Part shown: in pieces, positions 1-64,000 of the stretch
Layout: each line of letters starts with the position of its first letter
How positions within the stretch are numbered: position 1 is the stretch's first letter
Assembly (NCBI GenBank): GCA_002238825.1
Contig: MPNC01000009.1
Location: 1 to 64,000 of the forward strand
Direction: 5' to 3'
DNA length: 64,000 nucleotides
From: SAR202 cluster bacterium bin87
Lineage (GTDB): Bacteria; Chloroflexota; Dehalococcoidia; Lucifugimonadales; UBA3495
Position numbers and translations under genes: made by a program
Notes under the pieces: generated by a model
The model's input: only the letters and a program-made list of their open reading frames with translations
The model's database searches: none
What the model was told of the DNA's origin: nothing

Positions 1-6
1 AGCCGG

Positions 7-37
7 TAGACACAGGAAAACCGCACGTGGCTATAAT
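7..37 (+). promoter_or_regulatory. possible sigma70-type promoter of the GmrSD-like gene
   Basis: A perfect TATAAT lies at 32-37, about 50 bases before the start at 87. The only -35 candidate is TAGACA at 7-12, with a long 19-base spacer, so the -10 match is the main support. Confidence 0.35.
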
Positions 38-86
38 GCTCAACTAAAGGCTAAGCCAGAGCGACGGCTATTTCCGGAGACAAGCT

Positions 87-2006
87 TTGTTCACGACAAA
101 TCCCGTAGAAATCGATGACCTGCTCAGCGACGCCCATACGGGCAAAATTCGATTGCCGGACTTTCAGCGTGGCTGGGTCTGGGACGACGACCGCATCAAG
201 GACCTCTTGCTCAGCATCTGCCGGTCATTCCCTGTGGGTGCCATCATGACGTTGTCAGCCGATGGTGAGATCCAATTCCGACACCGTATGATCGAAGGTG
301 CGCCCAACGAGCCGGAAAGAAAAATCGAACGCTACCTGTTGGACGGCCAGCAACGCCTGACATCGCTGTACCAAGCGTTCACCTACCCAGGCCCCGTGGA
401 AACAAGCGATAGCCGCGGACACCCCACCAACCGTTGGTACTATCTGAATATGCGGGCCGCAAATAACGATTCAGAAATCGACCACGAAAACCTCGTATTC
501 AGCATGCCTGAAAACCGGGTGGAGACCGGCGTGTTCGGCCGGAAGGTATTGCGAAACCTATCCAGCAAGGAGCTGGAATTCAAGAACCACGCAATGCCAA
601 CTGAGCGCGTCTTGGACAACCATACTTGGGGCTACGAGTACGCCCAGTACTGGAACAACAGCGAAGAGCCGCACCCGGATGGAAACGCCTTCGAGTTCTT
701 CATGAAGTTCCAGAAATCCGTGCTGGAGAATATCACCAAGTACAAGCTTCCCGTCATAAACCTTGACAAGGACACCACCAAGGAAGCCGTCTGCACCGTC
801 TTCGAGAAAGTGAACACCGGCGGCGTTACCCTCAGTGTCTTCGAGCTGCTCACGGCGTCACTGGCCGCCGACGACTTCTCCCTGCGCGACGACTGGCGGG
901 AACGCCGCCGGCGCATGTGCGAAAAGTACGGCTTACTCCAAGCCGTGGGCAACACAAACTTCCTGCAAACCATTGCCCTGCTCGCGACCCAGGAACGCCA
1001 ACGGCGCACGCCACTCGGACAGCCGCGTCCCGGCATCGGCTGCAAGCGCACGGACATCCTGAACCTGACCATCAACGAGTACCAAGCCTGGGCGGACTTG
1101 GTCGAACAGGGATTCGTGGAAGCTGCCAAATTCCTGTATGACCAGTTCGTGTTCACGGAGAAGAACATCCCCTACACCACCCAGCTGGTTCCGCTGGCAG
1201 CGATTCACGTTGAGCTCGGGCGGGAACTGGAGCCCTACAACGCCCGTCGCAGGCTGGAACGCTGGTACTGGTGCGGAATTCTAGGAGAGATGTACAACGG
1301 ACCGACGGAAACCATGTATGCCAGCGACCTTCCCGAAGTGGCAGAGTACATCAGAAACGGCACCCAACCCCGATTGATAAGAGAAGCGAACTTCGGCCCC
1401 AACCGGCTGATCAGCCTGCGCACGCGCAACAGCGCCGCCTACAAGGGGCTGTACGCCCTACAGATGAAGTACGATGCCCAAGACTGGCGCACCGGTCAAA
1501 AACTCGTCCTCGAATCTTGGAAAGAGAACAGCGTGGACATACATCATATCTTCCCGAAGCATTGGTGCAAAACGTACGCGAAACCCACTGTACCGTCGTC
1601 TCTGCACGACTCCATTATCAACAAGGCACCAATCGACGCCGCCACAAATCGCAGCATCGGCGGGCGCGCGCCATCAGCCTACATCCGCAACCTGCGCAAC
1701 GCCAACCGTGACCTTGAACATGCCTTGGAATCCCATTGGATAAACCAAGCAACCCTAGATTCGGACGACTTCAACCAATTCTTCGTGGAACGCGGCGAAG
1801 CCCTGCTAAACTTGATCGCTCAAGCCATGGACAAGCCTATCTCCGGCGGACGCGAGGCACTACAGGAAGCGTTGCGCAACAACGGAATGATCGACAGTAA
1901 AATGCCGATAAGCATCAACGCAAACGTCGAACTTGAAGAAGACGAAGAATTCGACGACTTCGGCAACGCCGAATACACGAGCGTGCTCTCCGCTGCGGAC
2001 GACTGA
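87..2006 (+). CDS. GmrSD-like DUF262/DUF1524 nuclease
   Basis: Likely a single-chain type IV restriction (GmrSD-family) protein that cleaves modified phage DNA. The N-terminal DUF262 domain shows LPDFQRGWVW (residues 23-32) and DGQQRLTSL (86-94), the NTP-dependent ParB/Srx-like signature. The C-terminal half carries a DUF1524 HNH-type motif, VDIHHIFPKHWC, with the His pair near residue 486. The last 40 residues are very acidic. The start is TTG at 87, supported by GGAGA at 76-80. At 639 residues it matches fused GmrSD proteins. It stands alone at the left edge of an island of defence-type genes. Domain assignment is by motif and is secure. Restriction activity and specificity are inferred. 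Confidence 0.88.
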   Translation: MFTTNPVEIDDLLSDAHTGKIRLPDFQRGWVWDDDRIKDLLLSICRSFPVGAIMTLSADGEIQFRHRMIEGAPNEPERKIERYLLDGQQRLTSLYQAFTYPGPVETSDSRGHPTNRWYYLNMRAANNDSEIDHENLVFSMPENRVETGVFGRKVLRNLSSKELEFKNHAMPTERVLDNHTWGYEYAQYWNNSEEPHPDGNAFEFFMKFQKSVLENITKYKLPVINLDKDTTKEAVCTVFEKVNTGGVTLSVFELLTASLAADDFSLRDDWRERRRRMCEKYGLLQAVGNTNFLQTIALLATQERQRRTPLGQPRPGIGCKRTDILNLTINEYQAWADLVEQGFVEAAKFLYDQFVFTEKNIPYTTQLVPLAAIHVELGRELEPYNARRRLERWYWCGILGEMYNGPTETMYASDLPEVAEYIRNGTQPRLIREANFGPNRLISLRTRNSAAYKGLYALQMKYDAQDWRTGQKLVLESWKENSVDIHHIFPKHWCKTYAKPTVPSSLHDSIINKAPIDAATNRSIGGRAPSAYIRNLRNANRDLEHALESHWINQATLDSDDFNQFFVERGEALLNLIAQAMDKPISGGREALQEALRNNGMIDSKMPISINANVELEEDEEFDDFGNAEYTSVLSAADD

Positions 2007-2166
2007 AGCATACAACGACGCCGGTCAGTGGCAATGACCTCGAACGGTCCCCGATCCGAGTACAGCCAATGGCCGCACCCAGCGGCACAATCCACTTGGA
2101 CGACGGCCTCGAGATCCATCGCGGTAACCAGCAACGCCGCCACCGGATGCCGGCGACGGGACGGAC

Positions 2167-2360
2167 GGTTTCGTCACACCTCACCACTTTCACCGCGGCG
2201 CCACAAGGCGCCGTTTTCGCATCGGTACAGCAATTCCACCTCAAGGCCACGGAAACGCGCCCAGGGGCCGTTTCCGGCCGACACTGCGCCCTCTGGCCGC
2301 ATTCTATGACGCACTGACCGACAGCGATGCCGGCCCCTTCGTCAGGGGGCCGGCATCGCT
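2167..2360 (+). repeat. intergenic structured repeat, copy 1 of 4
   Basis: This occupies the gap of 2007-2538, which holds no convincing gene. It shares sequence with 4540-4695, 7766-7955 and 11030-11228. The core hairpin has arms GGCGCC 2197-2202 and GGCGCC 2207-2212 around loop ACAA, followed by GTTTT. Further on are GGAAACG and CGTTTCC arms (about 2250-2276) and the GCGATGCCGGCC end block, which recurs in copies 3 and 4. Confidence 0.7.
2323..2360 (+). terminator. 15-bp perfect hairpin, terminator-like without T tract
   Basis: AGCGATGCCGGCCCC at 2323-2337 is perfectly complementary to 2346-2360 around an 8-base loop. No T run follows. It may end transcription from the upstream gene or be the distal arm of repeat copy 1. 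Confidence 0.5.
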
Positions 2361-2538
2361 AGGTCCAAGCCCAAGCCCAACTAAAGACGCCCACCGCGTC
2401 CAATGAGCCACGCACGGGTACATTCTATGGACGAGAAGATTTCGCTACTCGCACTTGAACACTACCAAGGCCGCGCTGGCAGCATTGCCCGAACAAACTC
2501 GAAACGCTAACCTGTAAGAGCAGCAGGAGACGCGACCA

Positions 2539-2898
2539 ATGACGACCCAGCAGTACCAACAAGCCAGCGAGCATTTCCTGGCGCAGGCCAGACAGGAACT
2601 CTCCGACGGAGATCTGGCGCAGGCATCCGAAAAGGGCTGGGACGCCGCCACTCAGATGCTCAATGCCATCGCCGAGCAGCGCGGATGGGATCACCATCGT
2701 CACCGACACTACCACCAAGCAGCCAGCCGGGTCCGTGCCGAAACCGGCGACGGCGAAATCCGCCGGCTTTTCGACTCTGCCAGCGCACTGCATGAAAACT
2801 TCTACGAGAATGACATGGCAACCGACGAGGTGGCCGAAAGGCTCGACGACGTAGAGGCCCTGATGGACAAGCTGAGCCCCCTGCTGAACCGGCCGTAG
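2539..2898 (+). CDS. PaREP1/HEPN-like small protein
   Basis: A 119-residue helical protein of the PaREP1/HEPN-like type. The conserved core pattern ASEKGW-AA-QM, RGW-H-RH, ETGD and LH-NFYEN is visible. It is a clear paralogue of the 118-residue protein at 54194-54550. HEPN-fold proteins are often RNases in toxin-antitoxin or Abi systems, and no role is established for this subgroup. AGGAGA at 2525-2530 supports the ATG at 2539. Unlike the paralogue it lacks the small partner gene upstream; the region just before it holds only a 27-codon frame beginning at 2426. The helical family call is firm, the function open. Confidence 0.75.
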   Translation: MTTQQYQQASEHFLAQARQELSDGDLAQASEKGWDAATQMLNAIAEQRGWDHHRHRHYHQAASRVRAETGDGEIRRLFDSASALHENFYENDMATDEVAERLDDVEALMDKLSPLLNRP

Positions 2899-2909
2899 CC
2901 TCGGCCACT

Positions 2910-2939
2910 CTGACCCGTCGAGTAGCGAACGGGTACAAT
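2910..2939 (+). promoter_or_regulatory. possible promoter of the antitoxin-PIN pair
   Basis: CTGACC at 2910-2915 and TACAAT at 2934-2939 are separated by 18 bases and sit 31 bases before the antitoxin start. Similar -10-like boxes occur before several genes in the window. Confidence 0.35.
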
Positions 2940-2970
2940 AGCAAAATGAAGCAACCGCAGGATGTGAGCC

Positions 2971-3204
2971 ATGTACAAACCGCTACGCCTTACAACAACG
3001 GTGCTGTCCGGCGGAAGAATAGAAATCGTGGACCTAGACCTACCTGAAGGGGAAACGGTCGATGTCGTAGTGACGCCTTCAGTGCCAACGCCGCGCCGGT
3101 CGGCACTGGACATCCTCGCAGAAGCGCCAGGCCAATGCCTTTTCAATACTGCTGAGGAAGTGGACGCATACATCCAAGCTGAGCGTGAATCTTGGGAGCG
3201 CTGA
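2971..3204 (+). CDS. putative antitoxin of PIN toxin pair
   Basis: A 77-residue protein with a short beta-rich N-terminus (LSGGRIEIVDLDLPEGETV) followed by an acidic helical tail ending in AEEVDAYIQAERESWER. This layout is typical of small antitoxins encoded before PIN-domain toxins: an N-terminal DNA-binding barrel and a C-terminal segment that would cover the toxin. Its last 13 bases overlap the toxin start, indicating translational coupling. It is expected to neutralise the PIN RNase and repress the operon. The function is inferred from layout and sequence pattern, not from a named family. Confidence 0.7.
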   Translation: MYKPLRLTTTVLSGGRIEIVDLDLPEGETVDVVVTPSVPTPRRSALDILAEAPGQCLFNTAEEVDAYIQAERESWER

Positions 3205-3632
3205 CACTGCCCACCAGCGGGCCAATCTACCTGGATGCCTGCGGTTTCATCTACAGCGTGGAACGCATCGAACCATACCGCGCCTTGCTGGAACCCATGT
3301 GGCGGCAGGCTCGGGCCGGACAATTCGTCATCATGACCAGCGAGTTGTCGGTAATGGAGACCTTGCTCAAGCCTCTGCGCGATAGCGATACGGTTCTCGA
3401 AAGGCTTTTTCGTGAGCTCCTCGATTCCAGCGAAGTGAGGTTGATTCCAACCACGCGCGCGCTGTGGGAAGAGGCCGCTCGTTTGCGGGCTGCGACGAAT
3501 TTGAGGACGCCGGATGCGCTCCACGCAGCGGCAGCCCTGTCGGAAAGGTGCACGCTGTTCGTCAACAATGACGCAGCATTTAGGCGAGTGCCTGATCTGT
3601 CAGTGGCGGTGTTGAAGGACCTAGTGCAGTAG
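3192..3632 (+). CDS. PIN-domain toxin, VapC-like
   Basis: A 146-residue PIN-domain RNase. The first acidic residue lies in IYLDACGFIYSV, a conserved Glu in TSELSVMETL, and the later acidic cluster in RTPDALHAAAAL and FVNNDAAFRRVP. This order of D, E, D, D matches PIN nucleases of VapC type, which cut RNA such as tRNA. The TTG start at 3192 overlaps the antitoxin by 13 bases. A start further inside is possible, but YLDACGF must be retained. This is one of three PIN pairs in the window. Confidence 0.85.
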   Translation: MGALTLPTSGPIYLDACGFIYSVERIEPYRALLEPMWRQARAGQFVIMTSELSVMETLLKPLRDSDTVLERLFRELLDSSEVRLIPTTRALWEEAARLRAATNLRTPDALHAAAALSERCTLFVNNDAAFRRVPDLSVAVLKDLVQ

Positions 3633-3711
3633 CGGGATTTCCTCAGACACCTGCGGCTGGACGCTGTCCCACGCCACAGGCTAGACTGATGGCCAATTGC
3701 GAAACACTGCC

Positions 3712-4092
3712 ATGACCTACCGTGAATCCCTCCCCGACAACTGCCCACCCGACACCGCCGACGAAATCACCTTGCCGCGCCTCGTTTACCGCTTGGTGCG
3801 CAACAACCCGCCTACCGACGACGACTTCCGTTCCCAGCGGGCTGAACAGCGGGAACGCGTCTTCCGGAACATCAGCGAATGCCAAGCCCGTGGCTTGTCG
3901 GTTCGGACCGACCTCGAATCCGCAGTGGATCTAATGGGACTTCGAACCATGCGCGGCCGGATGCTATGCCAGGTACAACTGGACCACGGCTCCGGACGCA
4001 TCATGCAAACCGGAGAAGATCCACACCACAGCACGTGGTGGCCGCTGGCGGACTACCTCATACTGGCAAACTGCTCCCTGGTGACGACATGA
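3712..4092 (+). CDS. hypothetical protein, first of a coupled pair
   Basis: This 126-residue protein is not recognised. It is arginine- and acid-rich in its centre (RSQRAEQRERVFRNIS) and has no membrane segment or Cys motif. The start is taken at MTYRES (3712); an in-frame Met at 3697 lacks a better ribosome-binding site. Its stop overlaps the next gene in ATGA (4089-4092), so the two are very likely translated together. Confidence 0.6.
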   Translation: MTYRESLPDNCPPDTADEITLPRLVYRLVRNNPPTDDDFRSQRAEQRERVFRNISECQARGLSVRTDLESAVDLMGLRTMRGRMLCQVQLDHGSGRIMQTGEDPHHSTWWPLADYLILANCSLVTT

Positions 4093-4469
4093 CAACCATC
4101 AAGCACACCCAGACCCTCGTCTATTACGACGGCGTACAGGTATTCGCTGGACAAGATGCGGGCGGCGACAATTACATCGGCGCCATGATCGACACCGTGG
4201 GCGACGCCGACCGTTACCTGGTGGTCGCTGCACCACCAGACCCACTGCGCAGGTTCTACGCCGGCGAGCTTGACCTCAGGACACTGTTGCTGGAATCCTC
4301 GGCCAGCGGCTGGTACACCGCACTGGTCGATGACGACTTTACACAGCCGGTATCCCTCGAGCCGCAACAGCGCCCACTCCTCGAAATGGACTACCTGCCC
4401 GAAGCTGGCTTTCGTCTCAGGAAACGGCCGGAAGAAGACCTGATGCCCGCCAATCCAGCCAACGATTAG
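4089..4469 (+). CDS. hypothetical protein, second of coupled pair
   Basis: A 126-residue acidic protein beginning MTTIKHTQTLVYYDGVQVF. The pattern of an early YYDG and F-G-D-GG-YIG strands, a DRYLVVA strand and a DLRTLL segment recalls small DUF6575-type proteins, but this is a loose resemblance. It starts inside the stop of the preceding gene (ATGA) and is followed by repeat copy 2. No catalytic motif was seen. Confidence 0.6.
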   Translation: MTTIKHTQTLVYYDGVQVFAGQDAGGDNYIGAMIDTVGDADRYLVVAAPPDPLRRFYAGELDLRTLLLESSASGWYTALVDDDFTQPVSLEPQQRPLLEMDYLPEAGFRLRKRPEEDLMPANPAND

Positions 4470-4539
4470 TACAGCCGAAACGGACTGCAACTCGCCGCGG
4501 CAGACGAGCGACACTGGCCGCCCCGTCGACAGGGTAGCC

Positions 4540-4695
4540 GGTTTCGTTTCCACCCCCGCATTCACCCCAACGGCGCCTCAGGGCGCTGTTTTCGCGTCGG
4601 TCCACCAATTCGCCACAAGGCCACGAAAACGCGCCCAGGGGTCGTTTCCGGCCGAAACTGGGGCATGCTCGCGACGTTTTGCATAGCGCCGATCT
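4540..4695 (+). repeat. intergenic structured repeat, copy 2 of 4
   Basis: This follows the coupled pair within the gene-free stretch 4470-4879. It matches copy 1 over about 115 bases, from GGTTTCGT to TTTCCGGCCG. The hairpin arms are GGCGCC 4572-4577 and GGCGCT 4582-4587 with loop TCAG, including one G-T pair, followed by GTTTTCGC as in copy 1. The downstream GCGACGTT segment is shared with copy 3. Confidence 0.7.
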
Positions 4696-4965
4696 ACGGC
4701 GCTGCCGACCGTGCTCGACGAGCCTCATCCTACGGACCGTAGTCCACCCCACCCGCAAACCGCCCGAACCCACGGAGCGTAGAAGAGGTACGCAGCCTCC
4801 CCGATTACGGGCAACCTCGAGAGCGGGACATTCCCCGTTCTGCCGGTGTTCCAGCACGGAATCCGACACCAGAAATTTGGTGACGCATCGTCACTTGACG
4901 GCCCAATTGCACGCCGTTAGTCTGAGAACATTGCGAAACTCACCAAGCGGTAAAATAGATGAACC

Positions 4966-6354
4966 ATGAGCCCCGTCAGTTGCACGCACGCCATCTCCCT
5001 GCAGTACCAGGTACGCACCAGTCGCACCGGCTACCGAGAGATTGAACGGCTCCTGCCACTACTCGGCGAGTTCCAGAACGCCGCCGTCCGACACCGCCAA
5101 AAGCTGGCCCGAATGGGCGTGCCGACCCACGAGATCCTCCGGCATCAGAACACCGGCATCACCGACCTGCGGGCACACGACCCTAACTTCGGCAACATCT
5201 CCCGTCGCATCGTTGAGTCCGTCGCCAAGCGCGTCAACAACGCCTACTACCGCGCCTTCACGGTCCCAAACGCTGGCTTCCCGAGAACACGCTCGCCACA
5301 CGCCTTCCGCACCCTCGAAGTCTCCGAGCCTGCAATACAGCACATACAGTTCCGTGACTCGGGCATTGCCGAGATCCACATCAAGGGCTTGCCCGTCCTG
5401 TGGTTCCGAACCGACCACCGCATCAACGTCATCGAGCAACCCCGCGCCATTTGCATCACCAAACATGGCAGAAGTCTCACCGCCACGCTGGTGTACCAGT
5501 TTCCGGACTACCCTCCGCAACCAGCCAGGCTCAAGTCCTGCGGCATCGACCCAGGCGTGGCGCAACGCCTCACGGTGGTCGACAACCAAGCCCACTACCG
5601 GCAATACCCTGGCATCGACACCACCCAGCACCGGAAAACCGTACGACGGTTGAAGCGCCGCATCCAGCGCTGCCGCGACGCCGCCCTGCGCGACGGACGT
5701 GCCCGCTGGGTGAACTACCGCCGTGGTGACGGCAAACCGAAACGGCGTTTCCGGTGGATGACCAAGCCCAGTCGAAAGTACCTGCAGACCTTGGCGCAGC
5801 TCCGCAAAGTTGAGCACACGCGCATCAAGACCATGCGGGCCGAAGAACACCGCATCACGACCCAAATCGTCCAAGACCACGCACTCATCGCCATCGAGGA
5901 CACCGCCACCAGCAACATGACCCGTTCGGCCAAGGGCACCCTCGAGAACCCAAGCAAGAATGTCGCCCAGAAGCGCGGCCTCAACCGAAGCATCCTATCC
6001 CAACGCTGGGGTGCCATCTCCAGCAAGCTCGAATACAAGGCACGCTGGTATGGCCGGCAGTTCGTCAAAGTCCCTGCGGCACACACCAGTCAGACGTGCC
6101 CAGGATGTGGCCACGTCGCTGCTGAGAACCGGCCAACGCAGGACAACTTCCGGTGCATGAGGTGCCGACAAGGATTCAACGCCGACGTAGTGGCGGGAGA
6201 AAACATACGGCTCCGTGGGGGCAACCCCACGGCGGGGGCAGGAAATCCGGCCGTCAGGTCGGCCCCGGTGAACAGCCGTAGGCCTTCGGGCAAGAAGCAA
6301 CGCATACGGGCGCTTCAGCGTCCTCTGTTGCTGTTCACGACCACGCGATCCTAG
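4966..6354 (+). CDS. tnpB: TnpB, IS605-family RNA-guided nuclease
   Basis: A 462-residue TnpB/OrfB. The RuvC-like catalytic acids are in GIDPG (D195), IAIED (E311) and FNADVVAGENI (D407), and the zinc ribbon is C378-x2-C381 with C397-x2-C400, so all key residues are present. TnpB proteins are guided by omega RNA made from the element's right end and cut DNA next to a transposon-adjacent motif. The C-terminal 50 residues are encoded within the right end. There is no TnpA in the window. A TAAAAT box lies only 10 bases before the ATG, so the transcript may be nearly leaderless. It looks intact and probably functional. Confidence 0.93.
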   Translation: MSPVSCTHAISLQYQVRTSRTGYREIERLLPLLGEFQNAAVRHRQKLARMGVPTHEILRHQNTGITDLRAHDPNFGNISRRIVESVAKRVNNAYYRAFTVPNAGFPRTRSPHAFRTLEVSEPAIQHIQFRDSGIAEIHIKGLPVLWFRTDHRINVIEQPRAICITKHGRSLTATLVYQFPDYPPQPARLKSCGIDPGVAQRLTVVDNQAHYRQYPGIDTTQHRKTVRRLKRRIQRCRDAALRDGRARWVNYRRGDGKPKRRFRWMTKPSRKYLQTLAQLRKVEHTRIKTMRAEEHRITTQIVQDHALIAIEDTATSNMTRSAKGTLENPSKNVAQKRGLNRSILSQRWGAISSKLEYKARWYGRQFVKVPAAHTSQTCPGCGHVAAENRPTQDNFRCMRCRQGFNADVVAGENIRLRGGNPTAGAGNPAVRSAPVNSRRPSGKKQRIRALQRPLLLFTTTRS

Positions 6355-6368
6355 TGTCGCAATTTCCT
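6266..6368 (+). repeat. IS right end, inner copy
   Basis: It aligns without gaps to 6513-6615. The core 6291-6368 matches 71 of 78 bases by hand count. It contains a nested hairpin: outer arms AGCAAC/GTTGCT and inner arms GGGCGC/GCGTCC with loop TTCA. It overlaps the 3' end of tnpB, where an omega RNA scaffold would be encoded. Confidence 0.8.
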
Positions 6369-6506
6369 ATATCGAGCCTCTCCGAAATCGAGACCCACGA
6401 GGAGCTCACGGAAATTCTGAAAACCGCGCAATACGCCGAGCTCGAGTACTGGACGACTCTGCGGGAAAACTACGCCGAGGCTGCGGCGGACGCGGACTGG
6501 CCGTGA
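6354..6506 (+). CDS. possible 50-codon small ORF after tnpB
   Basis: A GTG at 6354 shares one base with the tnpB stop and opens a 50-codon acidic frame (includes EIETHEELTEILK and LRENYAEAAADADW) between the two right-end copies. The composition looks coding, but there is no ribosome-binding site of its own. It could be translated by coupling to tnpB or be the remnant of an interrupted gene. Confidence 0.3.
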   Translation: MSQFPISSLSEIETHEELTEILKTAQYAELEYWTTLRENYAEAAADADWP

Positions 6507-6512
6507 CGACGC

Positions 6513-6615
6513 CGGTGAACGGCTGTGACTCACTGATCAAGAAGCAACGAATACGGGCGCTTCAGCGTCCGCTGTTGCTGTTTACATCCACGCGAACCTA
6601 GTTTCGCAATTTCCT
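6513..6615 (+). repeat. IS right end, outer copy
   Basis: Second copy of the right-end palindrome. This copy, not the inner one, holds the perfect complement (6600-6610) of the left-end 11-mer; the inner copy has one mismatch. Confidence 0.8.
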
Positions 6616-6627
6616 GACGGAGGAGCA

Positions 6628-6933
6628 ATGAGTCAACCCATACCTACATCGCCCGAAGAAGCGGCACGCATATCGGCCCAGATCGCGGAGTACGAAGCCA
6701 TCTCGACGCGCCTGCGAGCCGAAACGGAAGGCATGAGCCAACAGCGTCCCCACCAGTGGGCCGGCATGAACTCCGCCCAAGTCCTCACCCTGGCCGACAC
6801 GCTGCCGGAACTGGTGGAAAAACTCAGGTCTGGCGGCGACCAACGACGCACGGTGGCGGTACTTTACCTGGACCCCGACCCGCCAGAGTTGATCCTGTGT
6901 TCGTCGGTTACTACAGCGGTCGCAGACCGATGA
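6628..6933 (+). CDS. hypothetical small protein next to IS right end
   Basis: An unrecognised 101-residue protein. The first half is helical (EEAARISAQIAEYEAIST), and the tail RTVAVLYLDPDPPELIL is strand-like. GGAGG at 6619-6623 gives a rather short spacing to ATG 6628. The gene starts 13 bases after the outer right end of the TnpB element, so expression may depend on the insertion. Its stop overlaps an ATG (6930) that opens a 32-codon frame to 7028, which is too short to judge. Confidence 0.55.
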   Translation: MSQPIPTSPEEAARISAQIAEYEAISTRLRAETEGMSQQRPHQWAGMNSAQVLTLADTLPELVEKLRSGGDQRRTVAVLYLDPDPPELILCSSVTTAVADR

Positions 6934-7099
6934 TGAGAACCCACGTGACGTCGCCCAGACTGGCCACCAAAGGCCACATCGACATCCTGGTCGACACCAG
7001 CGTGCAGGTTGATGACAGCAGGCCGTAGCGCGCCCCCACGGCGCAGGAATAAACTGACGTCAGGCTGACGACGGCTACCTAAAAAGGAGGAGCCGTCAC

Positions 7100-7702
7100 G
7101 TGCCGCAGCGAAGAGAACAGCCCTACATCTGGGCCACCTGGTTCAAAGCCCACCACCAGAACTGGGTGAAGCCGCCTTCGGACTTCGACCAAGCCGAGTG
7201 GCTTTTGAACCACACGGCCCTCGTCAACGAGCGCATCAGAAACTGGGAAGTCGGCGGCTACGATGTCGACGTCGAAGCGCAGAACAGGTTTGAACTCCGC
7301 GGCAGGACCGCGACGCTGGCCGGTAGGCCAGACATCATCGCCCACAGGGAAGGCGTCGCCGTTATCGTCGATGCCAAGACCGGCCAAGAAGGTTCGAGCC
7401 ACGCCGTCCAGGTCATGATCTACCTGTACGCCGTCCCAAGGGCGCTCGAACGGTATCGGAACGCCAAGCTATGCGGCCAGATCACGTACCGCGACCACAC
7501 TGTCCGCACACCGCCAGAAGCCGTGGACGACGCGTTCATCGAGAACCTCGGAGCCCTCATCCGACGGCTCTCGGCCGATGAGCCGTCGAGGCGGGTACCG
7601 TCGCGGCAGGAGTGCCGTTTCTGCGACATCACGGACGCCGACTGCCCAGAACGCGTGGAAGCTGTCCCCGAACCTGAGAGCGCCACCACCGACGACTTCT
7701 GA
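7100..7702 (+). CDS. PD-(D/E)XK nuclease-like protein, short paralogue
   Basis: A 200-residue protein of the PD-(D/E)XK fold related to Cas4/RecB-type nucleases. D78 is in AGRPDII, D91-x-K93 in VDAKTG and Q104 in HAVQVMIYLYA; a Cys group is C172-x2-C175-x6-C182 (ECRFCDI, DCPERV). It is a full-length paralogue of the protein at 11373-12026, but lacks a 16-residue segment after PYIWATW that carries the candidate first cluster Cys there. It may therefore not hold a normal Fe-S cluster. The start is GTG 7100, with AAGGAGGAG at 7083-7091. It lies alone, followed by repeat copy 3. The fold is likely; DNA-end processing or defence is inferred. Confidence 0.8.
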   Translation: MPQRREQPYIWATWFKAHHQNWVKPPSDFDQAEWLLNHTALVNERIRNWEVGGYDVDVEAQNRFELRGRTATLAGRPDIIAHREGVAVIVDAKTGQEGSSHAVQVMIYLYAVPRALERYRNAKLCGQITYRDHTVRTPPEAVDDAFIENLGALIRRLSADEPSRRVPSRQECRFCDITDADCPERVEAVPEPESATTDDF

Positions 7703-7765
7703 CGGATAGAAGACCGCTCACCTGAACCGACAACGAGGTCGCCCAACACCTACCACGAGGCGGCC

Positions 7766-7955
7766 GGTTTCGTTACGAGAACCACACGCCGCGAATTTCG
7801 GCCACAGAGCCACCAAGGCGGCCGCGGCCGCCGTTTAGGCTCCAGATACCTCTGGGGCACTTTTACGGCCGAATCTGGGACATTCTGGCGACGTTCGGCA
7901 GAGCGGCGAGGACCCGGGCAAAGCAACTCCCACGGCACCGACCCACAGCGATGCC
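7766..7955 (+). repeat. intergenic structured repeat, copy 3 of 4
   Basis: It begins 63 bases after the short PD-(D/E)XK gene, inside the gene-free 7703-8063. The hairpin arms are GGCGGC 7817-7822 and GCCGCC 7827-7832 with loop CGCG, then GTTTAGG. The middle is divergent, but the TCTGGGGCAC-to-GACGTTCGGCA part matches copy 2, and GCGATGCCGGCC near 7950 matches copy 1. Confidence 0.6.
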
Positions 7956-8063
7956 GGCCATCACCGACCGACGGGGCGACCAGTTTCGCGACTGGGCGCC
8001 ACACCTCCCTGAATTTCCTCAGAACTGCCACACAGAATTCCACCAGAAGGGCGCAGGCAATCA

Positions 8064-10841
8064 TTACGCCGTGGGAGCGTCCAGTTCTGCGATGTCGGCA
8101 CCCAAGCAACCAACGTCCCAATGCACAGGAACGGATTCGCTTTTGCTAGGGTCATCTTTAGCCGACCGTTCGCTGGGAACGATCCTCCGCGCTCGTGTGG
8201 CGTCATCGACATGGAAGCCGTGCCTGACACCTACAGCCACCTCTACATGAGCCTGCAATTTTCGCTTTTTGGACTCGTGGTCAGGTTGGTCGGGGAAGAA
8301 CTCCGAATTCGCCTGCAAGAGTTCCTCAGCCCGCTCCGGCGAGATCAGTTCAACATCTACCCGCACATCCCGCCCATCTCCAAAAGGCGCTCGAACAAAT
8401 CTTCCCCACGTACCAATATCGACGACGTACACTCGAGATTCGCCACTCGTCGGTCCCCGTAAAATCGGGTGTCGGCGGTAGCGCCCTACGTCCACTGACG
8501 CGTCCACCCCCGGTAGCCTCCAAGACGGCTCGTACTCCTCGCTTCCCATCGTGCGCAAATCAAGCAAGGGGCCCTGCCAATCGCCTGCCAGAACAACTAC
8601 CACGTTGCCCTGGGGGGCAAGATCTTCCAACGCCGCGTCGATTGCCTGGAGAAGTTCGCCCCCAGTGCCTGAAGGAGCCGCTATTTCGCCAGCAACGCCC
8701 ATCGCCTCACCCAAAAGGTGGACGGCGTCACGAGCCAAGCGGCGGCCAAGATCGCCTCCGTCGAACGGCGCAGTGTAGGTTAGATCGCCCTCTTGTCCGT
8801 CGACGAAACACACTTTTGGCAACAGCCTCCGAAAACCTCGCTCGTCCGGCGCATCCGCGGCACTTGCATCAAGGACGAGGAGTGCCCCAGCTTGATCAAA
8901 CGACCGCTCAACAGAAGCAGCTTTGAGCATCGCTGAAGTAACACCGGACTCGTACGCATCCACCCTGTCGACGCTGAGGTGGCGCCTGATGGTTTCTAGG
9001 TCCGCTTCCACCTCATCCCGTTGGACCGCCTTCTGTAGAACTTCGGTGGCGAACTGGCGGCGTTGTTGAGCACTCGCCGAGGAGGAGTAAGGCACAAACC
9101 GCTCGAGGCACTCCGAGTTTGCACCGAACCATTCCAGGATGCGCCTCGCGTTGCCGGCCAGATTCGGGTCCAACGTCGCGTCATCCATCAGACCCATCAG
9201 TAGGATTGCAAAGCACGTGAGTGGATACCGCTCGGGCGACAAAACACCACCCCATCCACCGATGTGCTCTGGAACCTCCCACCGTTCCCACTGGCGACAA
9301 CTCACGCTGCATTCAAAGCGTTCAAACATGAGTGCGGCCGAAATGTCTCCAGCTAAGTCTGACGGATGACCATACGCTTCGCGCGCAACGGCCAAGTACG
9401 GAGTGGCGTCGGAGAGCTCGCCAGAGCCATCCAAGATCGCCGCACGTCCGGCGAGACCCATCAACGCCACCCGGTTCTCGCGAGCCAGATGAGCAGACGC
9501 TCGAAGTTGGTCGCCAGAGAATCCCGCTTCCGTGTTCCACCGCTCCAAGATATTTGACAAGATGGAATCGAATTCGCTGTGCAACCAGAGAAAGTCGTCG
9601 ACGCGGTTGGCGTGCAAAGCGTCGCCCAACACACTCCCTTGATACCTGATTACTTCCAGCATGAACGGCATCAATGCTTCGGGTTCGTGCCCGAAGGTAA
9701 GCCCGTCCAAGTTCAACAGGAACTGGTCGCGAATCAACCCATGAAAGTCCTGACTGCCAACGCGTGACGAGATCTGGTAGTTCCAATTGTAACCATTTAG
9801 ACCAAACGTGAACAACTCCCCACAGGGGCGCCTGAGTCCAGTGGCGACAAACCAATAGTCTAGATCAAAAAGTTCATGCAGGTATTCCCTGTTGCCACCA
9901 CGGACGACATCCTCACGGTATGAGTAAAGGATTCGACCCAGCTCCATCAGCGGAGGCCATTGGGCGTCCGACCCAGGTCCACCCCATTGGACTCCGGCAT
10001 TCTCAATCTCGTCCATGGCGTACGAGACGAGATTCTTGATTGAGTCCAGTGAACGAGATAATTCTCCGTGCCTCCGTTCATCCATGGCCCGCCGAGCGTC
10101 GTCCAACAGTGCGCGCATCGCTTGATCTGCAGACCTCTCACCGGCGCCAGGAACCCAAGTGCTGAAGTCTAGTTCGCCAGTCGCGTAAGCTATCTCGGCT
10201 CGTCGAACGCGACCTAAAAACGCGTTGACTGCCTCACTTACTTCCCGCTTGTTGACATCCAACCGCAGATTTTGCCAACGCTCTGGTTCAGCAAGCTTGA
10301 TCGCCCGTGCGAAAAGCACAACAGGAGCGGCCAAACTGACGGCCAAAGCGACCACAGTCAACACAGCAAGATTGCGTATTCCGGGAACACCTTGAGTGAT
10401 GGCCCCCGCGTCGCCGACGAGCCTCTCCGCTATGAGAACCCCGCTCGTAACAGCAACAGCAGCTATGCTGCCCACGAAGACGGGCCATACCCAAGATCGA
10501 CGAACATATTCGGCATAAACCCTGTCGTCCACATCCCTTCTGGTGCTGACACCCTGCATCACAAAAAGCATCACGGCAAGTGTGAGTGCTGCGATTGCAG
10601 CCTGCGCGCCCAACAAGGAACCGAGGAACGGGGTGGATTCGCTGGCCGCTGGGAGCGCGCCTATCGGCCCCGCATGGAGCAACACCAAGATGAGAACAGG
10701 AGGCACCACGACGACCGTCGCCAAGCCTAGCGAAAGCAAAATATCACGTAGGCTCGGAAGTTCCCAAATCTTGTGGAGTACAAACCAATCGGCCGTCTTT
10801 TCGCGCGACGGCAACCACGATGGACGACGGAACGGAATCAT
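8064..10841 (-). CDS. large membrane-anchored protein of unknown function
   Basis: A 925-residue protein. Four membrane helices are predicted by eye near residues 33-56, 75-97, 117-137 and 157-178, followed by about 740 soluble residues. The N-terminal membrane module (LLGAQAAIAALTLAVMLFV and the RRDVDDRVYAEYVRRSW segment) recalls DUF2254-like membrane proteins, but this is weak. No Walker, protease, nuclease or TIR motif was seen. It is divergent from the long PD-(D/E)XK gene across a 530-base gap with repeat copy 4. Placement among defence genes suggests a membrane effector or sensor, which is inference only. It is complete, with ATG at 10841. Confidence 0.75.
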   Translation of the reverse strand: MIPFRRPSWLPSREKTADWFVLHKIWELPSLRDILLSLGLATVVVVPPVLILVLLHAGPIGALPAASESTPFLGSLLGAQAAIAALTLAVMLFVMQGVSTRRDVDDRVYAEYVRRSWVWPVFVGSIAAVAVTSGVLIAERLVGDAGAITQGVPGIRNLAVLTVVALAVSLAAPVVLFARAIKLAEPERWQNLRLDVNKREVSEAVNAFLGRVRRAEIAYATGELDFSTWVPGAGERSADQAMRALLDDARRAMDERRHGELSRSLDSIKNLVSYAMDEIENAGVQWGGPGSDAQWPPLMELGRILYSYREDVVRGGNREYLHELFDLDYWFVATGLRRPCGELFTFGLNGYNWNYQISSRVGSQDFHGLIRDQFLLNLDGLTFGHEPEALMPFMLEVIRYQGSVLGDALHANRVDDFLWLHSEFDSILSNILERWNTEAGFSGDQLRASAHLARENRVALMGLAGRAAILDGSGELSDATPYLAVAREAYGHPSDLAGDISAALMFERFECSVSCRQWERWEVPEHIGGWGGVLSPERYPLTCFAILLMGLMDDATLDPNLAGNARRILEWFGANSECLERFVPYSSSASAQQRRQFATEVLQKAVQRDEVEADLETIRRHLSVDRVDAYESGVTSAMLKAASVERSFDQAGALLVLDASAADAPDERGFRRLLPKVCFVDGQEGDLTYTAPFDGGDLGRRLARDAVHLLGEAMGVAGEIAAPSGTGGELLQAIDAALEDLAPQGNVVVVLAGDWQGPLLDLRTMGSEEYEPSWRLPGVDASVDVGRYRRHPILRGPTSGESRVYVVDIGTWGRFVRAPFGDGRDVRVDVELISPERAEELLQANSEFFPDQPDHESKKRKLQAHVEVAVGVRHGFHVDDATRARRIVPSERSAKDDPSKSESVPVHWDVGCLGADIAELDAPTA

Positions 10842-11029
10842 GAAGCAGGCGACGATGGCTAACGTCCGCGTGGAGCGAGTGTTTTACACGCGGCCTCACC
10901 ATACTAACAGTTGAATATAGGCCCAGTCAGTTCCTGTGAGAACAACTCCAAATTGGAAAATCCAGAAGTGCCACAAGGCAGTAGTCGCCGAACCACGGCG
11001 ATACCTGCCGATCTAGCGGCGGGGCATCC

Positions 11030-11228
11030 GGTTCCGTTACACCTCCCAACTTTCACCACGGCGGTGCTGGGGCACCGTTTGCGCGTCGGTGGCACGTTTC
11101 TGGACCAAGGCCTCGAAAACGTGCCCGGGGCTGTTGACGACCGTAACCGTGCATCCTACGTGAGGTTGGCAAAGCAACGACACTCATTGATCCCAAGGCG
11201 ATGCTGGCCGCCCTGCGACGGGGCAGCC
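11030..11228 (+). repeat. intergenic structured repeat, copy 4 of 4
   Basis: This fills much of the gap 10842-11372 between the divergent membrane-protein and PD-(D/E)XK genes; the rest shows only possible promoters, such as TAAAAT at 11331. The hairpin arms are GGTGC 11063-11067 and GCACC 11072-11076 with loop TGGG, followed by GTTTGCGC. The arms differ from copies 1-3 on both sides yet still pair. Confidence 0.65.
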
Positions 11229-11372
11229 GTCTGCATTCTCACACCGAACAACATGCGGCGGACAACGCCAAACCAGTACCCAAGGGCAATTACTGACAGC
11301 AGGCCGTGGCGGCCAGGACTCAAGCACCAATAAAATTGGGGAATCCCCATCGACCAACGCCGAGAGCCCCAC

Positions 11373-12026
11373 ATGCCCGCTGCTCAACGCGCCTTCCCCT
11401 ACATCTGGACAACCTGGCTCACCAAGCTCCTCACCGGCGAAAGCTCCTGCGAATGGGCCGCGTGGTTTCGAGCCCACCACCAGGGCTGGGAACGCCCGCC
11501 TAACGACTTCAACTTCGCCCAGTGGCAGATCGACCACACCGCGCTGCTGAACGACACCCGCCGCAAGTTCGAGGACAGCGGGTACGACGTCCGCGTCGAG
11601 GGTCAAAACGCCTTCCGGCTACAGGGCCACATCTCCACCCTCGCCGGCCAGCCGGATCTGATTGTCCTCTCCAGCGACCACATCCTCATCGTCGATGCCA
11701 AGACCGGCGTCGAGCGCGCCTCGCACGTCGCCCAGGTCATGGTCTACATGTACGCGCTGCCTCTTGCCCTCGAACAGTACCGAGACGCCCGCATCGCGGG
11801 CGAGATCCACTACCCCAACCGCATCCAGCGGGTGCCACAGGGCGGCGTGAACCAAGAGTTCATCCACCGCCTCATCACGCTCATTCACCGTGTGGCGGCG
11901 CCAGACCCGCCACCTTGGACGCCCAGCGCCGCCGAGTGCCGGTTCTGCGACATCAGCGCCGCTGACTGCCCTGAACGCGTGGACCACGACCATGTGCCCG
12001 AAAAGGGCACCACCGCTGACTTCTGA
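11373..12026 (+). CDS. PD-(D/E)XK nuclease-like protein with Cas4-like Cys set
   Basis: A 217-residue paralogue of the protein at 7100-7702. Motifs are D95 (AGQPDLI), D108-x-K110 (VDAKTG) and Q121 in VAQVMVYMYA. Cysteines C26, C189, C192 and C199 give the one-plus-three arrangement known from Fe-S cluster nucleases such as Cas4 and AddB. The C-terminal tail TTADF resembles TTDDF of the paralogue. No cas genes or CRISPR array lie in the window, so a CRISPR role is not supported. A stand-alone DNA nuclease in defence or element maintenance is plausible. ATG 11373 has only a weak ribosome-binding site. Confidence 0.85.
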   Translation: MPAAQRAFPYIWTTWLTKLLTGESSCEWAAWFRAHHQGWERPPNDFNFAQWQIDHTALLNDTRRKFEDSGYDVRVEGQNAFRLQGHISTLAGQPDLIVLSSDHILIVDAKTGVERASHVAQVMVYMYALPLALEQYRDARIAGEIHYPNRIQRVPQGGVNQEFIHRLITLIHRVAAPDPPPWTPSAAECRFCDISAADCPERVDHDHVPEKGTTADF

Positions 12027-12215
12027 TCATCGCACCGGCTTCGTTGCTGGTTTGAGAAGCTCGTGGGACAATCCCCAATGGCCTCCGGGTCCAACGGGTC
12101 GTACTCCCCGCCGCTGCCGTATGCTCTGGTACGCCGGCGCTCACCGTCAAACTTACATCGTCGGATGAACCGGATTGGAACAATCTCCGCACTTTCTCCC
12201 ACTGGATGTTCTGCG

Positions 12216-13097
12216 ATGGTGAAAACTCTGCTTTCGACGGTCCTACTCGTCTCCCTGGCGTTTGTGTCCTGTTCGGAACCGGCTCCAACGGTCGTCGTGG
12301 CTCCCACGTCCCCTCCGCAGCCAAGCGTGACCGTATCTACCGCCATGCAGGCGGTGCAATTGAGCGTGCCACCGAGCCCAACTTCGGTCCCGACGGCATC
12401 GGCAACGCCTACATCCACACCGGTGCGCCAACCCACTGGTGATCCCCAACGCGAAGCTTTGATCGCCCTATACAACGCCACCGATGGGCAGAACTGGTTA
12501 GTCAAGCATGGCTGGCTGACCGACGCGCCGATACGTGACTGGTACGGCGTCAAAGTTGACGACGAAGGTCACGTCGTTGGACTGACCCTCAGCGGCAACC
12601 GGTTGAGCGGGAAGATCCCGCCCGAGTTGAGCAGCCTCGTCAACTTGAGAGTTTTGGCCCTGCAAGGCAACCAATTGTACGGCGCCATTCCGCCAGAGTT
12701 GGGCGGCATCTTCGGCTTGACTTGGCTGTGGCTAGACGACAACCGGTTGACCGGGAACATTCCGTCCGAACTCGGCAGCCTCCCATACCTGACATGGCTG
12801 GCGCTGGACAGGAACCAACTGACGGGAGAGATTCCGCCAGAGTTCGGCAATCTCGGCAACCTGGTGGAACTCTACCTGCGGCGAAACCAGTTGACCGGAG
12901 CCATCTCCCCTGATTTAGGGAATCTCGGCAACCTGCAGGTCATGTCCCTCAGCGACAACCGTTTGAGCGGAGAGATACCGCCCGAGTTGAACATCCTCCC
13001 AGACTCGACAAGGCTGTTTCTTGGCGGCAACCAGCTGAGCGGATGCGTGCCGGCGGGCCTCCAAGGACAGGCGGTTTCCGATTTGCCACACTGCTGA
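12216..13097 (+). CDS. plant-type leucine-rich-repeat lipoprotein
   Basis: A 293-residue secreted lipoprotein. The start at 12216 gives a signal peptide MVKTLLSTVLLVSLAF with lipobox-like FVSC. A Ser/Pro/Thr-rich linker follows, then the DPQREALIALYNATDGQNW cap and about six 24-residue repeats of the pattern L--L-L--N-L-G-IP-EL. It ends in a Cys-containing cap (SGCVPAGLQ). Such LRR proteins act in surface binding and are frequent in host-associated bacteria. An earlier in-frame start at 12063 would bury the signal peptide and is rejected. It sits among defence-type genes without sharing an operon. Confidence 0.88.
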   Translation: MVKTLLSTVLLVSLAFVSCSEPAPTVVVAPTSPPQPSVTVSTAMQAVQLSVPPSPTSVPTASATPTSTPVRQPTGDPQREALIALYNATDGQNWLVKHGWLTDAPIRDWYGVKVDDEGHVVGLTLSGNRLSGKIPPELSSLVNLRVLALQGNQLYGAIPPELGGIFGLTWLWLDDNRLTGNIPSELGSLPYLTWLALDRNQLTGEIPPEFGNLGNLVELYLRRNQLTGAISPDLGNLGNLQVMSLSDNRLSGEIPPELNILPDSTRLFLGGNQLSGCVPAGLQGQAVSDLPHC

Positions 13098-13222
13098 GTT
13101 TCCCATTAACTTGGTATGCAACCAAATCGGCGCTCGAGATCTTTCACCAAACTGCAACGTCTGCATCCCTCCCGAACCAAGATTGACTGACCACCAGAAC
13201 CTCCGGAGCGCCCTGTCTCCTC

Positions 13223-13928
13223 GTGACGGTCTTCGCGACCAACGAATTTCCCCGGACGGCCGCGGCCATGGCTGCCGACTGGCCGTTGCCACTCAACCAA
13301 CGGAACCGATGCGATGGCCGAGAACTCCTGGCGCCGCTGCAGTTGGAGTTGATCCCACTCTGCATCTTCGGCCTGCAGTACCGTGGCCTGCTGGACAAGA
13401 TTCGCTACGGCAATGAAGGCGTCAGCAGAAGACGAGGCCGTTCGGGCCTCCTGCAGATGAGTGACGGGACCATCGGCGAATTCATCGCCGGCATCTCCGC
13501 CGCCTTGATCCCCTCTGGTCACCTGTTCCTGTGGGTCGACAAGTCCCACTTATGCACGGGCGTCAGATCCTGGGTGGGACAGCAGGGTCTCGAAGCCGTG
13601 GATCTCGTCACCTGGAACAAAGCCAGGATTGGCATGGGATACCGCACCCGACGCGTCGGGGAATACCTACCCATCATGCAGCAACCGCCAAAGCGCGCCG
13701 AGGGAGTCTGGCCGAGCGACCACATTCCCCAAGTGGTGACTGAAAAGGTCGAACGCATCGGCCAACGTGCATCCCAAGCCCGTGAAGCTTCAGGCGCGGT
13801 TGATCGAGGCTGTTACCAGCCCTGGCGACGTGGTGCTCGACCCCGAGGCCGGCAGCTATTCGGTGATGACCGCCGCCCACCAAGCGGGACGCCGATTCCT
13901 CGGTTGCGACATCGCAAGCGCGTTGTGA
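13223..13928 (+). pseudogene. decayed DNA methyltransferase, frameshifted
   Basis: This is a degenerate site-specific DNA methyltransferase of the type whose catalytic motif reads FDPQYRG. Recognisable blocks are YGNEG, SGHLFLWVDK, VTWNKARIGMGYRTRR and EYLPIMQ. The catalytic motif reads FGLQYRG, so the Asp and Pro are lost. Between EKVERI and the expected HPKPV block (about 13755-13767) the frame shifts by +1. In the new frame VHPKPVKLQARLIEAV and DPEAGSYSV continue to the stop at 13926-13928. Both changes argue for a pseudogene. The GTG start at 13223 is uncertain. Confidence 0.8.
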
Positions 13929-14099
13929 CCCGGCGGATGGAATGATCATGGAATGCGGCAGACGGTTACGCGCACACGGCCCGTCCGACCGCTCCACGCG
14001 TTGGTCATACAGGACGCCGCCCACTTCGGCCGCGTCGCGTAACATGACGCCATGACGACTCGACAATGACGACCCATCGTGCCCTTCCAACTCCGCTGC

Positions 14100-15377
14100 T
14101 CATATGGTCCCAGAACACGCCTGCTCGATCCGGCCACGGTTCTCGATCTGGAGTTGTACCACCCTAGGGTCCACCGCGAACCTGCCGGCGACCTCGCCAA
14201 TATCGTAGCCTTCCTGAACCATCCCCCATACCGCTTCCACCGGAGCCAGAAACTCCGCAGCGAAGGCACGACCCGCCGCCTGCCGCTCCGCGCCGTGCAA
14301 CCGATTGATCACCGAGTCCCCCTCTTCCGGAAAGCACACTGCATCGCCAATTGCCCGCGCAAGGTTGAAATTCTCGAGCCACGGACCAGCGTACCTTGGC
14401 TTACGCAAATGGACGTGCACTTCCGAACCGCGCGACACGACCCCGTCAATCCCCGACAGTCCCTCTGACCACTGGAACGACGGATTTCCCAACTTTCCGG
14501 CTATGCTGCAAACCGAATCGAACTCGTGCTCTTCCCCAACCCCTGTGGTCCGGCGAACGGCCCGAGCCAGGCGGTACGCTGCCCCCCAAACGCCTTCGCC
14601 GTCCCGACGTTCGCGAAGCATGCAGTCCACAGACTCGGCAGCAGCACGCAGCTCTGGCAATCTCCTGCTGGGTGTGAAGGTACGAGACGCTTCCTCCACC
14701 GAGGCGAGCGCTCTGTCCCGAACCTCGGGGCGCGCCAGGTTCACACCAGCCAGAAATTCAGTGAGCGGAGTACCACTCAGCACTCTGCCGGCTCCGACAA
14801 TGAACTCAGCATCCCTGTCGTCCACGACGTAGGGGTCCAACCCCAAAGCGCCAGCAGCCTCGCAAAACGCCGCCTCATCAGGGTCCTGGCGTGATTCACT
14901 CACCCGCTCCCAACGCAACTGCACTTCACTCCCCTCGATGCGCTCATGCAACAAGCGCTCGACCACGTCCCCGATGAACCCCGACAATTGGCACTCCGCC
15001 TCTTCACGTGAAATGGTCTCAGCATCAACCTGCCAGAAACGCACCCCTGGGTTTTCGCAGTTCATCTGCTCGCCCGACACCTCGAACATCGAACCATCGC
15101 AACCAAAGCTCAGACAAGGAAGGACGAAACCGGTCCCATAAGCCCAGATCGTGCGGTTACGGTCTCGCCCACCAAAGATCGACCACCAATCGGTCGCTAT
15201 GCCCTCGGCCAAATGCACAGCCGGAACAACCACGGACTCATACGCCCCCTGGGCAGCATCATCTCTGTGGGAACAAGCATTCGTGTCCCCGACGAAAATC
15301 CGCAGGTCACACATGGTTGCCCGCTCTTCAGCAGAAGCATTGGGCAAGCCGTCAATCCAATCAACCAAAAACTGCAT
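14100..15377 (-). CDS. ImmA/IrrE-like C-terminal domain protein without zinc ligands
   Basis: About 425 residues. The C-terminal 80 residues align by pattern with ImmA/IrrE (DUF955): AERQAAGRAFAAEFLAP and an RFAVDPRVVQLQIEN helix pair. Where the HELGH motif should be, the sequence is NLARAIGDAVCF, so both His ligands are missing. The N-terminal half, with VVVPAVHLAEG and WWSIFGG, is of unknown fold. ATG at 15377 is preferred over 15458 because it overlaps the upstream gene by 17 bases and opens the conserved-looking segment MQFLVDWIDG. It is probably a non-proteolytic sensor or regulator in a two-gene operon. The function is inferred. Confidence 0.65.
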   Translation of the reverse strand: MQFLVDWIDGLPNASAEERATMCDLRIFVGDTNACSHRDDAAQGAYESVVVPAVHLAEGIATDWWSIFGGRDRNRTIWAYGTGFVLPCLSFGCDGSMFEVSGEQMNCENPGVRFWQVDAETISREEAECQLSGFIGDVVERLLHERIEGSEVQLRWERVSESRQDPDEAAFCEAAGALGLDPYVVDDRDAEFIVGAGRVLSGTPLTEFLAGVNLARPEVRDRALASVEEASRTFTPSRRLPELRAAAESVDCMLRERRDGEGVWGAAYRLARAVRRTTGVGEEHEFDSVCSIAGKLGNPSFQWSEGLSGIDGVVSRGSEVHVHLRKPRYAGPWLENFNLARAIGDAVCFPEEGDSVINRLHGAERQAAGRAFAAEFLAPVEAVWGMVQEGYDIGEVAGRFAVDPRVVQLQIENRGRIEQACSGTI

Positions 15378-15672
15378 CTCTGTACTCCCTGCAGATCGGC
15401 CAACCCTTGTACTCTCCGAGACGAGGGTTGACCACGAGTCCCATCCAGAACTGACCATCAGCCTCGTACCAAACCTTCTTCGGGAATCTCTGATCAGACT
15501 CGTAGAAACGACATTGGCCAGCTCGAATCGCGGCTTTCACCCATTCGGTCGCCCGTACCTTGTCCGCCCTTTGGGTCAACGGACAAATTGTCGTAGTTTC
15601 CTTCCCAGGCCGCCCGACATGACCGCCGGTCAACTGGCGCCCCATCGGCAACCCACCCCACCACCTCACCAA
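15361..15672 (-). CDS. hypothetical protein, partner of the ImmA-like gene
   Basis: About 103 residues. The conserved-looking part runs from ICPLTQRADKVRATEW through RFPKKVWYEADG to GEYKGWPICREYR; the first 25 residues are low in signal, so the true start may be internal. Its 3' end overlaps the next gene by 17 bases, pointing to a coupled pair. No known domain was recognised. Confidence 0.55.
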   Translation of the reverse strand: MVRWWGGLPMGRQLTGGHVGRPGKETTTICPLTQRADKVRATEWVKAAIRAGQCRFYESDQRFPKKVWYEADGQFWMGLVVNPRLGEYKGWPICREYRDAVFG

Positions 15673-15859
15673 CTTATGCTCCGCACTGCCGGCCTACACC
15701 GCACGTTCTGCCAAATCCGCCAATTCGGTCGGCGTACGCACCGGGATTCTGATCTGATTCGGACGACGCAAATTGGCTCCCACTTACCGGGCCTTGCGCC
15801 TGATTACACGAACCGTTCGCCTACTTCGCATCGTCGGACCACAAGCGCCTTTCCATGCT

Positions 15860-16018
15860 TCACGCATGCAACGACGAATTGGCGTCAGCCAGAACACTCA
15901 GCAGTAACCAGCGCCGACATCGGAAGTTCTCGACACGGAACTTCAACCGATGCCCGCTCTCGTTCACGCAGCGGGCCGAACAGAAACCGGCGGTAATCGC
16001 AAGCGGCCGGCAACCCAT
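15860..16018 (-). CDS. possible small Cys-rich protein
   Basis: A 52-codon frame starting MGCRPLAITAGFCSARC, with four Cys, preceded by an excellent AAAGGAGAAAC ribosome-binding site. It lies in the otherwise empty 15673-16215. There is no homology that can be seen; the ribosome-binding site is the main support. Confidence 0.3.
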   Translation of the reverse strand: MGCRPLAITAGFCSARCVNESGHRLKFRVENFRCRRWLLLSVLADANSSLHA

Positions 16019-16215
16019 GTTTCTCCTTTCGAGCGCACGTCGTAATCGACGCGTCAGCACTCCACCCCCCAGTTTTTCCCCGAGGGGCAGTAATCGGCTC
16101 CGATGTTACAGAGCTTACCAGACGGATGACGCCCGTCGCTCCGTCGAGCGATGACCCGGTCGGGACGCAATTTTACCGTTCCAGACTCCGTGCGTAAAGA
16201 AATCAGCGCTCAACA

Positions 16216-16719
16216 TTGATCATCCAAACGTTCGCCGACGGCAACGGCCGCGTAACGCGGGAGCTCGTCGCCTGGCACCTCGATGATCCGCAGCACCTGA
16301 TTGCCGTCACGACCAGCGCCAACCGCTCGAAAGGCGCACTCGGTCCAGAAGATTGGAAACCTGCAGACCGCTCCTACTGGTGCCAGTACGCCACCGATTG
16401 GATCACGATCAAGGATGATTGGAACCTCACGGTCACCTTGCGTGAAGCTGATGCGGTCAGCGGAATGCTCGACACATGCGCAAACCCGCCTAAACTGCAA
16501 ATATCAGATGGCGGCACACCGATTGCTCCACGCCCGACAAACGGCCCTCACTACCCGACGCCTACTCCAACGGTGAGAACCTACAGCTCGTGCGACGCGG
16601 CACAGGCCGCCGGCGAATCCCGCGTCCAAGGCAGCCAGGGAGGCGGCCGGAGCTTCCACAAGTGGACGGTCCCCAGCGCCCGTGATGTTGACGGCGACGG
16701 AGTAGTATGCGAAAAGTGA
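16216..16719 (+). CDS. truncated HNH (DUF1524) plus Excalibur protein
   Basis: A 167-residue reading frame. Residues around LIAVTTSANRSKGALGP, DWKPADRSYWCQYATDWI and a final C match the C-terminal half of secreted DUF1524 HNH nucleases, and the last 40 residues form an Excalibur Ca-binding domain ending [11 protein letters not shown]. The catalytic His block that should precede the NRSKG motif is absent, and an in-frame TAA lies at 16195, so it is probably N-terminally truncated. The TTG at 16216 has no good ribosome-binding site. The opening FADGNGRVTREL resembles a Fic motif by chance or fusion. Likely a decaying gene. Confidence 0.6.
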   Translation: MIIQTFADGNGRVTRELVAWHLDDPQHLIAVTTSANRSKGALGPEDWKPADRSYWCQYATDWITIKDDWNLTVTLREADAVSGMLDTCANPPKLQISDGGTPIAPRPTNGPHYPTPTPTVRTYSSCDAAQAAGESRVQGSQGGGRSFHKWTVPSARDVDGDGVVCEK

Positions 16720-16777
16720 CGGTCAAATGGCGCGTTGCCGCGGCATAGCAAATCTGCCCCACGCCGCTCTGTGACCG

Positions 16778-17533
16778 TCACTCCTCAGCTGGATCCTCCC
16801 GCGGGATGTAGCGCCTAGACGACTGCACGCCCGGCTTTCGGTACTCCTCCGGAATCCTCTTACCCAGGTACTTCTCTTTATCCTTTGGTGTGGCATCGTC
16901 ACCGATGAACCCCCACCTGTTTTTAGTGGGGCCCGAGTAATCGGGAAAGTGCTCCGGCGTACCTGGCAACCATTTGGTAGGCTGATAAACGCCCTTTACT
17001 ATGTTGTTGACCACGCCAAGCACCAAACGGCGTTTCTCGGCCCGCTCTATGTCGAGGTGCCACACGCCTCGGGTCGCATCATAAAACCCGAGTTTTTGCC
17101 ACCGGTGGTTGATAGTAAAAGCAAGCAATGGTTCGTCCACCTCAAAATCCACCGCGTTGTGGTCGGCTATGATCTCATCAGCGTGACGGCATCCCCGCAA
17201 GTGGTTCTGATAACCACCTTGCTTGTTGGTCAATCCTTGGTAGCAGTCCATCAGGGCACCTTCTACCTCAAGAGCCGTATGCTCGGTCATGCCGTGCCGG
17301 TGGATGATGTGACCGACCGAAAGTCCCGCAAACTGTATTTGTGCAATCCTTTCCTGGGTGGAACCGGGCCCGTAGTCCTCCGGGTCGTATTCAACCCCTC
17401 GGGCGTGGTGAAAGACTCGGTCTCCTTGTCCCTTCCCCACGTAGAACGTTTGGCCATTGCGGGGGTCAATCAGCCGGTAGACATAGTAGTCCAGTCGCCG
17501 GACCACCTCACCCGGAAATTGTTCTGTACTCAC
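16778..17533 (-). CDS. GIY-YIG nuclease, LEM3-like
   Basis: A 251-residue protein whose N-terminus has the GIY-YIG hallmarks: YYVYRLIDP (GIY strand) and TFYVGKGQGDRVFHHA (YIG strand), followed by a helical segment with a conserved Glu (ALEVEGALMD). The layout matches LEM-3-like nucleases found in phages and mobile elements. A central WQKLGFYDATRGVWHLD region may be a DNA-recognition domain. The ATG at 17533 is in a good context. It is convergent with the truncated HNH-Excalibur gene. DNA cleavage is inferred from motifs. Confidence 0.8.
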   Translation of the reverse strand: MSTEQFPGEVVRRLDYYVYRLIDPRNGQTFYVGKGQGDRVFHHARGVEYDPEDYGPGSTQERIAQIQFAGLSVGHIIHRHGMTEHTALEVEGALMDCYQGLTNKQGGYQNHLRGCRHADEIIADHNAVDFEVDEPLLAFTINHRWQKLGFYDATRGVWHLDIERAEKRRLVLGVVNNIVKGVYQPTKWLPGTPEHFPDYSGPTKNRWGFIGDDATPKDKEKYLGKRIPEEYRKPGVQSSRRYIPREDPAEE

Positions 17534-17663
17534 CTTCTTCTCCTGAACAGATCGGCCACGGCCCTAGAGTATCGGACGAATCTCTATCACATCACGCCAA
17601 CTTTCGTCGAATTGCAGCAATCCGATCCGAACTGCTTCCATGACGGCTTCCAAAGAGTAATGA

Positions 17664-17840
17664 CCACGACACGGCAACCGACGGCACCTTCCAGTAGTAC
17701 ATTCGGGCTCCTGCGGCGCCGCCCAGGCAGCGGGAGATCACTGCGTACAGGCCAGCAAGGGCGGCGGCAGGGGCTTCCCGAAGTGGATGGTCCCAAGCGC
17801 AAGGGATGGCGACGGCGACGGTGTGGTCTGCGAAAGGTAA
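17664..17840 (+). pseudogene. Excalibur-domain remnant
   Basis: The frame from 17664 (just after a stop) to the TAA at 17838-17840 reads [14 protein letters not shown], then [22 protein letters not shown]. This is clearly paralogous to the Excalibur tail of the gene at 16216-16719. There is no start or upstream domain, so it is a remnant. About 1.1 kb separates the two tails, with the GIY-YIG gene between them. Confidence 0.65.
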
Positions 17841-18244
17841 ACGCCTCACATGCGTTGGGCCACACTGAAGAAGCGCCGCATTTCTGCGGCACTTCCGAAC
17901 TACACGACGACGCTCAGCATCACTCATTGGCGCGAGCCATCCAGTCGCCGTTGGTCCCAGGCCGCAACACGACTGTGCAGTATCAACGTAAGCCACGACG
18001 TCGGTAGTCCGTAGTACCTGCAACCCGACTGCAACCACGATGCGACCGTCGCTGACGAACGGCGACGTGGGCCACCCCAAAATGGGGCAGCCAATTTCGT
18101 TTCTGACGGGTGCACGGTAGGCCGAGTACGCGGCACTTCACCCGTCGATCACGCGGCCCGCGCCCAACTCGGAGAGGCAAAGGCGACGATCCCAGCCCGG
18201 GCATAGGTTGACTGCAACAAATGGCGCGGCCTCTCCCCTACGAC
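17841..18244. other. gene-free stretch
   Basis: No convincing gene or RNA was seen between the Excalibur remnant and the small leader-like frame at 18245. A short GCCAATTTCGTTTC near 18090 resembles the start of the structured repeat family but has no matching hairpin. Confidence 0.4.
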
Positions 18245-18292
18245 ATGGATCATGCCAAACTGAAAGGCAGCAGAGAACGATGCGAACTCGCA

Positions 18293-18320
18293 GGGCGACT
18301 CGGTTGAGTCGCCCTTTTTT
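18293..18320 (+). terminator. Rho-independent terminator or attenuator
   Basis: A perfect 8-bp stem GGGCGACT 18293-18300 / AGTCGCCC 18307-18314 with a 6-base loop and a T6 tract 18315-18320. No gene ends before it. A 20-codon frame beginning ATG at 18245 ends with TGA inside the loop (18305-18307), an arrangement like a leader peptide and attenuator upstream of 18576. Confidence 0.75.
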
Positions 18321-18575
18321 CGTGCCCGCAAATTCACGGGCCAGCGAAAGAAGCCCCACGAGGCACCCAGGAACGTGTCGTCACGGCAAACCTCTGAACG
18401 CAACAACCAGATGCGCCGAGAACCTCAGCATCATCGCAATTGCCGATTGAACCCGTCTCGTCTCCGGCAATTCGACATTTGCCAGTCCAACGCACTCGGA
18501 AGCCAAAGTTCCGGATGAGACATCAAGCACTGGGCGCTGAGCGTGCCATTTCGGGTTTTCAACCAAGGAGATCCA

Positions 18576-19058
18576 ATGACCCCCTACATCAACCCGCTGG
18601 GATTCATCGACCGACGCACCCAGAGGGGCGTGCGTTTCCTGCTCACTGATCCCGACGATGCCCGCATCCTCAAATCAGGAACTCCGGTTACCGTCACGCA
18701 ACCCTCCAGCGAGCGACTTGCGCTCGCCAAAATACGCGGAGAGATTGTCGCCGTAGGCTACGTGACCGCCACCTTTACAATTGTGGAAACCGTTCTTGAC
18801 CCAGAGTGGCCCGAGAGCGAGGAAACCGTGCGGGAAAAAACTCCCGTGTACCTCGCCAGGAAGGAATCTTTCGAGCCCGACCCCAGCAGAATGCTCACCC
18901 CAGAGCAGGCGGAGAGGATATGGAAGCTGTCTCGTGAGTACAACAACATCCTCCGAAACGAACGGAGCGACGACGATAAACCCACGAACTCGCCCCGTGG
19001 CTGGCCCCCAACCCAGGTTGATGGCCGTGGTCCGTTTCCTCAGCAACTTGACGAATAA
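18576..19058 (+). CDS. hypothetical protein upstream of recombinase-tail gene
   Basis: A 160-residue protein that is not recognised. The central part (GTPVTVTQPSSERLALAKI, EIVAVGYVTATFTIVET) is beta-rich. The C-terminal third is charged and then Pro/Gly-rich. AAGGAG at 18565-18570 fixes the ATG at 18576. It lies 45 bases before the stand-alone recombinase-tail gene, and the pair ends in a strong terminator at 19818, so they form an operon. A role in element excision or control is possible but unproven. Confidence 0.65.
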   Translation: MTPYINPLGFIDRRTQRGVRFLLTDPDDARILKSGTPVTVTQPSSERLALAKIRGEIVAVGYVTATFTIVETVLDPEWPESEETVREKTPVYLARKESFEPDPSRMLTPEQAERIWKLSREYNNILRNERSDDDKPTNSPRGWPPTQVDGRGPFPQQLDE

Positions 19059-19103
19059 GACCCATTCTGAAAAACTACCCGCACCCGGTGAGAAGAGATC
19101 AAA

Positions 19104-19793
19104 ATGACCACCAAGGGAAAATCCACTCAGCAGGACTCTATCCTGAACGAAATCGTCCATTGCGCGTTCTGCGGAACCAACATGGTTCTGGATGGCGCCC
19201 TCTACATCTGCCCCTGGAAAAGCCTCGGCACAGGGGTCAATTGTTACTCGGCTTCCGTCGACGCCAAGCGCCTGGCCCTCAACCTGATGACCATCCTGGT
19301 CAACCGGGTGTTGACACCCGACACGTTGGCCGAGATCGTAGAGCGCATCCAGCGGAGCGCCAATGACAACCTGCGTAACCAGCAGAACAGGCTCGACGAC
19401 ACGGAATCGAAAATCGAGGAACTGAACCGCCGGAAGCTGGACATTCTGACCGACGTCGAGTACGGCGAAGTCCAATTCACGGAGATAGCAGACACTCTCG
19501 AAGCCATCGAGGCCGCCAGAGCCGGTTTAGCCTACGAGTCCTCAGTTTCACAGGAGGAAATCGACAAGTTGCAGTTCATCGGCGACCAGGAGGCCATCCA
19601 GTCGGTGGCACTGGACGTCGGCACCTACACCGAGTTCGCGGACCCGGAACTTGCCAGGCAACTGGCCGAAACGTTCCTCAAAGACATCCAAATCGGGGAT
19701 TCGACCGTCACCGTCAGCTACACGCATCCCATTCCGGGACCCGAGAGTGGCGAGCTCATCACGTCGGAAACCTTCCCCTTGCAGTTGGTCTGA
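19104..19793 (+). CDS. stand-alone serine-recombinase C-terminal domain
   Basis: A 229-residue protein with a zinc ribbon (C20-x2-C23, C36, C47) directly followed by the helix ALNLMTILVNRVL, a long charged coiled coil (residues about 80-160) and a C-terminal strand region ending FLKDIQIGDSTVTVSY, IPGPESGEL. This order is that of the C-terminal half of large serine recombinases. The tail resembles FIKRVDVTEGVATVFF, PLPGTKETPSG of the recombinase at 20921. There is no resolvase catalytic domain. It may be a split or remnant integrase, or a partner that modulates the integrase through coiled-coil contact, like a directionality factor. It ends at the terminator 19818-19848. Confidence 0.75.
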   Translation: MTTKGKSTQQDSILNEIVHCAFCGTNMVLDGALYICPWKSLGTGVNCYSASVDAKRLALNLMTILVNRVLTPDTLAEIVERIQRSANDNLRNQQNRLDDTESKIEELNRRKLDILTDVEYGEVQFTEIADTLEAIEAARAGLAYESSVSQEEIDKLQFIGDQEAIQSVALDVGTYTEFADPELARQLAETFLKDIQIGDSTVTVSYTHPIPGPESGELITSETFPLQLV

Positions 19794-19814
19794 CGAACAG
19801 AGCGCCTGAACCAC

Positions 19815-19848
19815 AAAGGCCGGCCGTTGAAAGCGGCCGGCCTTTTTT
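19815..19848 (+). terminator. strong Rho-independent terminator
   Basis: A 9-bp stem GGCCGGCCG 19818-19826 / CGGCCGGCC 19834-19842 with a 7-base loop and T6 at 19843-19848; the A-run at 19815-19817 extends the stem. It closes the 18576-19793 operon. Confidence 0.9.
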
Positions 19849-19999
19849 GACAGAACTTCACGCCCACCGCAAGGTGTGCATTCCCGCCGCGGACCTGAAA
19901 AGCAAGGGAGCATGTCCCTCCGCGGGAGCTGGACAAACAGGAGCCCAGCACGGCGGGTGACCCACCGCGGCACGTCTTGCCGCCAGTCACCAGCGCCGT

Positions 20000-20305
20000 T
20001 CAATCATCGGTGGCAACCGGGTCGCAATCTTCGGCGTCCTGCCGGTCGGCGGCGCTCTGTGCTGACCGAGCATGAAACTCCCTGGCGGCAGCGGGCATTC
20101 GTTCCCAGCCCACGTCCAGGCCAACCTCTTCGCCCGTATCTGCCCCAGGTCGCCTGACCTCCCGGCTCATCTGCATCAACCGGTCAGCGATCAGCTTGTG
20201 GAGCGCTGCACTCATGTCCTCTGGCATAGCATAATTGCTGCGCCCATTCTCTTCTGAATTTCGTCCTGCCTGCTGCGGCGGACCCTTGCCTGATTCTGTT
20301 GACAT
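20000..20305 (-). CDS. small hypothetical protein divergent from XRE regulator
   Basis: A 101-residue acidic, Met/Ala-rich frame, with a helical middle (MSAALHKLIADRLMQMSREV) and a disordered tail ending DPVATDD. It is divergent from the XRE gene at 20427 over a 121-base control region, a place where excision or transfer genes are often found in integrative elements. No domain was recognised and coding status is moderate. Confidence 0.45.
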   Translation of the reverse strand: MSTESGKGPPQQAGRNSEENGRSNYAMPEDMSAALHKLIADRLMQMSREVRRPGADTGEEVGLDVGWERMPAAAREFHARSAQSAADRQDAEDCDPVATDD

Positions 20306-20426
20306 CCGATATACTGACTTTACCGATCTTGTCGGCGCTTGAAGATTTTCAGCAATTGCTGTGGGCTAAGTATAGCAGATTTTAGCGACAATCAATCGCC
20401 CGATTCACGGAGGGAAATGCACCGCC
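20306..20426. promoter_or_regulatory. divergent control region of the XRE gene
   Basis: The AT-rich stretch between two divergent genes holds the perfect palindrome AGCAATTGCT at 20351-20360 and a minus-strand TATACT (20374 to 20369). A TTGACA at 20299-20304 overlaps the minus-strand gene start. These fit an operator region for the adjacent HTH protein. GGAGGG at 20409-20414 precedes ATG 20427 at a long spacing. Confidence 0.45.
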
Positions 20427-20900
20427 ATGATAGAACAAACGAGCGGACACAGTCAACGGCGCGATGACACCGAAAACGACGATGGAGAAAACCCAAAGCC
20501 GGAAACCATCGGCGAGTTGTTGAAACTACTGCGTGGCGACCGCACCTTGCGGCGAGTCGAAACCGACACCGGAATTTCGAATTCGTACCTGAGCAACCTC
20601 GAAATGGGGCGTAAGCAGCCCGGCATCAAATCCCTCTCGAAACTGGCCTCTTACTATGACGTGCCTCTGAACGGGCTGCTGTACAAAGCCGGACTTCCCT
20701 ACGACTACCGGGCCGCGAATCGACACGAAGTGCTCACCAACCCACGGGCAAACCAAGATGAAATTCTACGCAGCTACGAATTCGTGCTGACCGATCCGCA
20801 TCTGGCCCTGTATGAAAAGCCGGCGGAAGCCCCTCCGGTCGATACTCAGAAGTTCGTGGTCAAACTGTACGAGCACTACACGGGCAAGAAATTGCTGTAA
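20427..20900 (+). CDS. XRE-family transcriptional regulator
   Basis: A 157-residue protein. The HTH_3 domain spans about residues 30-90: IGELLKLLRGDRTLRRVE, GISNSYLSNLEMGRKQPGIKS with the recognition helix, then LSKLASYYDVPLNGLLYKAG. An acidic N-terminal tail and a helical C-terminal region (NQDEILRSYEFVLTDP) flank it. It lies 20 bases upstream of the serine recombinase on the same strand, so it is the likely repressor of the integration module, acting at the divergent region before it. HTH identity is secure; target and role are inferred from position. Confidence 0.88.
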   Translation: MIEQTSGHSQRRDDTENDDGENPKPETIGELLKLLRGDRTLRRVETDTGISNSYLSNLEMGRKQPGIKSLSKLASYYDVPLNGLLYKAGLPYDYRAANRHEVLTNPRANQDEILRSYEFVLTDPHLALYEKPAEAPPVDTQKFVVKLYEHYTGKKLL

Positions 20901-20920
20901 TCAATGCCAAGGAGCCCCAT

Positions 20921-22759
20921 ATGCCCGCCAAGGAAAAAACCAACCTTGCCTACTCGTACTCGCGAAAGTCCGGCCCTGGCCGGAACCAACTTTCGCTCTC
21001 TGGACAGCACAGGGATGAGTTGCTGTACATGGAACGAAATGGATTGGTCGAACTTGAACACTTCGAGGACATCGGAACAGGCCTCGACACCGACGACAGA
21101 GACGGTTTCCTCAGGATGATCGCGAAGGCCCTAGACCCTGCGAACAGAGCTTCGCACCTGGTCTTCTACGACCTGTCCAGGTTCACCCGAAGCAAGATCG
21201 ACCCGCATGTCTACCTCGAATTGTTCGACGAGCACGACATCACCGTCCATACCGTGATGGACGGTGAACGCTCCGAGACTGACGACATCGCTTGGGACAT
21301 CAAGTTCTCGCTCAACCATGGTCAATCCAGAATGATCTCTCTTCTCTCCATGAGGGGTAAGCGGGACGCCATCGAGGCCGGTTTCGCCCCCAGCTCGAAA
21401 ATCCCTTACGGATACAAGCGCGGTTGGGTGACCTCGGGACAAAGCCAGAGTCCCATCTACGTGCCGCACGAAGTTCACGCCGAGCACGTCAAAATGATGT
21501 TCCAGATGAGAGACGAAGGCAGCACCACCGGCGACATCATCATGGAACTCTACCGACGGGAAATCCCGAGCCCAAAGGGCCACCCCATATGGCCAAAAGC
21601 CTCCGTAATTAGGATCTTGCGCAACCGCGCATACCTAGGGGAAGCGGAATTCTTCAAAACGTCCAGGTCGAAGTTCCCCAGAAACCGCCGGCAATTCGAG
21701 CAAACCACGACCGAAGGTGCCCACGAACCCTTGGTCGAACCAGAACGTTTCAAGCGTGTGCAGAAATCAATAGATGATGCTGGCCGGCACGGAACAGCTT
21801 CGCCGAGGTCCCACGACAGTCCCAATCCGCTTAGCGAACGGATCAAGTGCACAACCTGTCACACCGACCCTGGCACCACTCCTCCCAACATGATCGTGAA
21901 GAACAGCAAAAACGGCAAGAAGCTGACCTGCAGCAGAAAGAAAAACAACGGCGTGGCGTTCTGCCAGTCAAAAGACGTCCCGTTGGATCCTTTCCTGAAC
22001 CTCATCGTAAGCGCCCTTCTCGAGAGGGCCATCACCAGAGAGGTCATGGAAGACCAGATCGAGCACATCAAAGTGAACAGCGCCCAGTTGGTCTCCGAGG
22101 AGAAGGAACGCCAGGCCGCCATCAAGAAACGCACCAAGGCAATCGAAAGAGAAGAAGCCAGCCTGGCCAAGACCATTGGCAGCTACAAGGATACTCATCC
22201 AACGGCGACTGCCCGTCTCATGGACGACCTGGAGAAACTGGGACTGGAGAAAGCGGACCTCGAAGCCCAAAGACGCGACCTAGACGATGAGGTTTCGGAA
22301 ACCATCACATTTGCCACCGAGCCTGAAGCGGTCATCGAAGCCGCGCTGGATCTGAGGACCTACCTGGAAGCTGACGACCCATCCACGGCGAAGAAGTTCC
22401 TGAAGGGATTTATCAAGCGAGTGGACGTCACCGAGGGGGTCGCCACCGTTTTCTTCGGCTTTCCACTACCGGGCACGAAGGAAACTCCGTCCGGACACTC
22501 GGCTACGTTATCGTTGGACGATGACGAAATTCTTTTGGACAACCGTATCCCCGCTTTCGCGGGAACCCAGAATGGCGCTATTCACAACGGACTATGGATT
22601 CCAGCTCTCGCCGGAATGACGGTTGGGGATCCTCCACAATCATATGACCCTGGTTCCAGGAACAGTCGAGCTATTATGGATTCAAGCCACCGGATGCCCG
22701 CTTTTGACGGATGCCGCAGTCCGATGGACGGATTGGGCGCTCCCCCAGGTTTGAGATAG
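20921..22759 (+). CDS. large serine recombinase (element integrase)
   Basis: A 612-residue protein. The resolvase domain has nucleophile Ser17 in YSRKSG and the conserved arginines in VFYDLSRFTRS. The recombinase domain follows (PYGYKRGW, SVIRILRNRAYLGEAEF), then a zinc ribbon (CTTC, TCSRKK, FCQSK), a long coiled coil and a beta tail ending FGFPLPGTKE. The last 75 or so residues (from about 22537) are encoded by an interspersed repeat, IPAFAGT and WIPALAGM, so the natural C-terminus was probably fused to target DNA at integration. AAGGAG 20909-20914 sets the start. It would insert and excise the accessory element. Function is secure by family. Confidence 0.93.
   Translation: MPAKEKTNLAYSYSRKSGPGRNQLSLSGQHRDELLYMERNGLVELEHFEDIGTGLDTDDRDGFLRMIAKALDPANRASHLVFYDLSRFTRSKIDPHVYLELFDEHDITVHTVMDGERSETDDIAWDIKFSLNHGQSRMISLLSMRGKRDAIEAGFAPSSKIPYGYKRGWVTSGQSQSPIYVPHEVHAEHVKMMFQMRDEGSTTGDIIMELYRREIPSPKGHPIWPKASVIRILRNRAYLGEAEFFKTSRSKFPRNRRQFEQTTTEGAHEPLVEPERFKRVQKSIDDAGRHGTASPRSHDSPNPLSERIKCTTCHTDPGTTPPNMIVKNSKNGKKLTCSRKKNNGVAFCQSKDVPLDPFLNLIVSALLERAITREVMEDQIEHIKVNSAQLVSEEKERQAAIKKRTKAIEREEASLAKTIGSYKDTHPTATARLMDDLEKLGLEKADLEAQRRDLDDEVSETITFATEPEAVIEAALDLRTYLEADDPSTAKKFLKGFIKRVDVTEGVATVFFGFPLPGTKETPSGHSATLSLDDDEILLDNRIPAFAGTQNGAIHNGLWIPALAGMTVGDPPQSYDPGSRNSRAIMDSSHRMPAFDGCRSPMDGLGAPPGLR
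22544..22620. repeat. 77-bp interspersed palindromic repeat
   Basis: This is homologous, in inverse orientation, to 50270-50346, and both are 77 bases long. Ends of type CCGCTTTCGCGGGAA and TTCCAGCTCTCGCCGGAAT form inverted arms. It sits inside the 3' end of the recombinase frame and may mark the junction with chromosomal DNA. Confidence 0.7.
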
Positions 22760-22763
22760 TTTC

Positions 22764-23222
22764 TTACTCCTCGTCCTCTTTCCAGGAGATGAAACGGCCG
22801 GGGGAAATGATGATCAGGGTCAAGCGTTCGTCGGCCAGAAGTTCCGCGGCGAACTCGGCGCCTCGCTCATCGCCCTCGTAGAGGACGCACGTCCGGCGCA
22901 CCATGTCGTCCAGCCCGCTGTCGGTGATGGTGGCCGTGCCCTCCACCGTCACAAAGGAATAGGGGTGATCCGGGGTGCAGACGCACAGGGAGACGGTGGA
23001 ATTGCGGCGAATGTTACGCACCTTGACCGCCGATCGGTCGGCCATCACCAACGCCTGACCGTTATCCCAAAGGAACCAGACCGGCGCCACGTGGGGAGTG
23101 CCGGTGGGCCGCATGGTGACCAACTGCGCCGTTCGGGGCTGGGATAGAAATTCATCCACCTCTGCCGTGTTCAGTGTTCCCAAGGTATTTCCTCCTGCAT
23201 CCTCTCGCGACCACGATGCCAT
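22764..23222 (-). CDS. pyridoxamine 5'-phosphate oxidase-fold protein
   Basis: A 152-residue split-barrel flavin/F420-binding protein of the PPOX superfamily: LSQPRTAQLVTMRPTGTPH, VAPVWFLWDNGQALVMADR, KVRNIRRNSTVSLCV and YSFVTVEGTATI are the typical strand blocks. It would bind FMN or F420 and act on small substrates, but the substrate is unknown. It is encoded convergently with the recombinase, 4 bases away, and is probably the first chromosomal gene after the element. ATG 23222 is used; a later start at LNTAEVDEFL is conceivable. Confidence 0.88.
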   Translation of the reverse strand: MASWSREDAGGNTLGTLNTAEVDEFLSQPRTAQLVTMRPTGTPHVAPVWFLWDNGQALVMADRSAVKVRNIRRNSTVSLCVCTPDHPYSFVTVEGTATITDSGLDDMVRRTCVLYEGDERGAEFAAELLADERLTLIIISPGRFISWKEDEE

Positions 23223-23538
23223 TCATCAATATACCGAGACCATGTTAGCGCAAATGCAGCCGGTGGCGGGTTTTTGGTAACGGGCCGCCGTTGGAACTCC
23301 GGCGCCGGATGGGGACCGGCTCGACGCCCGGGTCATGGCAGCACCACGCGATCTGACATCGGTGTGATCCGGATTGGCGGGCGAAACCAACATCGCAGCC
23401 GCCCGGCGTCGCCGCGCCACTCAACCATCATGTCCTCTGGGCTGGATCGGCGCTGTCTACAAAGACATGCCTGCAAATAATCGAAATGCCCTGCGGACCG
23501 GGTCACGGTTGCTGAGGGTGGGCGTACCGGAATTTGGA
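23223..23538. other. gene-free stretch
   Basis: No gene, RNA or repeat was recognised between the PPOX-fold gene and the nucleotidyltransferase-HEPN gene. Confidence 0.4.
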
Positions 23539-24411
23539 TTACCCTTGCGTCACGTCCGCCTCGCTGGTGCCGGTCAGTTCGTAGGATCGGTTGATGAACG
23601 TCCCGACGGCCAGGTTTATCTCCTCGCGGAAACGGTCTCTATCGACGTCGTTCATACGGAATGCGGTACCGCTGTACCGGTAGTTTACGGCGTAGAGGGT
23701 GAGCCAGTTGTCCGGCCCCCCGGCGTAGCCGGCGTTGGGAAACGAGGTGTAGTTGATCAGCAATCGCAGCTGCGCCGCCGCCAGCGTGTTGGCCTCTGCG
23801 GGGTCGCCGAGGATTTGGCTGGCGACCTCGCGCAGGTCATGTACCGCGCGGTATTCCAGGCCGGCCGCCGACAGCCAAGCCTTGATGGCATTCTCCACGG
23901 CCTGCTGGGCGTGGAAGCCGTACATCTCCTGGTCACTGTCGTCAAAGTCGACCAAGCGATTAAATGCTCGCATGTGGCGGTACGCCGCCTGGAGCCGTTC
24001 TTTCACGTCCGGCCAACTGTCGGGATATCCGTCCTCGTAGGCTCCGGAAAGGTCCAGGTTCTCGTCGCTCATTAATACTCCGTCCCGCATTGCCTGCGCG
24101 GCCACGTGGTTTTTGGCGCGGCGGCAGTAGTTGAACGTCCGCGCATCCATGGTGACCACGTCCACGCGGAGGCGCGGCGGATGGTCGCGGAAGTACTCGC
24201 GGGCAACTCTGGTGGCCAGACCCCTGCCAGCCGACGGGCCGGACTCGGATATGATCAGCAGATCAACGTCGGAGTTCGGACGATGATCGCCCCGGGCCCG
24301 GGAGCCGAACAATATCACCGTGTCCGGCGCGACCGCGGACTGTACCGCCCGGGCGACTTCAACGCCAATCCGGTCGGGGGCGCTTACCTGGCCAATGGCG
24401 CGTTCCATCAT
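23539..24411 (-). CDS. fused nucleotidyltransferase-HEPN protein
   Basis: A 290-residue protein. The N-terminal minimal nucleotidyltransferase (MNT) domain has GSRARGDHRPNSDVDLL at residues 36-52 with D48 and D50, and a third acid in RLRVDVV. The C-terminal HEPN domain (from about residue 130) has FHAQQAVENAIKAWL and HDLREVASQI, typical of the COG2250-type. MNT and HEPN usually occur as separate antitoxin and toxin genes in which MNT modifies HEPN; here both are in one chain. It may be an autoregulated toxin-antitoxin or a nucleotidyltransferase of other use. It is a single gene with no partner nearby. Confidence 0.88.
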   Translation of the reverse strand: MMERAIGQVSAPDRIGVEVARAVQSAVAPDTVILFGSRARGDHRPNSDVDLLIISESGPSAGRGLATRVAREYFRDHPPRLRVDVVTMDARTFNYCRRAKNHVAAQAMRDGVLMSDENLDLSGAYEDGYPDSWPDVKERLQAAYRHMRAFNRLVDFDDSDQEMYGFHAQQAVENAIKAWLSAAGLEYRAVHDLREVASQILGDPAEANTLAAAQLRLLINYTSFPNAGYAGGPDNWLTLYAVNYRYSGTAFRMNDVDRDRFREEINLAVGTFINRSYELTGTSEADVTQG

Positions 24412-24501
24412 TTGATCATTTCCAAAGGAATGAGGTGGTCCGTCCGTCGCGATTTGGGGGCTCCGTGTGCTGATTCGTACCCAGCCTGGCGGCAGGGAAA
24501 T

Positions 24502-24600
24502 GTCAGAATCAGGATTTGCCGGATTTACGGATTAGCAGGATTAGGAGCGCCCTGCACCAAACCGTCTCAATCCGTGAATCCTGATAATCCTGATTCTGAC
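24502..24600. repeat. 99-bp palindromic repeat, copy 1
   Basis: GTCAGAATCAGGATT at 24502-24516 is the exact inverse complement of the last 15 bases, AATCCTGATTCTGAC (24586-24600). It is homologous to 29429-29529, including about 20 bases of left flank with TACCCAG. It lies in the 272-base gap before the asparaginase-like gene. Confidence 0.8.
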
Positions 24601-24684
24601 AGTCTCTCCGAAGCGGGCACGCGTGAGGCTCGGTACGGACTCGATTCTAGCACCGGGACCGCGCACGGATCGGGCTCGATGCCA

Positions 24685-25695
24685 TCAGTACTCCAGCATC
24701 ATGCGCTGCAGTTCGGCCGGATCACTGGTCTGCGTCAGGCCGAGCATCAGCAGGATGCGCGCCTTCTTGGGGTGCAGGTTGTCGGCGACGATGTAGCCCT
24801 CCTCGGTGAAGCGGCGGGTCTGAACGACGCGTCCGGTGCCGACGTGGGTGGACAGGACCACGGGGATGCCGGCGGCCTGGGCGTTCTTCAGGCCGGCCAT
24901 GAACGTCGACGGCGAACCGCCGCTGCCCAGACCGGCGGCCACGATGCCGTCCACGTCGTCCGCCACCAGGGCGTCGATGACCGTGCTGCCGGCGCCGGCA
25001 TAACCGTAGGCGATGTCGACCCGGGGCAACGCCGCGACGCCGGACACGTCGAACTCCGAGTCGGCGGAATGCCGGCGCTCCGGCCGGCGGTAGTAGACCA
25101 CCTGGCCGTCGGCGTCGGCGTAGCCCAGGAAGCCCATGTGGCCGGACTGGAACGTCTCCACCCGGTAGGAGTCGGTCTTGGTAACGTCCCGGGCGGACTG
25201 GATCTCGTTGTTCAGCACCACCAGCGCGCCCCGGCCGGCGGACTGCGGCGCGGCGGCGATCCGCACCGCGTCCAGCAGGTTGTTGTCGGCGTCGGTGCCC
25301 ATGGCCGACGGCGGGCGCATGGCGCCGGTGACCGCCACGGGCCGGCGGTCCCGCACGGTGAGGTTGAGGAAGTAGGCGGTCTCCTCCAGCGTGGCGGTCC
25401 CGTGGGTCACGGCCGCGCCGGCCGCGTCGGGGTCGGCGGTCAACCGCTCGTTGATGCGGTTGGCCAGGGTGAGCCAGTGGGGCGGATAGACCTCGGTGCT
25501 GCCCACGTTGATCACCTGCTCCGGTATGACCTCGGCCAGTTCGTTGGCCTCCGGAACCCGGGCCAGCATTTCCTGGATGGTCAGCTGCTGTCCCCGGTAG
25601 CTGTAGTTGGAGAAATCGGTGCGAGACTCGCCAACGAATGAGATGGTGCCCCCAGTGCCAAACAGATACACTCGGCGTCCAGGTTCGTATGCCAT
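24685..25695 (-). CDS. L-asparaginase-like protein with altered catalytic site
   Basis: A 336-residue protein of the bacterial asparaginase/glutaminase family. FGTGGTIS carries the nucleophile Thr14, followed by the hinge, THGTATLEETAYFL, VTGAMRPPSAMGTDADNN and the Lys in DVTKTDSYRVETF (K173). The usual THGTDT motif reads THGTAT (T100, A101), so the Asp that binds the substrate amino group is Ala. It may therefore act on a different substrate or be inactive. No signal peptide is seen, so it is likely cytoplasmic. It is divergent from ftsH. ATG 25695 is chosen because MAYEPGRRVYLFGTGG begins the fold. Confidence 0.9.
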   Translation of the reverse strand: MAYEPGRRVYLFGTGGTISFVGESRTDFSNYSYRGQQLTIQEMLARVPEANELAEVIPEQVINVGSTEVYPPHWLTLANRINERLTADPDAAGAAVTHGTATLEETAYFLNLTVRDRRPVAVTGAMRPPSAMGTDADNNLLDAVRIAAAPQSAGRGALVVLNNEIQSARDVTKTDSYRVETFQSGHMGFLGYADADGQVVYYRRPERRHSADSEFDVSGVAALPRVDIAYGYAGAGSTVIDALVADDVDGIVAAGLGSGGSPSTFMAGLKNAQAAGIPVVLSTHVGTGRVVQTRRFTEEGYIVADNLHPKKARILLMLGLTQTSDPAELQRMMLEY

Positions 25696-25792
25696 TTGAA
25701 ACCCCCTTGTCGACCGGCAGGATGAAAACATCATTCTACGCCGGCCGGCGCACGTGACTGGCGACGAATCCCGACGCCTGACGACGCTAACT

Positions 25793-25825
25793 TTGCAAAT
25801 TGGCCCGCACGCGGGTAGTATACTG
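25793..25825 (+). promoter_or_regulatory. possible ftsH promoter
   Basis: TATACT at 25820-25825 in the 194-base divergent region, 65 bases before the ftsH start. The best -35 (TTTGCA 25793-25798) is 21 bases away, so the assignment rests on the -10 box. Confidence 0.35.
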
Positions 25826-25889
25826 GGCCAATCTGTGTGATTTACTTGCGCCGAAGCGCAGCCGTGCACTCTCCAACGGCAGGAATGTT

Positions 25890-27890
<2,001 letters not shown>

Positions 27891-27918
27891 CGCGCGGAGC
27901 CAGCCGACGGCAAGTTAC

Positions 27919-27949
27919 CTTAGGGGTGGGATCGGATCCCACCCCTAAG
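27919..27949 (+). terminator. 31-base perfect palindrome after ftsH
   Basis: CTTAGGGGTGGGATC 27919-27933 pairs perfectly with 27935-27949 around one central base. There is no T tract; it probably acts as a 3'-end stabiliser or terminator in either direction. Confidence 0.6.
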
Positions 27950-28044
27950 CATTTGTGGCGTGCGCCTTCTCGTGGCCACACGTCACGGTGGGACAAGGCA
28001 AGTTGTAGGTGCTAAACCCAGTTCCGGACCGAAGCGTGAACAGA

Positions 28045-28938
28045 ATGACCAATGGGGAAAAAGCACAAGCCATGCTCGCTTCCCCGGCAGGATGCGCACT
28101 CATTCTCGACGTATCAGAGAACTCGCACCTGCCGCTGGAATACTTTGCCCAGCCGATGGAGAGTTTCTGGCTGGCGGCGTCAGCCATTGACTGGTGTGAC
28201 TGGCGCCGCGGGAAGCACGGAGCAGAAAACCGGAGCCTAGCGCTGGCCGATGCCCAGGACCACACAAACCTAGCCCTACAGATTGTCAGCGACCCTGCGT
28301 TCGATTGGTGGTACGAACCCTTGGACTTGAACAGCCAAATCTGGGTCTCACCGCAGATGCCCCACGGCTCAAATTTTCGTTACCCCGAGCCCGACCCGTT
28401 TGATCCCAAAAGCTGGCGTCCTCCGGGAACACTGGACGGACTCGACCTGGAGGGCGATCCGGTGCCCGACACCTACGCCCAGAACACCTCTACACTGAGG
28501 GGTATAACCACCTCCCAGATCACTGCTTACGCCAACTACGTGGTTGACCATATCAGCCACTTTCCCCTTGCGGCTTGGCAGTTGCAGTTCCAGCAGGACG
28601 TCAGAGTGTGGGAGATCAACCATCCGGCCGATTGGCACACGCTGTGCCTGGAATTCCCGCACCACGCACCCGACGGAAGGCTGCAACCCAACTGGCCGGA
28701 AGTCTCCGAAAAGTGGGACGGCATCCACATTACCCTCAGCGGGATGCTGACATGCGAACAGGTCAGATACGAAATGGACGGAGAGTGGTCGATGATGCAG
28801 TTCTGGCACAGCGAAGAAACGAAGTGGCTCAACCGGTTGCAGATCAGCGGCAAGCGGATGCCGGATTTTCAACGAGAAGCGCACAGGCTGGACGACCGGC
28901 TCCGGCGGTTTCCCTATAGGTTCAAGCCTGGTCCGTAA
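28045..28938 (+). CDS. hypothetical protein
   Basis: About 297 residues, rich in Trp, Asp and Pro (WYEPLDLNSQIWVSPQMP, DPFDPKSWRPPG). No membrane segment, Cys pair or catalytic motif was recognised. ATG 28045 is used; an in-frame GTG at 28009 would add 12 residues, and neither has a clear ribosome-binding site. Base composition is lower in GC than in neighbouring ftsH, which suggests an acquired gene. Confidence 0.6.
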   Translation: MTNGEKAQAMLASPAGCALILDVSENSHLPLEYFAQPMESFWLAASAIDWCDWRRGKHGAENRSLALADAQDHTNLALQIVSDPAFDWWYEPLDLNSQIWVSPQMPHGSNFRYPEPDPFDPKSWRPPGTLDGLDLEGDPVPDTYAQNTSTLRGITTSQITAYANYVVDHISHFPLAAWQLQFQQDVRVWEINHPADWHTLCLEFPHHAPDGRLQPNWPEVSEKWDGIHITLSGMLTCEQVRYEMDGEWSMMQFWHSEETKWLNRLQISGKRMPDFQREAHRLDDRLRRFPYRFKPGP

Positions 28939-29021
28939 CCGTCTGAAGCGACGACTACACGGGGCCTGCGCTACCAGTGAGATACCGCGCGAACGAGTCG
29001 TGGGACAATCCTCACAATACG

Positions 29022-29044
29022 GGGGCGTGTTTGAAACCCGCCCC
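29022..29044. terminator. gene-end hairpin of GGGGCG type
   Basis: GGGGCGTGTTT and AAACCCGCCCC pair with one mismatch around a single base. It sits between convergent genes. The same hairpin design recurs at 32591 and 55018. Confidence 0.55.
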
Positions 29045-29376
29045 TATCCGGTTTCGTCCTCGCCGTCGCCGCTGTCCCCCGTCTCCGCGTCGAGGGGCAG
29101 GCTGCGGTAGTAGAGCCCCCACTGCTGCATCAGGCTCTCCACGCGGGGGTCTTTCAGCGCGATGAGCTCTCGGAAAAAACCGGCCATGGCGTGGGCCGGG
29201 CGCAGCTCGTCGGTGCACACCCAGCTGCGGTCTCCGGGCACCGCGTAGATGAGGCCGCTCTGGTGCGGGCAGGTCACCTGGACGCGCGCCATATCCTCGC
29301 CGGTCTTGACGGTTATCCCCTGGGGTTGCGGAGGGTTCTGCTGGTCGCCTGGCGTTATCTGAACTGTCGTATTCAT
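29044..29376 (-). CDS. small hypothetical protein
   Basis: A 110-residue protein starting MNTTVQITPG. The centre (VQVTCPHQSGLIYAVPGDRSW) has one Cys and His; the C-terminal tail is acidic (DAETGDSGDGEDETG). It is not recognised. The longer frame to 29427 is less likely because it runs toward the palindromic repeat at 29429. Confidence 0.55.
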   Translation of the reverse strand: MNTTVQITPGDQQNPPQPQGITVKTGEDMARVQVTCPHQSGLIYAVPGDRSWVCTDELRPAHAMAGFFRELIALKDPRVESLMQQWGLYYRSLPLDAETGDSGDGEDETG

Positions 29377-29428
29377 AATGCAAACATCCTGATCTTGCTC
29401 ATGCGTACCCAGTTTGCGGCGGGGCAAC

Positions 29429-29529
29429 GTCAGAATCTGGATTTACAAGATTTGGGGATTATCAGGATTGGAACCGTTCCGTAATGGAGATATCCCAATC
29501 CTGCCCAATCGTAAAATCCTGTTTCTGAC
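29429..29529. repeat. 101-bp palindromic repeat, copy 2
   Basis: Begins GTCAGAATCTGGATT and ends AATCCTGTTTCTGAC, forming an imperfect inverted repeat homologous to 24502-24600. It occupies part of the 397-base gap before hflK. Confidence 0.8.
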
Positions 29530-29704
29530 GATTTGCAAAAATGTGTACCGATAAGCCTGATGTTGACTGCCCCGCGCGGCCCGCGGCATCGACCTCGAAA
29601 CACCGCCCAATGCGGCCAGTCGATTATAAACCGCCTGCCAGCGTTGATGTTATACTGTCTCGGCCAACCGTCCAAAAATTGTACTGGAAATCGCTGATTG
29701 CGCC

Positions 29705-29747
29705 GGTCGGTCCCGACACAACGGTTGACATTGATCTGGGACCGACC
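29705..29747 (+). promoter_or_regulatory. 10-bp inverted repeat before hflK
   Basis: GGTCGGTCCC 29705-29714 and GGGACCGACC 29738-29747 are perfect complements, 23 bases apart, flanking TTGACA 29725-29730 and ending 26 bases before the hflK start. It may be an operator or a leader hairpin. No matching -10 was found. Confidence 0.45.
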
Positions 29748-29773
29748 AGCAACTGCATAAAGGATACTTACGT

Positions 29774-30865
29774 ATGTTCACACCCGGGGGAGGTCAACAA
29801 CCGCCTCGTCAACCCGAATTCGACCTTGAACAACTCCTCGGTCGCGTACGCGGCATGTTTGGTGGCTCCGGTGGACGCCTTGGCGGTGGAAACCTGAGCA
29901 TTTTGATTCTGGCCGTGGTCGCCCTGCTGATAATCATCTGGGCCGCCACCGGAGTGTACACGGTAAGCCCCGGTGAGAACGCCGCGCTGCGGTTGTTCGG
30001 AGCCGTCCAGGGCGCGCCGGTATCGGAAGAAGGCCTCCACTGGTGGTGGCCGGCGCCGGTGGGCAACAAGGACGTGGTGCTGGTCACCGAGACGCGGCGC
30101 ATGGAGCTGGGCTTCCGCTCCAACGAAGCCGCCGTCAATACCCCGTTCCTCGACGAAGCCCTGATGATTTCCGGCGACCTCAACATCGTCGACGTTCAGA
30201 TGGTGGTGCAATACCGCATCAGCAACCTGAACAACTTCCTGTTCAAGGTTGACGATCCCGGCGAGCCCGTCCGCGGCATACCTGAGGGACGCCCCGACGG
30301 GCGCACCCTCAAGGACGGCGCGGAAGCGGCCCTGCGTCTCGTGGTGGGGCAGCGTTCCATCGACGACGTCCTGGTGCGCGGTCGTGAGTTGGTGGAAACC
30401 GACACTCGCCAACGGTTGCAGGCCATCCTGGACGAATACGAAGCTGGAATCGAGGTCATCTCGGTGCAGCTGCAGGACGTGAAGGCGCCGGAAGAAGTGC
30501 GCGACGCGTTCGACGACGTGCTGCGAGGCCGCCAGGAGCGCGAGACCCGCATCAACCAGGCGCTGGCCTACGAAGCCGACGTCATTCCGAGGGCCAGGGG
30601 TGATGCCGAGCGCATCATTGAGGCTTCCGAGGCGTTCAAGCGCGCCCGTATCGAGACCGCCAACGGTGAATCCCAGCGTTTCGTGTCGGTGCTCAACGAG
30701 TACCAGCATTCTCCCGAAGTGACCCGCCAACGACTCTACCTGGAAGCCCTGGAAAACGTCTTCCCGGGCGTCACCAAGATCATCGTCGACCCCGACACCG
30801 AACCGGTGCTCATTCTGGGACAGGACGGAAACGTCATACCTGCCCCCATCGGTCCCAATCCGTAA
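29774..30865 (+). CDS. hflK: HflK, SPFH-domain modulator of FtsH
   Basis: A 363-residue membrane protein: a Gly/Pro-rich N-terminus, one membrane helix (residues about 43-63), the SPFH/Band 7 domain (VSPGENAALRLFG, GLHWWWPAP), then a long coiled coil rich in Glu/Arg (GDAERIIEASEAFKRARIE). HflK forms a large membrane cage with HflC around FtsH and tunes its proteolysis. It lies 48 bases upstream of hflC in the same direction. The start follows a short AAGGATAC ribosome-binding region. Identity is supported by the adjacent hflC and the nearby ftsH. Confidence 0.93.
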   Translation: MFTPGGGQQPPRQPEFDLEQLLGRVRGMFGGSGGRLGGGNLSILILAVVALLIIIWAATGVYTVSPGENAALRLFGAVQGAPVSEEGLHWWWPAPVGNKDVVLVTETRRMELGFRSNEAAVNTPFLDEALMISGDLNIVDVQMVVQYRISNLNNFLFKVDDPGEPVRGIPEGRPDGRTLKDGAEAALRLVVGQRSIDDVLVRGRELVETDTRQRLQAILDEYEAGIEVISVQLQDVKAPEEVRDAFDDVLRGRQERETRINQALAYEADVIPRARGDAERIIEASEAFKRARIETANGESQRFVSVLNEYQHSPEVTRQRLYLEALENVFPGVTKIIVDPDTEPVLILGQDGNVIPAPIGPNP

Positions 30866-30913
30866 CCGCAGGTAATCCAGACTGACCGTCTCTCATCCCC
30901 GGAGAACCCCCCA

Positions 30914-31867
30914 ATGAGAAACTTGATAATCGTCGCCATCGTCATCATCGTCGGACTTGTCGTGCTGCGCCAGGCCCTGTACGTGGTCGACGTCACCGAG
31001 CAGGTCATCATCCTCCGCTTCGGCGAGGTGGTGGACACCAAAACTCAACCAGGCCTGAGCGTCAAGGCGCCCTTCGTGGACACCGTGGTCCGGATGGACA
31101 AGCGGATCCTGCGCATTGACGCGCCCCCAGTGTCCATGCCCGACCAGGACAAGGAAAACCTGGTAATCGACATCTACGCCCGCTACCGGATCACGGATCC
31201 GGTGCAGTTCCGCAAGACCCTGCAAACCGAGAGCACGGCCCGGAGCCGCCTGGGGGACATCGTGACCTCCACCCTGCGTGACCGCGTGGCCCTGCGGGAC
31301 CGGACCGACATCATCGGCGCCAAGCCGCTGCGGGACGACAACGGCGAGCCAGTGGTGGACACAGAAGGGCTGCCGCTGGTGGAGGCACAGGAAACCCGTA
31401 CGCAAATCCTGGACGAAGTGCTGCAAGCAGTCCGCGAGACCACCCAGGGGGACAATTTCGGCATTCAGATAATCGACGTGCGCATCAAGCGCGCCGACTT
31501 CCCCGAAGCCGTGACCGCGTCCATCTACACCAGGATGCGCGCCGAGCGTAACCGTATCGCCGCCGGTTTCCGCGCCGAGGGTGAAGAGGAAGACCGCAAG
31601 ATCCGCGCCGCCACCGACCGCGACCGCGACATCATCCTGGCCGAGGCCGAGCGCGAATCCAACAAGCGGCGGGGTGAAGGCGAGGCCGAGGCCATCAGCA
31701 TTCTGGCCGAAGCGCTGAACCGCGACCCGGAACTTTTCGCCTTCCTGCGCAGCCTGGAGGCCTACCAGCGCATCATCCGCCAGCAGGACACCATCATCCT
31801 GTCGTCAGACGCGCCACTGTTCAACTACCTGGCTGGCCCCGCTCTGCCGCCGACGGCGGGCAACTAA
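30914..31867 (+). CDS. hflC: HflC, SPFH-domain modulator of FtsH
   Basis: A 317-residue protein with an N-terminal membrane helix (residues 3-20, IIVAIVIIVGLVVL), Band 7 domain (EQVIILRFGEVV, GLSVKAPFVDTVVRMDKR), the DVRIKRADFPEAV motif that is characteristic of HflC, and the C-terminal coiled coil (RDRDIILAEAERESNKRRGEG). It pairs with HflK to regulate FtsH. The stop is followed after 50 bases by a Uma2 gene on the same strand. Confidence 0.95.
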   Translation: MRNLIIVAIVIIVGLVVLRQALYVVDVTEQVIILRFGEVVDTKTQPGLSVKAPFVDTVVRMDKRILRIDAPPVSMPDQDKENLVIDIYARYRITDPVQFRKTLQTESTARSRLGDIVTSTLRDRVALRDRTDIIGAKPLRDDNGEPVVDTEGLPLVEAQETRTQILDEVLQAVRETTQGDNFGIQIIDVRIKRADFPEAVTASIYTRMRAERNRIAAGFRAEGEEEDRKIRAATDRDRDIILAEAERESNKRRGEGEAEAISILAEALNRDPELFAFLRSLEAYQRIIRQQDTIILSSDAPLFNYLAGPALPPTAGN

Positions 31868-31916
31868 AGCGGTATCCCGCTCGAACCCGCCCGTGAACCG
31901 ATATCCGTAGGGGCCC

Positions 31917-32591
31917 ATGACCACCAGGCCAAAAGAACCCGAGGTCGCGGAGCAAACCGCTGCCGCCGGTAGCGCGAGCGTGGAACCGACGGGTTCCGTG
32001 GTGCTGCGCCTCGATGCCCTGGGCATGGACTTCCTCGCCGCCGACTTCCCCTCGCGGTTTATCGAGTTCTGTGAGGCCAACGACGACTACGATATGGAAG
32101 TGAACGAGGCCGGGGAGTTGGTGATTCTGCCTATGGTGGGTTTCAGAGGCAACCGGCAAGAAACTGAGCTGAACACCGAACTGACCCTCTTCCGGAGGGC
32201 CAACGGAGGGGTCAACGCCTCTCAGACCAGCCGGTTCCGGCTCGCCTCCGGCGCGATCCGCGGGCCCGACGCCGCCTGGATCACGCAGGAACGCTACGAC
32301 GCCGCCACCGAGGAAGAGCGCGAGACCGTCTTCCCCGGCGCGCCCGACTTCGTCGTCGAGATCAGGTCCCGCACCGACAACCTGGCTCCATTGCAGCGCA
32401 AGATGCAGCTCTGGATGGACGGCGGCGCTCGCCTGGGCTGGCTCATCGACCCGCCCAACCGCCGGGTTTACGTCTACCGCGCCGGCCAAGCCGAGCCGGA
32501 AGCGCTGGAAGACCCGGAGACGCTGGACGGCGAGGACGTTCTGCCCGGCTTCTCCTTCGGCGTGCGGCAATACATCTTCGACATGCAATAG
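31917..32591 (+). CDS. Uma2-family (DUF820) nuclease-like protein
   Basis: A 224-residue protein of the Uma2/DUF820 group, which has a PD-(D/E)XK fold. GPDAAWI, PDFVVEIRS and the KMQLWMDGGARLGWLIDP blocks are all typical; the Glu-x-Arg variant replaces the usual Glu-x-Lys. The biological role of the family is not established despite its abundance in Chloroflexota and cyanobacteria. It is one of three in the window (also 39557 and 58806). It is followed by a GGGGCGGG hairpin. Confidence 0.88.
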   Translation: MTTRPKEPEVAEQTAAAGSASVEPTGSVVLRLDALGMDFLAADFPSRFIEFCEANDDYDMEVNEAGELVILPMVGFRGNRQETELNTELTLFRRANGGVNASQTSRFRLASGAIRGPDAAWITQERYDAATEEERETVFPGAPDFVVEIRSRTDNLAPLQRKMQLWMDGGARLGWLIDPPNRRVYVYRAGQAEPEALEDPETLDGEDVLPGFSFGVRQYIFDMQ

Positions 32592-32613
32592 GGGCGGGTT
32601 AGAAACCCGCCCC
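32591..32613 (+). terminator. gene-end hairpin
   Basis: GGGGCGGGTT 32591-32600 and AACCCGCCCC 32604-32613 form a perfect 10-bp stem with a three-base loop between convergent genes. There is no T tract. Confidence 0.6.
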
Positions 32614-32656
32614 AGTCTTTGGTATCCGATCCGTGGGATCGGATCCGTTCGCGGTG

Positions 32657-33517
32657 TCAGCGTCCCGCGATGCGACGTCCCTCGACCAGGCCGCCAGCCG
32701 TGCGCGTGGGCGCGGTGATCAGGATGCTGAACCCCTGTTCCAGCCGCATGGGCACTTCTGCCTCCGTGCAACCCACGGCGCAGGGCACGCCGGCGTTCTT
32801 GCAGGTCTCCAGGATCCGCAGCAGCATCTCCTGAACTTCGGGGTGGCCGGCGTTGCCCTTGTGCCCCAGCGCGACGGACATGTCGCCGGGGCCGGCCCAG
32901 ACGGCGCCGATGCCCTTGACCTGGCTCAGAATGTCCGGCAGGTTGCGCACGCCGGTGGGCTCCTCGACGATGCCCATGAGCAGCATGTTCCCATCGGGGT
33001 CCAGCGGCCACAGGTCGGCGGCGTCGTAGTACTCTGCGGCGGAGAGGCCCCAGTAGCGCGGCGCGATGCGCTGCCACCAGCCCCGCTCGCCGTGGGGCTC
33101 GAAGTCGGCCACGCCCGGCACCTGCGGATACCGCGCTGACTGCACGGCGGACATGGCTCCCTCCACGGTATCCAGGTGGGGCAGGATCAGCCCGTACACG
33201 CCGGTGTCCAGGGCCTGCTTGATGACCCACTGGTTCTGCTCGCGGGTGTTGGGCGGGATGCGCACCACGGGGGTGGGATCGGCCATGAGGCCACCGCCCT
33301 CGGCGACGCGTTTGCGGTTGAGCAGGAACTGGAGCGAAGTGCGCAGGTTGTTGAAGGACAACCCCTCGTGCTCCATCTCGATCATCACCATGTCGTAGTC
33401 GGAATCGGCAAAGTACATCATCTCGTCCAGGTTGCCGTTCCAGATCAGGCCGGTGCCGAACACCGGCTTGCCTTCCTCCAGCAGCTGGATAACCTTGCTG
33501 TAGCGCGTGGCCGCCAT
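32657..33517 (-). CDS. HpcH/HpaI aldolase-citrate lyase family protein
   Basis: A 286-residue TIM-barrel enzyme. GTGLIWNGNLDEMMYFADS, YDMVMIEMEHE, VVRIPPNT, VYGLILPHLDT and GPGDMSVALG match class II aldolases that cleave 2-keto-3-deoxy acids using a divalent metal. The Glu and Asp metal ligands are in the EPTG and LPHLDT-type blocks. The start at MAATRYSKVIQLL is set by AAGGAGG just upstream; the extension to 33670 is non-homologous. It is probably part of degradation of aromatic or sugar acids. The substrate is unknown. Confidence 0.93.
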   Translation of the reverse strand: MAATRYSKVIQLLEEGKPVFGTGLIWNGNLDEMMYFADSDYDMVMIEMEHEGLSFNNLRTSLQFLLNRKRVAEGGGLMADPTPVVRIPPNTREQNQWVIKQALDTGVYGLILPHLDTVEGAMSAVQSARYPQVPGVADFEPHGERGWWQRIAPRYWGLSAAEYYDAADLWPLDPDGNMLLMGIVEEPTGVRNLPDILSQVKGIGAVWAGPGDMSVALGHKGNAGHPEVQEMLLRILETCKNAGVPCAVGCTEAEVPMRLEQGFSILITAPTRTAGGLVEGRRIAGR

Positions 33518-33635
33518 GGTTGTGCCTCCTTCTCGCTGTCGTGTTGTAATCGTAAGGGCGACGCATGCGCCGCCCCTACATGGTAATGGGTTCCATATTC
33601 CGGATTCACGGACGAATGATGATTCGCCCCTACTC

Positions 33636-34901
33636 TCATCCTTTGATCGCCGCCTCGAAATCCGAAGCATCCTCGTAGGGCCCGACTATTGCCAGGCGAA
33701 AGGCGTCGGCGTCCACCAGCCGCTGGGCGGCGCGCAGCACGTCGTCGGGGCCAACCGCGTCGATGCTGGCGGCGGTCTCGTCGGGCGTGGTGATCTCGTC
33801 CATCAGCAGTTCCTGCGAGGACAGCCACGAGGCCACCGCGCGGGAGTCTTCCATGCGCATCAGCAGGCGGCCCTTGATGTACTCGCGGGCCTTGTGCACC
33901 TCGGATTCCGGCGGGGCCGTGAGCAGGCCGGCCAGCTCCCGCCGGGTGGCCGCTACCGCCTCCACCGCCCGGGAAGGCTCGGTTCCGCAGGACACCACCA
34001 GCGCGCCGCAGTCGCGGTAGCTGCTCAGCGAGCTGTGGCAGTCGTAGGTCAACCCCAGGTTCTCCCGCAGGTTCTGGAACAGCCGGCTGCTCATGCCGTC
34101 GCCCAGCAGCCCGTTGAGCACGGTGGCGGCGTAGCGGTCCGGGTCGTTCAGGGCGAAGCCGGGCAGTCCCAGGCAGATGCTGGTGTCCTCGGTGACCCGA
34201 TTTTCCAGCAAGATGGACGGCGCGTCGTGCGCGGAAGCCGACACCGGCTGCCACGTCAACGACTCGCCGGGCGCCCATGCCTCGGTTGCGTCCGCGACGA
34301 AGCGCACCGTCTCGTCGTGGTTGATGGCGCCGGCGATGCCGATGGTGGTGTTGTTGGGGCGATACTGACGCTCCATGTACCGGCTGACGTCGTCGAGGCT
34401 GATGGCGGTTACGGACTCCGCAGTGCCGCCCACGTCCCGGCCCATGGCCTGGTCGGGCCACAGCGCGCGGTCGATGAGCAGGTCGCACACCTGGGCCGGA
34501 TAGTCGTTGGTCATCCGCAGCTCGTCGAGGATGACCTCCCGCTCCTTCTCCATTTCGGCTGGGTCCATGAGCGGGTTCAGGATCAAGTCGAAGATCACCG
34601 GCAGCGCCCGGTCGGCGTGGACGCTGGCCACCTTGCACCAGAAGGAGGTCATCTCCCGGTCGGTGGCGGCGTTCATGATGCCGCCGACGCCTTCCACCGC
34701 CTCGGAGATCGCCAGCGCCGTCGGCCAACGCTGGGTACCCTTAAAGGGCAGGTGCTCCAGGAAGTGGGACAGGCCGGCGAGTTCGTCCGGCTCGTAGCGC
34801 GATCCCGCGCCCACCGAGACGAACATGGAAACGCTGCGAGTGTGCGGCATCTCTGCCGTCAGCACCCGCAGCCCGTTATCGAGAACCGTCTTGCGGTACA
34901 T
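33636..34901 (-). CDS. M16-family zinc peptidase
   Basis: A 421-residue peptidase of the insulinase/processing peptidase family. The inverted zinc motif HFLEH spans residues 46-50, with the distal Glu in the EREVILDE region, and the C-terminal M16 half (GLPGFALNDPDRYAA, GMSSRLFQNLRE, YIKGRLLMRMEDS) is present. Such proteins process or clear peptides. AGGAG precedes ATG 34901. It lies between the aldolase and the metallo-hydrolase genes, all on the minus strand. Confidence 0.95.
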   Translation of the reverse strand: MYRKTVLDNGLRVLTAEMPHTRSVSMFVSVGAGSRYEPDELAGLSHFLEHLPFKGTQRWPTALAISEAVEGVGGIMNAATDREMTSFWCKVASVHADRALPVIFDLILNPLMDPAEMEKEREVILDELRMTNDYPAQVCDLLIDRALWPDQAMGRDVGGTAESVTAISLDDVSRYMERQYRPNNTTIGIAGAINHDETVRFVADATEAWAPGESLTWQPVSASAHDAPSILLENRVTEDTSICLGLPGFALNDPDRYAATVLNGLLGDGMSSRLFQNLRENLGLTYDCHSSLSSYRDCGALVVSCGTEPSRAVEAVAATRRELAGLLTAPPESEVHKAREYIKGRLLMRMEDSRAVASWLSSQELLMDEITTPDETAASIDAVGPDDVLRAAQRLVDADAFRLAIVGPYEDASDFEAAIKG

Positions 34902-34933
34902 CAAACTCCTAACTTTTCACAGCTGATCCGGCC

Positions 34934-35004
34934 CATGCCGGAATCCGGGAGTTCAACCCACCAGCATCCGGTCCTGCTGGATTCCCGCGTACGCAGGAAT
35001 AACG
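34934..35004. repeat. divergent member of the 77-bp repeat family
   Basis: Shares GGAATCCAGCAGGACCGGAT-type and TTCCTGCG-type arms with 50270-50346, but is shorter and more diverged. It occupies most of the gap between the M16 and metallo-hydrolase genes. Confidence 0.5.
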
Positions 35005-35022
35005 GTTTTAGATCGACACCAC

Positions 35023-35685
35023 TCAGGTGTTCAGCCAGTCCACGTCTCCCTGCAGGTCGGCCGGGTGGTCCTTGGCCATGAACACGTCGTAGCGGCGCGT
35101 GGCCTCGGCGATGGTGGTGTTCTCGGGCCCGTGGCCGGGGTACACGTAGGTGTCGGCTGGCAGGGTGAGCAGCTTGGAACTGATGCTGTTGAGCAATTGT
35201 CCCAGCGCCTCGGGGCTTCGAGACCTGCCCGGGCCGCCGGGGAAGAGGGTGTCGCCGGAGAACAGGAAGCCGCCTACCACATAGCAGGTCGAGCCGTCGG
35301 TGTGACCCGGCGTGTGGATGCACTGGATAGTGCGATTGCCGAACTGCACCGTGTCGCCGTCGTTGAGCTGACGCTGAACCGGGCCGGGCGGGAGGTGGGC
35401 ATCCAGCTCGCCGATGGCCGCCGGCGCGCCTATGCTGCCGGTGATCTCGTTGTAGCCGGCCAGGTGGTCGCCGTGGCCGTGGGTCACCAGTATGGCCTGG
35501 ACGTCAACGCCGGCCTCACGGACCTCGTTGATCATCTTCTCCGGCTCGTCCGGCGTGTCGATGCACACGGCCTGGTTGGTCTCGGGACAGATGACGATGT
35601 AGCCGTTGTTGCCGAGGCTCCCCATGTTTTCAATCTTGTGGACGGTGACGTCGCCCGCCCCCTGCGCCTGATGATGAACTGGCAT
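35023..35685 (-). CDS. MBL-fold metallo-hydrolase
   Basis: A 220-residue metallo-beta-lactamase-fold hydrolase of the glyoxalase II-like kind. The metal site HGHGDH is at residues 69-74, further ligands in HTPGHTDGS and FSGDTLF, and the last His in VYPGHGPE. The start at MPVHHQAQG is chosen because GGAGGG precedes it; the in-frame extension to 35883 has no homology. It probably hydrolyses a thioester or lactone. Confidence 0.93.
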   Translation of the reverse strand: MPVHHQAQGAGDVTVHKIENMGSLGNNGYIVICPETNQAVCIDTPDEPEKMINEVREAGVDVQAILVTHGHGDHLAGYNEITGSIGAPAAIGELDAHLPPGPVQRQLNDGDTVQFGNRTIQCIHTPGHTDGSTCYVVGGFLFSGDTLFPGGPGRSRSPEALGQLLNSISSKLLTLPADTYVYPGHGPENTTIAEATRRYDVFMAKDHPADLQGDVDWLNT

Positions 35686-36041
35686 GCTGGTGCCCTCCTG
35701 TGGGTTGGTTCGATGGAGTTGCGGATGAATTGTAACAAACTGGGATGGAGGCGGGTTGGGGACGAGGGGTTCGCTGCCAAGTTTATTTCGGGAGAGGACC
35801 CGCTGGTAGGCGTACCAGTGCAAAGTTGCGGGCTGCCAAATGACCCAGCAAGACCCGAAGCGTACAGAAACGCCGGGCCACATCCCCTACGCCAATATTG
35901 AACTGCGATAACCTGGATTGCGGAGATTTGCTCGGACGATTATCATAAAGCCTAAGCCAAGCGCCACTATGCTCTCAAGCTGATTGCGCATCATGTGGTC
36001 ATTTACATTGTCAGCAAATCGCCGCATTTCAGGAGTTCGTC
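35686..36041. other. gene-free stretch
   Basis: There are 356 bases between two divergent genes. No repeat or RNA was recognised. Composition shifts to lower GC toward 36041, marking entry into the HsdR-N-like gene. Confidence 0.4.
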
Positions 36042-37160
36042 ATGCCGTTCGCGGAAGATATCAAACACCTTGCCAACCGCATTTCGGGGTTAAAAGAAAG
36101 ACTCCAAAACAACGAAGAAGCGACCAAAACTGCATTGGTTCTGCCATTCTTTGCCGCTTTGGGTTACGACTTTACCAATCTTGACGATGTCGAGCCGGAA
36201 TTCGATGCCAGTTGGGCGGACCTTAAGGGGTGGAAAGCCGATTATGCACTGATGTCTGCAGGGAAACCAGTTGTCATCGTTGAATGCAAGCCCGTTTCTA
36301 ACAACTTGGAGAGGGTAACGCCACAACTTGGGAAATATTTCTATTCAACTGAAGCTTCCGTGGGGCTGGTGACCAACGGGATCCTTTACAAATTTTACAC
36401 CGATCAAGACAAAGAGAATGTTATGGATGACCACCCGTTCTGGGTTCTTGATCTAGAGAGCCTCAGCGACTTGGATCTCGAACAATTGGCAAAGTTTGCA
36501 AAGGGTGAGGATTTAACCCAAGCTGTGGAAGCAGCCTCTGCGCTGACGTACATTAGCAGCATCAGAAACAGACTGGCCTCACAACTCGAAAATCCTGATG
36601 ACGGGTTTGTTGATCTCTTCGGGCGTGAATTACACTCGAGTGGTAATTACACTCAACAGATTCGCGAGAGGTTCAGGCCGTTGGTTCAGACTGCTTTTCA
36701 AGAGTTCATAAGGGACCAAATCATTAGGGGTGCTGGTCGCGCAGCGGAATCCATAACACATCGTGCACCGATATCACCAGAAGCAGAGACTGCGACTGAA
36801 GACCTCCTTGATGTGGCTGATCCGGAGGAGCTTAATGTGGGCCCCGAACATCAGCCGACACCCGAAGAGTTAGAAGGGTACGAGATCGTCAAAACTATCA
36901 TAGGAAATGTATTTGACGGTGACCAAGTGACAATCCGAGACGCGCAACAATATTGCGCCATCCTCTGGGACAACAACAATCGGAGACCACTTTGTCGTTT
37001 GCACTTCAACAGGTCACAAAAATACATCGGCCTTTTCGACGGCACCAGGGCCGAAAGTGGCGCTCTGATCGAGAATCGATACCCTATAGAAACCGTCCAG
37101 GAAATCTCGAAGTTCGAAACGGAACTTGTGGAAACAGCGCGTAGATATCAATCGGAGTAA
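36042..37160 (+). CDS. orphan HsdR-N-like restriction endonuclease
   Basis: A 372-residue protein. The N-terminal half is a type I restriction HsdR_N-like PD-(D/E)XK domain: TKTALVLPFFAALGYD, FDASWADLKGWKADYAL (D67), VVIVECKP (E81-x-K83) and YFYSTEASVGLVTNG. The C-terminal part (DGDQVTIRDAQQYCAILWDN) resembles a small substrate-binding module. There is no helicase, HsdM or HsdS nearby, so it is a stand-alone member of this nuclease group. GC content is visibly lower than in flanking genes, consistent with horizontal gain. Defence use is inferred. Confidence 0.88.
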   Translation: MPFAEDIKHLANRISGLKERLQNNEEATKTALVLPFFAALGYDFTNLDDVEPEFDASWADLKGWKADYALMSAGKPVVIVECKPVSNNLERVTPQLGKYFYSTEASVGLVTNGILYKFYTDQDKENVMDDHPFWVLDLESLSDLDLEQLAKFAKGEDLTQAVEAASALTYISSIRNRLASQLENPDDGFVDLFGRELHSSGNYTQQIRERFRPLVQTAFQEFIRDQIIRGAGRAAESITHRAPISPEAETATEDLLDVADPEELNVGPEHQPTPEELEGYEIVKTIIGNVFDGDQVTIRDAQQYCAILWDNNNRRPLCRLHFNRSQKYIGLFDGTRAESGALIENRYPIETVQEISKFETELVETARRYQSE

Positions 37161-37208
37161 AGAGCCCGTTGCGCACACAGCGCAATCCGGCATACCCGTG
37201 AGAAACTG

Positions 37209-38354
37209 CTACCCGCCCAGGCGCGCCCGCATGCCGTCCGGCACCTGGCGGATGCGGCGGCTGAAGGCGGTGTCCCAGCGCATGGGGACCTGGCGGGCCG
37301 CCTCGGTGCACAGCGCCGCGCCGTTGAGGTAGTCGTCCCGGTGGATGTACTCGGCGGCGATGGAACCGTCCTCGGCGCCGTTGTGGTAGTTGCCCAGGGG
37401 GAAGGCGACACCCGTGGAGCGATAGCCCCAGGCGTTGAAGGCGCTGGCCTCGCAGACGCCGCCGCTCATCAGCTGGCGCTGGCAGCGGAAGTCGGTCTGG
37501 TTTGCCGTCAGTATCTCGCGGGCGCGGATCAGGGCGGATTCGGCGTCGGCGTTGAAGGTGCTGCCGGCGTCGCCGACGCGGATCACCGGCCCGCCGCCGA
37601 TCACCGCGCCCGGCAGCGTCCGCGACGACTCCAGCGACACCACCAGCGTGTCCATCGGTAGAGTTCGCGCCTCGGCCAGCAGCCGCGCGCCCACCAGGCC
37701 CACCTCCTCGGCGCGGGTGAACAGCCCGTACACATCGCCGGCCGACGGGTCACCACGCAATGCCGACAGGGTCGCCAGGATGCAGGCGCAGCCGGCCAGG
37801 TCATCGGCAGCGCGCATCACGATGCGGTCGTCCTCGATGCTGAAGTCGGGCAGGTCGAACACCACCGGCGAAGGGATCGGCACATCCTCATCGCCTGAGC
37901 CGGTCAGCCGGATCTGCGCCCGCCGCTCGCGCTCCTCGCCGTGGGGTCCCACGGTCTCGGCGGGGATGCGTTGGCCTCCCGGCAGGACGATGTGCAGGGG
38001 CACGCCGGCAGCAAAGGATCCAGCCGGCACGCCGCCCAGGGCCTTGCCGATGAGATAGTCGCCGTCGCGACCCACGATCTCGAAACCGGGGTGGTCCATG
38101 TGGGCCATCAGCGCGACGGGCGGGTGCTTCTCGGCGTCCGTGCCGGCGATGCGGGCGATGATGTTGCCGAAGTTGTCGGTCCGCCAGGACACGCCGATCT
38201 CGGTCAGCGTGTCGCGGACGGCGGTGGCCACGCCCTGCTCGTGAAAGGCCACGGCCGGCTGCGCCCCCAGGCGAGCCAGGAAATCCAGCGCGCGGGCGTT
38301 GTAGTCATTAAGGTTGTTGGTGCTCAAATCAGTTACCTCTGTGTGATGCTTCAC
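37209..38354 (-). CDS. M42-type metallo-aminopeptidase
   Basis: A 381-residue dinuclear zinc peptidase of the M42/M20 clan. ALMAHMDHPGFE provides the first His/Asp pair, MRAADDLAGCA the bridging Asp, FTRAEEVGLVGA the catalytic Glu pair, and NYHNGAEDGSIAAEYI the last His. M42 enzymes remove N-terminal residues from peptides in the cytoplasm. The ATG at 38354 is possible, and an internal start near MDHPGF would lose the fold, so the full length is kept. Confidence 0.9.
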   Translation of the reverse strand: MKHHTEVTDLSTNNLNDYNARALDFLARLGAQPAVAFHEQGVATAVRDTLTEIGVSWRTDNFGNIIARIAGTDAEKHPPVALMAHMDHPGFEIVGRDGDYLIGKALGGVPAGSFAAGVPLHIVLPGGQRIPAETVGPHGEERERRAQIRLTGSGDEDVPIPSPVVFDLPDFSIEDDRIVMRAADDLAGCACILATLSALRGDPSAGDVYGLFTRAEEVGLVGARLLAEARTLPMDTLVVSLESSRTLPGAVIGGGPVIRVGDAGSTFNADAESALIRAREILTANQTDFRCQRQLMSGGVCEASAFNAWGYRSTGVAFPLGNYHNGAEDGSIAAEYIHRDDYLNGAALCTEAARQVPMRWDTAFSRRIRQVPDGMRARLGG

Positions 38355-38404
38355 GGGTCTTGCCGCGAAGCAATGACGCGTTTCACGTGACAGGTTCCAA
38401 AGGG

Positions 38405-39532
38405 TTAGACCTCGGCGGTTTCTTCATATTCCGCGATGATCGTGTCGCTCATATGGGCGAGGTGCTGTGTTTGTTCCAATGCATCTATGGAGTCATACGG
38501 CAGGAAAGAGCATTGCTCATAGAGAGGTCCTCGGTCCAAAAGCGAGAACACGGGCCGCCTGATTTCGCGCAGCACTCTTTCACGCTTGTCTGGCGGGGCG
38601 ACGATGTGCAACCGAATGTCCATGTTGGGTTGAAGGGCCAGCAGATCTGCCATCCGTAACAATCCTGAATAAATCGCAGTCGTGTGTTCGATTTCAAATG
38701 CCCGCGCCATAGATCGCCCTTTGAGCCAAAGCACGTCAATCTGTTCCACGGTCCTCAGTGTATTGTCGTCATAGTTCAGCGGCAGTACGTCTAGGAATTT
38801 TTCGCGCATAGATTCCGGAACGAGATCGAGCACCCTCCCCTTATCGCTCTTGGGTACCCAGATGAGAAATCCCATTTGTGCTCCGATCTGCGCCACTTTC
38901 GCCTGATATCGAATCGATTCGCGACTATCCTGAGCCGGATCAGTCTCGACAGCCTCCAATTCATGTGAGGTTTCATCTTCCTCGTGAACTGGCACCTCAA
39001 CCTCTACTTCTCGGTCCAAAGTCCGGACACGCTTTTTACGGGCAAGTTGGCGTCTGTCCCTGTCGGTGAATGGATACTTAGCCGGGTTTTGCCGCTGTTC
39101 GTTTAGCAGCTGCAAGAGGAAGTTTCCGTCACTATCCTCGATGGTGTTCAGAGAACTGCGAAAGAACCCTGTCCAGTATGGGTGACCCATGTCGTATTGA
39201 TTGGTGATTGTCAAGTTTTGCCAAACGTGCGGGTCCCGGATGGGTACGGCCAACTCCGGTTCCAAGAGGGCGATAGGTTGGACTTTGAACCGCACATGAT
39301 ATGGATCGGGATTGTCCAATATCGGGCTGTCATCGAAATAAGGACCCAATTCTACCTCGAGTGCTCCACACCACCGAGATAGCCTGGTCAGGTAGCAGAG
39401 GAATATATCCCCTGACTTGACGCGCTCTTCAGCCAATCGCTGTTGGCGTGCTCGGAAGCCAGTGATGTTCGCGCCAGCCTCATTGAAAGTTTGCCAAGTC
39501 TCAGGAGTGAATAGATCCAGGTGATATTTCAT
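38405..39532 (-). CDS. EVE/PUA-like plus nuclease-like protein
   Basis: A 375-residue protein. The N-terminal 120 residues (MKYHLDLFTPETWQTF, VKSGDIFLCYLTRLSRW) resemble an EVE/PUA-type domain, known for binding modified bases. The central linker is acidic. The C-terminal part has IRYQAKVAQIGAQMGFLIWV, EQIDVLWLKG and AFEIEHTTAIYSG (E280, E282), typical of a restriction-endonuclease-like fold. The combination suggests a modification-dependent restriction factor. GC is lower than in its neighbours, as in the HsdR-N-like gene 1.2 kb away. No partner gene. The fold calls are by pattern only. Confidence 0.75.
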   Translation of the reverse strand: MKYHLDLFTPETWQTFNEAGANITGFRARQQRLAEERVKSGDIFLCYLTRLSRWCGALEVELGPYFDDSPILDNPDPYHVRFKVQPIALLEPELAVPIRDPHVWQNLTITNQYDMGHPYWTGFFRSSLNTIEDSDGNFLLQLLNEQRQNPAKYPFTDRDRRQLARKKRVRTLDREVEVEVPVHEEDETSHELEAVETDPAQDSRESIRYQAKVAQIGAQMGFLIWVPKSDKGRVLDLVPESMREKFLDVLPLNYDDNTLRTVEQIDVLWLKGRSMARAFEIEHTTAIYSGLLRMADLLALQPNMDIRLHIVAPPDKRERVLREIRRPVFSLLDRGPLYEQCSFLPYDSIDALEQTQHLAHMSDTIIAEYEETAEV

Positions 39533-39556
39533 ACAACCCTCTTGGCAGTCCGTCAG

Positions 39557-40093
39557 TTACCTCTGCCAGCGAAACAGGCTCCATACCGGAGCGGTGGAGT
39601 CGGGGAGCAGGTCTCCGCCGTCGATGGTGTCGTCCTCGCCCAACTCTATAGGCTCGGCGTCGGGCCGGTATACGGTGATGATGGTGGTGTCCGGGTCGGC
39701 CACCCAGACTTGCCGGGTTCCAAAGCTGAGCCACATCTCCACCTTGCGGCGCAAGGCGAAGCATCCGTCGGTGTACGATTTCACTTCCACAATCAGGTCG
39801 GGAGCAAGGTTGGGGTAGCCTGTCGTGCCCTCAGGTATCCTGCCGGGCGCAATCCACGCCACGTCGGTAGACCGGACCGTATCGGGCGCAACTTCCAGCA
39901 GGTATCCAGGGTCACCTGCGGCCACTTCCCCGTAATTGCGTGGATAGACGAACGTTCCCAATACCGTTGCTGCCATGGCGACCACAGCGGCTTTCGCGTT
40001 TCCGCTGGCTGGCCGCTCGATCAATCCTCCCCGTATGAGTTCGTACCTTTTGCCGTAGCCTCTGGGAAGGCGCAGCAGTTCGTTAGCAGTCAT
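39557..40093 (-). CDS. Uma2-family (DUF820) nuclease-like protein
   Basis: A 178-residue Uma2 protein. GYGKRYELIRGGLIERP opens the domain, DVAWIAPGRIP and PDLIVEVKS hold the PD-(D/E)XK core with Glu-x-Lys intact, and KVEMWLSFGTRQVWVADP follows. The start at MTANELLRL removes a long spurious extension. It lies 24 bases before the EVE-like gene, so the two may be co-transcribed. Its function is unknown for the family. Confidence 0.88.
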   Translation of the reverse strand: MTANELLRLPRGYGKRYELIRGGLIERPASGNAKAAVVAMAATVLGTFVYPRNYGEVAAGDPGYLLEVAPDTVRSTDVAWIAPGRIPEGTTGYPNLAPDLIVEVKSYTDGCFALRRKVEMWLSFGTRQVWVADPDTTIITVYRPDAEPIELGEDDTIDGGDLLPDSTAPVWSLFRWQR

Positions 40094-40240
40094 GCTGCTC
40101 TCTCCATCCAACGACGGGTTGCCTCCATTCTGCCACCGCAGTATACGCCAGGCAAACGGGGACCATTCTTCGGATGCTATACTGCCGCACGTATATTTTG
40201 ACCCTGCAAATCCGCCCTCGCGGCGGACCGGAGGTGCGCT

Positions 40241-41317
40241 TTGCTGCCCAAGTTTCGTGTCAGTCTGGACGAGGCCACGATGGTTCCCGGGGACGACCTG
40301 AAGTCCACCGTCGCCGCCGTTTTCGAGAAGATGGGCGTGCCGCCCGAGGACGCCCAGTTGGGCGCCGACGTGCTGGTGCTGGCCGACCTGCGCGGCGTCG
40401 ACTCCCACGGCGTCTCCAACATGCTCCGCAGCTACGTCAGCGGATACACCAGCGGGCAGATCAACCCGAACCCCGACATGCGGATTGTCCGCGAGACTCC
40501 CAGCACCGCCAGCATCGACTCCGACCGCGGGCTGGGCATCATCACCACGCCCAAGGCCATGGACATCGCCATTCGCAAGGCCGCCGAGGTGGGCGTGGGC
40601 ATGGTCACCCTGGGCAACGCGCGGCACCTGGGTATGGCGTCCTACCACGCCATGATGGCCCTGGAGCACGACATGATCGGCGTGTGCATGACCAGCTGCC
40701 CGCCGTCGGTGGTGCCGACCTTTGGCGCCGAGCCGCGCCTGGGCACCAACCCCATCGCCATCGCCGTGCCGTCGCGCAACGAGGCTCCCTTCGTGTTCGA
40801 CGCCGCCACCAGCACCGTGGCCGGCAACAAGGTGGGCATCGCCCGCCGCCTGGGCGTCAAGCTGGAGCCGGGCTGGCTGGCCGACGCCGAGGGCAACCCC
40901 ATCATGGAGGAGGCCGACGCGCCCGACAACTACACCCTGCTGACCCTGGGCAGCACCCGCGAGCTGGGCTCACACAAGGGCTACGGCCTGTCGTGCATGG
41001 TGGACATCCTGGCCGGTGTGCTCACCGGTTTCGGCTACGGCGCCGTCCCCGGCCGGCCCAACTTCGGCCACTACGTGGCCGCCTACAACGTGGCCGGCTT
41101 CGACGACCCCGACCACTTCAAGGACCAGATGGACGAGTGGCTGCTCATGATGAAGACCACCCGCCCGGCTCCCGGCGAGGAGCGCGTCATGGTCGCCGGC
41201 CAGCCCGAGGCCGAGATGGAGGAACTCCGCCGCGTCGAGGGCATCCCCCTGCATGAGGAGGTCGTCGACTGGTTCCACGACACCTGCGGCGAGCTGGGCA
41301 TCGACTGCCCCTTCTGA
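40241..41317 (+). CDS. Ldh-family NAD(P)-dependent dehydrogenase
   Basis: A 358-residue member of the malate/L-lactate/ureidoglycolate dehydrogenase family, distinct from Rossmann LDH. LRGVDSHGVSNML holds the catalytic His, and PTFGAEPRLGTNPIAIA, TSTVAGNKVGIARR and SHKGYGLSCMVDIL are family blocks. It would oxidise a 2-hydroxy acid. The TTG start at 40241 follows GGAGG. A TATACT box lies at 40179-40184. The last codons and stop are duplicated in a 17-base tandem array. Confidence 0.93.
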   Translation: MLPKFRVSLDEATMVPGDDLKSTVAAVFEKMGVPPEDAQLGADVLVLADLRGVDSHGVSNMLRSYVSGYTSGQINPNPDMRIVRETPSTASIDSDRGLGIITTPKAMDIAIRKAAEVGVGMVTLGNARHLGMASYHAMMALEHDMIGVCMTSCPPSVVPTFGAEPRLGTNPIAIAVPSRNEAPFVFDAATSTVAGNKVGIARRLGVKLEPGWLADAEGNPIMEEADAPDNYTLLTLGSTRELGSHKGYGLSCMVDILAGVLTGFGYGAVPGRPNFGHYVAAYNVAGFDDPDHFKDQMDEWLLMMKTTRPAPGEERVMVAGQPEAEMEELRRVEGIPLHEEVVDWFHDTCGELGIDCPF

Positions 41318-41367
41318 TCGACTGCCCCTTCTGATGGGCTGTCCGTTCTGATGGGCGGCCAGTTCTA
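41300..41367 (+). repeat. 17-bp tandem repeat at convergent gene ends
   Basis: Four units of 17 bases: ATCGACTGCCCCTTCTG at 41300 and again, identically, at 41317, then two degenerate units at 41334 and 41351. The first unit holds the dehydrogenase stop, and the last overlaps the stop of the facing Lrp-type gene. Confidence 0.9.
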
Positions 41368-41601
41368 GATATTGGTGAACCACAGACAGGTGACCGTGTT
41401 GGTCACACCGTTGATGGGGCGGATGCGGTGGCGCATGATCTCGGTGAGGTCCTCCACCGTTCCCGCCTCCAGTTCGACCACCATGTCGTAGGGCCCCAGC
41501 ACCTCGCGAACCGCCGCGCCGCTGATGGTGTTCAGGCGTTCGACCACCTCCTGCGTCAGGGCGGGCTCCACGTTGATGAGCACGTATGCGTTGGCCGCCA
41601 T
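41365..41601 (-). CDS. Lrp/AsnC ligand-binding domain protein
   Basis: A 78-residue protein consisting only of the RAM/AsnC effector-binding domain: AYVLINVEPALTQEVVERL, GPYDMVVELEAG and ITNTVTCLWF-type strands with LTEIMRHRIRPINGV. It has no HTH, so it cannot bind DNA alone. Stand-alone RAM proteins bind amino acids or modulate Lrp paralogues. A ribosome-binding site GGAGGCATTGC precedes ATG 41601. Confidence 0.92.
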   Translation of the reverse strand: MAANAYVLINVEPALTQEVVERLNTISGAAVREVLGPYDMVVELEAGTVEDLTEIMRHRIRPINGVTNTVTCLWFTNI

Positions 41602-41692
41602 TGCAATGCCTCCTTGAGGGTGATGTGGTTATCGTAACACTGCGTTGAGCTTTGCTCCTTCGTGCCCCGCACGGGTTCGCGGCGCAATGAAC

Positions 41693-41718
41693 ACGCCCCC
41701 GGTGAGCGCCGGGGGCGT
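41693..41718 (-). terminator. hairpin after DUF4276 gene
   Basis: ACGCCCCCGG 41693-41702 pairs with CCGGGGGCGT 41709-41718; TTTC follows on the plus strand. It separates the DUF4276 operon end from the Lrp-type gene start. Confidence 0.65.
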
Positions 41719-41757
41719 TTCGATTCTGGCTAACCGTGTCCGTATCACTGGTTCGGG

Positions 41758-42363
41758 TCAGAGGTTGCCGTCAAATATCCGTCGCACCCTTTTGAAGCTG
41801 GGAAGATGTTGTTCAAGCACGGCCGGGTTGAGCTTGCTCAACAGCTCGAATGATTTCGGTCCCTTGTCGTATGGCCCTGGGCAGTTCCGGCTGGCGACTT
41901 GTAGTGCGTTGAGGATGGCGTGGCGATCCCGTTGTTCCATGTTCTGAACCGCGGGAAGTACCGACTCGTTGAGTCTGGGGCCGAAATGCGCTTTCAACGC
42001 TTCCCGATCTGCGACCATCCAGGTCTCCATCGATGTGGTCATGAACATCAGCTGTTTTTCTGTCGCGCCACTGGGCTTGGGCCAGTTATCAACGGCCCCC
42101 TGACCAACGTGCTGCCACGTTTGCTCTATGTCGGCCACCGGGTCCTCGCTGTCCACGAGCAACCCTATGAAGTCGGCCGAAGCAGCTTTGGCGTAGGCAA
42201 TCTTGAAATCGTCGTAGGCGTCGTTTCTGGCTCCACAGGCCACCAGCGCCGGCATCCTGCCTGAAAACCCGCATTTCTCGAACAGCTTTCGGAACCCCTC
42301 GCGACACCTGACCTTGCCTTCTTTCGAATTGCCGCCGCCTTCCAGATAGACGCGGGCGCTCAC
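41758..42363 (-). CDS. DUF4276-family (TOPRIM-like) protein
   Basis: A 201-residue protein. VYLEGGGNSKEGKVRCREGF, MPALVACGARNDAYDDF, GLLVDSEDPVADIEQTW and QLMFMTTSMETWMVAD follow the DUF4276 layout, whose Glu and DSE-type acids are TOPRIM-like. The GTG start at 42363 overlaps the stop of the AAA gene in GTGA. Pairs of an OLD-like ATPase with such a protein are known from defence islands, where the TOPRIM-like partner cuts nucleic acid. Activity here is inferred. Confidence 0.88.
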   Translation of the reverse strand: MSARVYLEGGGNSKEGKVRCREGFRKLFEKCGFSGRMPALVACGARNDAYDDFKIAYAKAASADFIGLLVDSEDPVADIEQTWQHVGQGAVDNWPKPSGATEKQLMFMTTSMETWMVADREALKAHFGPRLNESVLPAVQNMEQRDRHAILNALQVASRNCPGPYDKGPKSFELLSKLNPAVLEQHLPSFKRVRRIFDGNL

Positions 42364-43541
42364 CAGCGGACGCCTCCCAAATCTCCGCGCGTCCACAGCT
42401 CGCCCAGCCGGTACTTTTCGAGCCAGACTGCCAGGTCGGACCGATCCAGGCGACGCATGGAGGTCTGGCCGTCGTGCTTCTCGCACACCACGACCGACTC
42501 GGGCCGATCGCTTAGTGCGTCGACGAGGATATCGGAGTGAGTGGTGACGATCATCTGGCACCGGCTGGACGCATCCACCAGCAGGTCGGCCAATTTGGGG
42601 ATCAAGTCGGGATGGAAACCCAACTCCGGCTCCTCGATGCAAACCAGGCTCGGCGGTTCGGGGTCAAGGAGGATAGCGAGGAGGCATAAGTAACGGAGGC
42701 TGCCGTCGGACAGGCGTGTAGCCGGGATGGAGAACTCTCCTTCAGTGAAGAAGATCTGGACGGTCCCGCCTTCGATGTTGAGCTCAAAGTCCCGGAGACC
42801 GGAATAGAGGTCCCCCAATCTGTCGAACAATTCCATTTTGGCCTGGGGATTTTGCCTGAACCGATTCAGGAACATGCCGAGATTGGAGAAGTCTTCCATC
42901 AACGGGTTGGGTTTGACGTCGATACGCTGAGGCTGTCTGATCGCGGATTTAGGACCAAACTCCCACTGGCGATACAAGCTGATGCGTTCATAAAACCTGC
43001 TGATCGTCTGGAGTTCGGGAAATTGGATAGGATCTTTCACTTCTGACAGAACCGACTTATCAATTTCGACTGGTCGTTCTTCGGCGCTTTGTTCTGCTCC
43101 GCTGACTATAGTTTTTCGTGTGACCGATCCCGGCTTGCGGTCCCAAACAAATTCTCTAACCTCTCCACCGCGGGCGGTCTCGGCGTATCGTATGTTTTCC
43201 GTTAGGATTCCGACCCTCTGTGCGACATTGGCGAGCCCGATTTTATGGTGTAAATCGACGGCGAATGCGCCATTGCTTAGCTCCACCTCTACTGACCCTA
43301 GAATCCACATTTCACTGCTACCACGCCAAATCCAGTTATGAATTCCTCCATGGGCCCGGATCGGCGTTGCAATGTCCTGAGGTGCGCTACTAAGTAAACC
43401 AATCGTTTCCAGCAGGTTAGACTTCCCCGATCCATTGGGCCCAACTAGGATGGTAAGGGCAGGCAGTTCAAGGTCAATGCCTTCTAGCCCGAAGGACAGA
43501 AGATTTTGGGCCTTGATCCTGGTCAGCATTGGCAGCGCCAT
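42360..43541 (-). CDS. OLD-like AAA ATPase (ABC/SMC type)
   Basis: A 393-residue ATPase. Walker A LVGPNGSGKSNLLETIG is near the N-terminus, the signature-like LSDGSLRYLCLLAILL follows a long insert, Walker B is PPSLVCIEEPELGFHP, and the His-switch region is MIVTTHSDILVDAL. This order is that of AAA_21/RecF-type ATPases. It is translationally coupled to the DUF4276 gene through a 4-base overlap, so the two form one operon. Likely an anti-phage ATPase-effector pair. The operon inference is firm, the defence role is not. Confidence 0.9.
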   Translation of the reverse strand: MALPMLTRIKAQNLLSFGLEGIDLELPALTILVGPNGSGKSNLLETIGLLSSAPQDIATPIRAHGGIHNWIWRGSSEMWILGSVEVELSNGAFAVDLHHKIGLANVAQRVGILTENIRYAETARGGEVREFVWDRKPGSVTRKTIVSGAEQSAEERPVEIDKSVLSEVKDPIQFPELQTISRFYERISLYRQWEFGPKSAIRQPQRIDVKPNPLMEDFSNLGMFLNRFRQNPQAKMELFDRLGDLYSGLRDFELNIEGGTVQIFFTEGEFSIPATRLSDGSLRYLCLLAILLDPEPPSLVCIEEPELGFHPDLIPKLADLLVDASSRCQMIVTTHSDILVDALSDRPESVVVCEKHDGQTSMRRLDRSDLAVWLEKYRLGELWTRGDLGGVRW

Positions 43542-43614
43542 GGCCGCTCCACGGTGAGGATTACTATCCCTCTAATTGTACGTTATCCGTTTTTGGCGCC
43601 GCCTCGGCTCCCCA

Positions 43615-44742
43615 TCAATCCTTCAGCGCCGGTATCACTTCTTTGCCGAAGAGCTCTATCGACCGCATGGTGTCGGCATGGGAGAGCTGGCCGCCCTGGG
43701 CTTCCAGGAGGATGGAGCCGATGCCCAGCTCGTCGCGGATGTGGCGCAGCTTCTTGATGACGGTGTCGGGGCTGCCCACCACCAGGTGGTAGCGGTCCTG
43801 CAACTCCTGGTATGACATCTCGTTCAGGGGCGTGGGACGCCGGGCGGCCACCGCCGCCGCGCCGGCGCGGGACGTGTAGCCGGGCGGCGACCAGTATTCG
43901 CGGGGGCCGCGCAGGGGGTAGTTCATGCGCCAGAGGAACGCCTTGCCCGCCTCCTGCGCCTTCTCGTCGGTGTCGTTGACGTGGGCGCAGATCATGAAGG
44001 CGAACTTCTCGGGGCCGGGCTCCCAGCCGTCGGCCGCGGCGTACTCGCGGTAGCGGGCGAACAGGTTCTTGGCGACGTCCAGCGGCGTCAGGAAGGCCGC
44101 GTAGGTGTAGCGGTGCCGCGCCGTCCACTCGACGGTCTCGGGGCTGCCGGTGCCGGGAACCCACACTGGCGGATGGGGCTTCTGGATGGGCAGCATCCAG
44201 GGGTTCACCGCGCGGTAGTGGTAGTGGTTGCCCTCCCAGCGGAAGGGCCCGGGCGTGGTCCAGGTCTTCACCACCAGGTCGTGGCACTCCTCGAACCGCT
44301 CGCGGTTGTGGATGGGGTTGGTGTTGTTGGCCCAGGACTCGATGCCGATGCCGCGCACGAAGCCGGAGATGATGCGACCACCGGAGATCACGTCCAGCAG
44401 GGCGATCTCCTCGGCCAGGCGGACGGGGTTGTCTGACGTGGGCAGCATGTTGCCCAGCATCAGGATCTTGGCCCGCTTGGTGATGCGCGCCAGGATGCCG
44501 CCGGTGATGTTGACCTCGACGTCCATGCACGACGGCGTGTTGTGGTGCTCGTTGAGCATCAGGCCATCGAAGCCCATCTCCTCGGCGTGCTGGTACTCGT
44601 CGAGGTAGCGGTTCATCAGGCCGCTGGCGGTCTGGGGGTCGAAGTAGGTGTTGGGAAAGGTGAGCCGCATGGACGGGAACTTCTCCGCCTCCGACTCCGG
44701 GAACTCGGCGTAGGGCATCTCGGTGAAGTAGAAAACGTCCAT
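43615..44742 (-). CDS. LLM-class flavin-dependent oxidoreductase
   Basis: A 375-residue luciferase-like TIM-barrel monooxygenase: LNEHHNTPSCMDVEVNITG, ILMLGNMLPTSDNPVRLAEE, LLDVISGGRIISGFVRGIG and VVGSPDTVIKKL are family blocks that bind FMN or F420. The start at MDVFYFTEMP is preceded by GGAGGCAAGCTG. SAR202-type Chloroflexota carry many such enzymes, which fits the proposed host. The substrate is unknown. Confidence 0.95.
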   Translation of the reverse strand: MDVFYFTEMPYAEFPESEAEKFPSMRLTFPNTYFDPQTASGLMNRYLDEYQHAEEMGFDGLMLNEHHNTPSCMDVEVNITGGILARITKRAKILMLGNMLPTSDNPVRLAEEIALLDVISGGRIISGFVRGIGIESWANNTNPIHNRERFEECHDLVVKTWTTPGPFRWEGNHYHYRAVNPWMLPIQKPHPPVWVPGTGSPETVEWTARHRYTYAAFLTPLDVAKNLFARYREYAAADGWEPGPEKFAFMICAHVNDTDEKAQEAGKAFLWRMNYPLRGPREYWSPPGYTSRAGAAAVAARRPTPLNEMSYQELQDRYHLVVGSPDTVIKKLRHIRDELGIGSILLEAQGGQLSHADTMRSIELFGKEVIPALKD

Positions 44743-44872
44743 CAGCTTGCCTCCGTGAACATGCGCGGATTCCTCGCCGATGCAATGAGGGCGGCGTTCC
44801 GCAGTTGCGCGGAGTATAGCACGGGGGTTCCGCCGCCCCTTTCTCCGCACGCCCGTCCATTCTCTTCGAACT

Positions 44873-44963
44873 GTCATTGTGAGCGCAGCGTGGCAATCTC
44901 GTTGGGCGAAGGAACGCTACTGCGGGAATGCGACCGCCACGTCGCTCTGCTCCTCGCGATGAC
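44873..44963. repeat. 91-bp palindromic element, copy 1
   Basis: Begins GTCATTGTGAGCGCAGCG and ends CTCGCGATGAC, an imperfect inverted repeat of the same 91-base length as three others (50146, 51791, 52207). A partial second element follows to about 45070. Together they occupy the 418-base gap 44743-45160. Confidence 0.85.
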
Positions 44964-45160
44964 GAAATGGGTACGGGCGAGCATCAACCTGACATTGCCG
45001 CGCCTCGCACGCAATGACATCGAGCAGAATCTGATGGCCCTGGACGTTGGTGCACTCCTCGCCATGCCAAAGCGTGGGCGGCGGGTCCACACCGTGCTTT
45101 GACCGCTCGCCTCGGGCCATATAGCATTGTCACACGGGCATCGGCCAGGAGGTTCAACCC

Positions 45161-45451
45161 ATGACAACCAGCAAAGATACTCTGGACCACGCTGTACGGA
45201 TCGTCCGAACCGAGCTACCCAAACACCTTTCCCGTGAATTCACGATCACAGATGTCCAGTCGGAATGGCTGCCTGGCCCCGACTGCGAGGACTACCTTCA
45301 TGTCAATGTAATTCTCGAAGACCACCATCCGGAACCAGACCCACGGAAACTGCTTAAATTCAACCAAACGGTAAGGCCAATATTCGAGCGGGCCGGCATC
45401 GTGCCAGTCCCGACGATTTCGTACTCCAACAGGAGCGAGATTACCCCGTGA
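45161..45451 (+). CDS. small protein of a two-gene HEPN module
   Basis: A 96-residue protein. VRIVRTELPKHLSREFTI, then a DYLHVNVILED strand and PDPRKLLKFNQTVRPIF. It has the same outline as the 110-residue protein at 53782: a basic helix, an acidic beta strand, and a D-L-F-V-PI segment. Both precede a HEPN-like gene. It overlaps that gene by 4 bases (GTGA). An antitoxin role is the simplest reading but is inference. AGGAGG lies before ATG 45161. Confidence 0.7.
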   Translation: MTTSKDTLDHAVRIVRTELPKHLSREFTITDVQSEWLPGPDCEDYLHVNVILEDHHPEPDPRKLLKFNQTVRPIFERAGIVPVPTISYSNRSEITP

Positions 45452-45948
45452 CCGCGGCCCCTTATCGTCCACCCCGCGCCATATATTGGCGAAACCTCAT
45501 CCTAGCCGGCAGGGACCTTCTCAATCTCCAACGAACCGGCGACCCGCCCACAGACGAACACATCCGGCGCGCGATCAGCAGCGCGTACTACGCAACGTTT
45601 CACGCCCTGGCCGCTAGCAATGCGGACGTTTTGATCGGAACACCCCACGATTCGGTCACCGAGGCAACGTGGACACGGGTGTACCGGGGCCTCGACCACA
45701 CTACGGCCAGAAGGGAACTCCAACGGCACCGCCATACATTCTCAGCGCCGTCGCAGACATTCGCCGACACATTCCAGCACCTTCAGAACCGTCGGCATTC
45801 GGCAGATTATGACCCGAACGCGATCTTCACAGCCAACCAACCCACCATCTGGCTGGCAGAAGCCGAAGTGTCGATCATCGACTACTTGCAAGTGGAGCGG
45901 GGCGAGCGGGCCTACATCGCCGCCCTCACGCTGATCAGAGGACGCTGA
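45448..45948 (+). CDS. HEPN-like protein, putative toxin
   Basis: A 166-residue helical protein. IRRAISSAYYATFHALA, at residues about 39-55, is typical of HEPN-type proteins, and NRRHSADYDP near residue 112 holds Arg-His residues of the kind used in HEPN RNase sites. The GTG start overlaps the small upstream gene (GTGA), so the two are translated together. Probably the RNase toxin of a toxin-antitoxin pair. The HEPN call is by pattern. Confidence 0.75.
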   Translation: MTAAPYRPPRAIYWRNLILAGRDLLNLQRTGDPPTDEHIRRAISSAYYATFHALAASNADVLIGTPHDSVTEATWTRVYRGLDHTTARRELQRHRHTFSAPSQTFADTFQHLQNRRHSADYDPNAIFTANQPTIWLAEAEVSIIDYLQVERGERAYIAALTLIRGR

Positions 45949-46111
45949 GAACCACAAAGACCAAAATCCCGAGAAGTTTAGAACGCAGATTTCGCTGCCC
46001 CTTACCCCGTAGGCACGTACTCGTCCAGACAACCCATCGGTACACGGTCGGTACATTGGGTCTCCACCAGATTCTGCAATTCCCGAATCCTCGCCGCCCA
46101 ACGGAGCGCGC

Positions 46112-47314
46112 ATGCCCGCCGCATCAACATGGGACGATCACGCCGCCAACTTGCGTCGGGCGCTGGTCGAAAGCCTCATCGCCAAGGGCGCCATCGTCAG
46201 CCGGCAGGTGCGCGAGGCGTTCGCGAGCGTACCCCGACATCTGTTTGTGCCTGACGTTGACCTGGACGCCGCCTATAAGGACCAGCCCGTCTTCATCCGT
46301 TGGGACGACGGGATCCCCATCAGCTCGTCCACACAACCCACCATGATGGCCATCATGGCCGAGCAGTTGCGTCTGGAACCCGGCTGTCGGGTGCTCGAGA
46401 TCGGCGCCGGCACCGGATACAACGCGGCCATCCTGGCGCACGTCGTGGGTCCAACCGGCAGCGTCATCACGGTGGACATCGATCAGGACATCGTCGACGA
46501 AGCGGCGAGCAACCTGTCCAACGGAGGGTACGGGAACGTCGAGGCCGTGTGTGGGGACGGCTACGCAGGATACTCCCCGGGGCAGCCCTACGACCGCATC
46601 ATGGTTACCGTCGGCGCTCAGGATGTCTCGCCCCACTGGGTGGAACAGATGCGGGACGGTGGGATCATGGTGGCGCCACTCTGGTTCAGGGGTTACCGGC
46701 TCAGCGTGGCCCTGCAAAAGCGGGACGGCGTGCTCGAAGGCCTGTCCGCGTCGCCGTGCATGTTCATCCCGATCCGCGGCAGCGCCGGCCGAACCGAGGG
46801 ATATTTCCCCGTTGGCAATCCTTCCAACAACGGCCCCCAAATGTACCTGGGCATGGAACAGGACGATCCCGACCACCGCCATCTGCTGTACCGGCTTTTT
46901 GCCGAAAAGGGACAACCGCGGGACATCGGGCGTTCCCTGGAGGGTCAGTTTCATACCCAGGACCTTTCCTCCGGTTTCTACATGTTCCTCACGGCCAACC
47001 CACGGATCAACATGGTTCATTGGGAATCCCCGGAGGGTAACTTTCTGGGCGCCGGTTATGCGCTGATCGACCTTGAAACCATGAGCGCTGCCGTGCTGTC
47101 GGACAGCCACCCGGGCCAGGTCATGGTCTACGGGGGTGATGCGCAGCACGCCGAGCTGATCGGACTTCTGGACCGGTGGGACTCGCTGGGACGCCCATCG
47201 ATCCATCAACTGCGGATTCGTGCCTGCTTCAGCCCGCCGCTATCCATGCCGGAAGGCCATTGGTCAGTCGCCAAGAGATCGCCCTTCACCTGGGCCATGT
47301 CGTGGGACAGTTGA
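46112..47314 (+). CDS. protein-L-isoaspartate methyltransferase-like (PCMT) protein
   Basis: A 400-residue protein. The PCMT domain covers residues about 15-210: VPRHLFVPDVDLDAAY, ISSSTQPTMMAIM and the SAM-binding LEIGAGTGYNAAIL (residues 95-108). The extra 190-residue C-terminal region (with PRINMVHWESPEGNF and QVMVYGGDAQHAEL) is longer than in plain PIMT repair enzymes and resembles the tail of FxLD-system methyltransferases. No precursor-peptide gene was found nearby. Start ATG 46112. Confidence 0.9.
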   Translation: MPAASTWDDHAANLRRALVESLIAKGAIVSRQVREAFASVPRHLFVPDVDLDAAYKDQPVFIRWDDGIPISSSTQPTMMAIMAEQLRLEPGCRVLEIGAGTGYNAAILAHVVGPTGSVITVDIDQDIVDEAASNLSNGGYGNVEAVCGDGYAGYSPGQPYDRIMVTVGAQDVSPHWVEQMRDGGIMVAPLWFRGYRLSVALQKRDGVLEGLSASPCMFIPIRGSAGRTEGYFPVGNPSNNGPQMYLGMEQDDPDHRHLLYRLFAEKGQPRDIGRSLEGQFHTQDLSSGFYMFLTANPRINMVHWESPEGNFLGAGYALIDLETMSAAVLSDSHPGQVMVYGGDAQHAELIGLLDRWDSLGRPSIHQLRIRACFSPPLSMPEGHWSVAKRSPFTWAMSWDS

Positions 47315-47524
47315 CGCACTCGTTCTTGACCCCATTGCCTATCATTAAGCGATTTCGGTCAATTTTGACTTCCTCACGACAATAAACCGGCAATATAGAA
47401 CTTGCATACGCAGCGGTTCAGGCGTTGACATTCATAGTCTATTGCAATACTTTGTATCGCCATAACGCAGGGCTGCTACCAGCACGGGCTGAATAACGAA
47501 TCCAGCGGTTGGGAGACGAAGGCG

Positions 47525-48943
47525 ATGAGCACACAGCAGGACCTGCACCGGGAAGTGGCCCGCCTCACCGCGCTGCTGTCCGAGCGCGATCAGGAAGTCG
47601 CCTCCCTGCGCACCCGGCTCACCCTGGATGAGAGCGGCAACCGCGCTCCCATCGTCCGCGCCGACCCCGCGGCGACCGACGTGGCCGGCTCGGAGACCTT
47701 CCACGAAGCCCTGCACGGCCTCGCCCTGGTGTCCCGCCTCCGCATCGGCGCCCACCAGGCGGCCCTCAGCTACGTGCCTGACGGCGACTTCAAAGCCGCC
47801 ATCCACACCCACTCCTTCTCCGAGAAGTACGCCCGCTACAACGCCTACGACGTAATGCCCACGGGCCACGGGATCTGGGGTCTGGTGGTCAGGACACGGG
47901 CGCCGGTGCGGATGACCACGGACGAGCTCTACGCCCATCCGGAGTTCAAGCGCTTCAGCGACCTCAAGAACGCCCATGGCCTGGAACACCCGCCCCTGCC
48001 GGGCTGGCTGGCAGTGCCCGTGCTGCGCCGCGAAGGCGGGCTCATCGGCGTGGTGCAGCTCAGCGACAAGTTCGAGGGCGAATTCGATCAGGCCGACGAG
48101 GACCAGCTGGTGCAACTGGCCAAGTTCTTCACCGCCACCTTCGAGCTGCAGTACGTCTACGAGGACCTGCGACGGCTCACCGGCGCGCTGCGGCAGGCGA
48201 CCCGCGAGCTGCAGCGCTCCAACGCCGAGCTGGAGCAGTTCGCCTACGTGGCCTCCCACGACCTCCAGGAACCCCTGCGCATGGTCACCAGCTACCTGCA
48301 GCTGCTGGAACGCCGCTACAAGGCCAACCTGGACCAGGACGCCAGCGACTTCATCGCCTTTGCCGTCGACGGCGCCGCCCGGATGCAGACCCTCATCCAG
48401 GATCTGCTCACCTACTCTCGCGTCGGCACCCGGGGCGCGTCCTTCGAGACCACGGACTGCCCCGGGGTATTGGACCAGGTGCTGCAGAACCTGGAGGTGG
48501 CCATCACCGAGAGCGACGCCGAGGTCAGCGCCGGCCCGCTGCCCAGCCTGTCCGCCGACGCCTCGCAGTTGGCCCAGTTGCTCCAGAACCTGGTCGGCAA
48601 CGCCATCAAGTTCCGCGGCGACAGCCCGCCCCGCATCCGGGTCGAAGCCGAGCCGCGCGGCGACCACTGGCTCTTCTCCGTGCGCGACAACGGCATCGGC
48701 ATCGACCCGCAGTACTCGGACCGCATCTTCCAGGTGTTCCAGCGCCTCCATGGCATCGGGCAGTACCCCGGCACTGGCATCGGCCTGGCCGTCTGCAAGA
48801 AGATCGTGGAACGGCACCGCGGGGACATCTGGGTGGAGTCGCAGGCGGACGCCGGCGCAACCTTCTTCTTCACCATCCCCACGGACCTCGACACCCTGAC
48901 CGATTCCGACCTGGCGGCGGCGCCGGGCGGGCCGTCCGGTTGA
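47525..48943 (+). CDS. GAF-domain sensor histidine kinase
   Basis: A 472-residue cytoplasmic kinase. An N-terminal coiled coil (1-35) leads to a GAF domain (about 60-210), then HisKA with EQFAYVASHDLQEPLR (phospho-His H245) and HATPase_c with NLVGNAIKFRG, DNGIGI and GTGIGLAVC. The HisKA type is that of phytochrome-like Cph1 kinases. No chromophore Cys is obvious in the GAF domain, so light sensing cannot be claimed. Two single-domain receivers follow, its probable phosphorylation targets. Confidence 0.94.
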   Translation: MSTQQDLHREVARLTALLSERDQEVASLRTRLTLDESGNRAPIVRADPAATDVAGSETFHEALHGLALVSRLRIGAHQAALSYVPDGDFKAAIHTHSFSEKYARYNAYDVMPTGHGIWGLVVRTRAPVRMTTDELYAHPEFKRFSDLKNAHGLEHPPLPGWLAVPVLRREGGLIGVVQLSDKFEGEFDQADEDQLVQLAKFFTATFELQYVYEDLRRLTGALRQATRELQRSNAELEQFAYVASHDLQEPLRMVTSYLQLLERRYKANLDQDASDFIAFAVDGAARMQTLIQDLLTYSRVGTRGASFETTDCPGVLDQVLQNLEVAITESDAEVSAGPLPSLSADASQLAQLLQNLVGNAIKFRGDSPPRIRVEAEPRGDHWLFSVRDNGIGIDPQYSDRIFQVFQRLHGIGQYPGTGIGLAVCKKIVERHRGDIWVESQADAGATFFFTIPTDLDTLTDSDLAAAPGGPSG

Positions 48944-49045
48944 CCGCAGCGCCGTTGATCACAGGGCCGTTTGGGGCATTGATCATAGGCGCAACGGCGC
49001 CAGCGTCAGTCACAACCCCGCAACGCAGCGCAGGAGACGAAGGCG

Positions 49046-49492
49046 ATGACACAACAAACACGGCGCAGGGCCATCGAAATTCTCCTGGTCGAAGACAACC
49101 CCGGTGACGCGCGACTCACGCGCGAAGCCTTCGCCGACGCCAGCGTGTCCAACAACCTGTCCGTGGTGGGCGACGGCGAGCAGGCCATGGCCTTCCTCAG
49201 ACGCCAGGGCAACTACTCCGACGCCCCGCGCCCCGATCTGATCCTCCTGGACCTGAACCTGCCCCGCAAGAGCGGCCGGGAGGTGCTCGAAGACGTCAAG
49301 ACCGATCCGACCCTGCTGTCCATTCCCGTCGTGGTGATGACCACCTCGGAAGCCGAGGGAGACATCCTCAACTCCTACTACCATCACGCCAACGCCTACG
49401 TCACCAAACCCGTCGACCTGGACCGTTTCATCGACGTCGTCAGCAAGATAGAGGGGTTCTGGCTTACCGTCGCCAAGTTGCCGCCGGAGTGA
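49046..49492 (+). CDS. Rcp1-type response regulator
   Basis: A 148-residue single receiver domain. [15 protein letters not shown], phospho-acceptor D69 in [29 protein letters not shown] and the Lys in [11 protein letters not shown] are all present. There is no output domain. The form is that of Rcp1-type regulators paired with phytochrome-like kinases. It lies 102 bases after the kinase; the leader GGAGACGAAGGCGATGA is identical at both genes. Confidence 0.95.
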
Positions 49493-49607
49493 TCTCATCA
49501 GAAAACGTCCAGATCAGCGCAGCGCGCTGCAGGAGTCAGCGGCTCCACCAAGTGGGCCACCGTTACGACACCGCCGTAACGACGTACGACAAAGGAGGCA
49601 GAGTGCC

Positions 49608-50117
49608 ATGACTACACGCTCCCCGGAAAACCCCATCGAGGTGCTGCTGGTTGAGGACAACCCCGCGGACGCCAGGCTGACGGAAGAGATTCTCAAGGAC
49701 TCGGCCTACGCCGTGAATCTCTCGGTGGTCGAGGACGGAGAGGACGCGATGACCTACCTCCGCCGTCAGGGAGAGTATGCGTACACTCCCCGGCCCGACC
49801 TGGTCCTGCTCGACCTGATGCTGCCCAGAAAGAGCGGCCAGGAGGTGCTTACCGAGATCAACGAGGACGCCAACCTGCGGAACATTCCAGTGATGATTCT
49901 GACCGGAACCGCGGCGGAACAGAGCCTGCTCTGGTCCTTCAACATCTCCCCCGGCAGGTTCTGCCGCAAGCCCATCGAACTGCCGCGCTTCGACGCGGCC
50001 GTGGCGCAGCTGGAGTCGCTCAGCGAGCGCCCCCTGGTCATGGCGACGCCGCAGTGGGCGCAGGAACAAAACGCCGATAGAGGTGGCCGAAAGTGGTGGT
50101 GGCCCTTCGGCCGGTAG
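49608..50117 (+). CDS. Rcp1-type response regulator, second
   Basis: A 169-residue receiver related to the preceding one (VEDNPADARLTEEIL, D69 in LVLLDLMLPRKSG, MILTGTAAEQSLL). The loop Lys is within FCRKPIELPRF. A short C-terminal extension ends GRKWWWPFGR. It is probably a parallel target of the kinase. GGAGG precedes ATG 49608. Confidence 0.93.
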   Translation: MTTRSPENPIEVLLVEDNPADARLTEEILKDSAYAVNLSVVEDGEDAMTYLRRQGEYAYTPRPDLVLLDLMLPRKSGQEVLTEINEDANLRNIPVMILTGTAAEQSLLWSFNISPGRFCRKPIELPRFDAAVAQLESLSERPLVMATPQWAQEQNADRGGRKWWWPFGR

Positions 50118-50145
50118 TCTGCCAGTTCCCGGTTTAGCTCGAACC

Positions 50146-50236
50146 GTCATTGCGAGCGCAGCGTGGCAATCTCGCGATGGCAACGGGGTCTCCTCCGGCA
50201 ACGAGATCGCCACGTCGCTGCGCTCCTCGCGATGAC
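50146..50236. repeat. 91-bp palindromic element, copy 2
   Basis: GTCATTGCGAGCGCAGCG to CTCGCGATGAC. The best-preserved inverted arms of the family, GCAGCGTGGCAATCTCG and GAGATCGCCACGTCGCTGC, are here. It is followed by AAACTGGGTACGG, which also flanks other copies. Confidence 0.9.
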
Positions 50237-50269
50237 AAACTGGGTACGGGTCAGGCACACCGCCAAACT

Positions 50270-50346
50270 GTCGTTCCTGCGAAAGCAGGAATCCAGAGTC
50301 CGTGGCGAATATCGCCATTCCGGGTTCCTGCTTGCGCGGGAATGGC
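50270..50346. repeat. 77-bp palindromic repeat
   Basis: GTCGTTCCTGCGAAAGCAGG to TGCGCGGGAATGGCG. Homologous and inverse to 22544-22620 in the serine recombinase 3' end, with identical length. Confidence 0.75.
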
Positions 50347-50422
50347 GGGCGGACTGTGCAAACTCTCTGGTGAGAACCCCGGCCGGGTTGACATACCGGG
50401 GGTGTCCGGGCATCGTAATTGC

Positions 50423-51664
50423 ATGCGCGCGTTGCTGGCCGGCATCTCCGGCGTCAACAAGAACATCGTCGTCGCCAATCTGCTGACCCGCCTTCGCGCC
50501 CACGGCGAGGTGACCGCGCCGGCCGGCTCCGACACCGTCACACAACCCGACCCTCGCGAGTTCCTCTTCGCGGGCATCGAGGAGGCCCTGGCCGCCCAGG
50601 GCAACGAGCTGGCCGGCGTGCTGGCCGCATTCCGCCCCGCCTACCAGCTGGCCGCGTGGCAACGCGCCGGTCAGGCCATCGCCGAGCGGATCGAGGCCAC
50701 CGACCCACGCCACAGCCTGATCGCCGCCCACCTGACCTACTACACCAGCGGCCGCCAGTTCTCGCTGATCGACCTGCCCACCATCCGGCGGTGGCGTCCC
50801 GACTGCATCATCACGCTGGTCGACGACATGCTGGACATCCACAGCGCCCTGGCCCGGCGCGACGCCGACCGGCACACCAACTTCCGCCTCCGCCTGCGCG
50901 AGATCCTGGGCTGGCGCTCCGCCGAGATCGCCATGGCCGACCTGCTGGCCCGCAACCTGTATCCCGAGCGAGCCGTGCCCCACTACGTGGTCAGCATCAA
51001 GCATCCCGCCGAGATGCTCTACCGTCTGATCTTCGCCCGCCGCGACTACCCGCTGGTGTACTCCAGCTTTCCCATCACCGCCATCCGCTACGACCCCGAG
51101 TTGCGGGCGTCGGTAGACGACATCCGCGCCGAGCTGCACCGCCGGTTCATCATATTCGACCCGCTGACGCTGGACGAGGGCACGCCGCAGGTGTTCGACA
51201 AGGCGCGCGCCGCCTGCGCCGACGACGTGCCGGAGATCACCATCACCGCCGCCGAGGCCCGCTGGCCCATGGACACCGCCGGCGCCCTCACCGAGGGCCG
51301 CGCCGATCCGTATCCCATGACGCTGGACCCACGGGAGGCGCTGGAGGTGTGGGACGACATGGAGAACCAGGTGCGCCACCGCGACCTGACCCTGGTGGAG
51401 CAGGCCCAATGCGTCGCCGCCTACCGCATCACCATGGGCGGCCGCCTCTCCACCGGCATGTACTCCGAGCTGATGTATGCCTCGCACACCGCCGAGCCGG
51501 CCCGGCCGGTGCTGATGTACGCCGACCCCGCCGACGGCGGGCTGGAGCACCCCTTCCTGCGCAACTTCAACCACCGCACCTTCCACGACCTCGAGGAGTG
51601 GTTCGACGCCATCCGGCAGGTCGCGCCCAGCGCCGAGCCGGACCCGCAGCGGCCGCTGTTCTGA
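50423..51664 (+). CDS. conserved-looking hypothetical protein, P-loop-like start
   Basis: A 413-residue protein. It begins MRALLAGISGVNKNIVVANL, a strand-loop-helix like a nucleotide kinase P-loop, but with Asn-Lys-Asn instead of Gly-Lys-Thr/Ser. WRPDCIITLVDDMLDIHS could be the second strand, and VVSIKHPAEMLYRLIF and YPLVYSSFPITAIR are well-formed core elements. It resembles a degenerate P-loop NTPase fold. The function is unknown. The longer frame from 50150 runs through two repeats and is rejected. Confidence 0.75.
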   Translation: MRALLAGISGVNKNIVVANLLTRLRAHGEVTAPAGSDTVTQPDPREFLFAGIEEALAAQGNELAGVLAAFRPAYQLAAWQRAGQAIAERIEATDPRHSLIAAHLTYYTSGRQFSLIDLPTIRRWRPDCIITLVDDMLDIHSALARRDADRHTNFRLRLREILGWRSAEIAMADLLARNLYPERAVPHYVVSIKHPAEMLYRLIFARRDYPLVYSSFPITAIRYDPELRASVDDIRAELHRRFIIFDPLTLDEGTPQVFDKARAACADDVPEITITAAEARWPMDTAGALTEGRADPYPMTLDPREALEVWDDMENQVRHRDLTLVEQAQCVAAYRITMGGRLSTGMYSELMYASHTAEPARPVLMYADPADGGLEHPFLRNFNHRTFHDLEEWFDAIRQVAPSAEPDPQRPLF

Positions 51665-51694
51665 TCCGAGCGCCACCTGACGCGTACCCAGTTT

Positions 51695-51790
51695 GTCATC
51701 GCGAGTATCTGGCCTCTTGTCACCGCGAGTATCTGGCGCCTTGTCATCGCGAGTATCCGGCGCCTTGCCATCGCGAGGATCTGGCCTCCT
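51695..51790. repeat. 24-bp tandem repeat, four units
   Basis: Four units of 24 bases starting GTCATCGCGAGTATCTGGC or close variants (51695, 51719, 51743, 51767) run directly into the start of the 91-bp element at 51791, which begins with the same GTCATCGCGAG. This suggests expansion of the element's end. Confidence 0.9.
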
Positions 51791-51881
51791 GTCATCGCGA
51801 GGAGCGGAGCGACGCGGCGATCCCGACGAGTGAGCCATGATGCTTGCGGCAACGAAATTACCACGCTGCGCTCGCAATGAC
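51791..51881. repeat. 91-bp palindromic element, copy 3
   Basis: GTCATCGCGAGGAGCGGAGC to GCTCGCAATGAC, in opposite orientation to copies 1 and 2. Together with the tandem array it makes up most of 51665-52206; the remainder shows no gene. Confidence 0.85.
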
Positions 51882-52206
51882 CGCTTGGTGGAAGCTGGCC
51901 ACTCATTGGGCGGGATGCGCACAGGAAGATAAACGCTCCGCAGGCGATTCTGTTGTAGCCACCTTTACCTCCCATCGCTGCCCGATGCACGCGATCGAGT
52001 CGACATTCGCGACCCAGTTGGGACGCAATGCACCCTCATCCGCAAATTGTCATGTGAGAGTCATAACTACAACCCAAACCGTTATGGATACGTCAGATGT
52101 ATGGCCGTACCATTTGATTAAACGAACGCTCAACCATAACGACCGCGCCAATTGTGCGGAAATGTACCGACACCGGATCGTCGCGCCGCTCACCCGTACC
52201 CATTTT

Positions 52207-52297
52207 GTCATCGCGAGGAGCGATGCGACGTGGCGATCTCGTTCCCGCAGTAGTGTTCCTTGCCACAACGAGATTGCCACGCTTTGCTCGCAATGAC
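52207..52297. repeat. 91-bp palindromic element, copy 4
   Basis: GTCATCGCGAGGAGCGATGC to GCTCGCAATGAC, same orientation as copy 3. It ends 77 bases before the truncated radical SAM gene. Confidence 0.85.
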
Positions 52298-52374
52298 GGT
52301 TCCAGAGAAGACGGCTCCAGAGAAACTGGGTACGCGTGAGGTAGCGCCGAGGTTGAGCCAGAGGAGAAAGAACG

Positions 52375-52584
52375 ATGAAGATTGCTCTGATACCCCTGAG
52401 CGGCGTATGCGCCTGCAACCAGGAACTGACGGCGTTGGGCATGACCGCGCCCGGCTTCATGGAGCGCGGGGAGGTGATCGCTTCCCTGCCCAGCCTGTCC
52501 CGGCTCACCCTGGCGGGAATGACGCTGGAACGCTTTGAGGTCGCGTACCACCAGGCGCCCCACATAATGTATACATGCCGATAG
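52375..52584 (+). pseudogene. truncated B12-binding radical SAM protein
   Basis: A 69-codon frame. MKIALIPLSGVCA, LTALGMTAPGFMERGEV and IASLPSLSRLTLAGMT match the N-terminus of B12-binding radical SAM proteins, which are normally several hundred residues long. Homology stops after RFEVAYHQ. No CxxxCxxC is present. GAGGAGAAAG precedes the ATG, so it could still be translated as a fragment. The remainder of the gene is absent from the window; 91-bp elements lie just upstream. Confidence 0.65.
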
Positions 52585-52632
52585 GGACGAGAGGATAACT
52601 CGTCGCACGACATAACGTGAGGACATGAAACC

Positions 52633-53733
52633 ATGAACGAGGAACTGCGCCGATTCATCAAAGAGTCCCTGGAACAGGGCATCGACCGCGACACCATCCG
52701 CAACGTTCTGCTGGAGGCCGGCTGGCAGGAGCGCGACGTGCGCAGCGCCATGGCCGCCTACGCCGACTTGGACTTCCCGGTGGCGGTGCCTCGGCCTCGG
52801 CCCTACCTGCACGCTCGGGAGGCCTTCCTCTACCTGGTCTCCTTCATTGCGCTGTACGTCTTCGCCTTCAGTCTGGGCGCCGTGCTCTTCGGCCTGATCG
52901 ACCACACCTTCTCGGACTCACTGAACCGCTACCGGTCATCACCGTCGACGGCGGATGCCACCGCCATTGCGGCGGTGATCGTGGCCTTCCCCCTGTACCT
53001 GATCCTGATGCGCCGGCTCACCGCTGCCGTGGCGGCCGACCCGGAGCGCCGGCAGTCCCTGGTGCGACGCTGGCTGACCTACCTGACCCTGGTGGTCGGC
53101 GCGGGCATCATCCTGGGCGACATCATCGCCCTGCTGGCCAGCCTGCTCACCGGCGACCCCACGGTGAACTTCTTCCTCAAGGCCGCCGCGGTGCTGCTCA
53201 TCGTCGTGCCCATCTTCGGCTACTACCTGTGGGACATGCGCCAGGCCGAGGACGAGGTGTCCGCCTCGGCGGCGCGGGCCGCTCCCATCCTGCGCGCCCT
53301 GGTAATGGCGGCCGTGGTGGTCGTGGTGGCCGTCGTGGGCTACTCCATCTACGTGGTCGGCACGCCCGGGCAGCAGCGCAACGTCCGCCTCGATGCGCAG
53401 CGCGTCGACGACCTGCGCAGCATCTCCCGCAACGTGGACCGTTATTACGAGGTCAACGAGGCAATGCCCGCCAACCTCTTCGACCTGCAGGGTCCGCAGT
53501 ACTCCGTCCAGTCCATAACCGACCCGGACACGGGACGTCCCTACGGGTACCATCTCGTAGGCGGCGTGGACTACGAGCTGTGCGCGGTGTTCAACACCGA
53601 AAGCCCCGAGCGCCAGGCCGAGCGCCGCCCCTTCTCCGAAACCATCTGGGACCACGGCCCCGGCCTCACCTGCTTCGCGCTGACGGCAGAGGCGGAGGGT
53701 AGTACGTATATACCAGGGATTGACCGATGGTAG
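52633..53733 (+). CDS. DUF5671-like membrane protein
   Basis: A 366-residue protein. The N-terminal amphipathic region (FIKESLEQGIDRDTIRNVL) is a repeat-like segment seen in DUF5671 proteins. Five membrane helices are seen at about 64-90, 110-127, 148-173, 180-200 and 220-242. The C-terminal 120 residues (DAQRVDDLRSISRNVDRYY, YGYHLVGGVDYELCAVF) form a periplasmic or extracellular domain with a pilin-like fold pattern. The function is unknown. Confidence 0.85.
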   Translation: MNEELRRFIKESLEQGIDRDTIRNVLLEAGWQERDVRSAMAAYADLDFPVAVPRPRPYLHAREAFLYLVSFIALYVFAFSLGAVLFGLIDHTFSDSLNRYRSSPSTADATAIAAVIVAFPLYLILMRRLTAAVAADPERRQSLVRRWLTYLTLVVGAGIILGDIIALLASLLTGDPTVNFFLKAAAVLLIVVPIFGYYLWDMRQAEDEVSASAARAAPILRALVMAAVVVVVAVVGYSIYVVGTPGQQRNVRLDAQRVDDLRSISRNVDRYYEVNEAMPANLFDLQGPQYSVQSITDPDTGRPYGYHLVGGVDYELCAVFNTESPERQAERRPFSETIWDHGPGLTCFALTAEAEGSTYIPGIDRW

Positions 53734-53781
53734 CCGCGGCAATAACATCCACCGGTGAACTTCATCAGCAAGAGAATAAAG

Positions 53782-54114
53782 ATGGCCATCACAGAGCAGC
53801 AAGTAAAAGGGGTCAAGGAGATAGTCCTCAACGGAGCGAAGCGCCATTTTCCGCCTGGTGTGCAATTCGAGGATGCGACTGTCAGCGTCATGCTCAACCG
53901 CGAGGAGGAAGAATTCCTCAACGTTGAACTCCTGTACACCGCCCCCGATCCCCTGCTGGACGGCCAGCTCATGAACACGCTCTTCCGAGTGATCGACGAG
54001 CCCATACTGGCATCCGGTGTAACCGCCCACGTGATGGTGCATTACATCTACGCCAACGACCCCACCTGGCAAAAATCACGCAAATCGCCGACCTCGCCGA
54101 TAACAAAACAATGA
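53782..54114 (+). CDS. small protein of second HEPN module
   Basis: A 110-residue protein: VKGVKEIVLNGAKRHFPPGV, then EEEFLNVELLYTAPDPLLDG and NTLFRVIDEPILASGV. Its outline matches the 96-residue protein at 45161, which also precedes a HEPN-type gene. Here a 79-base gap separates it from the next gene. ATG 53782 is preferred over 53755. Possible antitoxin; inference from repeated context. Confidence 0.65.
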   Translation: MAITEQQVKGVKEIVLNGAKRHFPPGVQFEDATVSVMLNREEEEFLNVELLYTAPDPLLDGQLMNTLFRVIDEPILASGVTAHVMVHYIYANDPTWQKSRKSPTSPITKQ

Positions 54115-54193
54115 TTGGCTCACAGGACCTTATCTGCGACACCAACGCCATCCTGGCTTCGATGGCTCCCGTTCCCAACCGGGGAGCAAAAAT

Positions 54194-54550
54194 ATGACCA
54201 CTGAAACCTACCGATCGGACAGCAGGTTCCTGCTCGCACAGGCGCAGGAGGAACTGACTGCGGGTGACGCTCGTCAGGCTTCCGAAAAGGGCTGGGGCGC
54301 AGCCGCGCAGATGATCAAAGCCGTGGCGGAGGAACGAGGTTGGGAGCACAAGCGACACGCTTTGCTGTGGCAGGTGGCCAGGCGGTTAACGCGGGAAACG
54401 GGGGATACCGACATTCGCAGGTTATTCCAAGTCGCCAGCGACCTGCACACCGACTTCTATGAGAACTTGTACGACGCGGAGTTCATCGGCGACGGGCTGG
54501 ACGACGTACGAACGCTGCTGGACAAATTGGACCCGTTATTGGAAGGCTGA
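54194..54550 (+). CDS. PaREP1/HEPN-like protein, paralogue of 2539
   Basis: A 118-residue protein with the pattern LLAQAQEELTAGDARQASEKGWGAA, RGWEHKRHALLW, ETGDTDIRRLF and LHTDFYENLYD. It is clearly paralogous to the 119-residue protein at 2539-2898 in the accessory island. HEPN-like proteins often act as RNases. It follows the small gene at 53782. AGCAAAAAT lies before ATG 54194 with GGGGAGC upstream. Confidence 0.8.
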   Translation: MTTETYRSDSRFLLAQAQEELTAGDARQASEKGWGAAAQMIKAVAEERGWEHKRHALLWQVARRLTRETGDTDIRRLFQVASDLHTDFYENLYDAEFIGDGLDDVRTLLDKLDPLLEG

Positions 54551-54559
54551 CGCAGCCAT

Positions 54560-54589
54560 TTGACGCGCCCCCGTCGTTTTTCGTAAAAT
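54560..54589 (+). promoter_or_regulatory. sigma70-type promoter of the Fe-S carrier gene
   Basis: TTGACG 54560-54565 and TAAAAT 54584-54589 with an 18-base spacer, 40 bases before the ATG at 54629. One of the best-formed promoters in the window. Confidence 0.55.
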
Positions 54590-54628
54590 CACCCTATCCA
54601 CAACTCCCACAGCGGAGGTCACCAAACC

Positions 54629-54985
54629 ATGCCCATCACACAGAACGGCGCCGAACTCACCGTAGAGATTTCGGCAAAGGCTGCCGAAAAGATCAAGTAT
54701 TTCGCCGACAAAGAAGGTCTCACCGACAATATCGGTCTGCGCGTCGCCGTCAAGGGCGGCGGCTGCTCAGGTTTGACCTACGACCTGACCATCACCGACC
54801 AGGAGCGCGAATCCGACAAGATCGTCGAGCAGTTCGGCGTCAAGGTGATGGTGGACAAGAAGTCCTACATCTACCTGGTCGGCACCCAGCTCGACTTCTC
54901 CGACGGCCTCAACGGCAAGGGCTTCATCTTCGAGAACCCCAACGCCAAGAAGGCCTGCGGCTGCGGCACCTCCTTTGCCGTGTAG
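54629..54985 (+). CDS. A-type Fe-S carrier protein (HesB/IscA/ErpA)
   Basis: A 118-residue protein that transfers Fe-S clusters to apo-proteins. The three cluster cysteines are in GGGCSGLTYDL and KKACGCGTSF, and FSDGLNGKGFIFENPNA is the classic family block. No isc or suf genes are adjacent. It precedes the YgfZ/GcvT-like gene, whose family works in Fe-S enzyme repair, which makes functional sense. The GGAGGTCACC ribosome-binding site lies upstream. Confidence 0.96.
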   Translation: MPITQNGAELTVEISAKAAEKIKYFADKEGLTDNIGLRVAVKGGGCSGLTYDLTITDQERESDKIVEQFGVKVMVDKKSYIYLVGTQLDFSDGLNGKGFIFENPNAKKACGCGTSFAV

Positions 54986-55017
54986 CCGGCACACCCAAAC
55001 CCGATACGACGCGGCGC

Positions 55018-55042
55018 AGGGGCGGGTTGCAGACCCGCCCCT
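55018..55042 (+). terminator. gene-end hairpin
   Basis: AGGGGCGGGT 55018-55027 and ACCCGCCCCT 55033-55042 form a perfect 10-bp stem. No T tract; same design as the hairpins at 29022 and 32591. Confidence 0.6.
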
Positions 55043-55068
55043 GTTGCGTATCCGATTGCACTCAACCC

Positions 55069-55095
55069 GTCATTGCGAGCGAAGCGCGGCAATCT
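55069..55095. repeat. half copy of the 91-bp element
   Basis: GTCATTGCGAGCGAAGCG followed by CGGCAATCTCG matches only the left arm of the 91-bp family; the right arm is missing. Confidence 0.6.
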
Positions 55096-55128
55096 CGCCG
55101 ACCGCGCATCACGTTTCCGGAGGCACCC

Positions 55129-56307
55129 ATGACCACCACCGCCGTTGATGCCAATATGCCCGAACAGCTCCGGGCCTCCGAGTTCCAGGCTGCCACCGAG
55201 CGCGCCGCCGTTTATCCCGACGACGCCGGCATCCTGCTGCTCACCGGCGAGGACGCGCGCGACTTGCTCAATCGCCTCTCCACCAACGAGATCGACCCGG
55301 ACGCGCCGGCCGGCGAGGTCGCCGTGACCGTGCTCACCAGCGATCGCGGCCGCATCGTCGACCTGGTGTACGTCATCCACTGCGGCGACCACCAGGTCAT
55401 GCTCACCAGCCCGGGCCAGCAGCAGAACGTCATCGACTTCCTGGACAAGTACACCATCATGGAGGACCTGGAGGTCGAGGACATCACGGAGCAGACCTCT
55501 CTGCTCACGGTGACTGGGCCGGAGGCAACGGAGATTCTCCGAGCGGTACTGGACGGGGGCAACTTCTCAATGGACCCAAGGCCTGGAGCCATACTGGACA
55601 CCGAACCCGCCGGCGCCGCGCACGACGTGTTCGTCGGCGACCCGATGGAGGGTGAGCGCTCCTTTCGCGCCTGGCTGGTCATCCCGCCCGTCGATGCTGA
55701 AAACAGTGAGCATCCGCCGACCTACCACCTGATCTATCCGGACACCCTGATCGAGCGCGAAGTGTCACCGTACGCCACGGAAGAGCGCGGCATTGCACAC
55801 CTGGAAGCAGCCGGCGCGGCGAGCATCAGCGCCGCCACCGCCGAGGCCCTGCGCATCGCCCAGGCCCGGCCGGCGTACGGCAGCGAGATGAGCGACACCT
55901 ACAACCCCCTGGAGGCCGGCCTCATCGGCGCCATCGACTTCCACAAGGGCTGCTACATCGGCCAGGAGGTCATCGCCCGCCTGGACACCTACCACAAGGT
56001 GCAGAAGTACCTGGTGTCGTTGAGCTTCGACGCTGGTCCGGCCCAGGCCGGCGCGCTGCCCGGATCACGACTGGTCAACGACGATGGCGCGGCCATGGGC
56101 GTGGTCACCTCCGCAACGGTGGTTCCATCTGCGGACGGCGCTCGCATAATCGGGCTGGGTTACGTGCGCACGGCGGCGGTGGAGATCGGCGGCACGCTGC
56201 GGGTGGTCGCTGAGGAAGAGAACGGCGACGGCGACACCTGCATCACGGCTTGCATCACCGCGCAGCCACTGCTCTTCGGTCCAGAGAAGCCGGGGACGGG
56301 GCAGTAG
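55129..56307 (+). CDS. YgfZ/GcvT-like folate-binding protein
   Basis: A 392-residue protein of the aminomethyltransferase family. GILLLTGEDARDLLNRLSTNE opens the fold, and HKGCYIGQEVIARLDTY (near residue 272) is the KGCxxGQE signature of YgfZ, which uses tetrahydrofolate in assembly or repair of Fe-S enzymes. The C-terminal domain is shorter. GGAGGC precedes ATG 55129. It follows the Fe-S carrier gene, fitting a shared role. Confidence 0.93.
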   Translation: MTTTAVDANMPEQLRASEFQAATERAAVYPDDAGILLLTGEDARDLLNRLSTNEIDPDAPAGEVAVTVLTSDRGRIVDLVYVIHCGDHQVMLTSPGQQQNVIDFLDKYTIMEDLEVEDITEQTSLLTVTGPEATEILRAVLDGGNFSMDPRPGAILDTEPAGAAHDVFVGDPMEGERSFRAWLVIPPVDAENSEHPPTYHLIYPDTLIEREVSPYATEERGIAHLEAAGAASISAATAEALRIAQARPAYGSEMSDTYNPLEAGLIGAIDFHKGCYIGQEVIARLDTYHKVQKYLVSLSFDAGPAQAGALPGSRLVNDDGAAMGVVTSATVVPSADGARIIGLGYVRTAAVEIGGTLRVVAEEENGDGDTCITACITAQPLLFGPEKPGTGQ

Positions 56308-56335
56308 GTGTAGTCATCGGGATAAGGGGGTAGGA

Positions 56336-56620
56336 ATGTTCAGGACCGTCAAAGCAAAATTTATCAATGGCGCTCTGGTTCCCATTGAGACCCTTGACCT
56401 CAAGGAGGGAGACGAAGTCCTGGTCACCGTGGACACCAAAACCGCCGTGTCCGCCATGTCTGCAGAGGAAATGACCGAACGGTCAAAGGCGGCCGGCGGC
56501 GGTTGGATAGGAGGCGGCATCGACGGCGAGGAGTTGAAACGGCTGCTTTACACTTCCCGTCATCGCGGCCTCGACTGTGATTGCATCTACTGCGCCCCGA
56601 AGACGTCAGCAAATGAGTAG
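56336..56620 (+). CDS. AF2212-like antitoxin
   Basis: A 94-residue protein. The N-terminal VKAKFINGALVPIETLDLKE, then GDEVLVTVD, is the AF2212-type antitoxin barrel that binds the operator; the tail (AEEMTERSKAAGGGWIGG, ELKRLLYTSRHRG) would contact the toxin. It overlaps the PIN gene by 8 bases. One of three PIN pairs in the window. Confidence 0.85.
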   Translation: MFRTVKAKFINGALVPIETLDLKEGDEVLVTVDTKTAVSAMSAEEMTERSKAAGGGWIGGGIDGEELKRLLYTSRHRGLDCDCIYCAPKTSANE

Positions 56621-57005
56621 CCTCCTGGACACCGACTGGGCTATTGACTATCTGAACCGTGTCGCTGACACCATACAACGCGTAGATGAGCTGCGTCCCG
56701 ACGGTATCGTCATCAGTATCATTTCTGTGGCAGAGTTGTACGAGGGGGTGCTGAACAGCCACAACCCGGAACGACGCGAAAGAGCACTGCAAGATTTCCT
56801 GCGCCCATTTCGCATCATTGGCCTGGACGTCCCCATCTGCCGGATATTCGGCGTCGAGCGCGCGAGGCTCCGCGCCACGGGAACCCTCATCCCGGACATG
56901 GACCTGCTCATCGGAGCCACCGCCTTGCACCACGACCTGACGCTCCTGAGCAACAACCGGCGGCACTTCGAGCGGTTGCAGGGCCTGCGCATCATATCGG
57001 TTTGA
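56613..57005 (+). CDS. PIN-domain toxin, VapC-like
   Basis: A 130-residue PIN RNase. SSLLDTDWAIDYLNRV supplies the first Asp, SIISVAELYEGVLNS the Glu, IPDMDLLIGATALHHDL the second acidic pair and LLSNNRRHFERL the last block. ATG 56613 within the antitoxin frame (overlap 8 bases) is preferred over an upstream in-frame start at 56577. The toxin probably cuts tRNA or rRNA. Confidence 0.9.
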   Translation: MSSLLDTDWAIDYLNRVADTIQRVDELRPDGIVISIISVAELYEGVLNSHNPERRERALQDFLRPFRIIGLDVPICRIFGVERARLRATGTLIPDMDLLIGATALHHDLTLLSNNRRHFERLQGLRIISV

Positions 57006-57022
57006 CCCCTCCGGCCACGATC

Positions 57023-58705
57023 ATGGCTTCTCCAACCAACCCCAACACTCCACAAAGCTACGCGCCCCTGACTGAATACCTGGGGCGCTGGCTGGCTGCT
57101 GCTCCCGCAGCGGGCCTGTCCATTTCCGTCACCGACCGGCGCGAGACCCGGTTCACCGCCGGCGTCGGGTATGCCGACCTGGCGGCGCGCAGCCCGGTGC
57201 TGGCCGGCACTACCTTCCAGATCGGCAGCATCGGCAAGTCTTTCACCGCCCTGGCCCTGCTGCAACTGGTGCAGGCCGGCCGGCTGGATCTCAACGCTCC
57301 CATCAGCACGCACCTGCCCTGGCTGGCCATGCCCTCCCGCTACGGCCCGATCACCCTCCGGCACCTGCTGAGCCACACCGCCGGCCTGCCCGCGGGCACC
57401 GACTTCGCCCCCGCCGCCCGCTACGAGGGTTACGCCCTGCGGGACACCGAGGCCGCCTGGGAACCCGGCTCCCGGTTCCACTATTCCAACACCGGCTACA
57501 AGCTGCTGGGCTGGTTGCTGGAAGACGTGACGGGGCTGGATTACGGCAGCATAATCCGCCAGCGGGTCCTGGAACCGCTGGGCATGCACGCCAGCCATCC
57601 GGTGATCAGCCATCGCACCTGGCACGACATGGCCACCGGCTACGTGGACCTCCACGACGATCGCCCGCGCCGGCTGGACGACACCCTCATCCCGGCCCAC
57701 TGGTCAGAATACGCCGTCGGCGACGGCAGCCAGGTCTCCACGGTCGGGGACATGGCGCGCTACGCCCGGCTGTGGCTCAACGACGGTCGTGGCGAACTCG
57801 GCCCAGTTGTTTCGCCGGCGCTGTACCGCCAGATGACCACGCCGACCATCGCAATGCCAAGGGGCGAAGCTGAAGAGGATTACCGCTACGGCTTCGGGAT
57901 CATATCCCACCGGGGCTGTGGCCACCATTTCATCGGCCACGGCGGCGGTACCGTCGGCTTCCGGTCCATCATGATCACCGACCAGACGGACGGGTTGGGT
58001 GTCGTCATATTGTGCAACGGCTCCAGCGTTGACCTGTATCCGGCGGCACGGTTCGCTCTCCAGGTAGCGTCCGCGGTCCGCGACGGCGACTCGATTCCGG
58101 AAGCGCCGGCGTTGTCGGACCCCACTCGGGTTGAATCTGCCGACCGCTACGCCGGCCACTTCATCGACGAGGCATCCGGCGCCGCTCTGACCGTAACCGC
58201 CCGGGACGGCCGGCTTCTGTTGCACCGCCAGGACCGGCCCGACATCACCCTGGAGCACATCGGCGGCAACACCTTCTGCGTGCCCGATGACGACTTCGAC
58301 CCGTTCCCCCTGCGCTTCCGCGCGCCTGAGGATGCTGGCCATGATGTCCCGATGGTCGAGATGCACCACGGCCCCACCGTCTACGTCCGGGATGGCGCCA
58401 CGCCCCTGGCGGTCGCCGCGCCCTATCCTCCGGAATGGAACACTTTCCCGGGACACTACCGCAGCCACGCCCCCTACCTGACCAGCTTTCGCGTCATCCT
58501 GCGCCGGGGCCGGCTCTACCTGGCGTGGCCCAACGGCGGCGAGGAACCGCTGACGCCACGGGCCGGCGAACCCGCAGCATCGCCGCGGTTTGACATCGGT
58601 CCGGTGGGCGAACCCACCGCCGAGTGGATCAGGTTCGATACCGTGGTCGGGAGCCGGGCCCTGCGCGCCCGTTGGGCCGGCGGGGGCAGTTTCTACCGGG
58701 TGTAG
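57023..58705 (+). CDS. beta-lactamase-fold serine hydrolase
   Basis: A 560-residue protein. The catalytic motif SxxK is in FQIGSIGKSFTAL, and YxN in FHYSNTGYKLLGWLLED. The HxG-type block is GHHFIGHGGGTVGF. The C-terminal third (YAGHFIDEASGAALTVTAR) is the lipocalin-like domain found after class C-type hydrolases. No signal peptide is seen. Such proteins are esterases or D-peptidases. ATG 57023 is used; a TTG at 57002 would overlap the PIN stop. Confidence 0.93.
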   Translation: MASPTNPNTPQSYAPLTEYLGRWLAAAPAAGLSISVTDRRETRFTAGVGYADLAARSPVLAGTTFQIGSIGKSFTALALLQLVQAGRLDLNAPISTHLPWLAMPSRYGPITLRHLLSHTAGLPAGTDFAPAARYEGYALRDTEAAWEPGSRFHYSNTGYKLLGWLLEDVTGLDYGSIIRQRVLEPLGMHASHPVISHRTWHDMATGYVDLHDDRPRRLDDTLIPAHWSEYAVGDGSQVSTVGDMARYARLWLNDGRGELGPVVSPALYRQMTTPTIAMPRGEAEEDYRYGFGIISHRGCGHHFIGHGGGTVGFRSIMITDQTDGLGVVILCNGSSVDLYPAARFALQVASAVRDGDSIPEAPALSDPTRVESADRYAGHFIDEASGAALTVTARDGRLLLHRQDRPDITLEHIGGNTFCVPDDDFDPFPLRFRAPEDAGHDVPMVEMHHGPTVYVRDGATPLAVAAPYPPEWNTFPGHYRSHAPYLTSFRVILRRGRLYLAWPNGGEEPLTPRAGEPAASPRFDIGPVGEPTAEWIRFDTVVGSRALRARWAGGGSFYRV

Positions 58706-58738
58706 CCTGAGCGCCGCCCAGCGAATCCCCTACGCAGG

Positions 58739-58744
58739 TATAAT
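58739..58744 (+). promoter_or_regulatory. possible -10 box of the third Uma2 gene
   Basis: A perfect TATAAT, 62 bases before ATG 58806. No clear -35 element. Confidence 0.35.
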
Positions 58745-58805
58745 CGACTTCAACACCTGCCCGATCGCCAACGGGCCCAACACGCCGCGCCAGGCGAGGT
58801 TCAAC

Positions 58806-59522
58806 ATGACCACCGCCAAAACACCCCAATCCCCGCCTGACTTCACGCTCCCGGATCCTCCAAAGACTCCGGACGAAAAGATGACCGCCTCCAAACATCT
58901 GTCCATCACCGGCAGCGCCCATTTCCTGGTACAACATCTCGGAAACGCCGACACCACCATTGTGGGATCTGACCTCTACATCACCTCGGTTCCTACTGGC
59001 GAGCTTGCGGACATGACCGGAGTGCCTTACCCCGACCTGATGATCGCCCTTAACGCCGACCCAGTCCTCTACGAGGCCCACAACGGCTACGTCATCTCCG
59101 AGCAGGGCAAGCCACCCGATTTCGTACTGGAGGTCGCCTCGCGATCAACTGGACGGAGGGACACCATCGACAAACGCGTCATCTACGCCGGGTTGGGCGT
59201 TCCGGAGTACTGGCGGTTCGACGAGACTGGTCACTACCACGGCGCTCGTCTGGCCGGGGACCGGCTGTCGGACGGCCGGTACGAGCCGATCACGATTGAT
59301 GAACTGCCCGACGGGAGCCTGCAGGGCCATAGCGCTGTCCTGAACGTGAACCTGCGCTGGACCAGCGGACAACTGGGCTGGCACGACCCGAACACTGGAG
59401 AACACGTCCCCACCATGGAGTCGGAACGCGCGGCCCTCGCCCAGGAGCAACAGGCCCGCGCACAGGCTGAAGCCAGGGTACGGGAGCTGGAAGAACAGAT
59501 CCGCCAACTGCGCGGCGAATGA
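58806..59522 (+). CDS. Uma2-family (DUF820) protein with coiled-coil tail
   Basis: A 238-residue Uma2 protein. MTGVPYPDLMIALNADPVLY, PDFVLEVASRSTGRRDTIDK and YAGLGVPEYWRFDETGHYHG are the family blocks; the Glu-x-Ala-Ser core lacks the usual Lys, which may impair catalysis. The last 40 residues form a Gln/Glu/Ala-rich coiled coil (ERAALAQEQQARAQAEARV). Start at MTTAKTPQSPPDF. Confidence 0.88.
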   Translation: MTTAKTPQSPPDFTLPDPPKTPDEKMTASKHLSITGSAHFLVQHLGNADTTIVGSDLYITSVPTGELADMTGVPYPDLMIALNADPVLYEAHNGYVISEQGKPPDFVLEVASRSTGRRDTIDKRVIYAGLGVPEYWRFDETGHYHGARLAGDRLSDGRYEPITIDELPDGSLQGHSAVLNVNLRWTSGQLGWHDPNTGEHVPTMESERAALAQEQQARAQAEARVRELEEQIRQLRGE

Positions 59523-59606
59523 CCAAAGTCAAGAGCAGCGGAAACTACCGAGACACGTTCTGCTGGGAGATCCTTCGGCTCCCCGAGCATCACTCCGAAA
59601 CGATCT

Positions 59607-60176
59607 TCACGCCGGCCGTATCCGCCCGTCCTCGCCGGCCGTCAGCAACGCCTCGAATTTGTAACCCCGATCCCGAATGGCCGCGCTGCCGCCCTCGTTG
59701 CGGTCCAGCAGCGCCAGCACCAGACCCACGGTGCAGCCGGCTTCTTCCGCCGCGTCGATGGCGTGGAACAGCGACCCGCCGGTGGTGCACGCGTCGTCCA
59801 CTATGGCAACGGTTGACCCCTCCGGCAGCGGCCCCTCGATCATCTGGCCCATGCCGTAGCCCTTGGCTTCCTTGCGCACTATGAACGCTGACAGCGGCGT
59901 CCCCTGCTGCCACGACGCCATGGCTGCCGCGGTCACGATGGGGTCTGCGCCCAGGGTCGGCCCGCCGATGGCGTCGACGCCGGCTGTCGCCAGCAGCGGC
60001 AGCAGCGCGTTGCCGATCAGATGCGCTCCCTCCGGGTCCAGGCTGAGCAGTCGCCCATCGAAGTAGTACGCGCTCTTCTTGCCCGACGACAGCGTGAAAT
60101 CCCCGTACCGGATCGCGCCCCGTTCCACGGCCAGTTCCAGCAATCGATCCGATATGCCTTCCGCTTGGGTGTTCAT
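59607..60176 (-). CDS. pyrE: orotate phosphoribosyltransferase
   Basis: A 189-residue enzyme that joins orotate and PRPP to make OMP in pyrimidine synthesis. SGKKSAYYFDGRLLSLDPEG, GADPIVTAAAMAS, RKEAKGYG and the PRPP-binding VAIVDDACTTGGS are all present. Downstream of nadD on the minus strand with a gap of about 17 bases. The start at MNTQAEGIS is used, as the longer frame is not homologous. Confidence 0.96.
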   Translation of the reverse strand: MNTQAEGISDRLLELAVERGAIRYGDFTLSSGKKSAYYFDGRLLSLDPEGAHLIGNALLPLLATAGVDAIGGPTLGADPIVTAAAMASWQQGTPLSAFIVRKEAKGYGMGQMIEGPLPEGSTVAIVDDACTTGGSLFHAIDAAEEAGCTVGLVLALLDRNEGGSAAIRDRGYKFEALLTAGEDGRIRPA

Positions 60177-60193
60177 ACGCGCTCCGTTGTTCC

Positions 60194-60832
60194 TCAATCC
60201 AGGGATTTGTACAGCTCTTGCTTGGCGATATATTTCGCCACCGCGTCCGGTATCTGGTAGCGGGTGGACTGTCCGGCGGCCAATACGCGACGCAGTTCCG
60301 ACGCGCTGAAGTCGACCCTGGGGCCGGCCACCGACACTACCGCGCCGGCATCCAGCGCCTCCGAGAAGTTCTCCCGCAGCGCGGCTATGCCCCCCTCGGG
60401 GCCGCCCGGCCGCTCGATCACCGCCAGACGGCAAAGTTCCAGGATGGCATCCGGTTCCTTCCAGCGGTGGAACTGGTCCAGCACGTCCGACCCGACGATG
60501 AAGTACAGTTCCGTATCGGCTGGAAACCCGAACCGCAGTTCCCGCAGCGTATCCACCGTGTACGTCGCGCCGGTGCGCCTGATCTCGCAATCGGACACGC
60601 AGAAGCCGGGGTTATCGGCCACCGCCAGCTGCACCATCTTCAGCCGATGCGACGCCGGCGTGATGCGCTGACCCGACTTGAGCCACGGCTCGCCCGCCGG
60701 CAGGAACATCACGGACTCGAGATCCAGCGCAACGCGCGCCGTTTCGGCGATCAGCAGGTGGCCCAGATGCGGCGGATCAAACGTCCCGCCGAGGATTCCG
60801 ATGCGTCGTCGGTCGGGTTCCCCTGCGGGCAT
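60194..60832 (-). CDS. nadD: nicotinate-nucleotide adenylyltransferase
   Basis: A 212-residue enzyme that adenylates nicotinate mononucleotide in NAD synthesis. GILGGTFDPPHLGHLLIAE holds the HxGH motif; GSDVLDQFHRWKEPD and DFSASELRRVL (the ISSTxIR-type motif) follow. The start ATG at 60832 overlaps the obgE stop in TGATG; three further in-frame codons lie upstream. It lies between obgE and pyrE, so the three form one run. Confidence 0.96.
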   Translation of the reverse strand: MPAGEPDRRRIGILGGTFDPPHLGHLLIAETARVALDLESVMFLPAGEPWLKSGQRITPASHRLKMVQLAVADNPGFCVSDCEIRRTGATYTVDTLRELRFGFPADTELYFIVGSDVLDQFHRWKEPDAILELCRLAVIERPGGPEGGIAALRENFSEALDAGAVVSVAGPRVDFSASELRRVLAAGQSTRYQIPDAVAKYIAKQELYKSLD

Positions 60833-62139
60833 CAGAACCACTCCAGCTCAGCATCGCCAATGCGGATGGTGTCCCCGGCCTCGATGCCAGCCTCCGCCAG
60901 CCTTTGCGCTATGCCGAGCCGGCTCATCTCCCGCCACAACTGCAACATCACGCGGTAGTCGCGCATGTCAGCGCGGCCGGTGAGCCGCTCCAGCCTTTCC
61001 GACTCCACCACGTAGACGTCGCCATCCAGGTGGATCCCCAGCGGAGGCCGTTCGCGGGCAGCGTTGGCAACCGGGGCCTCGCCCTCCCACTCGGAGGCGT
61101 CGATTCCCTGGCGCGGCGCTTCAGCCAGTATGCGCACCAGCTCGCCGAGCAAACCGTCCAGTCCCGCGCCCGACACCGATGAAATGAAGTGGATATGAGT
61201 TTCATCTTCGCCGGCTACGAAACCATGGTCCATGGCCATTGCGCGGCGCAACTCTTCCTCGATGACGTCCCGCAACTCGTAGGTCTCGGTGGTGTCCAGC
61301 TTGCTCACCGCCACCACCTGGGGCTTGGCGGCCAGCATCGGGCTGAACTCGCGCAACTCGCGGTTGAGCATCAGGAAATCGCCGGCTGGATCGTCAGACA
61401 TGCCGTCGATCAGGTGCACGTACGCCCGGGCCCGTTCCGCGTGTCTCAGGAACTGGTGTCCCAGGCCGATGCCGCGGTGCGCGCCCTCCAGCAGGCCGGG
61501 GATCTCCATCATCACGAAGTCCTGCCCGCCGTGGGTCACCACGCCCAGCACCGGCTCCACCGTGGTGAAGGGGTAGTCGGCGACCTTTGGTTTCGCCGCC
61601 GAGCAACGCGAGATCAGCGTGGACTTGCCAGCATTGGGCTTGGCCAGCAGACCCACATCGGCCAGCAGTTTGAGCTCCAGCCACAGCACGGCGTACTCGC
61701 CCTTATCGCCTGATTCCGACAGCATGGGTTCCTGGTTGGTCGATGACACGAACCGGGCGTTGCCCCAACCACCCTTGCCCCCCTGGGCCACCAGCACCGG
61801 TTCCTCGGTGGTAACGTCCGCCAGGAAGTCCTTGGTCCCGTCCCGGTGCATCCGCCAGACGACCGTACCCAGGGGCACGCGGATCTCGGTGTCCTTTCCG
61901 TTGGCGCCGCGCTGGTCCTTACCCTTGCCGTGGATGCCACGATCCAGGTAGAAGGTGCTGTTGAACTTCAGGTGCAGCAACGTGTTGATGGATGAGTCGC
62001 CAACGATATACGCGCTGCCGCCATCGCCACCGTCGCCGCCATCCGGTCCGCCGCGGGGCTGGTACTTGAGCCGCAGGAAGCTGATGCAGCCATCTCCACC
62101 ATTCCCGGCCTTAACGTTGATTCTAACTGTATCGATCAT
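60832..62139 (-). CDS. obgE: Obg-family GTPase
   Basis: A 435-residue ribosome-associated GTPase. The Gly-rich Obg domain occupies about 1-158 (GGPDGGDGGDGGSAYIV), the G domain 159-335 with AKPNAGKSTLI, DYPFTTVEPVLGVV and EIPGLLEGAHRGIGLGHQFL, and a short OCT domain closes it (LERLTGRADMRDYRVMLQLW). It is important for ribosome assembly and growth control. The upstream 245 bases hold its promoter. Confidence 0.97.
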   Translation of the reverse strand: MIDTVRINVKAGNGGDGCISFLRLKYQPRGGPDGGDGGDGGSAYIVGDSSINTLLHLKFNSTFYLDRGIHGKGKDQRGANGKDTEIRVPLGTVVWRMHRDGTKDFLADVTTEEPVLVAQGGKGGWGNARFVSSTNQEPMLSESGDKGEYAVLWLELKLLADVGLLAKPNAGKSTLISRCSAAKPKVADYPFTTVEPVLGVVTHGGQDFVMMEIPGLLEGAHRGIGLGHQFLRHAERARAYVHLIDGMSDDPAGDFLMLNRELREFSPMLAAKPQVVAVSKLDTTETYELRDVIEEELRRAMAMDHGFVAGEDETHIHFISSVSGAGLDGLLGELVRILAEAPRQGIDASEWEGEAPVANAARERPPLGIHLDGDVYVVESERLERLTGRADMRDYRVMLQLWREMSRLGIAQRLAEAGIEAGDTIRIGDAELEWF

Positions 62140-62384
62140 CTGGGTCTCAACTTCTTAAAGATAGCGTTAATGGTAGTAAAGGCGTGGATATGGTTGATAA
62201 CCCTGCGTGATGGGCATGGTTTTTCCGTGGATAAGTCGTCGTTCCGAGTGGGAAAGCGCGTCGTTGAAACCCGAAAAGATGGACGGTGTTGTTGACAGGA
62301 TAGGTTGGGCGGGAAGTAGGGAAGGCAGCATCAACGGAAGCGCTGAAGTTATTCGCGGAATATGCACGCCAAATAGGGCTGTCA
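62140..62384. other. gene-free stretch with DnaA-box-like 9-mers
   Basis: Upstream of obgE. Holds CGTGGATAA (62226-62234, one mismatch from a DnaA box on the minus strand) and GGTTGATAA (62192-62200). Two similar motifs lie in the start of the adjacent PIN gene. AT-richness is only moderate. Function unknown. Confidence 0.35.
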
Positions 62385-62801
62385 TCAACGATTTACCAAC
62401 GAGTTATCAACGCTGCCCAGATAGTCGGCGAGAGCCAGGATGCGGATATTTCGGAAGTTCCCGAGAGCCAGCATCTGCCGGTCGCCGGTCACGATGACAT
62501 CTGCGTTGGCCGCGACGGCGCACTCCAGGATCCGGTTGTCAGGCTCGTCCGCCAGGACATGGACGTTTTCCGTTGGAGCTACCAGGCGCCCGAATTGTTG
62601 GATGAAGGCCCGTATTCCTTCCAGTTCAGCTTCCGTTCGCCCGAATTTGTCAGAGAGTACCCGGAGGAGTTCCTTGATGATAGGGTGAGAAATAAACATC
62701 AGATCACGTTCTGACCTGATGTTCAGGAGAACCAGAGCGGCACGTCCGTTGGGGAATTCAAATGCCGATACCAGTACATTGGTATCGAAAACAACATTCA
62801 T
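62385..62801 (-). CDS. PIN-domain toxin (COG1569-like)
   Basis: A 138-residue protein: MNVVFDTNVLVSAFEFPNG gives the first Asp, SHPIIKELLRVL the Glu-containing helix, DEPDNRILECAVAANAD the acidic pair and VIVTGDRQMLALG the last motif. This is the COG1569 PIN family, common as toxin. It overlaps the RHH antitoxin by 4 bases. Confidence 0.9.
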   Translation of the reverse strand: MNVVFDTNVLVSAFEFPNGRAALVLLNIRSERDLMFISHPIIKELLRVLSDKFGRTEAELEGIRAFIQQFGRLVAPTENVHVLADEPDNRILECAVAANADVIVTGDRQMLALGNFRNIRILALADYLGSVDNSLVNR

Positions 62802-63046
62802 GATTCCAAGTATCTGAAAATATCCTCTTCACTGAATAACCCAAGTCTCATCATACGAAGGTGCCAGCCTTCGTGAATGTTGGCCAGTTGCCTGTCGAAA
62901 TCACCCTTACGAGCATCTCGCAGGGCTTTGGCAACGAAATCGTCCAGCGTCTGGCCATCCCGTTCCGCCATCCTCTCAACGGCATCGGCCAGATCAACCG
63001 GTAGGGAAATAGCAATGGTCTTTGCTGCATTCGCAGTAGCAGTCAT
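62798..63046 (-). CDS. ribbon-helix-helix antitoxin
   Basis: An 82-residue protein. TIAISLPVDLADAVERMAER and GQTLDDFVAKALRDA form a CopG-type ribbon-helix-helix with a DNA-binding strand and two helices; the tail (FDRQLANIHEGWHLRMMRL) is free to bind the toxin. The overlap with the PIN gene is 4 bases. The start at MTATANAAK is chosen over an upstream in-frame Met at 63085. Confidence 0.88.
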   Translation of the reverse strand: MTATANAAKTIAISLPVDLADAVERMAERDGQTLDDFVAKALRDARKGDFDRQLANIHEGWHLRMMRLGLFSEEDIFRYLES

Positions 63047-63119
63047 GGTGATGTCCCCTTTGGCTCTCAATCCCTGCTGATCCAATATAACTGTCAGTTT
63101 TCAGGGCGGCAAGGGTAGG

Positions 63120-63992
63120 CTACTTTGCGTGCACCTGCCCGTTGTACCAGTCCAGGATGCCGCTGCCGGTCCAGAAGGACACGCCATCCAGCTGCGTGAT
63201 GTATTCCACCAGCCGGTGGAAATGCCCGATGCGGTGAGCCGCGCCGGTGATGTACGGGTGCATCGAGATGGCCATGACCCGCGCGTTGTCCTCGCCCTCG
63301 GCCAGCATGATTTCCAGCGAGTCCTTGGCCCGGCGGAACAGTTCCGGCGCCGAGTGGTGCTGCACCAGGTAGATGGGGATGTCGTTCAGCTCCACCGTGT
63401 AGGGCAGCGCGACCAGCCGGCCCGACTTGACCTGCATCTCGTAGGGCTGGTCGTCATTGACCCAGTCGGCGACGTACTCGATGCCCTCCTCGGCCAGGAC
63501 GTCCGGCGTGTGGTGAGTCTCGGCCAGGCCCGGGCCCATCCAGCCCCGGGGCGCGCTGCCGCTGAACTCGCGGATCACCTCGATGGTCTTGCGGATGGTG
63601 GCGCGCTCGTCGGGCTCCTTGTGCAACACTTGCTGGATGTAGCCGTGGCCCAGCAGTTCCCAGTCCAGGTCCAGGCAGGACTGCACCAGCTGTGGGTAAG
63701 CCTCGCACACCGCGGCGTTGAGACTGATGGTGCAGGGCAGCTTGTGGGCGGCCAGCGCCCGCTGCATCCTCCAGAAGCCCACTCGCATCCCGTAGTCGTA
63801 CCAGGAGTAGTTGGGGATATCGGGCGATACGGCCGCGCCCTGCGGCGAGGGCAGCACCGTCCGCGCCATGGGCTGGTCGATATCCCACTCCTCGACGTTG
63901 ATGATGAACCAGACCGCGACCTTCGCACCGTCGGGCAGGGTCAGCTTGGGCCGGTCGAAGATGGGCGAGAACTCGGCGCGGGGGTTGGGCAT
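63120..63992 (-). CDS. polysaccharide deacetylase-family protein
   Basis: A 290-residue NodB-fold hydrolase of the allantoinase PuuE-like type. INVEEWDIDQ, DYGMRVGFWRMQ, LGHGYIQQVLHKEPDE with conserved His-Gly, GWMGPGLAETHHTPDVLAE and AISMHPYITGAAHRIGH are the family blocks. A purine or uric-acid degradation role is possible but not shown. It is complete at both ends, close to the window edge. Confidence 0.93.
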   Translation of the reverse strand: MPNPRAEFSPIFDRPKLTLPDGAKVAVWFIINVEEWDIDQPMARTVLPSPQGAAVSPDIPNYSWYDYGMRVGFWRMQRALAAHKLPCTISLNAAVCEAYPQLVQSCLDLDWELLGHGYIQQVLHKEPDERATIRKTIEVIREFSGSAPRGWMGPGLAETHHTPDVLAEEGIEYVADWVNDDQPYEMQVKSGRLVALPYTVELNDIPIYLVQHHSAPELFRRAKDSLEIMLAEGEDNARVMAISMHPYITGAAHRIGHFHRLVEYITQLDGVSFWTGSGILDWYNGQVHAK

Positions 63993-64000
63993 GGGGACGG

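Follow-up and report, generated by a model that had tools for sequence, protein, structure and literature searches.

The window, a 64,000-nt stretch of contig MPNC01000009.1 from SAR202 cluster bacterium bin87, carries a gene, SA1, that may best be explained as an ancient paralogue of a large serine recombinase (LSR), corresponding to the C-terminal half of that enzyme only; an LSR-driven mobile element would have retained it as a regulator in its own right. We give this reading a probability of about 0.5. SA1 denotes the stand-alone form with zinc domain and coiled coil; relatives in which the coiled coil is missing are called CC-less. The features of the module are listed in Table 1.

Table 1. 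Positions of SA1 and neighbouring features in the window
Feature	Position	Strand	Description
Partner gene	18576-19058	+	160 aa; predicted HAS-type beta barrel and C-terminal helix
SA1	19104-19793	+	229 aa; LSR zinc domain, coiled coil and terminal beta hairpin
SA1 zinc ribbon	19161-19244	+	Ligands C20, C23, C36 and C47
SA1 antiparallel coiled coil	19317-19580	+	Helices 72-119 and 125-159, AlphaFold2 model
Intrinsic terminator	19817-19851 (hairpin 19817-19843)	+	Closes the partner-SA1 unit; hairpin z -4.3
Small acidic ORF	20000-20305	-	101 aa, divergent from XRE; W-x-x-M-P motif, weakly conserved
XRE-family helix-turn-helix regulator	20427-20900	+	157 aa, conserved C-terminal segment; HTH_3 E 3.9e-9
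Complete LSR	20921-22759	+	612 aa; Resolvase and Recombinase Pfam domains; phrog_95 E 2e-62

SA1 matched the PHROG integrase family phrog_95 over positions 364-562 of 651 only, that is, over its C-terminal part (E 3.8e-11); the N-terminal resolvase catalytic domain is absent, and no Recombinase (RD) domain was matched. Five of the six members of the SA1 family matched Pfam Zn_ribbon_recom, and the four zinc ligands, arranged as CxxC...C...C, are invariant across all six. The AlphaFold2 model, calculated from a shallow alignment of six sequences (pLDDT 78.5, pTM 0.54), consists of the zinc ribbon, a long antiparallel coiled coil, helices, and a terminal beta hairpin. When this model was compared with the PDB using Foldseek, the best eight matches were serine integrases, with LI integrase (4kis) first (E 2.7e-3). 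In VIA-align, 4kis again ranked first (Z 11.1), but many coiled coils scored close behind, so that the evidence for the fold rests on the whole arrangement together with the sequence. These results bear out the sequence-only reading, which had recognized a C-terminal LSR half without the catalytic domain in this gene and a full recombinase 1.1 kb downstream; the complete LSR starts 1.13 kb past the end of SA1.

Homologues of SA1 were found on two other contigs of the same genome (C17 and C45), in both cases close to an LSR, and in three relatives (G001, G038, and G035). The six proteins form a distinct family with mutual identities of 19-46%, and a profile built from them recovered the members at E 1e-70 to 1e-98, with the next match at 1e-35. 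The window, C17, C45, and G001 share the order partner gene, SA1, XRE regulator, LSR, with all genes in one orientation; in G001, the contig stops 36 bases into the LSR. In G038, the order SA1-XRE-LSR is kept and the partner is missing. Altogether, five of the six SA1 genes adjoin XRE and LSR genes. In a sixth module (G003 C39), the partner has diverged, the zinc-domain protein is CC-less, and an XRE regulator is accompanied by an LSR from another lineage. Linkage to an LSR, which had been proposed as a check on the gene, is thus conserved at six of seven loci (six SA1 and one CC-less). On contig C41 of G035, SA1 is present, the partner is missing, and no LSR lies on the 31 kb of the contig. 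A 210-aa ORF next to this SA1 (L040, 7723-8355, minus strand) has a recombinase domain only and an acidic N-terminus, and the locus looks like an LSR without catalytic domain, split over two genes in swapped order.

In the crystal structure of LI integrase, the beta11-beta12 hairpin and the following turn sit in the DNA major groove (PMC3783163), and it is this DNA-contacting hairpin to which the C2-C3 hairpin of the zinc ribbon corresponds (PMC3783163). We compared the ribbons, defined as four residues before the first cysteine to six after the last, of 11 stand-alone proteins and 55 distinct LSRs, all drawn from the same searches and related rather than independent. The net charge was -3 to +1 in the stand-alone proteins (n=11) and +2 to +9 in the LSRs (n=55), without overlap (U=0, p 1.5e-7; p-values are descriptive because the compared sequences are related). 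For the four module LSRs, which were part of a smaller comparison set, it was +6 to +8. The C2-C3 hairpin comprised 11-15 residues in the six SA1 proteins, compared with 16-23 (mostly 18) in LSRs. SA1 of the window has a ribbon net charge of -2 and a hairpin of 12 residues. Loss of the DNA-contacting face, which the sequence-only reading did not contain, is the clearest change common to the stand-alone proteins, and its simplest reading is that such a protein does not grip att sites in the manner of an LSR. We also considered a free DNA-binding competitor for att sites, which is unlikely given the comparison of ribbon charge and hairpin.

CC-less relatives occur at L041 (5398-6057), L039 (8036-8695), L116 (361-894), L148 (9712-10251), and L117. 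They keep the ribbon and the terminal segment, with a short or low-complexity stretch in the place of the coiled coil. It had been suggested that a free coiled coil could bias integration versus excision. This idea fared less well, since the CC-less relatives, one of them in a complete module of another genome, keep the zinc domain; a mechanism based on the coiled coil thus cannot apply throughout, and it is weakened at least for the CC-less forms. Some of these genes are themselves carried by a repeat: L116 1-1952 and L148 (reverse) are copies of a ~2-kb element, 95% identical and situated at contig ends, and a third copy in L039 carries a frameshifted CC-less gene (SA2b).

Several results bear on whether SA1 is a kept gene or a fragment. 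A six-frame search of the 2 kb preceding each of the seven loci revealed no remnant of a catalytic or recombinase domain (positive control, 1.4e-71); nor did any of the relatives among them show the intact catalytic frame that would have marked SA1 as a truncation. In a maximum-likelihood tree, the four module LSRs fell in a clade with support of 100/99 that contained no SA1, and the SA1 node itself was weakly supported (53/85). To judge from this tree, SA1 is not derived from the LSR of its own module, and a single origin of SA1 would be the most parsimonious, its own node being weak. Recent truncation of an LSR was ruled out by the homologue family, the tree, and the absent upstream remnants.

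It is also conceivable that SA1 is a decaying or selfish remnant, namely duplicated LSR ends retained by chance and hitchhiking. High divergence is what such a remnant would show, and the frameshift of SA2b, the omega of 0.80 for the SA2a pair, and the missing partner in G038 and G035 agree with it. Yet open frames and zinc ligands have been kept at 19-30% identity, the gene order is conserved, and the change has one common direction, loss of charge. Moreover, the closest SA1 pair gave pN 0.35 versus pS 0.54 (omega 0.49, Fisher p 7e-6), which points to significant purifying selection. The remaining SA1 pairs approach saturation; the two CC-less pairs, the SA2a pair and another with omega 0.55, are not decisive. 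We regard decay as highly improbable; the view that SA1 is a kept gene is supported by the lack of upstream remnants and by a linkage to LSRs that persists despite SA1 identities of 19-46%.

The partner gene pointed out in the sequence-only reading proved real and conserved, and the strong terminator that it named was confirmed after SA1 (Table 1). AAGGAG precedes the ATG of the partner gene, which ends 45 bases before SA1. In L037, L038, and L041, the stand-alone gene is preceded by homologues of the partner with 42-46% identity, and in L117 by a diverged one. No Pfam family was matched by the partner at E 1. A search with its AlphaFold2 model, calculated from four sequences (pLDDT 79.5), gave 50 VIA rows, nearly all of them barrels of HerA, F1/ATP synthase, or FliI (Z 7.9-9.7, rmsd 2.1-4.1), the best with Z 9.7 over 85 residues; Foldseek alone gave a weak match (E 0.045). 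The partner is thus predicted to be a HerA/ATP-synthase-type (HAS) barrel. It has a predicted barrel like those of HerA, F1-ATPase, and FliI, but differs from these proteins in being free-standing, in lacking the ATPase domain, and in having no Pfam sequence match.

Because the partner and SA1 form a transcription unit of their own with a terminator, they might constitute an independent system, such as a defence or toxin-antitoxin system, that travels with the LSR and in which the ribbon and coiled coil were recruited for another binding job. HAS barrels are known in HerA-type proteins, including defence complexes, and SA1 in G035 adjoins the recombinase-domain-only ORF and is not near an LSR. 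We consider such a system quite unlikely, because PADLOC gave no meaningful match and because the position directly upstream of XRE-LSR is kept in diverged modules, including the one with the other LSR lineage (L117).

Downstream of the terminator, the XRE regulators share 44-49% identity across modules. In the LSRs of four modules, R15, S17, R87, and R90 (the catalytic serine and arginines) and the four zinc cysteines are invariant. The conserved part of the window LSR ends at about 22511, and its frame extends beyond this point into a REP-like palindrome doublet (22540-22625); the LSR frames of L037, L038, and L042 likewise end in apparent repeat-derived peptides. We dropped the doublet behind the LSR as a possible att junction: it is a dispersed repeat with about 50 copies in the genome and looks whole.

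The small acidic gene divergent from the XRE gene is a candidate directionality factor or antirepressor and, as such, a rival to SA1 as the control factor. It might itself be the directionality factor (RDF), with SA1 only an auxiliary that stabilizes or titrates the acidic protein. An acidic ORF occurs at the matching place and strand in L037, L038, and L041, with a short, unsure counterpart in L042, and also at the equivalent place beside an XRE-LSR pair of a relative that has no SA1. Such a constant position would suit an RDF, as would the size of the protein, since many known RDFs are small (PMC5814800). A W-x-x-M-P-like motif recurs in four modules, but the identity is only 12-26%, and given this weak conservation we think it very unlikely that the acidic protein is the RDF with SA1 as a mere auxiliary.

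Since SA1 presumably lacks the ability of an LSR zinc domain to hold att sites, it would act through protein contact with an LSR, a step to which we assign roughly even chances. SA1 may dock on the coiled coil of the LSR or on the zinc-domain hinge, to which the RDF gp3 attaches in its own integrase. By competing with coiled-coil contacts, docked SA1 would block attP x attB synapsis, and it might relieve the autoinhibition of attL x attR, with the net effect that the integrase is restrained or excision is favoured. Given protein contact, a net limiter and an excision promoter seem about equally likely. Several observations speak against this reading: in most modules, SA1 resembles its own LSR no more closely than it does other LSRs; the SA1 of G035 has no LSR on its contig; CC-less relatives exist; and the small acidic gene is an RDF candidate of equal merit. 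The HAS-barrel partner probably scaffolds or oligomerizes SA1. The whole scheme would amount to domain mimicry: a free HAS-barrel protein would hold a DNA-blind paralogue of the zinc domain and coiled coil of the integrase, and this paralogue, by docking on the enzyme, would determine how far integration or excision prevails; we put it forward tentatively, as possible but doubtful in its full form.

SA1 shares the four-cysteine ribbon, the inserted coiled coil, and the terminal beta hairpin with the C-terminal half of LI/A118 integrase (4kis; PMC3783163), but it is a separate gene with no catalytic or recombinase domain, its hairpin is short, and its ribbon lacks a positive face. Like phiC31 gp3 (PMC5814800) and other RDFs, SA1 would bind the integrase at its zinc domain or coiled coil, and its gene adjoins the integrase gene. 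Modules of the same order with an XRE gene, an ImmA-like gene, and an LSR have in common with the SA1 modules an XRE of the same family and the LSR; they differ in the ImmA-like gene, in some cases in a small RHH-like gene between XRE and LSR, and in having no stand-alone zinc domain. The Tn5 inhibitor and the P-element KP repressor are catalysis-deficient transposase relatives that act as regulators; they arise from the same gene or through internal deletions. SA1 is likewise a partial recombinase copy, but as a long-diverged separate gene that has lost its DNA face. RDFs are not known to be LSR paralogues, in contrast to SA1. In the open-access literature, to which the search was limited, we found no account of a free-standing serine-recombinase zinc domain that acts as a regulator.

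Protein contact with an LSR could also serve immunity, if SA1, instead of serving its own LSR, poisoned the LSRs of competing elements via mixed complexes and thereby caused superinfection exclusion. Potential targets abound, with LSR-like matches in relatives numbering up to 18 in G035, 10 in G117, and 6 in G032. SA1 diverges faster than the XRE regulator of the same module (46% versus 65% identity in one pair), CC-less copies and one SA1 lie away from any LSR, and many defence-related genes are present in the surroundings. However, five of the six SA1 genes stay linked to one LSR module, which a free immunity gene need not do, and we judge this role unlikely.

The distribution of SA1 is narrow, being confined to one family of Chloroflexi metagenome genomes. 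SA1 was searched for in samples of the order (247 genomes) and the phylum (400), the partner in samples of the order (250) and the class (393), and all members of either came from one family; these results concern MAGs or draft assemblies (4.83% contamination in the genome of the window) and six SA1 members. Among GTDB contigs and viral contigs, the partner family was found at the G001 locus only, and the query P0001 had no match in genome contigs, phages, or plasmids. Attachment sites and element ends were looked for and not found, and there was no clean empty site among the same-genus genomes examined, because the host gene order on the right flank differs in every one of them.

The first 18,000 nt of the window are rich in defence-like genes, including a GmrSD N-domain (87-2006), a Cas4/PDDEXK-like protein (11373-12026), MTase_II (13223-13945), and an Excalibur and GmrSD_C-like protein (16216-16719). 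A GIY-YIG protein (16778-17533, minus strand) strongly matches the anti-phage system PD-T4-3 (E 1.4e-74), and a TnpB/Cas12f-like protein is encoded at 4966-6354 (plus strand). A 452-aa ORF (14100-15458, minus strand) has an IrrE/ImmA-like C-terminal segment by eye and no family match; a copy with 80% identity lies upstream of the C45 module, the genes of which are only 28-49% identical. On the other side of the module, a single protein combines an MNT nucleotidyltransferase with a HEPN domain (23539-24411, minus strand). Repeats are also present: a 132-nt direct repeat, 77% identical (16586-16717 and 17707-17838), and a dispersed repeat of ~165 bp (24470-24628 and 29398-29548), which occurs dozens of times in the genome and also at a synteny break in G010.

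A central question about serine integrases is how they are made either to integrate or to excise, and the few known RDFs show no evident common origin. If the domain-mimicry scheme is true, SA1 would represent a class of directionality or inhibition factors with its evolutionary origin in the recombinase. With a conserved, DNA-blind version of the regulatory half of an integrase, the contacts of the coiled coil and zinc domain would become testable in isolation, and integrase tools could gain from an SA1-type protein a small brake or switch that is genetically encoded.
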